The notes beneath the pieces are model-generated. The model had not been told where the DNA came from. It was given only the letters and a program-made list of their open reading frames with translations, and did no database searches. From Membranipora membranacea (Eukaryota; Bryozoa; Gymnolaemata; Cheilostomatida; Membraniporidae): DNA of 64,000 bases. The stretch lies in NCBI GenBank assembly GCA_914767715.1, contig OU612066.1:27004283-27068282 (forward strand). Reading direction: 5' to 3'. Shown here in pieces: positions 1 to 64,000 of the stretch (the stretch's first letter is position 1; each line of letters starts with the position of its first letter). The translations under genes and the position numbers were made by a program.

Positions 1-292
1 TGATACACTCCACTTAATTCAGACCACCGCTTAATAAATTTTTTAATAAGAAATTGACTGAGTGGAGACAAATCAACTTCATATTATGTAGCAGCTGCTG
101 ATCTCTGCTTTTCACGTGTTCATTACTCCCCTTCTCAATGACGCATCTCAATTTACTTGCGAATTTGTGATAGACTGTAAACATCCCAAGGTATTGTAAG
201 AAAACCAACTTCTTTGTGGACAAAACACAAAAAGTTTTCGTTTGTCCATTCAAATATCAGTGCCATTGTTTATCATCTACTCTTGCTCATAG

Positions 293-3200
293 ATGGTTGG
301 TATGAACATAATGATATACATACAAAATGAGATGCACATCAGAGACCCATCCATGGTACACATACACATAGCCTATGAGAAGCAGAGAGAAATGATGCAA
401 AGGCTCTCTGCAGCTTATAATCTAACCTCTGAAGCTCCTGGTGAAGGAATCGCTGAGAGGATCAGGAAACAGGTTGAGAAATCTGAAGAGGTCAGTCAGA
501 ATGTTATCCTTCCTTTATGTTTGAGATGAATATTAACAGTTTTACTGCAAGTTAATTCGCTTTCATTTACTTCCTTTGTTTTCATTGCTGGTGACCCCTT
601 ATTGTGGTAGGTGTTTGGTGCTGCTTCTGCAACTGTTTTTTATCTAGCCATTGTGTTAACTCTGATTGGTTGGGTGGATTGGATTAAATCAATCAGAAAT
701 TGCCTCTAGCTGCAATTTTCTTCCCTTCGGTTACAAGAATCATAATTTTAGGACCCTATATATTATGTCTACAGCTTTATTCATTGGCATATTACAGAGA
801 TCAGATGTGGTAGTGTTAGACATCTTATTGACTCTAGTAAAGGAGATAAAGATTCCTGATGTTATGAAGGATTCTGCAATGGGTCAATCTCGTAGAGAGA
901 TGTAAAACTGTGTATGATATGATCATAAATCTTCTTGATACGGATTTTGACTCTGGTATCATTGGGAACTGTCGGTGAGTAATGCACGTGCTTGCTGCGT
1001 TATTGTGGTCACAGCACTGTTCTAGGCAGACAAGTTTGACTCTTCAAATTGAAGAATATACACATGAATTCATCTCTAGCACAGTCAGATATGCATTTAG
1101 GTCATGTCACTATTAATTTAAGATGGGCTGTGCCAGCTAGTTGAGCGCCTGAATCAAATTTTGTGGTTTGATGCCATGTCACTTAACTGTCAAACCCTTA
1201 TGACTAAAGTCACTAGTAGAATGCAAAATTACTAACAGTGCATCTTTCATAGTGTGTTTCTTCTAATCTCTGTGCGATATCATTTTCCCAGTAATATGTG
1301 GGCACAGCTAGAAGTGAAGAAGCTGTATGTGGAACATGTGATCATACCAGTAAACCAGGAGAGACAAACTAAACAGAACTTCAACCTCAAATCTCTTATA
1401 ACAGTAAGTACAATGAAAGTCTTATGCTTTAATAACATGACAGGGTTGAACCAGACAAATTTAAATAAACCAACTTCTATGGATAGAGCCGCAAGTAGTG
1501 GCGGGTTCTGCATGTCCTATAAGTCAGCTTGTATAGAAAGTTCAACCAGATATTCATTACTGACATCATACCTGGGTAAATAAGAAGTTGCATTCCCTAG
1601 AGCAGATGATTCCTTCTCCCTTCGATAAATCTCACCAAAAACAGCCTCAACTACAGCAAGTCTGCCGTGCTGTATAATTTGTTGCACTTTTTTAAATGAA
1701 ATCTTGGAAAACAAGCCTTATTCTACATATTTGCAATTTTTCTATAGGAGGTGACAGAGACAGATTTCAGCACACATGAAGCATTTGAACAGATTGTCAA
1801 GTTTCTACGTAAGACAGTGTCTGATGAGCTGAGGGCTCTATATCCGTAAGTTTTTTTTTCTCACAATTCAAGGCTTATTTTTAGGCCAATTGGTGTAGAG
1901 AGAAAGCACTATTCCATTGTCAGCATTTAGAGAATTCTTAATACCGAACCTACTTTGGAATGCTATAAACAAGACCAACTTCATTTCGATCATCTGTTCA
2001 GGAAGGTCATTACCCAAACCTTCTATAGACAGTTTTCTGAGCTCTGATTTAGGCCTCAATTCCGAGTTGTCCTCTCTCCAGTTTGGTACTTTTAACCCAC
2101 GCCGCATAGGAAAAACGTGCTGCAAAGAGGGTTATCTTGTAAACCGCTTATAAGACGATAAAAATTATTTTTGTTTCAGAATCTACAACATTGAAAACTC
2201 ATATAGACATAGTTTGGGAAATAATTTTTGTATTTGGATAGTCAATTATAGCATTTTCTGCCTGTTTTGGGGACAATTTGGCAGAATTTTTCACGAGTTT
2301 CGTCACTAAAATTAAGATTTATCAACATTCAAGCCTCCAATGATTTGGAAACCCTGTCTCACAGGGTTTTCAATGGTGCAGACTCTGAATCTAAAATCAT
2401 TTTTATCCTAACATATGCGGTTTTCAAGATAACCCTCTTTCAGCAGGTTTTTCCTATGCGGCGAGGGTTAAAAGTACCAAACTGGAGAGAGGACAACTCA
2501 GAATTGAGGCAAAAATAAGAGCTCAAAAAACTGTCTATTAATTTACATTCTTTGATAATCTGTTAGTTTCTATTGATTTAGTTTTGTGAATGTGTTTGTA
2601 GGAAATGTCCAAAGAAGTGCTTTTATTGTAATGAGGTGATCGACTCCCCAGTCAGATTGAAGTGTAATCACATCATGTGTTACAACTGCGTGCAGGAGGT
2701 AAAGTTATGTGCACAAGAGAACTGCGGTAAAGAGATCAACGAGGAATCCATAATAGAACTCGCATCTGACAATATCGAGTAAGCTTTCATCATATCCCTA
2801 TCAACCATACCAATCTTGGTGTACGTCTGAATAGTCTAGTAATAAATACACAGCCCAGAGAACTAGAGCCTTTGTAAGCCACCCTTGAGTGAAGTCATTT
2901 AGAGCCAATTTAAGTCAGTTTACATGTGACTAGAACACATTTAGATGAATATGGAAATATACTCCAGCTCAATGAAATTTGTGATTGACTCAGCTGAAAG
3001 CAAAACAGCCATGATCTCAGTTGACCTAGCAAGATCTATCTTGATTAGTATGTTAGGCACTTTGATGAACTGATCTGGGTTAAAGAAAAAAGAAATTAGG
3101 ATTAGTTTAGAGTATTTGGTAATTTCCCAGTACAATTCACAAATCAATATTAGATTGCCATTACTCTATGTTTTAGGAAACAAAAACTAGATTCATTTAA

Positions 3201-6200
3201 GAGTTTCAGAGCTCGTATGAATGCCTTCTTCATGCACTTCATCTCGGAGGTAGTATTTACTGCAGAGTCACGACCAGCTGATGAGATAATGCACTGGTTA
3301 CTCCAGTGTATAACCTCAGATAAAACTACAAGACAGCTCAGTCTGTTCAACTCACAAGAAGTTGTCGATCCCAGCCCTGTTCTCAGGTATGTTTTTTGTA
3401 TTAATCTAGTCGTCTGTTATGCATACTTCATCCAATGGTCTTAGAAAGGACAGACACTCGCATGGCTTGTTAGATAATAAGTTGTTCATTTCCCCTTAGT
3501 TGGATATGCTCAAATGTATGCGCTGTACTAAGGCTTTCAAAATATAAAACAATGAGATAAAACTTAAACGATTGCTGCCACAGCTGAGCTTTGCCAAGCA
3601 GAGCCACCAGTAAAGATTTTAAAAAGAGATTTGTGGCATCAAAACATCTAGCCAGTAGCTTTGCGTGGAGTTAATATGAGCTCTCAAAAAGTAGGGAGTA
3701 TCTTTTTCCCTTAAACTGTTGACCACTTTGTAATGTATACATCTGTTTCACAGATTATGAAATGTCTCATGTTTACGGATTTTTACAGGTCATTCCTACT
3801 GAAGCTGTTACTAAGATGTGAACAGAGTGAGACTGTCATTGAAAGTCTCAATGATATGCTTGCCTCATGGAGAGACAAACCTAAACTACAGGTTCAAACC
3901 ATGGTACTCTTCATGAACTGTCACAAGGTATGTTAGCAATAAGACATGCTAGCTTTGTTGCACCTGAGCCGTCCCATCATGATAACAATGTGTGTGACTA
4001 GAAAACAGTGTCAATAGAAGGATCTTGTCTCATGGAAGTGCATCGTAGTTGTTTGCTGGTCAGTAGATCGTTCATCGCTGTCATCATCATCATCATCGAC
4101 AAGCGGAAAGACCAACTATCATCCTTCAAATATTATCTGGGTTTTCACTAAGTTTCAAGGTAATTGATTGTATCGTTTCAGGACTTACATCCACCATCGC
4201 CGACCGCTGGTCAGCTGCAGAATGTGATATCAGATCCAAACACATTACAGCTCATTACTGAAGAAGTTACTGAACTACCTGTTATGCTTCTCACCCAGTT
4301 AGCTGATGTACAGGTAATTATCACATCACAATGATTCAGGAAGTTTTGAATAGTTACTTTGTTATGAAAGTTTCATACTGAAAACTAAAAAGTTCCATAG
4401 ACTTATTGTTCACTGTCTCCAAATTGGATGGAGCTTTTGTATTCAACTAACTCCATCCTGATTGGAGTTCTCAGCCGTTGAGCTTGGAGTGAATATTTTC
4501 CACTCATTCATTTGTGACCCCACAAATCTGTTAGTGATTATCTCCACATCTTTGACTTACAATCTTTATCGAACTCACTGATTATTACTTTTCTGTAGGC
4601 TGTTGTTATTTATCCACAGAAGTCATCCATACAATGAAGGTTAAGAGTTTTACTTACCTTGTGCTATTTCAATTACTTATGTTTAACAGGTCTTCATCAA
4701 CAACATCACTGAAATAGTACTCGACAGTAAGAAGACTTCCCAAAGGCTGGAGCAGGAATTTCAAAATTTCTTACTTGCGGCCAACCAATCTGGAAACTTT
4801 CAAATCAAGTATGTATTGTGATATAAATTTGAATGTGGATTATCTCAATTCCTTGCTCTATCAGTCATTAAACCAAGCCACATCTTTCTCAAAACATTCT
4901 CTAAGAAGTATTCTCATCATGCATTGAGTGTTTTCAGAAATTGAACTCAAGCAAGTCCCATTCCGCTCATTCTGAAAAGATCAATGGCCAATTGCCAGCA
5001 AGATTTTTAAAAGATGGTTCAAGTCCATGAAGCTATGAGTTCCTTTGTAAAATTTGTTTTAGTTTCCTTGTGGTGAGACAGTTGCTCTCTGAAGGAGGTG
5101 AGAGTTACGTTAATGATCTTATCAACTCTCCCTATAACTATCTAATACCAATGAACATTAAGAGAGCTCTTGAGGACTTCACTGTAGCAGATACACTGTC
5201 CATATTTGGAGGTGATTCATATAAGAAGGTCAAACAATCATTAGAGAATAGCTTTGTGCACTTCACAAAGAGGGACAGGTTCTCTGAAGCCCTGGAAGAG
5301 ATAAAGGGACAGGTATGTGCACGAGAATACTGATTGAAGAGAATTGAACACAATGGACTGCATGTCAGGGGTGTCTAAGTCTATATTGTAGACAGATGTT
5401 TCAACATCACAGATATATTTTGTTTTGAAATAACCAATCAAAAGAGATTCAACTAACGCACTGTCATTTGGTGAATTGCATGGCTTTAAATTTGTCTTAC
5501 TCATTCTATATTATTATTTAGGCTGTTTCTTTTGAATTTTGCTGCATCAGGGTAGTGCTCAAAAAAGAATTTCTTGGCTGTACAGTGCAGTATTGAATTA
5601 TTATAATGGCAGCACTGCTTGCCTTCTCTATTGCTTATTTCGGTTTCTGAAAACCTGTCATTCTTACTGATGCTTTACAAATATTACAGACTAAAGATCA
5701 TATACTACTGTGGGGTGTCTTCACTAGAATTACTCGTACTATGGTGTCTAAATCTCCAGTGCCAAAAGAAATCAGAGATGCAATCAAGAGCAACCTCAGG
5801 CGGAACATGAACCCCAAGAATATTGTAGGTTTTTATTTTTGAATATATCTTTGTAACATTTGTGAGATATTTTACACCAGATGTTGTCTGTTTTTCAGCA
5901 ACCACCATCAGGACTGCTTATGAATGAAAAGAGATTTTTGAGTAAAGTTTTGTTTATAAAAACCTTCCACCAATACTACTGATAAGTTATTGAAACGTTT
6001 TTGAGCAATCACGGTCCGAAAAGAAACCCTCTGGCCATTACCATTCCTAACTCAGCAATTTTTTATCAGGATATGCTCGAGTTTCTGTTGAGAGACACAC
6101 TAAATGAGGAGATGGATTTAGTACAATCACGAGGGGTGAACCTGTCTATGCTAGTTCTTCACATGTACAAATGTCTGTCAGGGGATGAGACAAAAGGAGA

Positions 6201-9200
6201 TCTGTATCCACTCGCTGAGATCATCAACGACCCTCACAATTCTGCTGTAAGTTGTTATTTGACATAATTTATATGCCACTGATTATTTCTTCTGGAGAAC
6301 ATGCCAATATCAATCATGCGCTAGCTTCCACAACCAGCTGGTTGGCCTTATGACAATGCTAACTATTTTAGGTTGTCGGAAGTCTCACTAAATTCCTTTT
6401 TTTATCTTCCTTACACATGGTTGTTACTCAATCTACTGTTTCTGCTGAGTAGAATTTTATCATCCTCTCTAGACTCACCCGGCATAGACTGTTATCAAGT
6501 TTTAAGTTTCTATTCTTCTTTATTGCAGACTCATTTCTTCCCAACAATGCCTGACAATCAGTATGAGCTTATTGGTGCTAGTGGTATTAACGTAGGAAAA
6601 TCATACAGTAAGTACAATGCCTTTTACTGATATTATTTTCAATTTATAGGCTTGTGAACATCGGGTAACTGTAAATTGCTGAACAGACTGAACAGCTGAA
6701 CAGAATTTCTCAGACTACTATTTGTTTGATTCTTAACATGATTGGCTAATTTTGCATAAGCACGGACAATTCTTTATATTCTTCTCATTAAATTATTTAT
6801 TTTAAGTTTGCATTCACCTTGGTTTCTTTCAATTTTATGCACAGCAAATTTTTTGGCATTACACGACTAGTGAATGGATGGAAAATAGCCCCCCCCCCCC
6901 CCCTATAAACAAAGCTTGTTAAGACTGGCTAGATGGAAGGTTGAGCTGGATAATGTTTCTGGTATCCAATTTCCAGAACACCATCAGATTTTGTCATAAT
7001 TGGCACATTGATTGCTTCATTTGCTTGCCCTAAATTGGTTATATTAGGTGCCAACAGGAACTTAGTGACTCATCAAATCATTTGGTTAGGAGGAATGTGT
7101 CTGACAAGTGATAGTCAGCCAGGGAAATGATAACAATAATAATAATTTTAGTCTGAGAAATTCTGTTCAGCTGTTCAGTCCGTTCAGCCTGTTCAGGGGT
7201 TGTATAGCTTTTTGTAAGAGTATATGTAAAGTGCACAGTCTTTTGAAACTGTAGAGATGTGAGGTGAATATTTATCTTTCAGTAGCTCTTGCAACAGGGG
7301 ACAACTGTTAGCTAGATTTGATGACCTGTTTTATCATTATCAATTGAAATCGCCTATCCTAGTTGTCTGATTGTCATCCAAGTTTTCAATTCTGTTCAAG
7401 CGGGCCAACATGGTGTTTATGTGATATATGTTACATAAAGTCGCAAAAGATGGACATCTATCATCATTAATTTCATTTAATTAATTTTTCAGAGTGTCCA
7501 AATGGTCATCCCTACTTCATCGGTGATGTAAGTGTCTACTATATAATGATAATCTTAAACTACTGCTGCCACACAGCGAAATGGGTGCTTACTGAATTCT
7601 GTATAGCTCCCAACTAATAAGGCTGCAATCTCAGTATCGTCACCAAATGAGCAAATAATTTCACCAACGGATAGACAAAATCAGCGTATGATATTAATTA
7701 TCTACCAGTATCATGTGATGTAGTTATTGTCTTACTAGTGGAAATTAATTACTGGCATCAGCTAGTGCTAAATTTCATGCTCTGGTTTTGAAGATAGGTT
7801 TGTGCAAATTATTTGCCTATTAGGTGCAATTCTGAGATTAAAGTCTCATTTAGTTATCTTGGAGCTATACAGAATTCAATGAGCACAAATTTGCCTGAGT
7901 GGCAGCAGTAGTTTAAGGTCCAATGTCTTTAAAACCATAACAAGGCCCTCATTTGTGTAACCTTTCATGATGTTTTTTCTATGGGTGATGCTGATAGCAT
8001 ATGTTTATGGTTGTGTTGTCGCTGGCCCAAGATAATTGACAATGACTTTTTTGCAAGCTGATGCACTGAATCTCAATGACGGACACCATAACTTTGTTTG
8101 TTGTTAGTGTGGAAGGCCTGTACAGCGTACACAATGTCCTATTCCAAACTGTGGCCTATTTATCGGCAGCACAGGACAGTATGGCCAGTCAGCACAGGGG
8201 AATACTCAAGTAGCTACAGGTGACAGGTCAGTATCAAGCTGTCTTCTTTTTTGCTACATGCTTCATTGTTATGTTTACAGTGCGGTAGACCGTGGGTGGA
8301 GGATAACTGTCGCACATGCGGAGCCATTATTGGCGGTAAAGGTCATAAAGAGGCCACAGGAAACCAAGCAATCCAAGCCAATGATAGGTAAAATAATTTG
8401 ATTGTATTATGAATGACTCCCTTACCTAATCAATCGTACCCTATGCTATCTAAACCGGGCCTCAAAAACTCAATCCTCATTTCAATCTCAATCAAGTTTT
8501 CTGAACATTTCATCAGATTCAATGATGTTAGTTACTACCACTTACTACTTAGTTGACTGAGGCGCGTGGATCATTTTCATGAATACAACCAACCTAATTT
8601 ATCCATTTTTGTTCAAATTCGGTACCTGCTATGAAACTCTGTCCTACTAGTTTCGAGCAAATTTAGCTTTTACTAATACTGATTACATGTATAATACAGA
8701 GCGTTATCAAGGTTTTCAGCTACGATTGACACAAAAATGGCAATCTTCAGCTATTCATTACTCATTCAAAACCTTTTTACCTGTAGTGCAATGAAGAGTA
8801 AGCCAGCACACATACTGGGCGCTCACTCCACAAGAGAAGGACCTCTACCTGAAAGAGAACTAAGCTCACTCTCGTGTGCAATACTGAGACTACTCACACA
8901 CCTGGCCATGTATACATCATTCCTTGTCAACAAGCGCGCAGTGAGTAAAACCACTAATGCTGTAATATTGTTTGACTAAGATCCCAGAATGTTGTGTTGT
9001 CGGGAATCATACATCTAGCCTTCTCTTTAGTTTACCTCTCTGAATAAAATAACTTGCTACACTTGAGGTTATGTTATCCTCTGGCGTTTGAGCCGCCGAA
9101 ATGTTACTTAGACAAAAGAATCGGCTGTGGCTACACTCTTGGTATTTCACATCATAAATGAATCATTGCAAAATTACAATCAATTCTGCTTCCCTGAAGG

Positions 9201-12200
9201 TTCATTTGCATTGTTGACAGGTTCTGCAAATGATACAGCCGACTCAGCCAGGAGATAATGTGGTCGGATCGTTTATAGATAAACACATACAGATGGACTT
9301 AAAGCACATCGCTCAGTGCTGCAGTGAGAATGCTGACGATTGTCTTCTACTTGTGCACGATATCATCAACAACATGGCTAAAAGTAAGTAAATATATTAC
9401 AACGCATACAGCTTTGAAGGTGGTTTAGTTTGTCTTTTCATTGCATCCCATCTGTAAGGTTCTGTCATGAAGGTTTTATTAGATGAGCTGTGTTTATATT
9501 TCGACATTATGATGAAAAAAATCTATCCCTCATTTGGGAATTCTTTTTTCTATATATCATCATATTTGCTAACCTCAATAGGTCTATGAATTGCCTTTGA
9601 CTTATCTTAATGGGTATCATTGATATTTCGTTTTGTAGGTGTAGGGAATCGTGGGGCTGACAAAATTCTAGACACCATCAACATCCGTCAACAATGGGAA
9701 AAGAACTTTGATCAGAAATACATCAGGCCTACCCTAGATCAAAAGGTAACTAACCTTAGTAATGCTAATCCATGAATGTCATTTGCAAAACCCTGAACAG
9801 TAATGAGAACATAGATAGTTGTAGTCCTCAGACTCATGTTTTCTCAATAACCTTGTTCCTCTACAACTTCCACAACATCCGGAAGAATATAAGTTGACAT
9901 AACATTTTGAAGAAACACAATGTAATGAATCTCACCTAATTGTTTTACAGGCGGATAATATCGAGAGAATGAGCAAAGTCCTGAGGGTGGCTGACAAGGT
10001 TGATATTAAGAGTATACTTGATACTAAAGAGAATCCGATAAACGCTGATAATATGATGTCATCACCTGGTCTGTGGGAGTACAGCAGACCGCTGACTCTA
10101 CCTAGAGTACAGAACAGGCAGCAGGCCGAGGTAAATATACTGATAGTTTAGTGACTATATTGCGCTGTCTTCTCAGTCTCAGGTGGGTTCTAGGTTAACA
10201 CAACTGATCCCTTATCAGAGGTTTTGGAAATAAAGTCTTGTCAGTGTATCCGATTTTGAAAAACAAAGGTTGGGAGGCAATGTTATGTAGCTAAATTAAT
10301 ATAAATTAGGCACCACTAAAATTTCACAAGAGACCTGAATTTCAAATCAAGAGAATGGTGTTAAACCAAATTGTTCAATCTGTGATTGTATTCATGTCTT
10401 GTTCTGTTAACAGAGAGAGCCGTGTCTAAAGAGGGTAGCAGAGCAGTGTGACAAGTTAGTGACAGTACGGTATCTACCAGATATAATACAGCTGAATAAC
10501 CTGCTCAATGACAGGTTCCACAGTAAATACACTAGGGAGGAGGCTCAACACGTACCTATCTCTGAGTTCTGTAGAATGCATGGAACTGAGCTAACGAACA
10601 TAAGAAAACTAGTGGACAGCTTCATACAAGCCTGGAACATGGCTACCACCTTCAGTATGTAAACCTAACAGAACAGATAATAACAGGGATTCTCTGAATA
10701 AAATAAACGGATGGATTTATAGTTATGTTGGAGTTTGATATGTTGATAGTTAGGCTGCTCTTATTCACTAAGCCTATTGAAATCATGCACTTTCATGAGT
10801 AGCTAGAATAAAGAACAATGTCCAATAGTTGAGACGTAGTACAGCTGTGGTAGAACAGCAATGATGTGTGTACTACACCCTGAATTGCATCTTACAGGTC
10901 GGTAAGTAGTGTGTGTGACACGCTTGGGGTAGAAAAGTTTGTCTTGGGATTATCCAGTTAGTAATTGAACAGAACCACTGATATTTGCATTGTAGCTAAC
11001 CTGAAGTTGATGTCAGATCAGTCACCACTGTTTGATTTCCTGTATGACCAGCATGCCGCCGCTGATGCAGACCTCGGCAGGAAACCTTATCTACTAGCAG
11101 AGTGCCTCGTAACCATACAAAACTCTATGATACCAGAAGAAGATAGGTATGCGTCTTTCATTCGAGAACAAATGCACTAGTCTGTGATGGAATTGAGGTT
11201 GAAATGTATCCAGAAAGAGAAAAAGAACGGCGTTCCAGTTTCAATTAATTTATTCGATGATCACCACTGTTGTCCATGATTTATGAGTTGAGAAAGGCTG
11301 TCAGTAGATTAATTTTCATGTCTTTGATTCTTCTCCAGTGAGAGAGTTTCCCTGTCGGCTGTGAGATCCGCTAACGTAATCAACCTCTCAGGGGAAGATG
11401 AGCTTCTGAACCTCATAACTTCTCACTCTGAATATGAACTGAGTGGTGAGACAAGTAAAGACTATGACTGGCCTTCTATAGAGAGACAAGTCATACTCAG
11501 ATATATCAACAATAAGCCCAGGATTACATTCAATAGAGAAGAGATGGCTCACTATGTGTACCAAGAAGATTTCAACCTGCACAACCAGATTCAGGCTATA
11601 GAAGAGTCTCAGGTTTGTTTAGTTTATCCATTAAGGATGTCACGCTTGGTATTATTTTGAGGAATGCTACATTATGTGCAATTGTGCATGCGTTTGGTCC
11701 TAAAATCTTGAATTATTATTCAGGTAAACTAAATGGATTGGCTGCGCTAAGGTTATTAACAGCTTAGTACTTTGTCAATTTTATAGGAAAGATTGTCTGA
11801 CAGGCAACAGAAAGCAATCACAAGCTCACTTGTGAATGCCCCTATAGCTACCCTGACAGACTATCTGAAAAGCCTGACTGTCACTATCAACTTTCTGTCA
11901 ACTCTGCCACACATAGAGCGTGAGGTGTCACTGTATCAGTATATGAGGACCACCCTGGGGCACTCGCCTACCTACCTGTCAGATGACATGACGCTTAAAC
12001 ATGTCAGAGATGTGTGGCTTGTCATCAAGTATACTCAAGTGGAGCAACTCATCAAACGTCAAGAGGTGGGTGGTCTTTACATTGTAAGGTGATACAGTGG
12101 GTGGTCTTCGTATCTTTTTATTGTTGGCGGAAGAAGTGGGTGGTCTCCTCAAAGTAAGGAAATGAGGTTGGTGGTCTCATCGTCATTAAAAATAGCGATG

Positions 12201-13490
12201 GATGTCATCCTCATGATAACTAGCTTTCCAAAAAAAAACTTCCTTGAAAGTTTAATGCCAATATGATTGTCTGCCAGAACATTAACAAATCAGTTTGAGC
12301 AATGCATTACTAAAGCAAATTATTGCTATCACATTGCTCAAAGTTATTGTCTCTCAATTAGACCATTTTGTTCCCAAATCCCTCATTCAGAATGTATATA
12401 GTTACATCGATGAGTGAGTGATGTTTGAACAAGACCGCTGGGTGAACAATCAGATAGCGATTTTGGCTGTTTTAATTTAAGACTCACTCATCTTACTTCT
12501 TGACTTGTAGGAGGCGTTTGATGACATAGTACCTGAGTGTCGGGAGCCCATTACCAAAGAACTCATCACTAGTCTCGACTCTGCAATTATGTTAAATAGC
12601 CCGAGTACCAAACTTCTACTGCATGAGCTCTTCAAGTATATCATCCTGAGGCTTAACAAGGCAGCTATCAAGCAGGACCCCGAAGAAAAAGCCATCAGGT
12701 AACCAAATTGATTCAACGTTCAATGGAATAAAATCAATATTTTGGAAGAATTTTTTTTTTTCTGGTTGAGACATTTTGTATGAATTGTCTTCCAAACCGA
12801 AATTGCTGCCTCTAGTATAGCGGAATTATCTTTCTTTTCGGTATGGGAGATAACTTCAATAACATGTAGTCAGTCTGTGACCTTGTTTGATTACTCAGTA
12901 TAAGCTGATTTCCATAAAGCCTTGAAAGCTATAAAGTAATGGTCCTGGCCATAATTATTGACTAGATACTTGTCAGTGTCTTATTTACTGGCAACAAAAA
13001 ACCATGTAGATCGTAAATGGGTGGCTTTAGGTCTCGGTAATCATGGAGTGATAGAGAGCATACCATGGGTATGTGTCTTTGTTGTTAGTTATTTCACTCA
13101 AGAGGCTCAATTGATAAGGATAAAATTGTCAGCATTATAAAACAAAATGGAGGAGTAGACATATTTCCTGATAGATACCACGTTGATGAACATATCCCTG
13201 GTCCATCAGTCAAGACCACAAACAAAATCAGAACAATCGATATTATTATACTGTTTGTTACAAGACAAGCCTGTGAAGTTTTTAATATAACTTCTTGGCG
13301 TTTGGTTTTCAGTTTGAGAGATGCTCTGAATGGTTTTATATACGAAAGAGCCAATGAACATGATGAAGACAGAGCTATGGAGATAACTATGGAGCTACCA
13401 AAACTACCAGAAGAGATACAAGTACAGCATGCTGCCAAAACCTGGTCTCATATATGGCAGCGATGTAACTTCTGGTTACAAGATCAGTAA
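293..13490 (+). CDS. RNF213: RNF213-like giant E3 ubiquitin ligase, C-terminal part (5' partial, 27 exons)
   Basis: Exons read by eye: 293-490, 798-974, 1292-1403, 1748-1845, 2602-2778, 3177-3386, 3789-3927, 4182-4313, 4690-4808, 5063-5312, 5690-5824, 5899-5941, 6056-6246, 6529-6607, 7493-7527, 8108-8226 or 8281-8387, 8787-8940, 9221-9383, 9639-9745, 9951-10130, 10414-10654, 10996-11146, 11339-11612, 11787-12065, 12511-12698, 13313-13490 (stop TAA). All have GT-AG borders and agree in phase, except for a one-base slip inside the second exon. About 1,360 residues are encoded. The order is a RING finger, a helical stretch, the TMPD motif, the RZ finger starting CPNGHPYFIGD, and the long C-terminal domain ending in SLRDAL and W-x-I-W-x-R. 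This order matches the C-terminal third of vertebrate RNF213 (about 5,200 residues). The family is a cytosolic AAA+ ubiquitin ligase that coats bacteria and lipid droplets; the AAA+ core would lie upstream of this window. Exons 12 and 13 are the least certain boundaries. Confidence 0.9.
872..882 (+). other. Single-base frameshift inside an RNF213-like exon
   Basis: The exon 798-974 reads openly in the frame set by the upstream exon up to about 872 (ending in IPDVMKD), then continues in the +1 frame as LQWVNLVERCKTVYDM up to the donor. The next exon needs exactly the phase that the +1 frame gives. One surplus T in the TT at about 872-873 would explain it. It may be an assembly error or a real inactivating change. 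Confidence 0.75.
1868..2542. repeat. Fold-back (inverted-repeat) element in an intron
   Basis: An arm at about 2023-2148 is repeated in inverted orientation at about 2429-2538, both ending in a TAGACAGTTTT-like terminus. The interior has no credible gene. The same terminus occurs in the inverted repeat at 18960-19436, which suggests a dispersed non-autonomous DNA transposon family. No target-site duplication could be fixed. Confidence 0.65.
2602..2778 (+). other. RNF213: RING-finger exon of the RNF213-like gene
   Basis: This 177-bp exon encodes CPKKCFYCNEVIDSPVRL, then KCNHIMCYNC, then CAQENCGK. That gives paired Cys, then Cys-x-His-x2-Cys-x2-Cys, then a last Cys pair, the spacing of a C3HC4-type RING. 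The last pair is spaced x4 instead of the usual x2, so the fourth zinc ligand pair is atypical. In RNF213 the RING is not strictly required for ubiquitin transfer, because the RZ finger and E3 module can also act, so relaxed spacing here may be tolerated. Confidence 0.8.
6676..7196. repeat. Inverted-repeat element with CTGAACAG repeats, in an intron
   Basis: The left arm (6678-6717) with repeated GAACAG/CTGAACAG units is matched by the reverse complement at about 7150-7196. A run of 15 C lies inside at 6889-6903. No reading frame of note; MITE-like. Confidence 0.6.
7493..8387 (+). other. RNF213: RZ-type zinc finger exons, with two alternative second-half exons
   Basis: Exon 7493-7527 carries the CPNGHPYFIGD half of the finger (Cys and His ligands). 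Two exons then follow, both starting with CGRP. Exon A (8108-8226) encodes CGRPVQRTQCPIPNCG with a C-x4-C pair and a Gln/Gly-rich tail. Exon B (8281-8387) encodes CGRPWVEDNCRTCGAIIGG with the usual C-x2-C pair. Both start in phase 0 and end in phase 2, and only 54 bp separate them. Joining A to B would shift the frame, so a transcript can use only one. RZ fingers occur in RNF213 and ZNFX1; in RNF213 this finger is needed for ubiquitylation of bacterial lipopolysaccharide. Confidence 0.85.
7559..7912. mobile_element. TTAA-flanked MITE between the two halves of the RZ finger
   Basis: Terminal inverted repeats of about 58 bp, starting ACTACTGCTGCCAC, are directly flanked by TTAA at 7555-7558 and 7913-7916. 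TTAA duplication is the signature of piggyBac-type elements. No coding capacity in 354 bp. It lies in the intron just upstream of the alternative RZ exons. Confidence 0.75.
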
Positions 13491-16361
13491 TATCACTTCA
13501 ATTGATGTGGAATAACGCCAGGAATGACTCTCATTGATATGGATTGTTATTATTATTTAAAGACAACACGTTGGAAAAATTGTTCCTTTTTCTATAGAAA
13601 AAATATTACCAAACATGGTCAGCTAGAGAACTGTTGTATATATTTTTGTATCGCGCAGCTCATGCTCTTATCCGCCGAAATTGCAAACCCCAACACTGCT
13701 CAAACGTGACCACTCATTATCTGTTCAAAAAATATCATTATGCAATACACCAATTGTGCCATAGTCGGTTCCTTTGTTATAAGTTTGTGCTCACTATTTT
13801 TTTATTGGTATAGATTGCAGCACCGAGGATTTGGACACGAAGCGACATGTTTTCCCACTGGATATTTAGATTTGTAGAACATACCGGTATGTCAAAATTT
13901 ATCCTGCATGTTACCAGTCAAACATAAAATATTATTTTCTACAGTATTTTCATTTTCCAGTACTGCATTATTATAATAAATATTATTATGGACAACTTGC
14001 GATGTTGTATTCTCCTGTTCAGATGGGAATGTGTGAGAGATGCTAGACATTTAAGATATCCAATCCCCAACCGGGATTTACATGATCCATGATCAAGCCT
14101 CAATCAAATCATTTAATCTAATTCTAAGTTACAGATCACAAGGATAGGTATCGAATGTCACACATTCGGACAAAGAAATCATACCAAAATCATCAATTGT
14201 TATAATGGACTTGTTATTAAACTAAGGGAGAGGAAATATTGCTATTTTACACTAATCTTAATGACTGTATTATTATATCCTATCTCAGCGCTGTTAACTG
14301 CCTTATACTATCTTCATAAATTACTGTGATCAGCAATGTTACACCTGGTCAGGTATCATAGTTTCTGCAGCTTTGATAACATAGACCACACAAGTCGCCT
14401 GGTGTCACCTGAGCACACAAGCCATGTGTTAGATTTCTCGATCACGTGGGAAAACTATGAAAGTGAGATGCATTTCTGTTTGCCTGTTCAGATAGGTACA
14501 GTTGAGTGAGGCAAGGCATCTTATATGTACAATAATACAGAATTGTATTCGGACCACTTTTTCAAGAGCTAGAGCAACCTTCCACACATCAATTCATTGC
14601 ACCCATCCGCCCCAACTCAGTAGAACAAGTTTCCTTTCCTCTGTGGTGGCGGAGTGCTATTGAAAAGATTCGGTATTTAGGCTCTGCACCACATCTGGTA
14701 TGGTGGTGGGATACACTGCTCTTTAGGTATACCTCTGCTTTTACTTGATTAACCAACTCAGTTCCTTTGAGTCCAGCTAAAATTCAGTAACAAAGTGTAT
14801 CTCAAATCACTGTGCATATGGGTTGTGCCCTCATAATATGATAGTCTAACTCTAAACTGTGGACAACTTCTATAATAATTAGTGGAGTTGTCCTGCTTTC
14901 CAATAAAAGAAAACAACACCAGAAATAAATACTCAGCTTTCAGAGGTAGAATGATAAAGCCCGGAATGTCTATCAGAAGTGATACATTCAGACTAGGTGA
15001 AAGACCAGCTTGCCTTTGAATATGTTAAGCAATAGTGACTTTTTAAGGTGATTAGGGCAAGGGCCATTGTTTTCATTGCTCCTCAGAAAACCCCATAATA
15101 AAAATAATGTGTGTAATGCTTAAATCTACCTTCTAGACTGATCTCAAGATAGCAAGCATAACCATGTGATGTCAATAGTCAATCCAAATATGCTATAATT
15201 ATACACAGACTTATTAAAATTGAGATCGATCAAGAAAATTTGGCAATTTATATAAGAATATTAGCCATGTCTTGGTTTGAAGATCTGAAGATTACCATTA
15301 TTATAAAGTCTAAGGATTTGAAACATTGTCTCCTATGGATGGAAATCCCAACTTTTTTTATTCTTAGCCTGCACCTCGAATTCTTATCTATTCATCACAT
15401 GCAGTAGAGGCAGACAGTCAAATAATCATACTTGATGTAGCCAATACAATATCGGCTAAAATCACTACTCATTGACTTCTCAGTGATGATATAATCATTG
15501 TATTCAGAAGTCATGCAAAATCATTTAGATACACATCACACCAACATGCGCCAACTGCTTGTAGTGAAAGTGTTCAAAAGTTGCCAAAGATGCCAGTGGT
15601 TGCATTCCTTTATCATTGAGGTGTTGTTAAACACATATAAGTATTGGGGTGATGATAATATTTGATGACATCATGCAGATTGAGATGACAAGCCCTATCA
15701 TTAGACCAAGATAGAGTAAGTTTGCCTGAATTTTGTGTTGTTCCTCTCCACTAAAAAGCTGCCGACAAAAATACGGAGAGGACAGTTAGCGCTAATTATT
15801 GATTTGAATGCAGGTAAACTGGATCAATCCTGATCGACTCTATGATGGAGTGAAAACTCAGCAGACAAACGGATGCGTGGATAACGGAAAACCGTCGAAT
15901 AAAGCGATATAACAAGAATATGTATTACACAACAAAAACTAAAGATATCAGAAATTTAGTTCACTCATTTTAATAGCCAAAATAAAATGAAATACAAATT
16001 TACAGAAGACCAAAAAAACATTAGAGTTGATGTATACCATAAAATAGAGTAAAATAAAGAAAAGGCTGTTGGATAAGCAAGAAGCATTTCTGTCAATAAA
16101 GACATTCCAAAATCAGAGGCAAAGCCTTGACCTCTGGGCCATGGTTAGGTGAAAGTAACATAATGAAAATTAAGCAAGTCATAAAGATTTTAGGATTTTT
16201 ATATACATTATGATAATCTGAAGTTGAGTGCAGTATGAATGCAAGAGAGTTCTCCTAACAATTTATTTGAGTGATTTTGTTCCTAGAAGTCGAGTTTCAC
16301 CTGTCACTGTAATTAGGATAGCACGCAACTTTCCTCGATGCAATCACTTATCAGCCGATCT
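13491..16361. other. Intergenic; possible polyadenylation signal, no gene seen
   Basis: The 3' untranslated region of the RNF213-like gene probably runs from 13491 to just past an AATAAA at about 13975-13980. Beyond that the sequence is AT-rich without long frames or splice-supported exons, and I saw no clear repeat. Confidence 0.5.
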
Positions 16362-17252
16362 CTATCGGTTCAGCAATACTGACTTGAAACCAGGGAGCAG
16401 CTTGTAGTATATGACAAAGCTGAGGCAACTATTTAGAGCGAGCATTTGTACGCTGACGAACTTTAGCCATCGTGGCGGATATCCAGATACAAAGCCTGTG
16501 CTCCAGATAACCCAAATTCCACCCGGTACGAAACAAATGTAAAAAGCCAAGATGGTCGCGCCAACAGTGCGGAAGGACTTTATAACCTTGGATCTTGTGG
16601 ACTTCAGACTGACTACCGTTTTCATTGTGATCACTCCTGTGATAATTTGAAGCAGGGACAACCCCGACAACAAAATAACACTCATCAATCCTAATATACT
16701 GTTTGCATGATTCACAGGAGCTGTGCAATCTGGAATATCCGGCTCAAATGTCCACATGTCAACCTTTCCGAAATATCTAACAGCGAGCAACACTAAAACC
16801 GGAGTCACATAGCAACCCAGCGCTATGAATACTATTATGAAGCAATGGCATCGTCGGTCCATTATCCAATCTTTGTAGTTCATAGGTAAACGTACTCGAG
16901 CTATTCGATCAAGGCACATAGCGCAGTGAATACAAGTAGTTATTGCGGTTAAGGAGGTTGAAGTAATTCCTAATGCATCACAATGTTGCTTATTTAGCTG
17001 CAGATTTCCATGAGATAACATCACGGCTCCAATGGTGTTGAGTACAAATACGGCAATGTCTGTCCCTGCTAGTCCTATTAGGAACAAGTGTTGAAGTCTC
17101 AGTTGACCACGACGGCATATTTTACAGAACGCCACAACTACAAGAACATTGCTGACGATTATCAATATATTGATCGGAATATATACAGCCAAAAGCTCCT
17201 TTGGTAGAGTTGTATTGATGTTAGGTTGCAAATTCGTTTGGTTGATCTCCAT
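16362..17252 (-). CDS. Rhodopsin-class (class A) G-protein-coupled receptor, intronless
   Basis: A single-exon frame of 296 residues from the ATG at 17252-17250. The frame is open further up to 17387, but the downstream Met is followed by an N-terminal stretch with three N-glycosylation sites (NQT, NTT and a nearby Asn), typical of a GPCR ectodomain. Seven hydrophobic segments follow. Class A marks are the TM2 Asp in LAGTDIAVF, a conserved Cys before TM3 (KQHC), DRIARV in place of DRY at the end of TM3, CFVPGG in TM6 in place of CWxP, and NSCLSFVIYY in TM7 as a variant of NPxxY. The ligand is unknown; short loops and the lineage-specific look fit one of the large orphan receptor families of invertebrates. 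It stands alone on the minus strand. Confidence 0.85.
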   Translation of the reverse strand: MEINQTNLQPNINTTLPKELLAVYIPINILIIVSNVLVVVAFCKICRRGQLRLQHLFLIGLAGTDIAVFVLNTIGAVMLSHGNLQLNKQHCDALGITSTSLTAITTCIHCAMCLDRIARVRLPMNYKDWIMDRRCHCFIIVFIALGCYVTPVLVLLAVRYFGKVDMWTFEPDIPDCTAPVNHANSILGLMSVILLSGLSLLQIITGVITMKTVVSLKSTRSKVIKSFRTVGATILAFYICFVPGGIWVIWSTGFVSGYPPRWLKFVSVQMLALNSCLSFVIYYKLLPGFKSVLLNR

Positions 17253-18135
17253 TGTTGAAATATATATCAGCACACTCGAAAGACTGAACCAACAGAAGTT
17301 AGCATGGTTTGAGTTATGACCGAAGAAATTGAAATGGAGAAAAAGAGGGAAGTAAAATGTTAATAAAAAACAGTGATTGGCTTTCATTTATCAATATCAT
17401 CTGAAGTTCTCTGCATGAGTAAGGCAAGAGAGAAGTTTATTTATACAACCAATCCTAACCGATCCCAACATATGCAGATTGCGGCCATGTAAATGAATCC
17501 AGTGGACGCAGAGAGCTGCACTGTACAAAATTTAGCACAGTACGAGTAGTAGGTATATATATTTCTTGCAAAGTTTCATTACAAATGGAACCTTAGAGTT
17601 ACTAGTTTCTATTGGATAAACTCTAACTCTACCCAGTTGAGTGAAAGGAACAACACATCTGCTGGAACAGACTCACTCCTATAAGAGCCATTTCATCTAA
17701 AATTTGATTTATATATATATATATATATATATGTGATTTTTTGAGTGCCATTGCCCGCTCATTTTCCCATGCTGCGCGTGATGAAAGTTTCTCAATGAAG
17801 AGAGGATAACTCTTGTAGGCCAGTTTCAGTGACGAATATGAAAGCAGGGGGGCTTTCAATAAGATCAAGCATAACTTTTCACAGTTTTTTGGAATCATTA
17901 TGGGATTGTGGAAAAGCAAATAAATTTGAGAGCAACAATAAGCTGATTACACTAACTATAATGTTGTACACTTTTGTATTATTTTGATGATTCCTAAGCA
18001 CTCCTATAATTCCATTCCCGTAACAAAAGTCATAATTCAGTGGTGGTTATAAAAAAATCACAAGGTCTGTTTCAGTCTGAAGCCACAGCCACGGAGTAAG
18101 GTGCCAATTCATTCATAGTTTACTGACAGGTCAGA

Positions 18136-18212
18136 GCAGTACTGGGTCGTAGTGCCCAGGACCTCCTACACTTGTGGGTCACAGGTCAAGCGCTTCAATT
18201 AACTGAGCTATC
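18136..18212 (-). repeat. tRNA-derived (SINE-like) repeat
   Basis: Read on the minus strand it has an A-box-like GATAGCTCAGTTAATTGAAG and a weak B box, but no clean cloverleaf. It is therefore called a SINE head or tRNA relic, not a tRNA gene. Confidence 0.45.
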
Positions 18213-18794
18213 TCTTAACAATTAAAGTAACAACATAGATTCAAACACAATCATGTTCCGTTATGAAATTATGTTGTAAATGAATCCCAGAATATTGGAG
18301 TTGCAAAACAATGAGATGAAATTCAGATCGGATAACTTCTTTCTCAAAAAAAGTGGATTCTCAGCATATCAAGTAATGAGGGCATGTCCCAGACTCCCTG
18401 GGAATTGAAACAACAATCATTTAGTTTGTGACGTGAGCAAAAAATTACATCCAGGCAGCTTAAAAAGATAAAGTTAAGAAGAGCAGTTGCACGTGAATCC
18501 TTCTTTTGTAAGCACTGCTTTGTAGCCTTAATACAGCGGCCAATTTTTATGTCGTTTTTGTTACAACTGCGCTGTGAATAAAGAACTTAAACCTAGAAAA
18601 TATATGGTTTATTCAAACCAGATGCAAATTTCAACAAATTTTGTTGAGCTGTGTGCTGCAACTAAAGATATGATGGAAATGAAAAGTGACAACAGGAAAA
18701 GTGATTATGCAGGCATATCAGCTTTGCCTGACGAATGGCCATGTTCAAATTCTGAGGAGATATTTTAGGCGAGGAATAAAAAGCTAGTTTGCAG

Positions 18795-18900
18795 CACAGC
18801 CAGCCCTTAAAAGCGTTAGGGATGGCGATCGCGGCCGTAGGCGGTCGTTAAGGGCTACGGCCTCGATCGCCATCCCGAATGTTTTTAATGGCTGGCTGTG
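18795..18900. mobile_element. 106-bp palindromic MITE with 8-bp target duplication
   Basis: Almost the whole element is one hairpin: arms of about 46 bp start CACAGCCAGCC, and the GC-rich stem carries GATGGCGATCG. The direct repeat GTTTGCAG flanks it on both sides (18787-18794, 18901-18908). An 8-bp duplication is typical of hAT-superfamily elements. Confidence 0.85.
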
Positions 18901-18959
18901 GTTTGCAGCTGCAATTGCAAACCACGCATTTATGGTAACTGAAAGATACAACTTACTAG

Positions 18960-19436
18960 CAATAGACAATTTTTCGGGTTTGATTCGAGGCTTTTTTCGG
19001 AGTTGTTCTCTCTCTGGTTTAGGTACTTTTTACAACGCACAGCACAGGGAAAGGGAGCTGAAATGGGGCATTTTTGAGTTGACCCCTCTCTACTGGTCAC
19101 GCCGCAGCGGTAGTGACCAGTAGAGGGGGGCAACTCAAAAACGCAGGCAAATGGATCAAACTTGATCTAGTTTATTTCCTATAGCAGATCATAATAAATT
19201 CACGTTAGTTGAGTAATGACAACCGTCCCCAGACCTGCCATATGCTCTATCAGCACAGTTGCAAGCTCTCAAAATAAAAATGGAAATAAATCAGCCTTAT
19301 AATCCTCAAGCGGATTGCAAGGTAATCCCCATTTTGGGTCCGTTTTCCTATGCTGCTTGTGTTAAAAAGTACCTAACCAGAGAGAGGGCTACTCCAAAAT
19401 AGGCTCACATTCGAACTCCGAAAACTGTCTATTATG
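18960..19436. repeat. Nested inverted repeats (fold-back element with an inner hairpin)
   Basis: Outer arms at about 18960-19050 and 19335-19436 share TAGACA(G/A)TTTTC termini and AGAGAGAACA-type motifs, as in the element at 1868-2542. An inner, nearly perfect hairpin with arms of about 33 bp (TTTTTGAGTTG to CTACTGGTCAC) spans about 19068-19142. Confidence 0.65.
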
Positions 19437-20398
19437 CTGTGAGATTATAGAGTTTTGATCATCAGATATTCGCTTGCAGAGCTCAGATCAGTTTACTATT
19501 ACATTAATGAATGTTGTTTGTTGGCAGTTAGATCTTGCTTATTGCTGAACTACTCCTGGGGCTTATGCCCCAGGCATCACTTACACTATTTTGGATGACC
19601 TCAGATGGTAGTTGGGGCGGTAACTAGTAACTGATCATACTAAGAAAACACCACTGTTCTTCATACCAAACAATATAAATAGGCCCTAGAAATAGACACA
19701 GGATCAGATGATACATATTTGATAGCCAGACCAATAAATGTTTTAAGAGAAACCTCACATTTAGTTAAGATGGTAATTAAATTGGCAAAAAATGGTAGTA
19801 AAAGCCGAGGAGTATAACAAATAATCAGATTAGGACCATGGCAACCACGATCATGCAATGTCTTACACCCAAGTTCATGCCCCAAGCGTATGCGACAATG
19901 CTGGGTGAAGTGTTTCATAACCATCTTAACAACTGGTAGCAGACGTCATCAACATATATCCTTAAGTTTGTGTTTTAGATCAATGAGCAGAATAAATACG
20001 GAGACTATAGTTGTTTCATCTCATTCTAGGGAAAACTTGTTTCTTTTGCCAATTCGATACTTTCATTGAATGAGAACATGATTAATATCCGGATCGGATA
20101 TAATTCAATAACTAGGGTATTAGGTACACCATATCTTTTGTCTTTGTGAATTCCATTTCAGTTCACCTTAGAAGTTATTAGCAATAACCAATCAATGTAA
20201 TATCAATACAATGTGTATTACTCATTCAAATTACTAGCCCATTCAAATGCTGCTCATTATCCTAAGAATAGCATGAATATGGTCACTTTTTATGCAACAT
20301 TTAACTCAAACAAAAACTTCAGGTTCGAACTTTGGTCATAATTAGCCGTATGACTGGCAAGTTCTGCCATTTAGGAGGAGTTCTTGTCGCTGACCAGT

Positions 20399-22221
20399 AT
20401 GTTAAATCTTGCGATATTAACGCTGCCGGTTCTTATTATCCTGCTGGACAGGACTCAGTTAGAGGCAGCATCAGTTGACTGTAGCGGATTCTGTAAGTAG
20501 ACTTATATTCTATCCTAGCCAGCTCTCTATGTTTAAAGGGCAACCAAGGTTTCGCAAAAATTCTGGCTTTATAATCATCCGAATTAGATTTTGTCTTTTT
20601 CCCTTTGCAGAAGGTGCAATCTGCTATTAATCAATGAGAAGTTGTTTGACACGCTGGTTGCCCCTTAAGTGTTGAACTCATTTCACAAATATATGATTAT
20701 TGAGCTAGTTCTCCTGTGTAAATGGAATGATTGGTCTGCAACTATTATTTATTCTCCATTTCGAGAACTATGCTGGATTGCTTCGTATGAACCTGTTAAA
20801 TGCATTTTTAAAGAGCGTAATCATGTGTATCCCACAATGCAATTTTCAAGAATACCCAATGAATCAAGGTGGAGTATGCATTTTGGATGTTTTGGTAACT
20901 TGCCCCGTTTCTGTTACCAAATTGGAACACTGACTTTGATATTATCTCAGGCATAAAAATATATGTTTATTACACACTTTTTGTTATCGTATTAATTTTA
21001 CCTGTTTTGCAGCGACCAATGGCTGTTCAATACCAGGTGACCTGTCGTTCTTTTACAAGGAGTTGTTTACCCCAGCCTGTACCAGACATGACGTGTGCTA
21101 CCACTGTGTAAGTTTGTTGTGAATCAATCATATCCATTAACATTACCTCATTGCCAGAGTTAAGTTAGGATGTTTAGAGTGACAAAATTTGAGCTAACGA
21201 AACTTTTATTTGAGCTAAGGTGGGAGGTTCTATAAAAAAATGAAGTTAGCCAAGCTAGCCATAAATCTCAAAACCATTCCTCTGACTAATACTTTACACC
21301 TATAGCGACATATATATATAATATATATATCTCACAATCCTCACCTTATATCATATGTTATGGTTGATCGAAATCGCTAGCATTAAGTTACGCGCTTTCT
21401 CTTGGTGAACTGCTCATGATGTAGGGAGAGCAATTAAAAATGGAGGCAAGTTGGATCATACTTATTTCTCGGTACTCATTGTCTTCTGGTGTGATTTACT
21501 GCAGGCTTCATACATGCAGGCTCATGAGCTTGCAGACTGCAAGCCCATGAGTATTGTCTAACATCTAAAAAAAAATGTAACATCCAAATTCTACTTTAAT
21601 TTTCCAGGACCAGGGTAGAATAGTCTATATTTTGTTTGAAGTTATTGGCGAAAAGGTGAATGCAATCCATAATGTAATGACATAAAATACATACTGCATG
21701 TGATGCCATGGTTCAAGGATAGTTTGATTTTATTTTGAAGGGTATCCATGAAGCACATAGGTTCACCAGAAAGAAATGTGACAACAGGTTTAAGAGACAG
21801 ATGAACAAAGCGTGTAAGAAACAGCCTTGGTGGAGCCGTTATGCATGTTATGTGAGTTTATTAGGTTTTAAAACACAATCGTGTGATGTCATTGGTTCAG
21901 TCTTGTCACATGGTCAGTCACATTCTGAGATGAAACTATCTGAAGTCACTTTTTTCAAACCCTCTTTGCTCCAGCCCTTATAAATTGCATAACCAAATAT
22001 AGGCCTACCATATAAGTTTCAGTTCAATGACTTGCAATTTCTGCGAGCTTATGCATTGTCAATAATTAAGGTCATGTCAAGTTTTTATTTCAATGTTCCA
22101 GGTGGCTAAAAACACATATTACCGTGGTGTGAGGCTGTTTGGCGAAAGCTATTTCAACAAAAATGTAACAGGGTTAGATCAATGTGAAGACAGATGGGTC
22201 AGGAAGTGTATGAGGAAATAA
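20399..22221 (+). CDS. Secreted phospholipase A2 of the conodipine type
   Basis: Four exons, all in phase: 20399-20492, 21013-21107, 21741-21851, 22102-22221 (stop TAA); 139 residues. The N-terminus is a clear signal peptide (LNLAILTLPVLIILL, cleavage near residue 24). The second exon has PACTRHDVCYHC, the His-Asp catalytic motif shared by secreted PLA2 enzymes. The remainder is small, basic and has ten cysteines after the signal peptide, enough for five disulfides. Spacing and length resemble the conodipine group, first known from cone-snail venom but widespread as non-venom secreted lipases in marine invertebrates. It should hydrolyse the sn-2 ester of phospholipids outside the cell. No classical calcium-loop YGCYC motif is seen. 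Intron 1 contains a MITE. Whether it is digestive, defensive or venom-related cannot be told from sequence. Confidence 0.82.
20537..20664. mobile_element. TTAA-flanked MITE in PLA2 intron 1
   Basis: Termini AAGGGCAACCAAGG and its inverse are flanked by TTAA at 20533-20536 and 20665-20668. The same family makes up the cluster at 23083-23836. Confidence 0.75.
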
Positions 22222-22224
22222 CAA

Positions 22225-22290
22225 CACCAACCACATCGACATCGACATTGACATTGACATCGACATCAACATCGACATCGACATCGTGAC
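22225..22290. repeat. (CATCGA)n-type microsatellite
   Basis: An imperfect hexanucleotide array of about 60 bp lies just after the stop codon of the PLA2 gene, probably in its 3' untranslated region. Confidence 0.85.
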
Positions 22291-23082
22291 AACCTTACGT
22301 TATCGTCAACCATCGGAAACATAATCGTTATCATATTAACCAGGATTATTTTAAGATAACGTATCTCTGACTTTGTAGTTTATTATTTCTGTTCAGGCTA
22401 AATAGAAAATGCTGTGGTAATATTTGGCACAGGTTTTGATCCACACCTCATTGATACAATATATGATATCAGGCTATAAACAGGGCATGTTGATATGCAA
22501 TCCATAATGCAACTTTCAGGAATTTCCAATAAGATCATTTTGATGATCAGAGATGATATTGATCTGACCTGTATTTGGATTTTTAGATAAATGCTACATT
22601 GTGGCAATAGCGTGATCATGACTTACTGATATTATGATGGTTTTTACTAGACTTTTCTTTAGTGTGAGCATAAACATTCAAAGCTTTTATCCTAAAGAAT
22701 GAAAAAATAAGGTGTTGATTAGTCATTTGTTATCAGTTCAGGAAAACTACCGTTGGCTGAGTCGTTGTGGCTCTATAACTTACTAGTTCAATATATTTCT
22801 GCCAGCAGATCAGAGGCAACATGTTTGTATCGATCCCTTCTTCTCAGGATCTATGTGTATAATAGCCTAGTAACTGACTTACTTGATGACAAGTGGCTGG
22901 ATGAACCATTCCACTACTATGATCTGAGCTGTATTCCTGTACTTCTCAGCTGTATTTCTTAGTTGCCATGATGTTATTGGGTAGCCTTATCTCGAAGACC
23001 CTTGAGACAAATGCTAGTTATAGGGTACTAATCTTCAATCTACCGTCGACTCTTTGTTGAGAGAGAGACAGCAAGTTTGTTG

Positions 23083-23836
23083 TTGGGCAACCAAGGTTTC
23101 GAAGTAATGCATTAATGGGTAGTAAATAATGTGCTGGGCACCATCAGCTTTGTGCATTACGCGATGCAAAAACTCAAAGTAGTTGCTGACTCTAAGTTGG
23201 GTAACACTCCAGTTTAAAGGGCAACCAAGGTTTCGCAGCAATGCATTAATGGGTAGCAAATAATGTGCTGGGCAGCATCAGCTCTGTGCATTACGCGATG
23301 CAAAACTCAAAGTAGTTGCTGACTCTAAGCTGGGTAACACTTCAGTTTAGGGGAGGTTCCAAGACTTTGCTGTAATAATTATAGAGCACAGGCTAAATAA
23401 TAACAGGAACAGGAAACTGCTATGTGGTATTCTCTTTTAGCTGAGTTTGAGTATCTGATGGAAGAAATGTTTCACAAGAATTCTGGCTGAATAATCATCC
23501 GAATTATATTTTGTCTTTTTCCCCATGCAGAAGGTGCAATCTGCTATTAATCAATGGCCATCAATGAGAAGTTGTTTGAAACCTTGGTTGCCCTTTAAGG
23601 GAGGTTCCAAGACATTGCTGTAACGATGATAGAGCACAGGCTAAATAATAAGAGGAACAGCAAACTGCACTGTGGTATTCCATTTCAGCGGAGTTTGACC
23701 ACCTGATGGAAGAAATGTTTCACAAGAATTCTGGCTGAATAATCATCCGAATTAGATTTGGTCTTTTTCCCTATGCAGAAGGTGCAGTCTGCAATCAATC
23801 AATGAGAAGTTGTTTGAAACCCTGGTTGCCCTTTAA
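23083..23836. repeat. Tandemly nested cluster of GGGCAACCAAGG MITEs
   Basis: Two left-end units of about 134 bp (23083-23217 and 23218-23349) are followed by two right-end units of about 240 bp (23350-23599 and 23600-23835). Left units start GGGCAACCAAGGTTTCG and right units end with the inverse, CGAAACCTTGGTTGCCC. The cluster ends in TTAA (23833-23836). A simple copy of the same family is at 20537-20664. Confidence 0.75.
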
Positions 23837-24989
23837 TTAATACGTTCCAGCTCTACAATATAGCCTAAGTGAGAATTGGCAACTTTTTGATCGGAATGAT
23901 CCACAGATAAATCTTCATCTTTGTCGAGATCATACATGCTATTGATATTATACAATACATAATTCATTATTATTACACACATGGCCAAGGCATTGATATG
24001 GAATAAATTATATATACCTCAGTGGGCCAAGGAGAAGAATTACACCTATTCAATTAATCCTTGATAAGGATATGGACTTAAAATATAGCCAATGTACTAC
24101 ATTTGACTTTTGTTGCGGGCGTGATGCACTTCAGAGATTTTGGTGATGACATGGATTTGTATACATGTTTTACCGTTATTTAGTACCTTTCTGGTCCTAT
24201 ATTATCCGTTATAACTATAAAAATGAGTAACAAATTAGATACGAAACAAACATAGAGTTTCATGGGAGATATAGTCATGATGAGAAAACTCCGTGTACAT
24301 AAAATGCAGATGTAAGTATTTTCTAACAAGACAATAATACAACATGAAAAAATGAGAAAGCAAAACCAACCTTGCTGGCTCTCTGTATCACAGCTACCAA
24401 ATACACAATTTTAAATCCACAGATAAGAGCTCTGTACTGAAACCCACAAAATACCATTGGTTCAAAAGCCGAATTGAAAAAGATGATAATTGGATGACGT
24501 GTAAAATATTAATGCTTCACATACATTGTATACAAAGAATAATGAAAATACGACATCGACATCGCATATGAAAATAACAAGATAAGTATGATGCAGTAAA
24601 ACAGTAACGAATTTTAATACACCTCCGAGTCATTACTGACTGCGAAAATATGCAGATTTGCTGTACACTGAATTAAACACTGAATCAGAAACGCCTCTGA
24701 AAAATGAGAGTATTACACTATACTACGCTGTTCTAGGATACCAGTAGCACAACATTACTTGTCTTGTCTTGTCTTATGTGGGGGGAGGGTGGTGGTATGA
24801 GACGGTACTCTCCAGAGAACAGGTGATTGACACCCATAGTGCTCAAAGACCCCGGGACAATTTTGATAATTACTGATAGAACAAATCCTTGATGTTAGAA
24901 GGATGAGTAGTTCCATCAGTTGGTTTTGTGATTACAAGAGTTAACTGAGTCTGAAAAGTATGTGATTTGTGAGAGTTGTGGGTGATTTG

Positions 24990-25092
24990 TGGGTAGGGAG
25001 AAGCCAGGGTAAATCCCTCGAGGCGAGAGCGGGAATTGCACCCGGGACCTCTCGCTTGATAGCAAAGGATGTGATCATTTGAGCTATCAAAG
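24990..25092 (-). repeat. tRNA-derived (SINE-like) repeat
   Basis: On the minus strand it shows GATAGCTCAAATGATC and a B-box-like GGTCCCGGGTGCAATTCCCG, then a unique tail. The cloverleaf is degenerate, so it is not called a functional tRNA. Confidence 0.5.
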
Positions 25093-26378
25093 CTTCAACA
25101 ACATTACTTGCACGACATTACATATACATAGGTAATAGTTTGAGTGCAATGAGACACACACAAGATAGACGAATATGTATAAATGTACAAATCACTAAAA
25201 TAAACATCGTAAATATAATGTTGATAATCGATAGCGTACCTGCACAAGGCAAAGCTAGTAATTCTAATAGCTGCTGAGTTACATTATATTCTTTGATGTA
25301 TAGATAGAGCAGCGAACTTAGAAATAGTTGCGTTTTTCTAATAATGTTTTACATTACCAGTACCAGTACCCAAATTATCAACTGGTGTGTCTGGAAATTG
25401 ATATGACACTGAAACTAGTTATTCACTGTGAGGTCTGAAACAATAAGGAATAAACCAAGCGCTCGCAAGCTTGGTGAGAGCTCTCGACTGCAACTGGGAA
25501 TTTGTGCAAATAGCCGAGCCCAAAAACCAAGGGCACACTGCCAATCCAATCGCTAGGACGTGCCAGCACAAATTTGGTTGGTTGTTTTTTTCTTGAACCC
25601 CCTTTTAAAACGTAGCCTACTAAATAAAACCTTAGGTTTTATTATTGGAAATTGAAATAAACCATTACAATGCGAAGTAGTTGTCTCCTTAGATGACAGT
25701 GAAGGACAACTCTTAAGAAATAATATATTTATCTTATTTCCGGTCAGTGACATAAGCCCGCCCACAGTTGTTATGACTGTAATTTGGGTCAGTGTTCTTG
25801 CTTAGATTTTTGTAGTGAAGAAAGAAAATTAATATGTAATGAACAATTAAGGTAAGAAGATGGAGTCTAGATACATAATCTCAATACAATTCAATGATGC
25901 CAAGATCGGGAGCTGAAGCAACTTTACAGCAAACACCGCAAAGTTTTGAGTTAGAGTGACTGGGTACTAACAGCAATGAACTAAACCTTTAGTTCATTGC
26001 TAACAGGAGGTTTATTAGTTCATTGCTAATAGTAGTAGTCATACAAACATTTAGACTATGACTAAGACTTATTATTACCATGGTGATGGTAAGTTAGGAT
26101 CCCATTATTCTCTGTTATCTTAGTTCTAGTGATGAGTGATATGGAATCTTGATCGTTTCCAGCAGGGAAGATTCTCCAGTCCATGTTTCCAGCAAGTGCA
26201 TGTACATCCATGCAGACATGGGCCCCTGGGACTTACATGTCTTTACTTTCCCACTGTACAGGAAATACTTATAAAAATACTACTAAGGCCAAATCAGGTC
26301 CTTGTCTCCTACTATTAGTACTAGCATTTTTGTTGGGCTAGTTTTACTGTGATCGTGACGCTCGGCCCTAGGACCCAG

Positions 26379-26719
26379 CATACCTACATTACAAAATAAA
26401 GTACAGTTGTGAAATACCCTTTACCAGTGGTTCCTAAATATCGTAGCAGCGGGTGGATTGTGTATACCCACAAATGAGTGTAGCGAAAGTAGAGAGCTGA
26501 GCCTAGCATACACGCGCCCCAGCATGCAATCACAAGAATCCAACATACATTCAGACAAGCACACTTTGTCTGCCATTGTACTCCTTTGTTCACCAAACAA
26601 AAGGCCTTTTGTTACACAACTCTCATAGGTGCATTGGGGCATGTCTCCCTGACATCGGCCCCCAGGGCCTATCCAACAGGGTCTTTTAGAACTGTACTTT
26701 ATTTTGTAATGTATGCTTA
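26379..26719. repeat. Inverted-repeat element of about 340 bp
   Basis: Arms of about 28 bp (TACATTACAAAATAAAGTAC and its inverse) lie at 26379-26409 and 26688-26719. No coding content is supported inside. Confidence 0.55.
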
Positions 26720-27331
26720 GGCTATGGTAAGGGAAGAAAGGCTGGAATCTCACCTTCATTACAGAAAAAGTTCAGTTCTGTATGGGCAGCAGCCAATTTT
26801 ATGAGATAATCATTGTAGAGGGTTTGCTGTTGCCGCCCATGTTGCATGCTAAGACATTTTTTAGGTACTTAGTCCAATCCAACACTTAGGTTTTGTGAGA
26901 CATGTGCTGCATGTTACATGTACTACAGCACTCAAGCTGCCCCTCAGCAGGAACAACAGTGCTTTATGGGCCTTGAGGGCTGTAAGACATGTCCCATTCA
27001 GCACCTGCCACATGTCTTACAACACCCATTGCCAGTGACGGTGTTTAGTGCCCATGTGGACCAGCCTAAAATTTCGGCTCTTTGGTTAATAACGCTTAGT
27101 ATTTCTAGTTACTCCTAGGTTTTTGTATTTATATAGACTGAGGAACTAGTCTTGTTACATGTACAAATAGCAGTCAAAGCTTCCATTGTATACATAAATA
27201 GTTCATAAATTAGGTCGCAACACCCATCTAGTCATCATAGGAAGCTTTCTCTAGTGCAAATATAGGAGCTTAAACATGCTGACTATTTATGTTTTTTAGC
27301 AGGTTGAGTGGCTCTGGTTAGAGTGTGAGAC

Positions 27332-30300
27332 ATGGAGAACCTTATTAAGCAGGCTGATAATTTGGAGGCTGCTCTCAGCACAATACCCAGTAGTAGTGCA
27401 GTTAATGCAGACCAGCTCAGGTCTCTACTCAATCAGTTCAAACAAGTTATCAATAGTGACCAAAAATCAGCAGGTATGTCGAGTTGCAATGCAAATACAA
27501 TTGGCTAATCCTGGGATGATTTCAATTAGAACTGTCGCTGGCATAGTTGTAAGAAGATATCTGCATGTTAGATATGGTTTTTGTGCCCTGTTTATCGGCA
27601 ATCATTTACAGCACAACTTGTCTTTTGTTATTATATTAACATAATTAGTAGTATACATATGTAGTTAATACAGTACATACTGACTCTCGTGATCTGACTG
27701 GGCATGTAGATCACTGATAAACTAGGCTATCATTACCACAAAGCAGGTGTCGTAAGGCTAAGTATGCATCATGCGTGACTTGAATTTGCGCATGTGCAAG
27801 AACAATGAGTTTAGTTTGGGTTCTGATTGCAACTTTGGATAAGGGGAGATGGGACATCCCCTGCATGAACTGTCAATCAAAATCAGCTAATAATGACAAG
27901 AGAGGATAACTATTAATAACAAATCCGCACGCTTTGGGGAATATGTCACCAGAGCAGGTAGCCAATCAGATGGCTTCAGAATTCCGAGACTCAATTTTGC
28001 AGAGATCAGCTCATGCCCAGAGCTGAGCATGCGCAGAATGGTATACATATGTAGTTAATACACTACATACAGACTGAACTTGTTGGTTGGATCAAAACAC
28101 TGTCTGCTCTTCAGAAAACCGTGGCCAATGGCCATGGTCAATAGAATATATATATCCACATATATATGTATATACTTTTATTGGCACGAATATCATTTGT
28201 TCAAAATGTTTTTCAGAATAAGCCGAAAAAAAACAAAACAATAAATATACAAACAGAAGTAAAGCTAAACAATTTAAACTGTGTTTTAAAATATTAAACA
28301 TTCAATGATGAACGAGTGAGTGTAAGCCTATATCATTGCCCAAGTCTACAAAATGAGAACTACATATTCTTATTTCAGATATTGATAATGAATCAAAGAA
28401 GAGTACTACTGTGACCAACATCACCACTGATACCAAGACAGAGACTGAGGTAAGACATGGTCTTCATTTTCAAGTAGATCCTTGAAAATCGAGAAAAAAT
28501 ATGATGATATGCAGTGTGTCTTGAAAAAGGCCAGAATAGAATACTGTATATAGGTTTGAATAAAGTACAATACACAATGATTCTTTATATATAGTCCATG
28601 TCCTTGTGTCGAGTTAATCATGATGATAGTGAGGTTGGTGAGATGAGAATGATGTATTTGATTCCTACAGGTTGCAGTAAAAGTAGAGATACCTGAACCA
28701 AACACTCCCAAAACACCAAACCTACGCCGCTCGAAGCGGAAGAGAGATTCAGGTAGGTTGTTGATTATCGGGCATATAGCTAAGGTCTATTGCTGTCCTT
28801 CTATTTTCCAGGATACCCTGATATACCACATAGTGTCCCTCAAAAGAGAGTTACCTGAAAACAATTAAGTTTTACACACATGTAGATAGTTCCAACCACT
28901 GAGGTCTTAATAAATGTTATTCCATATCAGTGGTTTTTAACATTTCGATCGATTTTGATAGTGATTTGTTCTCTTGTTGTGTGTGAACTATCCTGCATGG
29001 CATGCCTAGAAAAATACATTTTGCAGGGGGTCATTCAATTGAAAACAGGAACAGTAACCATTGCTCACTCAAATAGTCAGCAAGACCTGCTAGGGGTCTC
29101 GCTCCTAATTTGCTCACTCATTGATGGAACTATATACATAGAATAATACAGCGAACAATTTGGGTCCAAATTTGGCAAATTGAAAGACCAAATGAGCGAA
29201 AATTTGAGCAAGTGATCGTAATATTTTTCTCTTAAAAGCAATCCTCATCCTAATTAAATCACCACGCTGATTATTTCCTCATACAACTAGTAACTACATA
29301 TTTTTAGATAAATTTTCCAGTTTTTTCCAGTTTCCATTTCCACTGTACCACCACCAAAAGAAGTACTACAAAGTATAAGTTCTCTTTTAGAGAAAACTGA
29401 ATCAGGCCTCACAGATGCTGACACTGAAGACTATAAACCATTGACCCCTGGTATAGATCTGTCCTATGAACATGGTACTGACTCAGAGGGGAGCTGTGAC
29501 CCACCTGATTATGAGGAATTATCTCCCAGAATGAGTGATGATGAACAAACTGAAGGTGAGCAGAGTTCTAACATAAAACTGATCCATGAAAAAAGCTACT
29601 GTTCTTGCCCCACAGAAGTTTATGTTAAGCTTACTGCAGATGAGGGTGTATTTATTGCGCTAGTACTGTGGGTTTTATCGGGCAAGTTTACTCATCCATG
29701 AAAACTATTGTACACACAAGCAGGTTAAGCTAGAGTTTAGTTTAACTAGTTTGAGGGTGACATTATGTTTGCTAGTACAAACCTTGGCTGGATGGATGGA
29801 GGATGTGTGAATTTTAGCTAGTCATAAAAAGAAAAATTTCCTCCTGCAAGTGCTTTTTGTATGTAGGGGAGTTTCATTCAAGTTATAGTTATTGTCTGAT
29901 TGCTGTCTGCTGCCTACACCTAGTTGAAGTGACTTATTCTAATTGTTTTATATGGGCAGCTAGTATCAGTCATATGCCTGTATATCAATATAAAAGTTTC
30001 ACTTTCAGCTATTGAACTACTTACTGTTAGGTTGTTGAAAACCCAGAACAGGATGCTTAATATGTCTGCATATGCCCAAAACAGTGTCTTACCCTACCCT
30101 GATAGGTCCCAGAGAGCCATTGGACTTTCCTGAAAGTGAAAGTACCTATTCATATTATAGTGAATGTGAAAGTAATTCAGTTTCACTTTCACTATATCTC
30201 AGTAGATGTTTTAGTTTAGAGCTAACGCATTGCTAACCCTTCTAGAAAGTCCCTTGCCTTGACCACAAAGGAGATGACTCCTAACACTCTTATTATAAAT

Positions 30301-33300
30301 ACCACGAACAGTTATTAGATAGCCAAATTTGTGGTCTCATTTAAATTGAAGTTGTACGATACCCCTTACCCTACCCTACCCTCGAAAACCCCTACACGTA
30401 CCCTACGCATCGAAACCCCCTACACTTACACCATAAAGATGAAGATGAAGAAAATATTCAGAAAAGGTTTTGATGCTTATTTGAAAAGATGGGGGCAATT
30501 CAATATTGTCTAGGCTGTTTATATCTTAGAAAACTGATGACAGTGTTGTAATCCTATGATTTTGAAAGCACAAAATAAGATCAAAACTTACTCTGTGGAT
30601 TCAATTTCGACTGCCATGACTGACTCACTGACTTGAAATAAAAAAAATTTATTTAAGATTAACTCTTGACCTTTTCTTCAAGGTATTGATTTTGATTATT
30701 GCTAAGTAGTATGTAAGTAAGTACCACAAACGGACACACTGTTGTGACTATTAACTACTACATTGGTGCCAGTGTCTGTCTCATTTTCTCACTGTTGTTT
30801 CATCAGATGCCCTCTCTAAGCAAAGAAATAAGTTTATTTCTTTGGTTAGGAGTTGTTCCTCCATGGTGTAAGAGTAGGGGGTTTCGATGCGTAGGGTAGG
30901 TGTAGGGGTTTTTCGAGGGTAGGTAGGGGTAGGGGGTATCGTACGACCCTTATGATTTGTCATTTGTATGTGTCATATAGATTCAATCTGTTGCGTATTT
31001 GTGGTAACAATCAGGTGAAAATGTAGCAGACACTGCAGACTATTGGCCGATCAAATGCCAGATATGCGAGATGGGAATGCTCATGTCAAGGTCAAATGAT
31101 GGTGTAATTGATGATTATGCTGCTCAGCTCAATAATGGTGAGTTGTGATGTAAATAGGAAAGGTGCCACTTGTTATGCACCAAATCAATTTGTGCAATTA
31201 CTGGATGGTTTTATCAAGGTAGTATACTGATATTGTAATGATAGTATAATTATTATGGTACTATGTAAAGGATATTATTATGGCTTAGCTTTTTTTTATA
31301 TGCAATCAACATACTTTTGCCATCATATTGGTTCCTATTTGCCTGCACTCGAGTGTCTACAATGCAATGTTTAAATAAAACACTTCCTAAAACATGATGT
31401 CTTTTAAGATGAGAAATCTCTCTGTATCACTTTCCACCATAACATTTATATTTGACAGAAGCACATACAAGCTCATCTCTGGCGAATACTAAATCAGTTT
31501 TATTGAACACATCTGGTGATTCTTCTACCGGTGCAGACGTACCAGAGTTTTATAATTGGTCTGACCTCTGTGATCATGTCCGGGTAAGATTAAGAAAAAT
31601 TGGTAATCTACTCATCAGTTCAGTGGGTTTCTTTTGCATATTATTTTTGGACTCTGCATATACGATACAGAAAGTAAATTGGTGTACAACAGAATTCAGC
31701 CTGTTTAATTTGCAGTTTAGAGATCCATTTTGCTGACTGTGACATCATTGCGTGTCAGAATTCCCATATTTCCACCACCCTGCATTTCTCAATTCTGATT
31801 TTTGGCTCGTGGTATTGGACTGTTTTTACAATCCAGTGAGGCAATCAGTGTTTTGCTGTAAAATGGGAAAGGGCATTGGTAATTCTACCAGCAATGCTGG
31901 TATATGTTCCAAAGTTCCATACACTAGTAGCAAGCTCTAATTATGACAAAGTATATGCATCCTTTTTTCGCAACATTTAATGTTTGTGATAGCTAATAAA
32001 TCAATCAATCAATGTTATCTATGTAACTTTGGATATTTGGCATGCTTTGTTAATCACAATAAACAAGTCATTTAAGTTGTAGAGGATCCAGTCACACCTT
32101 TTCATTTCAAATTTTTATATAGTAAACAAATAAAAAGTCAATAGCTGTTTTGTTCTAACTTCGTTACAGGATTCTCACTGTGTGTTTGATGGTTCATGTA
32201 GAAAAGATGGTATGAAAATCAGAGACGGAAAATTACACAACAAACAGGGCAAGGAGGTCAAGTCTAAAACTACTATTATGAAGGTCAGTATTACTGTTCG
32301 GCCCAAAAATATGTAGTTTCCAACCATTGAAATACCCTACACTTACAGCACACAGTTACACACTTTGGCATAGTTGCATATTTGGCAAAGAGTGCTGTAG
32401 ACCATCAAGCGATGAATATATTGATGAACCGCCCCGAACTATGCGATACTACCAGCTTACTGCTCTTTTTTTACCTAATATAAGACAGCAATCACATATC
32501 TTTAGGATGTCCACAGGCTAAGTGTGACATACACCTTTGTAAATGTTACAGAATATAGTCTGTATAATTTAAGAATGACGAAAAACATCACTTTTGCTTA
32601 CGATGTTTTGTAGTATTCTAGTTTGGCCTGTCCTCGCTGCTCCTGGGTTCGTAAGGTCGGCTCAGCTTACTATAAGGGAAGTTATCTGAAGCTTTGTTTT
32701 CACCTGCACAGTCAGCATAGAGTCGAGTTACCAGAGTATATAACTGTGTATAAATGTGATAACTGTGACTACAAGACTAACATGTAAGTATGATAGACCA
32801 ATAAACCGATTACTTATCATCAGCAGCAAAAGGGGCGTACTTACAAGAAAACTTGCGGAGACTCCAAAGGAAGTAATGAAACTTCAGGTCATTTTTTGTG
32901 TACTACACTGCTCTGAGATATCATAAACCCTCAGTTAGTGAGGAGGATCAATCTTCTCAAATGGCAGCTAGAAAAGGTCACTGAAACAATCAACTGTTTA
33001 ATTCATTTAAGCAGGGATTTCAAAGCATTGATATAAGGTTTGTCCCCTCTCTGGGAATGGGGACATAACTCTTGATTTAAATTTGTCAAACAACTCTGAA
33101 AGTCGACAGTTTACAGTTTTTGCTACCTAAACCTTAGCCTACTCATTATATATGAAATATGGTTTATTGCCTTGGGGTCATGTGCATGCATACTGTTGCA
33201 TACATGCATTACAGGAGCTTATAGAAATGACTCTAAATTCAAGGAATAATATCTTTGTAAGCATGACCTGGATTAATCGTTAAGCCAAAGGTTCTTAGCC

Positions 33301-36194
33301 AGTAAAACTAAATGATGCCTAATGCAGCTAATCCTGATATTTAAAATGTAGCTTACTGAATCCCTCGAGCAAAAAAAAAGAAGAGTTAAAGGCTGGTTTT
33401 CCAAACATCGTGTTACAATGAGCGATACAGAGATGAGCATGTACTGTACAATCCCTATTTTATAATACAGAGACAGATATCTCGATGATCATGTACTGGA
33501 AATCCCTATATCATGTTACAGTGAGAGATATTTAGATGAGCATGTACTGTACAATCACTCAGGTGTTAAAACTAAGAAGAATCAGAGAGTCTCGTGTACA
33601 GAGTGTGGTAAATCACTACTACAGAGATTCCTCGCTACTCATATGTATAAAACTCATCATATTGGACAGCCTCAGCTTCAAAGTACCAAACTGAAGGTAA
33701 ATAAACTTTGTAGTGGAGAAGTTAACTAGTTAAAAAATTAATTTGTTTCCCACATGGTGTTTCCCTAACTTTTCCTGCTGAAACAGAGTTGTGTGTCAGA
33801 AAAACTAATTTCCAGAATGATATATCGAGAACGATTTGTTTCTGCTTGACCCCAATTTTAATGCTGTCGCTTCATTCTGAACTGCGGGTGCGCCAATCAG
33901 TGTCGATAGTAAATCCTAGTTGATGCTGTAGATAGATCTTTTTATTCAATAGTATTCAACTTTCTTTATAAACAAAACCATTTGAATTGATTTTCTTCAG
34001 GCGAAAATTGATAGATGGAGTTGTCCTCAGTGTGAGAAAACCTTCTCAGCAAAAAATCTCGTCCAAAGACACATAAACAGAGTACACAATCAAGTAAGTC
34101 TTCATTATGTCTATCTGTATCTATGACTTTATGACTGATGAACTGACCCACTGACTGTTCTCCCGCCCTCCTGCCTGTCTTGAACACAAATCAGATTCTT
34201 GATTACTGAACATTATATCGACATTGACAAAAATAAGAATGCATATGCTTGCCTTTCAAAGTTGGCTTTATGTTAGTTCTGAGGGAACAACTTCAACTTG
34301 TTGTTTATAGAACTACTACAAGCAATGGTACTATGCACTCATGATATTTCTCTGCATCAGCAATAAAATTGTCATCTAGACCTACTCGATGACCAGGGAA
34401 CCCATGTTTCTTGCCAATGATCGTAAGTGCCATTCACATATCCCTGTAAGATTCTGACCTGTGTTTGTATTTACAGATAAAGGAAAACCTGTGTCATGTA
34501 TGCAGCACGCCGTTCTTTGCTTATGGAGATCTTATCGTTCATCTGTATGAGAAACATAAACTCAACCTGCAGGAGAAACCTGTCTTCAAATGTTCTGTAA
34601 GTTTTCTGAAAGTTGAGCAGTCAATTGAAATTGGGTGTTTGACCTTATATATTTGGGAACTTCAAATGAAAGATGCATTATGGGAGAATTGTAATGATAT
34701 ATTTCTTTGGACTGTGTCTTCTTGGTTCCAAACAAAAATTATACCTGAGAACCTGTTGATGGATAAATGGTTGTAATATATTAATAACAATGTTCCAGTT
34801 GCATCAACTAACAAGCATCGACAACAAGCACATTCTGGAAACAGAGGTTTGGACAGTGGTTTACTGTTGAGTTTTTCTCAGCTCAACAATTTGAAGCCTT
34901 AATTCAGTATTCCAATGAGGTTCCAGGGTAGATTATGACCATGATATGATGACATGAATAAGATCTTTATCTGGGATAATGGTGCATTGTGGGACTGCTG
35001 TTAAAGCGTTTGATTATGGCGTTTCCTGATATTATTTTCAGTTCGAAGGATGTGATTACTCTAGTCTGAGTAAAGATCTTCTGGCTCGACACAGCATATC
35101 AGCCCATGGGGAGAGGCTGTTTATCTGCGTACATTGTGTGAAGACATTCAAAACACTGAATAATCTCAAACAGCATGAGAACGTCATCCATCCAAGTGGA
35201 GAGAAGCTGTACAAATGTGATCAGTGTGACTTCTCCAGCCACGTTGAGCAGTATCTCAAGCGACATATGAAAATACACTCAGATGTCAAAAAATTCAAGT
35301 GAGCATCTCCGTATAATCTAGTCTGAGCCCCCAAGACTCTTGCCTGTCCCCCCCCCCCTCCTCCGTATAATCATAAGACTTAGTTTTGGGCATTTAAAAA
35401 TGTTTACTGGGTCTTTTTTGTAATACTGTGAGTTGTGACAGTGATTATAATTTGCAAAGAGTCCTGGCTATAATGATATAAGTATTGAGACATGCTGAGG
35501 TTCCTAGTCTGCTGCTCCTCACAACTTAAATTCATTGTACTGATCTTTACACTTCATCAGGTTGTAGTTGAACATCTCATAGTCTTGGAAACATAATGGC
35601 AGTCCCTCAGCTGTCATTTTAGTACCAAACTTGAAGTGTTTGACAATTTTACGTATTTTTTCCAGATGCAAGCACCTGGGATGTAACTATGAGACACACT
35701 TCTCAGAGAATCTAACTAAACATAAGAAAATTCATCTTAACAGTAATGCCACCTCCAAGCGTAAATCTACTACGGTGTCTGTAACACTGGTACAGAGTAA
35801 GAGGCGTAAGAGTTTAAAACCATCTCAGGCTATTCCCGACACAAGTCAGGGACTGTTAGATGAAGGGAGTCCTTTTGTTAATGACTTAACTACCGCTTCT
35901 ATAGACAGTGAAGATGCAGGCGCTGTGAAACCGCCCGCCAATATACAACAGATACTTAACCAGGCATATAGCCTAAGTTCAGGATCGAACACTGCCACAC
36001 AGTTTGAGTCTGTGCTTGTGCTACCCTTCGATCAGAGGGCACCTGCTTCTGAGCAGCATAAACAGGTGATGTCATTGGATCATGTGACTAACACAACGTC
36101 ACATAACCAGCAGACAGTGTATCAGTGCAATCAACAGCAGTTTGATACCTCAGATATAAATAACGGTGCGTCTCGACAATATCTCTCGTTGTAA
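27332..36194 (+). CDS. C2H2 zinc-finger protein, 13 exons
   Basis: Exons: 27332-27473, 28379-28449, 28671-28752, 29331-29555, 31015-31137, 31459-31583, 32170-32283, 32614-32783, 33522-33696, 34001-34093, 34477-34596, 35042-35298, 35666-36194 (stop TAA). All borders are GT-AG and every junction keeps phase; about 740 residues. The first part is acidic and low in complexity, with a basic RRSKRKR stretch in exon 3 that looks like a nuclear localisation signal. The second half holds about seven C2H2 or C2H2-like fingers (for example CPQCEKTF...HINRVH, CHVCSTPFF, CVHCVKTF, CDQCDFSS...HMKIH). The C-terminal 170 residues are Ser/Thr/Gln-rich and look disordered. It is probably a nuclear DNA-binding regulator; I cannot match it to a named orthologue. 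The start is the first ATG after a splice acceptor, so an upstream 5' exon is likely. Confidence 0.85.
27651..28072. repeat. Pair of 32-bp direct repeats in intron 1 of the zinc-finger gene
   Basis: A motif starting GTATACATATGTAGTTAATA is present at 27651-27682 and again at 28041-28072 with one mismatch and a variable base. The distance of about 390 bp might mark the ends of an old insertion. No other hallmark was found. Confidence 0.55.
30353..30944. repeat. Inverted-repeat element with telomere-like TACCC arms, in an intron
   Basis: Arms of about 81 bp at 30353-30433 and 30864-30944 begin GTACGATACCCC and contain several CTACC/TACCC units (CCCTACCCTACCCTCG). The arms are about 90% alike. 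No coding sequence inside; no clear duplication at the ends. Confidence 0.75.
31770..32020 (+). repeat. LINE 3' end fragment in an intron
   Basis: The end of this fragment (ACAAAGTATATGCATCC to TTTGTGATAGC, then a short (AATC)n tail) recurs at 40880-40970 next to reverse-transcriptase-like coding. A tail of short tandem repeats is typical of CR1/L2-type LINEs. Confidence 0.6.
33405..33560 (+). repeat. Triplicated splice-acceptor region before exon 9 of the zinc-finger gene
   Basis: About 50-bp imperfect copies of the acceptor plus exon start follow each other: at about 33410-33460, 33461-33510 and 33511-33560. Each contains GATGAGCATGTACTG or close variants. The third copy holds the acceptor used in the model (exon from 33522). 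In the first copy the acceptor AG is changed to AA. The second keeps an AG. Confidence 0.8.
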
Positions 36195-36910
36195 TCTCAT
36201 CATGATTTGGATTAGCCTTATCAGGCGGCTCATTTTTTGTTTTGGTGGGAACCCGCAAACAAAAAAAGTAGCCCAACATGGCTAGATTTGGATCTTTTAT
36301 CAAAAATATTTTGAATTTATTTATTTTTTGTTATTAGTGTAAAAGATGGACATCATGAGTTGATGTTGTTGGTGCCATTTACTGAACAAAGTAAAAAAGA
36401 ATAGCGTGACTGCTGGCACTCTTTGACACAAGTTTATATCAAGCTAGTCTTAGTGCTCAGACTCCATGGCGCAGGGAGTTACTTGACACGCTATCAAATT
36501 TTGATAGCGTGCGCAAGTAACTCCCTGCGCCTTGGAGTCTGAGCACTTAGACTAATATCAAGCAAGAACTGCCCGGTTTGTTTGAATACAAATTATATTC
36601 ATGATTCGTTAATGATTATAAAACAACATTCAGTTCACAATTAAATGATACAAATATTTCAACTTTGAATCATAAATAGTAGATTATAAACAGGACTATA
36701 TTCTTCTCTAATAGTAAATGAGACTTTTTCCAGTATCAGGCAAGCTAAAACATTCTGTGCTGCCACATATTATAAAAAATATCCACAGAAAGACAGCGAT
36801 GTGTAATCACTCAATATACTCGCATCTGTTCAGCTATTTATCAACCAGCATCTTGTTGTGTTGGCTTGTTAGCTTTCATCTGATATCCAGGTAATCAAAG
36901 TTAAAAAAGT
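36195..36910. other. Short convergent spacer between the zinc-finger gene and the cGLR
   Basis: About 700 bp between two genes that converge. It holds the palindromic MITE at 36445-36554 and must carry both polyadenylation regions. No further gene seen. Confidence 0.6.
36445..36554. mobile_element. 110-bp palindromic MITE with 9-bp target duplication
   Basis: Arms of about 50 bp begin TAGTCTTAGTGCTCAGACTC, and the stem contains GCGCAGGGAGTTACTTG; the loop is only a few bases. The 9-bp direct repeat ATATCAAGC flanks it (36436-36444 and 36555-36563). Nine-base duplications are typical of Mutator-like elements. Confidence 0.85.
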
Positions 36911-39900
36911 TTAATACGGAATGCGCTCCAACAAGCTTATATAGGCGCCTCTGCTTATGATTCCTTCAAGGAAATTGGCTAGATTCTCCAAGTCCCCGTT
37001 GTCCTCGTACCAGCTGAGGTAATTATATTCAACACCAGGCTCATGAAAGTACACCATCAGCGTCCTATCCCTCACTGCATCATATATTTTGTCGATCATG
37101 TTCTTATACCTATGGAGACGTGAGAAGTCAGGAGTTAGAAGGTGGAATTGACATTGAATAAGTATATATATATGTATACTATATATGTGTATATGTACCT
37201 CGGTGGTAGGTTGGAATGAATGCAAGTCAACCAGCCTGCAGTTGCTTTCTCATTTTAGTGAGGTTAATAAGACAAAGCGGAAATACCGCAATCCCAGCTT
37301 AGGGTTGGTTTTCTGCATGTCAGAGCCTAGACTTGTTTGAAGTGCTCTGGCATGCTTTTCTCAACTCAAAATTATATTTTTTTAAAGCGCTAGAAGCAAG
37401 ATGGCATTTTACCTCTGAGTAAGCTGTTTTGTGTTTCTCCAGTAGCGGGCGTCACTGTACTCAGCTTGCAGGTGAAACAGTACATTCTTGTAGAAGAAGC
37501 TACTTAGCTGCTTTAGCTTGGGGACATAGGCTTTGATTGTCTTTATCACCTTATAAAGTCTTAATGTTCTCCTGCAAAAAAAGAAACGAGTGAATACTAT
37601 TTGTGAGGATTGTCATAAATTATGATCACCTGTAAAATGCAGATTCGACTGCTAATAATATTCTCAAGGTTATGATATATCAATGGCCACCCTCCAGCTG
37701 TATGGCACCCAGGATGGCTGGTCTATAACTCTTGAATATTGAATAGTAAGTCCGGTGAACTGGTTTTGAAAAAACATAAGAAAGTGTCACACTTTTAGCC
37801 TTCTTTATGAAGGCACTGAGTTGTAGGGATGAACTAGAGGGTTGTGTTTTTCAGCCAAATATTTTTGTAGTTTTACATAACTTGTTTTATTACATCATCA
37901 AAATTTCTGGAGAAACATGAAAACATGTCTTATGTTACCACAAACCACACTTAATAGCTGAAAAACACTATTGTAGAACTAAAACCGAGTACAGAAGATG
38001 GTGATCCACATGGTTAAAGGTTCATACCTGCCTCCTGAAGTGCGCTGAAATATTTCCATCAGGTCTGTTTCCTTCTCTGAGTAACTCTTTATCCATGCTG
38101 AATTTTTGGCAATCAAGTTTTCTCTGTTTCTGAAGAGAATGATAACACCCAGTATATAGGATTTGCCAGCTAGCCTGATTATTAGGGATTGTACTCTATC
38201 GTATAACTCAAGTTATTTTCATTGACCATAATTGCCTTTCTACTTTGATGATCAATGAACAGTATGAGACAACAAAAATCCCCTCTTATTGCCGTCAAAT
38301 GCTTTTCAACTAGGTGTACCCATTGATAACATACCTAAGACCATTTACATCTGACCAACTCAAACGTGCAACAACATCGATTGAGAAACTTTCCCCTCTC
38401 CATGTAACATTGAGTATGGCTGCTGGACCGGCACCATGTGAGCGAGTAACCTGTACTTGATATCCTTGGAACTTATTCAGGCTATTAGATGCTAATTTCT
38501 TGTCCACTGAGCTAAGAATTTTTCTCCGTACCTGTCAAAATCGAGGAGCAATAGAGCTAGCAGTTATTACACCTGCTACCAAATTGTTCTTTTAGGTACT
38601 GTTTGGTATGACCTAATTCGAATTGAAGTGGTTAGTGGATCAGGAATACGTATAACAAGTAGGCTCGTAGATATTGGTCAGCTATGATGATGACATTCCC
38701 TATATGGAGCTCAGTCACACGACGCATAATTATATGCCTAGATGGTCGAATTAAATCAGGTAGATCATTTCACATGTCACATCCCGAAGCAAAGCATGGA
38801 TGTTGAGATATTGTTTGCCTTAAAGACAATGCTGCACTTTCTGAGCAAAATTGCTCTCTTTTTGCAGGCAGGTCGGAGCACACCTGGGGGCCAACTGAAC
38901 CCCAGTAGTCGATGGACTGCAGTGGGAATTGAGCCACAACCTTCAACACTTGCTTATTGAAGGACAGGCGCTCTAACCAACTGAGCCACCTTCTACTCCT
39001 CCTCCTGTGATCTTAGATAGGATTAAGCTGTGAGTGGTTAGCCAGTAGTTAGTTACAAACCAAGGTACTTCAACACCTGTGGTTTGGAGGGCAAAAGGCA
39101 TAATGTGTTTGTTTCTTGTGCCTTGTTTCATATTACTTCTCAAGATAATGACAAACTGACCAAAAATCTAAAAATTCTTCATAATTATTCAAGTTGTTAT
39201 TTTAGTATTAGAATTTGTGGTTGAAGTTAACCAGATACCGTTGAGGTTGAGAGATATCCATCGTCGTCACACAAATGAGCGGGCCCTCCCTTTACTTTTA
39301 TCTTTCCAGAACTTCCAGAAGAATTAGCATGTGGCTTTTTCTCACAATTGGAAAGGTCCAGACAGAACTGCAGGTCAAAGTCTGAGTTGCTCAGAATATG
39401 CAGTGCTGAGTGTTCATAGTGGCTGCCAGCATGAACCACCTCAGATATGTCTACGTTTCCTCTGAGAGCGGGCTTGAGTAAGGTTTCAACTATATGTTCA
39501 ACACAACCTGAAATTATGAATAAAATGGTTCGTGTAAACAGCAATTATCGAAGAAAATACTGTACACCAAATGTGGATAAACTTCAATCAAAGACTCAAG
39601 GCATGATTCAATCGATCAATCAATGATTTTTTTGGGTTCTGTGTCAATGACTTGAATCCCAATTATTTGCGTGGGTGCTAGTGACAGCAAATCATCAAAA
39701 GATGGCAACCACTAACTTCACGATATTTGTACGCCCATTGTCAAGAAAGGCAAGTCTGAACCGTGCAGAGTGTGACATTAGGGTGGTTCTACTGATCAAG
39801 TGAGGAAGTAGGTCCTAAAGATCCATACCCGATTTTGTTTTTTGTTATGGAACTGAATTTCAAGTATTGTCGAAGATGGTATGTTAATAGAAATAACAGA

Positions 39901-39979
39901 CCTTTTAGCGACCTCTGAACCTTTGTTTTAGCGGTGTCAAGGTATCCATGTTGCACTCGCGCAATTTCCAGTCTTATAC
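36911..39979 (-). CDS. cGLR: cGAS-like receptor (Mab-21/cGLR nucleotidyltransferase), 5' end not found
   Basis: Exons in gene order: 39902-39979, 39239-39507, 38335-38531, 38028-38129, 37413-37571, 36911-37109 (stop TAA at 36911-36913). All junctions keep phase; about 335 residues plus a missing N-terminus. The core aligns by motif to cGAS: GSHYEH fits the Gly-Ser of the active-site loop, SNSDFDLQF fits the first two metal-binding acidic residues (D-x-D here, E-x-D in human cGAS), and FSIDVV carries the third Asp. A spine-like helical C-terminal half follows, with FHLQAEYSD and LMVYFHEPGVEYNYL matching the C-terminal lobe. The Cys-rich zinc thumb of vertebrate cGAS is absent, as in invertebrate cGLRs. 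Such proteins bind double-stranded nucleic acid or other ligands and make cyclic dinucleotides that activate STING. All three catalytic positions are kept, so an active enzyme is likely. A tRNA-like repeat lies in one intron. Confidence 0.88.
38873..38992 (-). repeat. tRNA-derived SINE in a cGLR intron
   Basis: On the minus strand it reads GGTGGCTCAGTTGGTTAGAG (A box) and then a GGTTGTGGCTCAATTCC-like B box, followed by a non-tRNA tail. This is the best SINE head in the window. Confidence 0.65.
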
Positions 39980-40213
39980 CTACAGAAAACAAACGGAACA
40001 CTATTTTTCAAAGCCTACACAAACACAGAGGCGAGGGAGAAGGCGATTCCGGCGCGATATTCCACTAGGAGTTCTGCAACACAAGTCCAGTAAGTCAGGT
40101 CACACCAGTGGTACTTTTGTACAGTGAGTAAGTGGAGCTCAGCTCCACTTGGTTATAAACACCCTTCTTGAAGTGGAGCTGAGCTCCACTTCAATTTTTA
40201 TTCTCTGGATAAG

Positions 40214-41758
40214 CAGGGCTCTCAACCTGGGATGATTCGAAACCTGAGTTTTAATATTAGCATGTCGCATAGTGGTATTTTAAAGGTGTAAAACCCCCTG
40301 AACATAAACAGCTGAGGGAACGTCTGAGATGGCCTTGTTTATGACAAAACAGAGGGTGGGCTGCCCCTAAAGAGGGACGCAAGTTGCCCGGAGTCCTCGT
40401 ACTGAGAGTGTGATACATCCTAGTAAACTAGAATGCATCCTAGAGGTGAGGCCATGGTGGACCTCCTAATTGTGAGTGTGCAGCAAGCTGCCAGAAACTG
40501 AAACAGGCACTAATCAGCCATTGGCCATGACACTTTGATCTTAGCCAATAGGCCGAGAAGCGTCTGAGATGGCACCGAAATATTGTCGGGTGAAACACCT
40601 GAGATTTGAAGATTATGTGCAAAGAATAGCTGGCAAAGCAAGTCAAAGAATGTATGTTGTTAAAAAAATGTTGCATCTAAGTTCAAAGCCATTAGCTTTC
40701 ATGATGTTCAAAAGTTGTGTAGTTTCCCTCTTGATGTATTTATTGTCTGCCTGTTTTGCACACGAGCATATCTACCATAGACAAGAAATTACTAAGGAAA
40801 GTTTTCAATTTAATTGTTAAAGACAACTCCTTGATCACATCATACACAATTTTCTAGAGCGATGCCCTCAAATACAAGTTCCATACTCTAGTAGCAAGTT
40901 CCTTTATTGACAAAGTATATGCATCCTTTTCTCGCAACATTTCATGTTTGTGATAGCGAGTAAATCAATAAAAACCTAGAGCACTTCTTGTAAACATAAA
41001 ATCGTAAACAATTTTAGATTTGATCCAGATGAACCAATTCATATGGACTAACCAAGGCCGTCGCCACAGGTGAAAATGAATTCCAACGATGTTAAAATAT
41101 GATGTTTGTAAAATATTGATTTAAAGGCGCCAGGGTAGAAAGGCATAATTAATGTAATGTGATGCTATTGAAATCATTGCCTGGTATTATCTGGTTCACA
41201 CGCAAAATCACTTTTTTAACATGTCTAAAATTCCAACTTCTATATTTAGACATAATAATCTATTTCGCAAATCGCTGGCATTAACAGTTCAATAAGAGCA
41301 TAGCTTATCACAAATGAAATCAAATACCCAAAACAAAACACACATTATTCTCCCGCAAAAGTTTGATGTTATTTTTATTATTCATCTCAGTTGGGGTGTA
41401 AAGTGTCGATATTCTATAACGCTTAGAAATCATTGTTTGATCATTGATTTAGAAATGACTTGAATAGGCAGTGCAGTGAGAGTATTATTACAGTGAGTGC
41501 AGTGAGAGGCATAATTAGTATAGGCAGTGCAGTATTATTGACATAGCTTATCACAACTAGAATCTAATACCTGATCATTCATTAATAATATGGCATAAAT
41601 TATTGTAAGGCAACTTTTAGCATTGTTTATATATTATTCATCTCTGCCAACGAGCAAAATCTGAGTTTTTAGCTTACATTCTAAAATCCCCTGAGTAGCC
41701 TGAGTTGAACCCAAAAATCTGAGTAACTCGGGCTAAACCTGAGTGGTTGAGAGCCCTG
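40214..41758. mobile_element. Second hAT-like element nested inside the first
   Basis: Termini CAGGGCTCTCAACC and the exact inverse (GGTTGAGAGCCCTG). The flanking octamers TGGATAAG and TCGATAAC match at six of eight bases, consistent with an aged duplication. It contains a LINE fragment at about 40560-40970. Confidence 0.7.
40560..40970 (+). pseudogene. LINE reverse-transcriptase fragment with 3' tail
   Basis: A short frame around 40600-40820 encodes GKASQRMYVVKKM and a following hydrophobic stretch. This resembles the segment just after the catalytic part of LINE reverse transcriptases and has a sister copy at 43078-43299. The end matches the 3' end of the fragment at 31770-32020. It is heavily truncated. 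Confidence 0.6.
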
Positions 41759-43296
41759 TCGATAACAATGGGGAGTTAACTGTTCTCATGCTGGAGCCAT
41801 ACTAATAGATGGTAAATACATTAATATTTGAGTGTTGGCTATGTGTTGTCAGTCCAGAAAAGTTATTTCTGCAACCGCCAAATGCAAGAAAATAGAGTAT
41901 ACAAGCAGAAGCATCTACAACCAATTATATCTGTTGCTGGGAAATGGGGATATCTGGCTCCCTCTGGCATACCTATCAAAGACAGGTGATGTCAGAGGAT
42001 ATTGGCTAACAATAAAGCTGCCCATTGGCAACCTCTACAGAAGGTTGCTGGCTAAACCTTGCCGGCTGGGAGGATTGATTGATGAATTAAAAAATATAAA
42101 TAAGTAAGAGCTCCGCTTCATTATCCCTTACAAAAGTACCACTGGGTCACACAAACACAGTCAAACAAACACAATCATCAGCAACTACAAGTAAAGCTTA
42201 CAAAAAGGTCTTAGCATGATTTGGCCATTTCTTGTCGTATTCCTTCATTTTTAATTGTTGAAATCACAAGGTAGGGTTTACGTCCACTTAAAAGGTGTCC
42301 TCAGAGCAAGGCAGACTCAGCTCCGTGGCTAGTACACTGCAGCAGGATTCAAACCTATACTCCTCTTGGATATAACAGAGTTAGGAAGAAAGACAATGAC
42401 AACACAAAATTCGTAATAGCTATAGTGATTTTCTGTATGCCTCTGAATTTCTCTATCATCCTTAGAATTTAAATCAGAAGTGAATCGTCCAAACTAAAAA
42501 GCCAACGATGTAAACTTGTGTGATAATCAAAATCTTAGCCCAGTGCCCACTGATAATAATTGTGATACCTTACCTTTATTTTTTGCCATAGTTGTCGAGG
42601 CTTATGCCAAGCAGTACTTGGATGAAACACTATTGCTTTCTTGGCCTTTCTTGCTGGCACAGCTGTTCTATTTCCCTTTATATCTTATGGTCTTATGTTA
42701 ATGTCAATGCTATACACAATGTGAGTGCACTTTTTTGTGTCAGGTAGGTACATGGCAATCTGTGCTATACCAACAAATTCATTCTTATCTTTATTATTAG
42801 ATTGTGTTTTGTTAGTCATTATAGTCTGTGTTGTAAAGGGGAATTTTTCATTATGATGGGGGAATTCCCTTTATGTAATCAAAAAGTCTGACACGTTTAA
42901 AGCTGCGTGTACATTGTCAACTAATCTGCCTATTTGAACAACACCGACATTCAACACCGACAAATCTTCTAATGTAAACATTGTGTCGGTGCAGACCACT
43001 GAATTAATATCTTGGAATTCAATGGTGCAGACTAATCGGAGTTTAATGAAATCATTGCTCTGTGATCATGTCACAGAATGAACGACACAGGGTCCGAAGT
43101 TGATTTTTGTGACAAAGTAAAATACCTTGGTGTTACTGTTGACGATAAACTCCGCTATCATGAGCATGTGCAATCCATCGTGACTACTGCATCTCAACGC
43201 ATGTATATTGTGAAAAATTTTGTATACTATAGCTCAAAGCCCCTTTCTCATATGTTATTCAAAAGTTTTATTGTATCCCTCATCACTTACTGTCTC

Positions 43297-44613
43297 TAGG
43301 GGTGGAACGGATCAGGGTTAGGCAACCTCGGATCGGATATCGGATTGGTCCATAAATTCAACCTCGGATCGGATCCGGATAACGCTTACAAACGCTAAAT
43401 TTACCAGTCCAAGCAGCTGTACTTTTGCACCATAATATACAGTTAAGGTCATTGAATACATGGATAAACACCGTCAACAATCTTTTCCCTGAACCATTAC
43501 CCTAATTTAAATGTGCATATATCTGATTGGATATAATACTTTACAAGGAGCAACTTATCACTCAAACAGCCACGGCGCAAGGATCACACACACAGATTAT
43601 TTGAAAAGATCATTTAATGAGTACAGAGATCTCTTGACTACGAGCATTTGTGCATAGACCCTCAATTTGCCAGGATCACTCAAACCCCGATATTGATAAT
43701 CACTGAGTTTGAATAAACTCCCTGCACCTATGCCCCAAACTCTCTACTGTGATTAGGATAGGAATTGTCCTCCTACTTTGAAGAAAAGGATAACCTTGTA
43801 CATTAAACTAGACAGTTTGTTACAAGGAATATCATTGGACAAGCATTATGTCTTCACAACGATCTGAGTAAAGATGCTTCTCTCCATTTCAGCAGAAAAA
43901 AACGCATCTATCAAATTTAATCAGCAACAACATAGATTGCTATGAAAATGAGATAGGTATTGAATGCCTACTAATCACCACTCAATTATCTAATCTGAAC
44001 TACAAATAAATGACCATCATACTTCCTTCCTTGTCATTTTTAGTGAGATAAATGATGCTAAGTAAGTGTCAGGGGCGTATATTCTAAAATATTTCACTCA
44101 CTGACTTTTCAGAGATGAGCATAATAATCGGGCGCAGCCCGATCCACATGCCGTAGGCGTGGCGGGGAGGGTGTGGGAGGGGCGCTTAAGCGCCCTACCA
44201 CCACGGAAATTTTTGCATATCGGTAGCAAAATAGTGCAAGCAGAGAGGTATTTCAATAGCTCACTGAGCTGTTGGGTACTTTCAGAAAACAACTCAATAG
44301 CAGTAGACGATTACGGTAAAAATGCTCCAGTTATAAAGCACCCATTTGAAAAAAAACTGACCTTGATGGGATTCGAACCCACAACAATCTTATTAATAGT
44401 GATTATAAGGCGGACACTCTACACACTGAGCTATTCAGCCACTCACGGATTTCCACGGGCCGTGAGTGCTAATATACGCCACTGGTAAGTGTTGATTAAA
44501 AACGTATCATCTCGGATCAGACAGACAGAACACATATCCGATCCGTTTGTGGTTGAATCCGAGGTCAAATATCCGAAATTCAACTCCAACCTCAAGAGGT
44601 CGTTCCACCCCTA
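43297..44613. mobile_element. Non-autonomous hAT-like element inserted in the LINE fragment
   Basis: Ends TAGGGGTGGAACG and its exact inverse are flanked by the 8-bp duplication ACTGTCTC (43289-43296 and 44614-44621). The ends are followed by GGATCGGAT-type repeats. It includes a tRNA-like segment at 44363-44442. Confidence 0.88.
44363..44442 (-). repeat. tRNA-like segment in the hAT-like element
   Basis: On the minus strand the order is GGCTGAATAGCTCAGTGTGT (A box), an anticodon-arm region, and GTGGGTTCGAATCCCATC (B box). It is nearly tRNA-sized (about 80 bp), but the stem arms do not pair cleanly and there is an extra stretch in the anticodon region. It is more likely a SINE head or captured tRNA relic. 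Confidence 0.6.
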
Positions 44614-47228
44614 ACTGTCTCCCCATACTTTTTCCAAGCATCCATGCAAGCGACAAGAAGTCCTTACGCAAAATATTTAAAGACGCCGCCAAGTTAGGGA
44701 TTGAGCACCCCGATATAGATGCTCTGGTGGCCAACCAGATCACGACACTTGGCCTACGGTACATACACGAGGAAGAGCACTTTATCAATGACTTTCTAAC
44801 TAAATGCCCCTCAGGTCGCTACCGCACCGTTAAATATCGGGGTACATGGGGTAGAGACAGCTTTTTAAGACATCTCATACATTCATACATACACTTAATA
44901 ATATACTATTCTAAAAAACTTTTTATACAACAGAGATCTGATTTTTTCCATGTTTTTCTTTCTTGTCAGTATTAACAACGTATTTCGTGACAAATTTTTG
45001 TCTATGATAGTAATAAATCCATCCATCCATCCATTGATACATAGCCAATCAAACACAGATGTAGGTCATTCAGGTCAACAGGTCAGAATACCATGTGTGG
45101 CAATGTCAAGGTTAAATGCCTAGTACTACCATTACTAGCTGTAGCTATTGTACAGGGGTAATATTGTTGCAAAATGGTAGCTGATTGGTCAATATAGTCG
45201 CTTGATTGATAGATCAGGGTAGAGTTATTAGACTGACAAATCTAGTGTAAAAGCAAAATCATTACAACTATATTACACCGACATTTACTGCCGACATTTA
45301 TTGCCGACAGTTATGGTATGTCGGTGTTGTTCAATTATGCAGATTAGTTGACAATGTAAACGCACCTTAACTGATATAACAATAAATGTAGATAAGATTG
45401 ATAGACTGAAAACAGGTGAACTACCATAAACACCGAACAGTAAATAACTATACTACTCACAACATGCAACGTCTGAACTCAATCTCTTATCGATTCTAAA
45501 ACGTCTACAACTTAAAACCTAAAGAAGAAACTCTATCAACCCGTCAACAGTTGGCAACTACACCCCTCCCCCCAAGAAAACTTCGACTCTTCTACAACAA
45601 CAGCCCCAAAACTACATCTGCTGCTACGATCCTGTTGAACATTTGATTACTATAACTGAACTCCGAATTATGTTGTACTACCTTACCTTATAAACTCACA
45701 TTGTGTGGTGAGAGACTCAAAACAATCCTAAGAAGGAATGGGATGTAATGATACTAGACAAGAGGTAGCGCAACTCTAACTCTAAATCTATTTTCAGACT
45801 CGGAGAAAATACCGAATAAAATAATATTATGATATAACTTTCACCGGTTACCAACGGAGCTGGAAATCATGCAATCTACTCTGCAACGGTTTGCAAGTGC
45901 ATGCCAGACCGTCCATAAACAATTTCACTCTAATGTATGTTTGCCTAATTTGCCATTTATGAAAATGACTTGTTCTGTTGCCCTGTCCCCGTATTATATG
46001 CTCGGTCTGACTGATGTACCGCCCTCGGCCTTAGTTAGGATATGAATATTATACTTTTTATATGTTAATCATGTTGTATATAAACTGATGCACGTACTGT
46101 TTGAAAAGACTCCGGAGTGCGCTGGTTATTATTAACCATTTCAACTTGAGCAAATAGACCGTTTTTATTTATAAATTCAATACTTTTTATTGGGTACATT
46201 TTTATGTGTTAGGTCTCTGTCTCTTATTATACAAATAATTAAACTGGAATCATCGCTGCAAATCAACTTGAGTATTTAATTTAGTTAGGAGTATCAATAA
46301 TGAGGAACATGTAAGAAATCACCATCACTCAATACTTGGTACGCCCTGCGCTGGCCGTGCTACTTGATTAAAGGTGGAACGGTCCCACCATCATTAAGGG
46401 TGCCTACCCACTACATCTGGTAAGTGATCATACTCGATGTTTTAATTTTCAAACATTGAGTAGAACAAAATGTGTAAAGGAAAAAAAACAGCTCATGAGA
46501 GTTACAACTCTATAGACAATAATATGAGAGATGGAGATTGTAACAAAAAGAGATGAATTCTGATAGAATTCTAAGGAGACCACTATCTCATGTAGCTTGA
46601 ATTTCAGCTGGTAAAACAACATCTTGTTTCAGAATCATATCTATTTAAAGACTACAGAGAGATGAAGGAAAGATATATTCTGGCAGCTAGTTCTGCAGTA
46701 GTCATGCAATATTCTTACACTGAAAAAGTTCCTAGCACTGTACCAGCCACTATTATGGGGCTCCCCCCACTAGAAATGATCTTCCCATTCTTCCCACTTA
46801 AAATTTCAATCTTCTAATTCTTCTCTGTTAAGGAGGCAGAGGGGGTTACTCTCAGCCGCAAAGCGCCCAGCTGGCACATATTGTATTGTGTATTATCAAT
46901 CAAGCAACTGGATATAAGGTTAGAAGGCTTGCCTCGGGTTTTTATCAAGTATGGCATGACATTTAACCAGGGACATTTCTATGCCCTTGATTTAGCACAT
47001 ACCTATTGAGAGAAAATCATATCTTCTGTAGTTGTCTTCTTCCGCATTCTCCCTCTGCTACTTGTGGTGGATGTAGATGGCTGCTCGATGTTAAAGTGGC
47101 TCGACCGGTATATAAGGGTCAGTCAATGTAAAGTGATCACTCAGCCATATCAAATTCAAATGGGGTTAGCAGCATTCAAATTCCTCCTTGCTTTTTTGGG
47201 AATATGATGAGCAGTCTTGACTTTATTG

Positions 47229-47538
47229 TGTGATGTCTCTCAACCCTGTTAGGGTTATAGACAATGTGTCAAAAAACCCTTATAATAGTAAGGGCATGTG
47301 GAGTAGTCCTATCATAAGGTTTGTTGTCATACATGTACTTTGTACATGTATCTTGGAGTTGTCCTCTCTGTACATACTAAGGAGTTATCATTAGCTGCCC
47401 TGACCTATATATGACAGAGACTGACTTGACCGTGACCTTGATTGAAGTGAGACACACATGAGCACTTGTCTACTGACTTTCATGGTGAGTGGACTGCTTT
47501 ATATCTTGCCATCCTGATTAGAACCCAACTTCGCAACA
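47229..47538 (+). repeat. 5' long terminal repeat
   Basis: Starts TGTGATGTCT and ends TTCGCAACA. Contains a TATA-like CCTATATATGAC. It differs from the 3' copy only by a two-base TG in the stretch ATTGAAGTGAGAC. Confidence 0.93.
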
Positions 47539-47554
47539 TGGTGTCAGTTGTGAG
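47539..47554 (+). promoter_or_regulatory. Primer binding site, tRNA-Leu type
   Basis: TGGTGTCAG directly follows the LTR. It is complementary to the TGACACCA end common in tRNA-Leu. The match beyond nine bases cannot be judged without the host tRNA. Confidence 0.7.
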
Positions 47555-47562
47555 ATATACTT

Positions 47563-47760
47563 AGGAGAGGTGAAGGTGAAGTGCTAGGAGAGGTGTAGAG
47601 GAGAAAGAGAGGTGTATAGGAGAGGTGAATGAGTAGGAGATAAGGTGTTATTGAGGAGAGGAGTAAGGAGAAAAAGGTGTGTAGAAAAGGTGTTTAGGTG
47701 AGTTACTAACTAGGAGTGGAAAACCCTAGTTTAGGTGAGGAGGAAGTGTAGCCAAGGTGT
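47563..47760 (+). repeat. Repetitive AGGAGAGGTG-rich leader of the LTR element
   Basis: Between the primer site and the gag start are many purine-rich AGGAGAGGTG/AAGGTGT-like units. In retroelements this place holds the packaging and dimerisation signals. That role is inferred, not seen. Confidence 0.55.
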
Positions 47761-47929
47761 ATGAGAAGTGAAACATCCAAAAATCAAACAACAAAAGATA
47801 TTTTCCTGAGTTCACAAATTTTTGCTGGAAATTTGAGTAAAAGTTTTCTTTGTGTTCTTGAATACAATTTGAACTTGTGTCGCTTGAGTATACCCTAGCT
47901 TACTATTGTATAGGTTGTACACTGGTGCC

Positions 47930-49192
47930 ATGGCTAGTATCTTTGCTAGTCTACCTGTGTTTGTTGTAGACTCATCCAATGTCCATGGGTCATTTAAGCG
48001 GTGGTCTGTTGAGTTTAATCTGCCTTTAAGAATGAAGTCGATTGAACTTGGCTATGACATCGAAGAAGTGACTACTGGCACTGGTGGTTCTAGAGTTACC
48101 GAAAAAGTGAGGGTGCCTCGCTTCGGTGAAGATGCAAAGCTGGCGTCTTTGCTCTGGTGTATGGGCAGTGATGCTCGTGAAGTAGTGTCATCGCTTGGTG
48201 TTGACTTGTTTTCCACATCTTTGGAGTTCTTAGATGTGTGGAACTTGTTGAGAGAACACTTTGAGCATGATGAGTCTGAGTATGTTAAGTTGGACAAGTT
48301 TGTTACCTGTCAACAACTTGACAATGAAGATGAACGCGCTTATCTTCTGCGTGTTGAAGGACTGAGTAGACAATGTGATTTCTCTGGTGGCAATGTCAGA
48401 GAGAGATTTGCATTGTTGATCGCAGTAAGAGGTTTGCGTAACTCAAAATTGAAGTTTGAGATGATGGCTGATGATGAGTTGAACTGGGTCAAGATCAACA
48501 AAGTTTTAAGGGCAAGACTAGCTGCGCAAGAGTCTTTGAATGACTTAAATAGATCAGACCCGACTTATGCGCTGTCAGAGAGTAAACAGGTCCCTGCTAA
48601 AATACCTGTTAAAGTTGAAGTACACGCTGAGTCTAGTGTAGTTTGTGATCCAATCAATGTTGTACCAAATATTACTGTTATACAGGAGCGTGTTGGTGAA
48701 GTGAAGTGTAGTCCACACCGAGAGAGAAGTGATGAGAGTAGTGTAAGTAATACTTATCATGATGCTTATAACCATTCTAATCGAGGTTCTGACAACAAGA
48801 GATTTTGTAGTGACAACCATCGTTATAATGGTGATGGTGGGAGTGATCATGATGATTACCCTTCACCTGACCGTGAAAGGAGGTATGTAAGTCATAGTAG
48901 TAGTCAGCATTCTGGCTGTTATATATGTCATAAAAATGATCATATTGCGCGTTACTGTCCTGAAGGCGGGTGTTTCAGATGTCAAAGGATGTCACATCAC
49001 CAGCAGGATTGTACTGATGTTTATAGATGTAGGTTTTGTTTGCGTGAAGGCGTCTCAGCAAGAGATTGCAGTTGTAGAGTAAATGGGAGCTCAGACCAGA
49101 GGTACAAAGAGCGAACTAAAAGAAAGTCATGTGATGATCGCTCTCCACCTAGGCAGAGCTCAGGTAGTAGTGATAGTAATTGGCGGATATAA
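47930..49192 (+). CDS. gag: Gag-like nucleocapsid protein of the LTR element
   Basis: The frame is open from 47906, but the ATG at 47930 has the stronger context (GCCATGG), giving 420 residues. A helical capsid-like part (about residues 50-210, with REHFEHDESEYVKLDKF and a major-homology-like AYLLRVEGLSRQCDF) is followed by a polar linker and Cys/His knuckles. CYICHKNDHIARYC and CFRCQRMSHHQQDC are exact C-x2-C-x4-H-x4-C. A third knuckle has C-x2-C with Val in place of His. The C-terminus is Arg/Ser-rich. It should assemble particles that package element RNA. There is no protease or reverse-transcriptase part downstream and no frameshift site before the stop. Confidence 0.9.
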   Translation: MASIFASLPVFVVDSSNVHGSFKRWSVEFNLPLRMKSIELGYDIEEVTTGTGGSRVTEKVRVPRFGEDAKLASLLWCMGSDAREVVSSLGVDLFSTSLEFLDVWNLLREHFEHDESEYVKLDKFVTCQQLDNEDERAYLLRVEGLSRQCDFSGGNVRERFALLIAVRGLRNSKLKFEMMADDELNWVKINKVLRARLAAQESLNDLNRSDPTYALSESKQVPAKIPVKVEVHAESSVVCDPINVVPNITVIQERVGEVKCSPHRERSDESSVSNTYHDAYNHSNRGSDNKRFCSDNHRYNGDGGSDHDDYPSPDRERRYVSHSSSQHSGCYICHKNDHIARYCPEGGCFRCQRMSHHQQDCTDVYRCRFCLREGVSARDCSCRVNGSSDQRYKERTKRKSCDDRSPPRQSSGSSDSNWRI

Positions 49193-49393
49193 CTTCCCTC
49201 TGTAAATTCTACCCAAGTGAAGAGCTGTTGTCACCTTGTAAGTAAAAATACTTGTTTTAAGTTGACATCCTATCCGCTTTTCGTTATTGCTTGTGTGGTT
49301 GCTGACATTTGTTGGTAGTCCCCGTAGTTGTGTGCTAACCCTGATCGTGGGCCACAGAGTATGAGTAAACGTCCCTTTCTCAATGAAAGGGCA

Positions 49394-49701
49394 TGTGATG
49401 TCTCTCAACCCTGTTAGGGTTATAGACAATGTGTCAAAAAACCCTTATAATAGTAAGGGCATGTGGAGTAGTCCTATCATAAGGTTTGTTGTCATACATG
49501 TACTTTGTACATGTATCTTGGAGTTGTCCTCTCTGTACATACTAAGGAGTTATCATTAGCTGCCCTGACCTATATATGACAGAGACTGACTTGACCGTGA
49601 CCTTGATTGAAGAGACACACATGAGCACTTGTCTACTGACTTTCATGGTGAGTGGACTGCTTTATATCTTGCCATCCTGATTAGAACCCAACTTCGCAAC
49701 A
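49394..49701 (+). repeat. 3' long terminal repeat
   Basis: Same sequence as the 5' copy except for a 2-base deletion. The near identity points to a very recent insertion. Confidence 0.93.
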
Positions 49702-51507
49702 ATTGAGATGAAAATTGCATTGGCTGAAGCAGATTTTCCATACACACATCCCAATATAAATCTTATTCCAAAAATCTCCTTAGAAAGTGGTGAAAATGCA
49801 TCAGCTTTGACTCAAAATTGCACAGCCGCAGAGATTTCAAATTACCCGCCCCACATTTTACTGGTTCTTATTGGTCGATTTTGAAATACGATTGACAGAT
49901 TTATATAGTGCCTAGAATTTTTTTCGAGTGCCCAGTTACGGTTGCTGTCATTAATTGGCAATTATAGGCTATTAAAATCCTACAATCAAGTTTACATGAG
50001 GTGGGATAAAATAGCTATATGGGCTTTATCCAAGGGCACTGTTGAATACAGTATTTTTCATTGATGTTGCAGACAAGCGGCCACAAATAAACACTATTCT
50101 TATCGATCATTTTGGGAGTTTGTGAGGGTTGTAATGACCAAAACTCTATTTATCTCATCTAAGAGATTAGTATGATAAAGTATAAAGGATTCGAGTAAAC
50201 ATGAGTATGATGATGTCATGTATTAGTTTATATTGTGAACAAGACAATATCTATACTTTTATTGTCAGCCACAATTCATTATTACTAATGTTTTTCATGA
50301 TGTGACATAAATAAACAATCACTTCATTTATAATTGGTGGTCCTGAAAAAGTTCATTGGGTTTAGGGCTAGTCGTTTTGGTTGTCGCACATTGTCATCCA
50401 TGTATACCGGACATATGGAGGATTAGGGCATGCATCACCAAACTTTTTTCTCGAGATTGGCTACTTTTTTTGGGAGTATACCAATAAGCCGCAGCAATCT
50501 TTATGCAACCTTTTTTTTGACCTGTCTTTTCCATGAATGTTACATGTAGTGGGGAATTCCCATCTGCTGCAATAGAACAACAACTAGAAATTTCCTGAAT
50601 TTCAGATGCGACCATAATGAATATATTGTACACCAAAATGTTGAACAATGCGAGAAAGTGCGTATCAACTTTTCTCTGTGGTGAGAGTGCAACTGGCCAA
50701 ACAAAGTGACCTTTTCGGCAAAACTCACAATCGACCGGAGGTTGGCTATGGCTATTATCCCACACTTTCACACCACAGTCGAAATGACTTCCCTTTGGAT
50801 GTTCACTTTACCACGGACATCCTCCGTCTTTTGAATTTATCTTCATCCGCCCATAGGCCTCTAATGTAACGCATACCATTAAAAATTTGTACCGCAAATT
50901 TTTCCGTAATAAGTTTTTTTCTAGAGGAAGGTAATGCAGCAGCATCTCTCTAATTCACTTTCATTTCTGCAAGATTATTTTTATTATCATTGTGTCAAAG
51001 ATTATTCCAATTATACCTCTACGATAGTTAGAATTAGTTTACACTATTTATTGTACAGGACCATAGTTCTAGCTGAGGCAGAAAGGCCCTGCCTCCCCTA
51101 GATAGCTAAATACAGTGGCCTAAAAACACTCATATTCAATAATCCATGTCAGAATCAGCTCCTGTGGGATTTCCAGTTGCTTATTACATGGCTTAAATTT
51201 CTCGGGGAGGAGGTTACTGGTGATGCATTGGACTCGCCTCGGACCTTTGCCTCCCCTACCATTTTTTCTAATCTACGGCCCTGTTATACAGTGGAATAGC
51301 AGGTCGCTTCCTTTCAACATCACATAAACATTGCAGCCGGCTGCAAAGCTGCAAGGGCACAGGTGTTGCTTGATTTCTTGCAAACACACTTGAGCGCTTG
51401 AGAAAACACTTGAAACATGCAAGCTCGATTTCTGCAAAACTCACATGCCACATGGGCTGGGCTAAAATAGGCGTGACATTACACTCATTATCCAATGGTG
51501 TTGCTTG
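49702..51507. other. Intergenic, no gene supported
   Basis: Frames of up to 125 residues occur on both strands near 50394-50870 but overlap each other and lack splice or domain support. No repeat was recognised. Confidence 0.45.
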
Positions 51508-53843
51508 TCAATAACAAATACTAATTATGATTAAACCCCGTGCACCACCTTTAAGATCATCTGAGTTCTCATCGACTTCAATGCTGATCTGAGGTGCGGT
51601 TGATTGCTTCACATGATACTCCAGCACTCTGCAGTTGTCATAGACAAATATCGGCATTGTGCCGGATTTATCCATGGTTGACTCTTGTCTAACAGTCCGC
51701 TGGCGGACACCTACAGATAACAGAGAGGAAAAAAGGTATTGAGTAGGGGACAAATGGCACAAATGTAGCCAAGGTCTCTTGACGTTATTGTATGTTATTG
51801 TATGTGCCAATAAAAAAGAGAGGATGACTCTAATATCTTCAGCCTTGGAAACCAAGGCTAGCACAAATGGTTGTGTAGGTTCATGGTACACACAGACATT
51901 TTTGGCTCACCTCCAAACAACATCAAGAATTAATTTGACAGTGCAATTTAAAACTGGTAATTTAAAGTATGAATAGCTAAAAAACATCTTTATAATCGAC
52001 GGCGTAAATGTATGTGTTTAAATATGTTTTCCTCTCCTGCTCAAAAGTCCTGTCGCCAGTTGAGCATGAGCCGTCTGTCATCAGAGGAGAGGGCTTTGTT
52101 AGTAGGTCTGGCTGGCCGTCTTGATTTACTTAGAGCCACGGACTTGAACTCCGGACGGGGATAAAATGAGTCTTTCGATGTAAAGTAAACAAAGCCAGAT
52201 ACAGTCATTCTCTTCAGGGTTTCCGCTACCACAGTGTTAAGTTGCTGGCAGTATTGGAGCATTGTTGGCATTGGGTACCGACTCCTCATCACCGAGAAGT
52301 GGTGCTCACAGGGAACACTGAGCAGTGCTGTTGTATCAACATTGTAGGATGAGTTGATAGATTTGACCAAAGTCAATAAATTAGTTGTGTTTTTCGCCAG
52401 ATCTTCGAACATCAACATGGTGATGTATGGGAGGGATCCCTGCTGTCCCGATGGCTTTAGCAAGCTGTTTCTGCCTATCTCCCTGACCTCCTGTAGCATC
52501 TCGCGAAAGGTAACACACATACTCTCGAGATGAGCAGAGACCTGCTCGGAACTGAGTATTTCTCTGTAGCCAATTTTGTCAATGTGAACCTTAAATACTT
52601 TGAAAAGCTCTCTGATGGTTTGATGGTTTGATGGTATCGATTCAAAGCCTGTAAGTCTGATATGATACGGAGACTAACAAATGCTTTGTCGGCAACAGAA
52701 AGAGTGATACCTTATCCTGTTCAGCTTGATTACTTTGTGACACTTGCCACATCTAATGTGCATCTCATTTACAGCTTCGGAGGCACCATAATGCTGTGTG
52801 ATCTCTGAAAGATATACACAAGCCTTCAACATTCCAATACGTCAAACTGCATCAATCAAGTACTCCTATATGTGCTTGTGTTTCTATTTGTACATAATTT
52901 CCAAACTTGGCATACTTATTATAGGTCTCAGTGGTGGATTTCCAATAAGGCTCCAAGGTCTCGAGACACCCCTTCAGCCGATGTTACAAAATGCCAAAAA
53001 TTAAGTTATGCTACAAATCATGGTTACCTTGGGTGTTTATTGAAGAGGACATCAATAGACAGTGATATAATGCAGAGTTTATCCCATGAATAGTCATTTA
53101 AACTTGGAAAACCCATCATTATGTATTGAAGATTGGCCCAAAATAGTGATTTTGAGACGCGGAGACACCCCTTCATAGAACATGAAAATCCCCCACTGGG
53201 TCTAAATTAAGATACATTTGCGCTCTCGTAGAGCTTGTACAATCGTTTGCCCTCTACGAATCTGTCATACAATTCTTTTGTCTTTCGGTTCTCAGCGACA
53301 AGAGTTGTTTTGTGATTTTTCCTGCATCTATAGCAGATAATAGGAGTAAATCGTCTTTAGAGTCGTCTCTCAGGCCTCTTTTTCTCTGCTTAATGACGCC
53401 CGAAGGCGCTTTATAAGCTAATTCGATTCCCTCGACTACAAATATCAAATTAACTCAAAATTCAAATCTGGACATCAGTCTAAGTTAAGTTCAATAGTAG
53501 TTAGTTAAGGCATTTCATAGCTCGATGTCAACGTATAACATGCGGCCTTCTCAACAGGTTTCCACATGTACTCATATATAGCTGAATCAACTCAGCCAGG
53601 GAGGGCCTCAATTACTAACAGAATAGACTAGTGGCCAGGTTGAGACTTAGGTCAGTCAGTACTGTGTCTAGTGTATTAGAGTGGTCATCAAAGTGCTTTC
53701 AATCCAGTTTGCTGGTAAACAAATGTAAGCAAAAGATAGATGGCCATAGCATAGATCAAGAAATAAAAACTTACATTTGATGTCAAATCCTTTTGAAGGA
53801 TCAGGATGAGCCCTGATCTTGGACTTAATGGCCTCAAAGGCCC
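51508..53843 (-). pseudogene. Decayed multi-exon gene of a transposon-like family
   Basis: Exon-like segments in gene order: 53775-53843 (AFEAIKSKIRAHPDPSKG), 53216-53435 (spliced in phase to the first), 52715-52806 (a Cys-x2-Cys piece, RCGKCHKVI), 52041-52655 (with a CEHHFSVMRSRYPMPT motif and a stop), and 51508-51710. The second exon reads openly to about LRTERQK, then needs a -1 slip to continue as ELYDRFVEGKRLYKLYE. Phases between the later segments do not agree. The block with EHHFSVMRSR...PMPT resembles the C-terminal part of a multi-copy family in invertebrate genomes related to DNA transposons. I cannot name it. The frameshift and mismatched phases favour a dead copy. Confidence 0.45.
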
Positions 53844-53885
53844 CTGAAACATCAATGCCAATGTGATAAGGAATGGATGTATCAC

Positions 53886-54205
53886 TATTGCACTATTGCT
53901 TTCTTGGCCTTCTTGCTGACACAGCTGTTCTATTTCCCTTTATTTTATGGTCCTATGTCAATGTGTGTGCTATACACAATGTAAGTGCACTTTTTGTCAC
54001 AGGCAGGTAATAATGGCAATCTATGTTATATCAACAAATTCATTCTTGTCGGTATTATTTCGTTGTGTTTGTTAGTTATGGTCTGTGTTGTAAAGGGGAA
54101 TTTTTCATTATGATGGGGGAATTCCCCTTTATGTATTCAAAAAGTCTGACTTGGTTTGAATAATTATAGCAATAAACATAGATAAGAGGGATAGACTGAA
54201 AACTG
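53886..54205. repeat. Dispersed repeat, copy B (unsplit)
   Basis: Continuous match to 42622-42900 joined to 45371-45418. It gives the empty-site reference for the TTAA insertion at 42901. Copy B has several small differences from A. Confidence 0.8.
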
Positions 54206-55480
54206 TGGGTGATATGATACAGGTTCTCAGTTAATTAAAAGTATTGGCTGATTTTGGTGATTATCTCCTCCTGACCAAACTTTGAACTTCACTCTAGGGA
54301 AGTGTATTTATCATGGGTGAACTAAACCCACATTATTATAATTATGTATTATACCAATATAGACCCAATGAGCCACAATAATATTTAAAAAAATATTATT
54401 TCTCAAAGAAATCTACAAAAAACAGCCTTTATTAACAAAGTAATGTATCGCACACCTACTTCCAATAGTCCGATTACCTCCAAATTTCTTTTGGTTATTC
54501 AGAATAGGGCTGTCCCTATATGCCGATTTTTGTATCGTTGTAAGTTACATGCAAGCGAAATGTAACATGTATATCTGTTTTTTGAAAGTATGCCTTATGT
54601 TTGCTTACGATTGCGCAATACACCAGAGACCTTAGCCTTTGATATACTCTCTTTGTCTAAACAAAGCCTCTTCTATAACAAGCTTTCAATTCAATCGATG
54701 TATGAGGCACAATAATCATATGTCCCAAATGCAACGAGTACAATTATAATCTGCTACTGGTAGCCTAATACCGTGATTACCAAAGATTATAAATTGTTAC
54801 TACTACATTTCACAAAATATTCTGATCATGAATTAAATGATTGAATTCAGTAATTTAGCAAGAAATCTCATCATTCAACATCAAATGTGGAAATAAGTCT
54901 TAGGCACAAATGGTCTTGATTGGTTTCCCATCTTATTTCAATGATTAATATCTCAACAAAATTTTTATTCATGTGTAGTTTAGTTGTAATTTCATGTATA
55001 TATATATGTTTTTTCACCTTTGCCAAACATCTGATCGTCCAGAAAGTGTTTGAGTTTTATACTATTCAATTGACTTGCTCCACGACCATTAGAGCCTCCT
55101 GAGTCAAGCTACCAGAAGTGCATGGCAAGCCAGTGCAACCATGATGTGAATGGCTATTATTATATTTATTATAATCTCACATGACACCAAAATATACTGA
55201 CTCTGTGGGTTCGGAAAGATCTTCTTTGTAATTTTGTGATGGCTTATTTAGTCAACACAAACGGGTATGAATCTTTCAATTTAGAAATTATGGTTAAAAT
55301 AGATTATATTTTATTAGCTTCGATTGTTTGATGCAGAAAGCGTGCTATCAAAAATGAGATAGATTTAAGAGTTGGTGACATACGTTAAGAGTGTCAGTCG
55401 CACAGCGCGCATGCGTTGGAGGTCATGGGTCTGGTTAGCCCCGAAGGCTTGTCAATTGGGATGTATGGGTTTCTCTTTGA

Positions 55481-55813
55481 TTACAGTATCACTATGGTTC
55501 CATGTGTCGATTTTGTAAGGATTTCGGGAGTAATCGCCCCATGGAAACAGCATTAAAGTCAAATTCCGATTGTGACGAATGACTTTTTGGACGCGAATAT
55601 CCATATCGTGTTTATTCGACTTATTTCCTAATTGGTGGCTGCACACAATGCCTTCAAAGGGATTACACGCGGGAGGCCGGGGTTCAAGTCCGGGCCGCGG
55701 CAGATTCTTTTCATGTTTTTTCCATCATGGGAATGGTTAGAATCCACTGGATTCTAACCATTCGAAATTGGAGTGAACCACAAAATCGAAGCATGGAACC
55801 ATAGTGATTATAG
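55481..55813. repeat. Inverted-repeat element with a tRNA-like piece and a short hairpin
   Basis: Ends TATCACTATGGTTCCATG and their inverse (55779-55813) enclose a perfect short stem, ATGGTTAGAATCC, around 55732-55760. They also enclose a B-box-like GGGGTTCAAGTCCGGG at about 55680. Confidence 0.6.
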
Positions 55814-56169
55814 CAAGAAGCTGATCTATGAATACTGAATTGCAATCTAACTATTATGATAAATGGAAGGTTACCAAAATATGTGCATATCTTGGTACTG
55901 AGCATAGGGATTCATAAGTTAAAATTGAGATAGGAGCTGGAAAGTGTTTAACACAGCGTAATTCATTATGCCAGCAATAGTCCGGTGGCAGCCCCCTCCT
56001 ATCTTATCACTTCCATTTTCAATTTTGTATGGATAAGGTTTGTCAGTTGTTTCTGGTACAATTTTTCATGCCAATCGCAATGGTAATATTGTACCTTACA
56101 CCAAGTTGCACCATCGGCTGCTAATTGTCAAAAACACTGCCGGTAAAATTGAAAGTGATCAAAGAATTA

Positions 56170-56863
56170 TGATATGGTTTCAAAACATCCTAAATCAGAA
56201 AGAGCATGTAAAAATTAGTGGATCTACAATTTTACATGGGTTCGCTATCATAAAAAGCCGCGATGTTGCCAACAACGGTTTCATTACCCCTTTTATCACC
56301 TGTGTATAACTATCATTAAAGTGAAACTACTTTTTCAATTATTCTGCTGCCTAAAAAACAGGCTTTGAATGTTCGTATTGGTCTGATTTTTTTATGGTGA
56401 CTGTGTATTGACCCTCCCATCGCATAAGACCAGTTTTTAATGCTCTGAGTGTGTCGTTTTTCAAATAGTGCATATTCTTTGGTTTCTTTTATAATATCAT
56501 AAAAATCGTCTGTATAAGGTTATATAGCATGTAAAGCAAAAGCAAAACTCCTTCAAGTATCATCAAAATGGTGCGTAGTGCTGAAAAAATTTTTGGTTAT
56601 TGATTGAGTCAATACAAAACCACAATAAAAAATCAGATCGATATGGACAGTAGAAATCAGTTTTTGAGGCGCCTGCAAAATTAAAAAAGTAGTGTTGTTT
56701 CAATGATAGTTATATACAGGTGATATAAGGGGGTATTGCAACCGTTGTTGGCCACATCTCAGCTATTTATGATAGCAGACCCATGTAAACTTGTATATCC
56801 ACTAATTATGACATGCTCTTTTAGGTTTTGGATGTTTTAAAACCATATCATCATTTTATCATA
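56170..56863. repeat. Fold-back element with arms of about 170 bp
   Basis: The arm 56170-56337 recurs inverted at about 56689-56863 (sharing TATAACTATCATT and ACATCCTAAA-type blocks). The spacer of about 350 bp has no coding. Confidence 0.7.
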
Positions 56864-57309
56864 TCATATCATATCACATCATCATCACGTTCCCTTTTTT
56901 GCGGGTTATCACTTTTTATAAGGTTGGTCATTCACTCAATATTTGAGATATCATGCATGATATTATACCAAAAATTGACCAAGGTATGTATAAATCTGAT
57001 TGCAGAGTTTGAGTAGCCCAACTTATGAGGTGAGCACAGGACAGACCTTTGAAATCTCAAAAAAACAGCAATTTTGGCCATTTTCGGCAGCGTTTTTGGC
57101 AATTTGCTGCCTATTGTGCAACTTTATGTAAGGTACATCATCACCTTTGCGACCGCCTCAAAAAACTACCCTAGATTCCACTCTTAGAATGATTTCGTAA
57201 ATGAAGTTGCATTTCTAGCCACATTTTTGGTAGGCCGCCACTGGACTACAATATGAATTGTAAGCAGAGGCTGTACACACAGCATTCTTCTCATAGAGTG
57301 TTATCATGT

Positions 57310-59958
57310 GTTGCTATCATAGAGTTATTATATACTCTAGAGCGGACAATGCAGTGCTAAAAACGTCCTACTTAATTATTGCGAAATCCATGACACAACG
57401 CAATCTGGTTGTGCATGGCTAGTGACTGTATCATATAACTTATCATTGAGAATACACATAATGGGCATGGGAATTTAGATTTTTAGAGCGCTTATAGCCA
57501 TGTTTTTGGAAAAATTTTCATGTGAGACCATGTGGATCACTTGCAGGTATCTTCACTTTCAATTCCATGACGCAACGAAATCTGGATGTGCGTGGGTAGT
57601 GCATGAATCATTGACTTTGTCATTGAAAATATTAGAATTGTACATACAAATTTAGTTTATGGAGCATTTGTAGCCATTTTTTCAGAGAATTTCACATGCA
57701 ACACCATTAACATCCCCTAGGGTATTTTCTCAACCAGTCAGTATAAAAATTTTTTCCTATGCCCCCATTTAAATAAGCCAGATATCAACCGCAAACCCGT
57801 GAGCTTAAATCCCAATGACAGGGCTAGCTGGTTCCTGCCAATTGCCAAGCATTTAACTGTGTCCTGTCTCTCAAACTTATATGTTGCACACTCAGTCGGT
57901 TTACTTTATCTGTTCAATTCCAGCTATTTGTGATAACATGGAATACAAGTAGCCTATGGAAAAGTGATTGGAGGTGAAAAGGTTTGCTGCTTGCCTTTTT
58001 CGTTTTTAGAGCAGTTTTAGCAATGTTTTTGTAAAACTTTTCATATCACACTATAAGATGACTTGCAAGTGATTTCTTTAGCAGTCAGGGGACAAAAAGA
58101 TTTGTGTTATCCCCATTAAACACCAAAATCTCAACGGCAAACATATCATCGCGATAAAATCACAATTACCTGGCTAGCCGGATTTTGCCACTGCCACTTG
58201 CCTGCCAGTTTAACTGTGGCCTGTCTCTCTAACTAAAATGTTACACACTCACTGAGTTCATTTTATCTGTCCAGTATTATGACTTCCAATTATACAACGC
58301 GGACAAGAATTTTCAGGTTTTGGTTTGGCTATATCATTTAAAGCTCTTAATTCCCTCTCCGGGGTGGCCACTCGTTTTTGGATTGCCGAAACTATTCAAG
58401 CCAACACAGCAGGTTAAATAAATCAATGCATAAACCTTTCTGCTGAGTCGCTGAATATCAAGAAACATCGAATGGTCAACTCAAGAATCATACTTGTCCA
58501 GCTTGACTCTAGATTTTCTTAAATTCCCTCACTCAGTCTTTAAAATTGTATGAAAATGGCAGTCAGTAATCAGTTGCAACACATTATGGATAACACCATA
58601 ATATTTCGTCTTTGCAACTTCAATCTTTAGTTGAGAAGAGTACGGAGGGCGTAATTATAGACTTTGTTAATATTTCATCTATAGGTACTAATAGTATACA
58701 AATGTGAATTAAAATGTTTTAACCAATGTTATATATATCATCGGCCAAATATTTCTATTTGCACTCACCTTTGCATTCTACCAACTTCCAGAAAATTCTA
58801 CCCACAAGACTGATATTAACATGACTATATTAGTACCGAGAAAGCCGATATAATTTCATCTTTCACCGATGTGACATTTTTAAGTTTACAGATATTTCTC
58901 ATTTCTCACCATACTCAAAATAAGAGATCATTTGGTACAGGGGGGGGGGGGGGGGTGTGATGCAATTGTCTCTGATGGTTGTTTATTTGTAAATGAAAAC
59001 ATCAGCATCATATACAATTTTTTTTTTACCTTTTATGATAGTTCAGCAATGTTTGAAATATTTGAAGTTGAAGTATATAGGTGTGTTTGCATAGCGGATG
59101 ATACACGTTTTATATAAGCTTTTGAGCAACAGAGAAGTAGAAACATCCTTGCTAATTGGTAACTCCTTTGAAACGACCGGAGTTAGAATTTCTAAGACCT
59201 TTGAATCTCCGTCAGAAATGGATTGATGCTATGAAAATAAAAGTCTTGCAGTCAGAAAGTGAGCTGATGAGCACTGGGCGCTTGTAGCATCATCACATTT
59301 AACTTGCAGTGATTTTAGCACCAATCTACTTTGACATACCAAGCAAAAAACTTAATGTAATACACCAAATAAAGCAATGTGATATCTGAAGAGCAAATCT
59401 GAATCTCGAAATTATGTACACTGTGACTGCAAATGAGGCAAGTGGCAAACTTTTACACCTCCGATCACTTTTACACAGTCTGCTTGTAGTTCATTTAATC
59501 AAAAATAAAATAAGCCCCTTGAGTGTGTAACACATAATGTAAGTAAGAGAGACATGACGCAGCTAATATGGATGGCTAGTGGCGGTGAAAAACATCGAGC
59601 TAGCCTTTCAGTTTCTATTTCATCACAATGATGTGTTTGCGGTTGAGATTTTGGCTTATTTTAATGGGAAAACATAGAAAAATTTCCACTGGCTGCGAGT
59701 GAAAATACCTGCAAGTGATCAACAGAGTGTCACATGAAATTTTTTATCAAAAAAATGGCCATAAGCGCTCTTAAAATTTAAATTTCCATGCCCGATACCT
59801 ATATTCTCAATGATAAGTTATATGATACAGGCACTAGCCATGCACAACCAGATTGCGTAGCGTCATGGATTGCGCAATAATTAAGTAGGACAAAAACTGA
59901 TGCCATTTTGGTACATATCGTCCACTCTAGAGTATATAATAACTCTATGGTTGCTATC
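57310..59958. mobile_element. Large fold-back element of about 2.6 kb with internal repeats in the arm
   Basis: The outer ends (TGCTATCATAGAGTTATTAT and inverse) are followed by long, diverged arms: about 57310-57560 and 59690-59958. The left arm is extended by further diverged units at about 57480, 57650 and 58010, sharing TAGCCATGTTTTT, AACCGCAAAC, GGCTAGC and CTGTCTCTC blocks. A run of 16 G lies at 58940-58955. No gene was found. Confidence 0.6.
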
Positions 59959-60191
59959 CATAATAAAATATGTAATTGTGTGGCTAATTAAAATTGTTTT
60001 TAAAAACAGGAGCGGGACAAAGAGAGAGGGTAACTCCCAGTAACAATGAGTTATCATAGCCTGAATAAGAGCTCTTATGCAATCGGTAACAGGTTTAGTG
60101 GGCGTGTCTTTTCTTGGCTGCAATAACAAAGTCACTCAGTTCTCTGAAAGTTGACAATAGCAAAGCATCTCAATGTAGGTAGTAGTTATAG

Positions 60192-60292
60192 TCATGGGCC
60201 CCTGGGACTTACATGTCTTTACTTTGCCAATGTCCAGTATCAACCACTGGACATTGGCAAAGTAAAGACATTAGGACCCAGGGGCCCATGGT
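60192..60292. repeat. 100-bp near-perfect hairpin
   Basis: Arms of about 46 bp (CATGGGCCCCTGGGA to ATTGGCAAAGTAAAGACA inverse) with a 7-base loop. The first 34 bases of the left arm also occur at 26217-26250, where the other arm is missing. Confidence 0.8.
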
Positions 60293-61274
60293 CATAGTTC
60301 ACTCAGTGAGATCACAACCAACATAAGCTGTCAACAATGAAGGGAGTTCATTGCTGTCAATATTTATTTATTAAGCCTGAGCAGGATAAGCCAAGAAGAT
60401 GAGGAGCTGGGAGTTCTATGGAATATGCAAACCAAATATGAGTATGCTACCATATATATGGCTATCTATATGTGCTTGAAAGTAATGATCTGATGATGAT
60501 TGTAATGAACTCCCTCTTTCATTGTTCATTAATGTAAGTACATGGGAGGTGCAAATCACCAATCCTCATGTGGACATGAAAAAATCCATTATGTGATGTG
60601 AGTAGTCAGTAATAATTGTAACTACAGTAAATGCACAGGACTTAGTCACATACATGTGACCAACCTTGGTGTCTGTTTGTATTGGTCAAATCAAGGAGTT
60701 ACCTGTTACTCCTTAGTCATATGTATGTGACTACACACATAGATTACATGATGATGATGATGGTGATCGGAGTGAGTCACTGGAGCGATAATAATATTCA
60801 ATATTGAGATTGACAATGATATTTATCCATCGGACTCTTGCAGAGGGTCACCTCCTTTGGAGCATAGCTATATGTATTCTTATTTTGGTGGTGATGTGTA
60901 ACTGCCGCTTCTATGTCTCATTTTTCTTTCTTTGTAACCAAACGGCACCTTTTTCTCATCTAACCTACAAATCTACCAACATTGAGATATTGAAAACCTA
61001 CATTACCAGACATCATCACTCTAATCTGCTTATCATCTGCCTCATGCTTTCCCCGAAAGGGGCGTCAGAGTATCCTAAAGTTAGTTAGAATGCTCTGAAG
61101 CCATCAGCATGTGCCCCAACCATTAGCTACTCTGGCTGGCTGACCAACATGAACTTGATCAGCTTACATCATGATCTCGATTCTCAGCAGCTAATTGCCA
61201 GATCGGAACCAAACTTTGCGTGAAACACTAGCAAAAAAAATTTGATAGACAGTTTTGTTATGTGAATCTTTCAG

Positions 61275-62076
61275 GTGGAACTTGGGATTTGTAAAGATGG
61301 TAATGGTAATGACTGCCCTGGTTTCAAGTCGACAGATGACATCCCTCAATACTATCATCGCCTCCATGAGGCCGCTGCTCTCTCATCAGCAGCAGACAGT
61401 GGTAACAGGTTGTTTTACTTATTTAGTTTTCAATTTATTGATATGATACAAATTTGCATAGCATGTATAGGTGTAGGCTTGATGTCATCATGGATTGGAT
61501 TAATTTGACAATCCGTACTGTCATCTTGCAGATCATTTACTATATAACACCTCTGCAAACATTTATCTGTAAAGTGACCATTTTTTCTGTCTCTGCTATA
61601 GTTCAAACTCTCACACCCTCTCATCCTCGCTGTCGCATTGGTTAACTTAATTATTTGTATACAGGCATAGCTGTTAAATCCATATTCTCGACAGGGTGGT
61701 GTAGTGGTTAGAATTTGAGAGTTGCAGGTTCGAATCCCAGTCACTACTCACGCTGCTAAAGGAGGTGAGCTCTCCGGACGATAGCCTAGCTTGCCCACCC
61801 TAACTTTGTACAAGTGTGCACTGATTAAATGAGTTGTATCATTGATCTTATGAACAAATATTCTCATTGGCCCCGAAGGGGCAATGAATTGCAAATAAAG
61901 TGATATTATATATTTGACAGCTCTGATTTTCACACACGTGTGTCTCACAGCTGAAGACTAGATTAGATTTTATTTACAACAAGCGAAATGATTATAAAAA
62001 TTTGAAAACTGTTGAAGAGGCTGAATATGATGCAGATTTATTACATGAAAAGCGACACCCCACTCTCCCAACATGA
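61275..62076 (+). other. Two uncertain exon-like segments of an unidentified gene
   Basis: 61275-61409 follows a good acceptor and reads CKDGNGNDCPGFKSTDDIP in frame. 61951-62076 follows an acceptor and reads LDFIYNKRNDYKNLKTVEEA up to a stop. Their phases do not fit each other or the exon at 62409, so they may belong to alternative transcripts or to no gene. Confidence 0.3.
61694..61745 (+). repeat. tRNA-derived SINE head
   Basis: GGTGGTGTAGTGGTTAGAA followed by GCAGGTTCGAATCCCAG gives both tRNA promoter boxes only about 25 bp apart, so the tRNA middle is missing. SINE-like. Confidence 0.6.
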
Positions 62077-62408
62077 CAATCTCGATAAGAGCTTTAGTCT
62101 GCTTATACTCTGTATGAGACATTTAAGAACATCTCACCCACCAGAATCAGACTATGTACAGTCCAACAGACATTGTCAAGGCCCCAATAAGAGGCACATG
62201 GTTTCTGAATCCTTCTGCTTAGTTCATTGTTTAGTTATTTGTTCTTATCTCAATTATCTTTCGTTGAAAAAATCCTTCCGCATATGTCAACAGTCTAATC
62301 AATCAACATTCCCTTTTCCTGTGCTTTTTGATCATCGTATTTCTTGAATACCTCCCTACGCTCATTTAGCTGAGTATAATCTGATATAAATTAGTTTTCT
62401 TTCAACAG

Positions 62409-63017
62409 AAACCTGCTAAATTAGCTGAAACTACAGCAAGGAGAAACCCTTCCATCCATGCAAGCTCTTACCCTGCTGCCTCTTGTCTAGCAGCACCAGG
62501 AAACACCAAACAGGAACAGAAAGCAACCAGAGACTTAATCAGCAGAAGAAAGAGAACTCCTAACAAATTTCCACAGCAGCAATCAAAGTTTGCAGAGGGT
62601 AAGGATACTGAGCTGATAATATTATATGGGAGACTAATTTGTAGGCTCAAACTTTGCTTGGGTCACTGGAATTGAAATACCATTTTCATTACCCTAACCA
62701 AACCAGTGTTGGGTTAGGTCAGGGTTTCAATGATGGAATGACATTTCCAGCAACCTAAGCAAACTATGCGTTGAGCACTCAAACTAGTGTGAACTGTATA
62801 CGTGTACTGTATACTCTCTGAAGCCTTATCATAATTCTTACTTTGCGATGTTTTATTATCAGGGTACAATATGGTGTGTAGTGGTGAAATAGTTCAACAG
62901 TGTTTATTCAAGGTTTCCAGAAGTATGATATACACTTATTTGAAGCATATTATACTGTTCTTTGAACCTGGAGCAAACAGGCCCACAAAAACAGCTGGAG
63001 AACAAGCTTATCAAAAG
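62409..63017 (+). CDS. Unidentified gene, two phase-matched exons (partial)
   Basis: Exon 62409-62598 (63 codons plus one base) splices in phase to exon 62863-63017. The first is basic and Gln/Ala-rich (RRKRTPNKFPQQQSKFAEG). The second is more structured, with GEIVQQCLFKVSRSMIYTYL and FFEPGANRP. Borders are GT-AG with good acceptors. The product is not recognised. A further short open segment at 63655-63681 after an acceptor could be a later exon, but it does not share phase. The gene probably continues beyond the window. Confidence 0.5.
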
Positions 63018-64000
63018 GTTTGAGCAAGACAAAGCATGTTAGTAATAGTATGATGTGCATTGATTGCGTGTATTTGCTCTAAGGAAATTAGCGTGTATCT
63101 GGATATCTGTGGGGTGTTATTATAGTGCCAAAGTGCTCTTCATGTATTGTATTGTATGTCAAGTTGTGTTCTTTGATCTTATAGTTAGCGTGAAAGAGTG
63201 CTTTGTGAGTTGGATCGTAAGATGGTGAGATGGAAATAATGGAAAGAGCGAGCTGTTGTTAATGCTTCTATTCTTCTCTATTCCACGTTCACAACTGACA
63301 GTTAAAATGATGTGGCAAAAATACATTAATGATGAATCATCTATTAGTTAGAAATGCTGGGTGCCTGGTCTTTGATTGAAAAGGAATGGTTACCATAGTA
63401 ATATCTCATCACAACCAGTGTAATTAAAATGTCAACGTGGTTACATTTAGGAAACCAATAATGTCATTTTACGGATATAACATATTGAAGCATCTTTTTA
63501 AAATAAAAACAATTCTTAGCCCTGACCTTCTGTCCATGCTATAACCAAACAACTCCTATTTTTACACTATTCAGTCAATTCATTAGGACTTGGCAAAAAC
63601 TCAAAACTTGGGAATTTGTCTTTGGTACTAGTACTACCCCTTTATCATTTACAGATAAAATCTTGGGGACTGGGGCCTTCAGGTAATCTCTAAACACAGA
63701 GCTAATCATAGAGATACTTATGTTTGTTTGCGATATTAATTAATTGTATTAGCAAACTCAATCAGGGTGCTTGGTCACTGGGTGCAGGCCCCAGAGAACT
63801 GAGAATAAGGTTCATTGCGTAAGGCAGCCCTCGCACCCTGTATTGCTATGCCTAATCCTGCATATGGTCCCAAGATTGTCATTCTGTGAGTGTGCCATGA
63901 AATGGGGACAGACTTGGGTGTTTTTTGGTGAGAAGGGTTATGTATTGGGATTATTTTTCAACATTTTATTTTGAGAAATGACCACTGTGTGGAAGTTAAC
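63018..64000. other. 3' end of window, no firm feature
   Basis: Mostly AT-rich sequence without further supported exon, except the doubtful 27-bp segment at 63655-63681. Confidence 0.35.

What the first reader, a model, noticed from the sequence alone, without database searches (positions are those of the whole stretch)
8108..8387. Mutually exclusive exons swap half of the RZ zinc finger of an RNF213-like E3 ligase
Two adjacent exons both begin CGRP at phase 0, both end at phase 2, and differ in the rest. One has the usual C-x2-C ligand pair. The other has C-x4-C and a longer Gly/Gln-rich tail. Including both would break the frame, and the 54-bp intron between them is probably too short to splice. 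That is the classic architecture of mutually exclusive splicing. In RNF213 the RZ finger is needed to ubiquitylate lipopolysaccharide, so a splice switch could change the target or activity. I know of no report of alternative RZ fingers, though that is from memory.
Basis: partly seen in the sequence, partly recalled or inferred. Interest (0 to 1): 0.9.

Follow-up and report, generated by a model that had tools for sequence, protein, structure and literature searches.

The report
Alternative catalytic exons in bryozoan RNF213
A sea-mat gene for an immune-type ubiquitin ligase carries two side-by-side versions of the exon that holds its active site, only one of which can be used at a time without breaking the protein, and one version lacks a histidine thought to help catalysis; whether the animal really uses both has not been shown.

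Summary
The window very probably comes from chromosome 2 of the bryozoan Membranipora membranacea. It holds the 3' part of an RNF213-type gene whose RZ finger is split by a phase-0 intron. Two exons (A 8108-8226, B 8281-8387) each complete a Pfam RZ finger; only A alone or B alone keeps the frame. The gap between them is 54 nt; 60 other introns estimated in six RNF213-type genes here are 138-2585 nt. The swapped segment holds the catalytic Cys, two of four zinc ligands and the general-base position. B matches mouse RNF213 at all six positions. A keeps the Cys and ligands (as C-x4-C, seen in 0 of 48 homologues) but has Gln for the base His and contains no His. Exon A was found in 4 of 13 RZ loci. 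In the one diverged copy, exon A stays open with mild signs of purifying selection, but a ~2-kb element breaks its splice donor. No RNA data could be read, so mutually exclusive use is an inference (about 0.6). Published polyA RNA-seq (ERR6464929) could settle it.

The parts
2582..2779 (+). Open stretch with a RING-like motif of the same gene (approximate borders)
   Evidence: Frame open; weak C3HC4 RING matches below the Pfam cut-offs
6529..6607 (+). Exon just before the RZ finger, THFFPTMPDNQYELIGASGINVGKSY
   Evidence: GT/AG borders; aligned to RNF213 structures and Bugula neritina
7493..7527 (+). First half of the RZ finger, (K)CPNGHPYFIGD: zinc ligands Cys and His; ends at phase 0
   Evidence: identical in the diverged fourth copy
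8108..8226 (+). Exon A: alternative second half of the RZ finger, C-x4-C, Gln at the general-base position, no His; phase 0 in, phase 2 out
8227..8280 (+). 54-nt gap with the exon-A donor (GTCAGT) and exon-B acceptor; best branch-point-like A at position 39
   Evidence: 2 of 54 differences to the fourth copy against 90 of 394 in the next intron
8281..8387 (+). Exon B: canonical second half of the RZ finger, C-x2-C and GGxxH; phase 0 in, phase 2 out
8149..8163 (+). Exon-A arm, 14 of 15 complementary to 8345-8359 in exon B (weak lead)
   Evidence: 0 of 300 shuffles reach it, 12 of 15 in the fourth copy; used in the predicted fold, but the whole fold is not unusually stable
8345..8359 (+). Exon-B arm of that complementarity
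8787..8940 (+). Common downstream exon, (S)AMKSKPAHILGAHS...VNKRA, entered at phase 2
9221..13490 (+). Remaining 3' exons of the RNF213-type gene (borders approximate)
   Evidence: collinear tblastn matches of the Bugula neritina protein; in-frame TAA at 13488-13490

Best explanation
[quoted passage not shown] Shown from sequence: each exon alone, but not both or neither, keeps the frame; both complete an RZ finger; the gap between them is 54 nt, with the best branch-point-like A 39 nt from the donor. Inferred: A-to-B joining is blocked by this short distance, and any such product would be removed because of its early stops, so each working mRNA has A or B. The B isoform has the full set known from mouse RNF213: four zinc ligands, the nucleophile Cys and the general-base His. 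The A isoform keeps the Cys and a possible four-ligand zinc site (wider C-x4-C knuckle) but lacks the His, so it should accept ubiquitin from the E2 yet pass it on slowly or to other substrates. Splicing would then set how active, or how selective, the ligase is. The protein-level part is inference from published mouse and human mutants.
For: Frames and splice sites. RZ matches for both isoforms. RNF213 homology of the RZ region and of upstream AAA exons. 60 introns estimated in six RNF213-type genes are 138-2585 nt. In the diverged fourth copy exon A has 11 substitutions but 4 amino-acid changes and no stop (dN 0.064, dS 0.231; neutral simulation P 0.024, 0.019 jointly with no stop). The 54-nt gap has 2 of 54 differences against 90 of 394 in the next intron. 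PMC12075652 passages: mouse C4462 nucleophile, H4483 general base (H to A lowers activity), zinc ligands C4451, H4455, C4471, C4474; this spacing fits B at all six positions, and A except for the wider knuckle and the base. Similar length, frame and similarity were shared by only 0.56% (90 of 16,180) of exons not annotated as mutually exclusive on the Drosophila X (PMC3228551 passages).
Against: No RNA evidence. The fourth copy has lost the normal exon-A donor to a ~2-kb insertion, so A is dispensable at least there. The three other copies are nearly identical and apparently homogenised around the RZ exons, so they count as little more than one. No exon A was detected in nine other RZ loci or in the Bugula neritina protein. 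Exon A scores lower against the RZ profile. The gap's conservation could also come from gene conversion. Four amino-acid changes in 39 is more than in exon B (1 of 35). The selection test rests on 11 substitutions; the same test on exon B, with 4, gives P 0.066. In human mutually exclusive clusters of the frame-shift type, reads joining both exons were still found for 83 of 377 (PMC5740500 passage).
Confidence: 0.6

Rival explanations
1. Exon A is a relic of an old exon duplication that is no longer used, or used only as splicing noise; exon B is the constitutive exon.
For: The fourth copy carries an insertion at the exon-A donor. A lacks the conserved His and has changed ligand spacing. No exon A was detected in nine other RZ loci or in the Bugula neritina protein. 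The exon-A donor GTCAGT departs at +3 from the GTAAGT seen at several other donors of the gene.
Against: Exon A is open in all four copies, with conserved acceptor and, in three of four, a normal donor. It keeps the Cys, CG[RK]P, both ligands and the phases, and shows fewer amino-acid changes than neutral simulation (P 0.024). At 0.26-0.49 identity to the ten B-type exons compared it looks old, and a long-dead exon would be expected to have gathered stops.
Confidence: 0.27
2. Exon A acts as an off switch: its inclusion, alone or with B, mainly makes a dead or degraded product that lowers the amount of active ligase (poison-exon-like control).
For: Joining A to B gives a stop within about 40 codons, and A lacks the general base.
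Against: A alone leaves the frame open through the next exons, and the 54-nt gap makes A+B joining unlikely. A true poison exon need not keep zinc ligands and frame.
Confidence: 0.1
3. The pair is an assembly or haplotype artefact.
For: Three copies are nearly identical in this region.
Against: The copies differ by about 2% just outside this region and by insertions; the fourth, diverged copy has the same A-gap-B order around its insertion; if the species match is right, the assembly used 66-fold HiFi reads (PMC10290214, part 1 of 3 of the text seen).
Confidence: 0.03

Closest known systems
RNF213 RZ-finger E3 ligase (mouse, human)
   Same: Same order of AAA region, RING-like stretch, RZ finger and C-terminal part; B matches the mouse RZ at zinc ligands, nucleophile Cys and general-base His by spacing.
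   Different: The gene here offers a second catalytic half (exon A) with C-x4-C and no His. Searches for RNF213 with RZ finger and alternative splicing (1 paper) and with splice isoform (8 papers), seen as listings, showed no title or abstract on an alternative RZ finger.
Mutually exclusive exon clusters from exon duplication (PMC3228551, PMC5740500)
   Same: Neighbouring internal exons of similar length, same phases, compatible splice sites and similar sequence; short donor-to-branch-point distance; frame shift if both are included.
   Different: Exclusive use is not shown by reads. The swapped piece is an enzyme's catalytic site.
Bugula neritina protein EB796_009578 (P0050)
   Same: 51% identical over the RZ region and collinear with the window's 3' exons.
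   Different: Has only a B-type second half (C-x2-C, GGxxH) in the one predicted protein seen.

Membership tests
RNF213-type E3 ligase | RZ-type zinc finger (PF20173) | tested here: met
   A 55.9 bits, B 70 bits, cut-off 27
RNF213-type E3 ligase | Dynein-like AAA region upstream in the same order | tested here: met
   Joined upstream open stretches match human RNF213 2768-2964, E 9e-67; Pfam AAA matches of these stretches stay under the cut-offs; full gene model not built
RNF213-type E3 ligase | RING domain between the AAA region and the RZ finger | tested here: inconclusive
   Cys/His-rich stretch at 2582-2779 in the right place; best RING match 17.8 bits, under the cut-off of 21
RZ catalytic site | Nucleophile Cys, four zinc ligands and general-base His at mouse spacing, in exon B | tested here: met
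   All six at the spacing of mouse C4451, H4455, C4462, C4471, C4474, H4483
RZ catalytic site | Same six positions in exon A | tested here: not met
   Cys and ligands present, knuckle C-x4-C, Gln at the base position and no His in the exon
Mutually exclusive exons | Similar length, same phases, compatible splice sites, sequence similarity | tested here: met
   119 and 107 nt, both phase 0 to 2, GT-AG, 37.5-40% identical
Mutually exclusive exons | Exclusion mechanism: donor-to-branch-point distance too short, or frame shift on joint inclusion | tested here: met
   54-nt gap, branch-point-like A at 39; A+B frame shift. Smallest of 60 other introns 138 nt, in RNF213-type genes only
Mutually exclusive exons | Every transcript contains exactly one of the two exons | not testable with these tools
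   No RNA reads available; the assembly paper lists polyA RNA-seq ERR6464929

The most novel reading that the evidence does not exclude
Alternative splicing switches a transthiolating E3 ligase between a full Cys/His active site and a version that keeps the ubiquitin-accepting Cys and zinc site but has no general base. It thereby makes a slow, ubiquitin-holding or differently selective isoform of an RNF213-type immune ligase: a splice-set active-site chemistry, found here in one gene cluster of a bryozoan.
Probability: 0.35. Interest if true: 0.8.

Novelty: new variant of a known kind. Interest (0 to 1): 0.6.

Why it matters
RNF213 marks bacteria and other invaders with ubiquitin through its RZ finger, including on non-protein targets. 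How the RZ active site picks its substrates is, as far as I know, open. A natural pair of interchangeable catalytic halves, differing in the general base and the zinc knuckle, would be a ready-made experiment on what each residue does. It would also be a case of splicing that exchanges an enzyme's active site rather than a regulatory part.

Tried and rejected
Reading the four copies as independent support for exon A: rejected, because three of them are nearly identical and look homogenised around the RZ exons.

Looking for a second exon in other RZ genes of the genome: 13 second-half exons pass the Pfam cut-off (32 matches listed at E up to 10, 33 of 33 candidates scored; the tool calls its counts lower bounds). 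With a sequence pattern I scanned 11 of these 13 loci, about 1.5 kb to each side. The two left out (L035, L036) are the copies shown identical. None of the nine loci outside the cluster showed a further second-half exon. L030's first RZ exon lies beyond its flank, so that gap was covered only by the protein searches. A strongly changed exon could be missed.

Looking for an A-type finger elsewhere: three protein searches gave 50 distinct proteins (6 of 57 candidates; 45 of 88, two of them shared; 1 of 102). 48 of the 50 could be parsed: 44 have C-x2-C, 4 C-x-C, none C-x4-C; 45 have His at the base position, 3 do not (E, Y, S). P0026 and P0041 were dropped by the pattern; by eye P0041 has Ser for the last ligand and keeps the His. 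These searches reach few bryozoans.

An RNA-structure switch: exon A 8149-8163 and exon B 8345-8359 are complementary at 14 of 15 positions (0 of 300 shuffles), but only 12 of 15 in the fourth copy, and the fold of the region is no more stable than shuffles (z 0.23). Noticed after the fact; kept as a weak lead.

Intron lengths: a genome-wide survey through myosin heads (PF00063) did not complete, so the comparison rests on RNF213-type genes only. One search gave 60 values; one of 4 nt (a frame shift in L014) was dropped, and neighbouring matches 15 or more residues apart were left out. On checking, a 138-nt intron of the fourth copy was found hidden inside one match and added, which makes 60. 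Two of the 60 values (753 in the window, 2489 in the fourth copy) run from the first RZ exon across exon A to exon B. Lengths are estimates from match borders.

A draft of the local gene model with a wrong frame was corrected. In one search the stretch upstream of A aligned badly, probably because of the ~364-nt element at 7554-7917; exon positions in the fourth copy come, whose last part failed.

Full report
WHAT IS THERE. The window carries the 3' part of a gene on the plus strand. Its RZ region aligns to RNF213 structures (best 6tay, E 3.9e-17), and joined upstream stretches in the same order align to human RNF213 2768-2964 (E 9e-67). The RZ finger is split: exon 7493-7527 gives (K)CPNGHPYFIGD and ends at phase 0. 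Two exons follow, A (8108-8226) and B (8281-8387), each beginning CGRP at phase 0 and ending at phase 2 into 8787-8940. Both spliced proteins match PF20173, A with 55.9 and B with 70 bits against a cut-off of 27.

FRAME AND DISTANCE. Only A alone or B alone gives an open frame; A+B, neither, and A with the gap retained meet stops. The gap is 54 nt; the better of two branch-point-like sites is 39 nt from its donor. Human work used a donor-to-branch-point distance under 50 bp as the mark of steric interference (57 clusters, 9%) and counted frame shift on joint inclusion as a further safeguard (377 clusters, 60%), though joining reads still turned up in 83 of those 377 (PMC5740500, passages). In six RNF213-type genes of this genome, 60 introns estimated from protein matches run from 138 to 2585 nt (one value of 4 nt, a frame shift, dropped). 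A genome-wide survey could not be run, because the requests with PF00063 did not complete.

THE ORGANISM. The genome is given unnamed, with 339,339,785 bases in 18 contigs. C2 is 39,529,243 long, and C18 is a 14,741-base mitochondrial contig with 34% GC. Membranipora membranacea tzMemMemb1.1 has 339,374,674 bp in 21 scaffolds, chromosome 2 of 39.53 Mb, and a 14.7-kb mitochondrion with 34% GC (PMC10290214, part 1 of 3 of the text seen). The small difference in size and scaffold number would fit a few unplaced scaffolds that are not held. The best relative found, in Bugula neritina (51%), is also a bryozoan. I take the match as very likely, not proven.

COPIES. Exon A occurs in four places at E up to 1 (4 of 4 candidates), all in one 0.6-Mb stretch of C2. 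Three copies, the window's included, are nearly identical here: 0 differences in both exons and the gap, 1-2 in each neighbouring intron. They differ from the window by 0.4% and 0.2% between about 6.8 and 9.2 kb but by about 2% from 5.2 to 6.8 kb, so they look homogenised and are not independent. The fourth copy lies on the other strand and is diverged (the intron after B differs at 90 of 394 sites). It keeps the first RZ exon unchanged, exon A at 35 of 39 residues and exon B at 34 of 35. In it a ~2-kb element with inverted ends sits at the end of exon A, between two copies of an ~11-base direct repeat, so that the exon-A donor reads GCATAT instead of GTCAGT. Exon A in that copy is therefore probably out of use.

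SELECTION. Between the window and the fourth copy, exon A has dN 0.064 and dS 0.231, exon B 0.012 and 0.147, the next exon 0.027 and 0.412. With 11 random substitutions, 4 or fewer amino-acid changes in exon A arise in 2.4% of simulations, and in 1.9% with no stop as well; for exon B, with 4 substitutions, the figures are 6.6% and 6.3%; for the next exon 0.02%. This is modest support for constraint on A, from few changes, and part of that branch may postdate the insertion. The 54-nt gap has 2 of 54 differences while the next intron has 90 of 394 (Fisher P 0.0005; 0.004 against the pooled synonymous rate of seven exons). That fits constraint on a regulated gap, but gene conversion could also explain it.

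ACTIVE SITE. In mouse RNF213 the nucleophile is C4462 and the zinc ligands are C4451, H4455, C4471 and C4474. Loss of any ligand ablates autoubiquitination. H4483, next to C4462 in a structural model, is proposed as general base, and its change to Ala lowers activity (PMC12075652, passages). In human RNF213 the same roles are given to C4516 and H4537, and the RZ mutants H4509A and C4516S are defective in ubiquitylation of, and coat formation on, Salmonella and Listeria (PMC11549300, passages). Counting spacings, the first exon here carries the first two ligands. The swapped exon carries the nucleophile (the C of CGRP), the other two ligands and the base. B fits at every position. A has the nucleophile at the right place, a C-x4-C knuckle, Gln nine residues after the last ligand, and no His anywhere in the exon. 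The fourth copy's exon A has two His, but at other positions.

HOW UNUSUAL. Among 50 homologues found, 48 were parsed: none has C-x4-C, and 45 have the His. In this genome 13 second-half exons pass the RZ cut-off, a lower bound. The 11 loci read all have the His in their B-type exon, with C-x2-C or, once, C-x-C; the two not read there are identical copies of the window's. A second exon was detected only in the cluster of four. Exon A is 0.26-0.49 identical to the ten B-type exons compared and 0.40 to its neighbour B, so the duplication is old or A has evolved fast.

MECHANISM, GRADED. Shown: exon structure, frame logic, RZ match of both forms, residue differences, recurrence in four loci. Inferred with fair confidence: mutually exclusive use, enforced by distance and frame. 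Inferred with less confidence: A makes a ligase that loads ubiquitin but discharges it poorly or differently. Not shown: transcription of A, choice between A and B, biological trigger. The A-B base-pairing (14 of 15) is a weak lead, because it is weaker in the fourth copy and the whole fold is ordinary. RNF213 is named among genes up-regulated in autozooid tissue of another bryozoan, Bugulina stolonifera (PMC7534450, one passage), which shows expression of such genes but says nothing on exons.

KNOWN OR NEW. Mutually exclusive exons from tandem duplication are a known kind, and RNF213 RZ fingers are known. No title or abstract on alternative RZ fingers appeared in searches for RNF213 with RZ finger and alternative splicing (1 paper), RZ finger (13), RNF213 with splice isoform (8), mutually exclusive exons with ubiquitin ligase, zinc finger and splicing (47 papers, 15 listed), and bryozoa with RNF213 (2). 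These were seen as listings, apart from passages of PMC11549300 and PMC7534450. The library lacks most subscription papers. I file it as a new variant of a known kind.

Noticed in passing
window 7554-7917: A ~364-nt element with 64-nt inverted ends (84% complementary) sits in the intron between the first RZ exon and exon A; a relative (81%) lies at L009:632-1013, and the fourth gene copy seems to lack it.
   Followed up: partly
L011/L012 (G000:C2 about 26,406,900-26,408,920, minus strand): A ~2-kb element with inverted ends is inserted at the 3' end of exon A in the fourth RNF213 copy, flanked by an ~11-base direct repeat.
   Followed up: partly
window 6800-9200 against L017 and L018: The near-identical copies differ by only 0.4% and 0.2% around the RZ exons, introns included, but by about 2% from 5.2 to 6.8 kb, as if this part had been homogenised by gene conversion.
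   Followed up: partly
G000:C2 26.41, 26.59, 26.79 and 27.01 Mb: The four RNF213-type copies are spaced about 200 kb apart in one cluster; at least 13 RZ second-half exons exist in the genome, 11 of them on C2.
   Followed up: partly
L014:6081-6252: The RNF213-type copy at 36.40 Mb shows a frame shift inside an exon that is continuous in its near relative L013, so it may be decaying.
   Followed up: no
L010:5311-5559: A second Cys/His-rich, RING-like stretch lies upstream of the window, between the AAA-like stretches and the RING-like stretch at 2582; no Pfam match at E up to 0.1.
   Followed up: partly
window 16365-17387, minus strand: A 341-codon open frame matches the rhodopsin-type seven-transmembrane receptors (PF00001, 43.8 bits).
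   Followed up: partly
window 23085-23804: Two adjoining two-copy tandem duplications with units of 134 and 248 nt.
   Followed up: no
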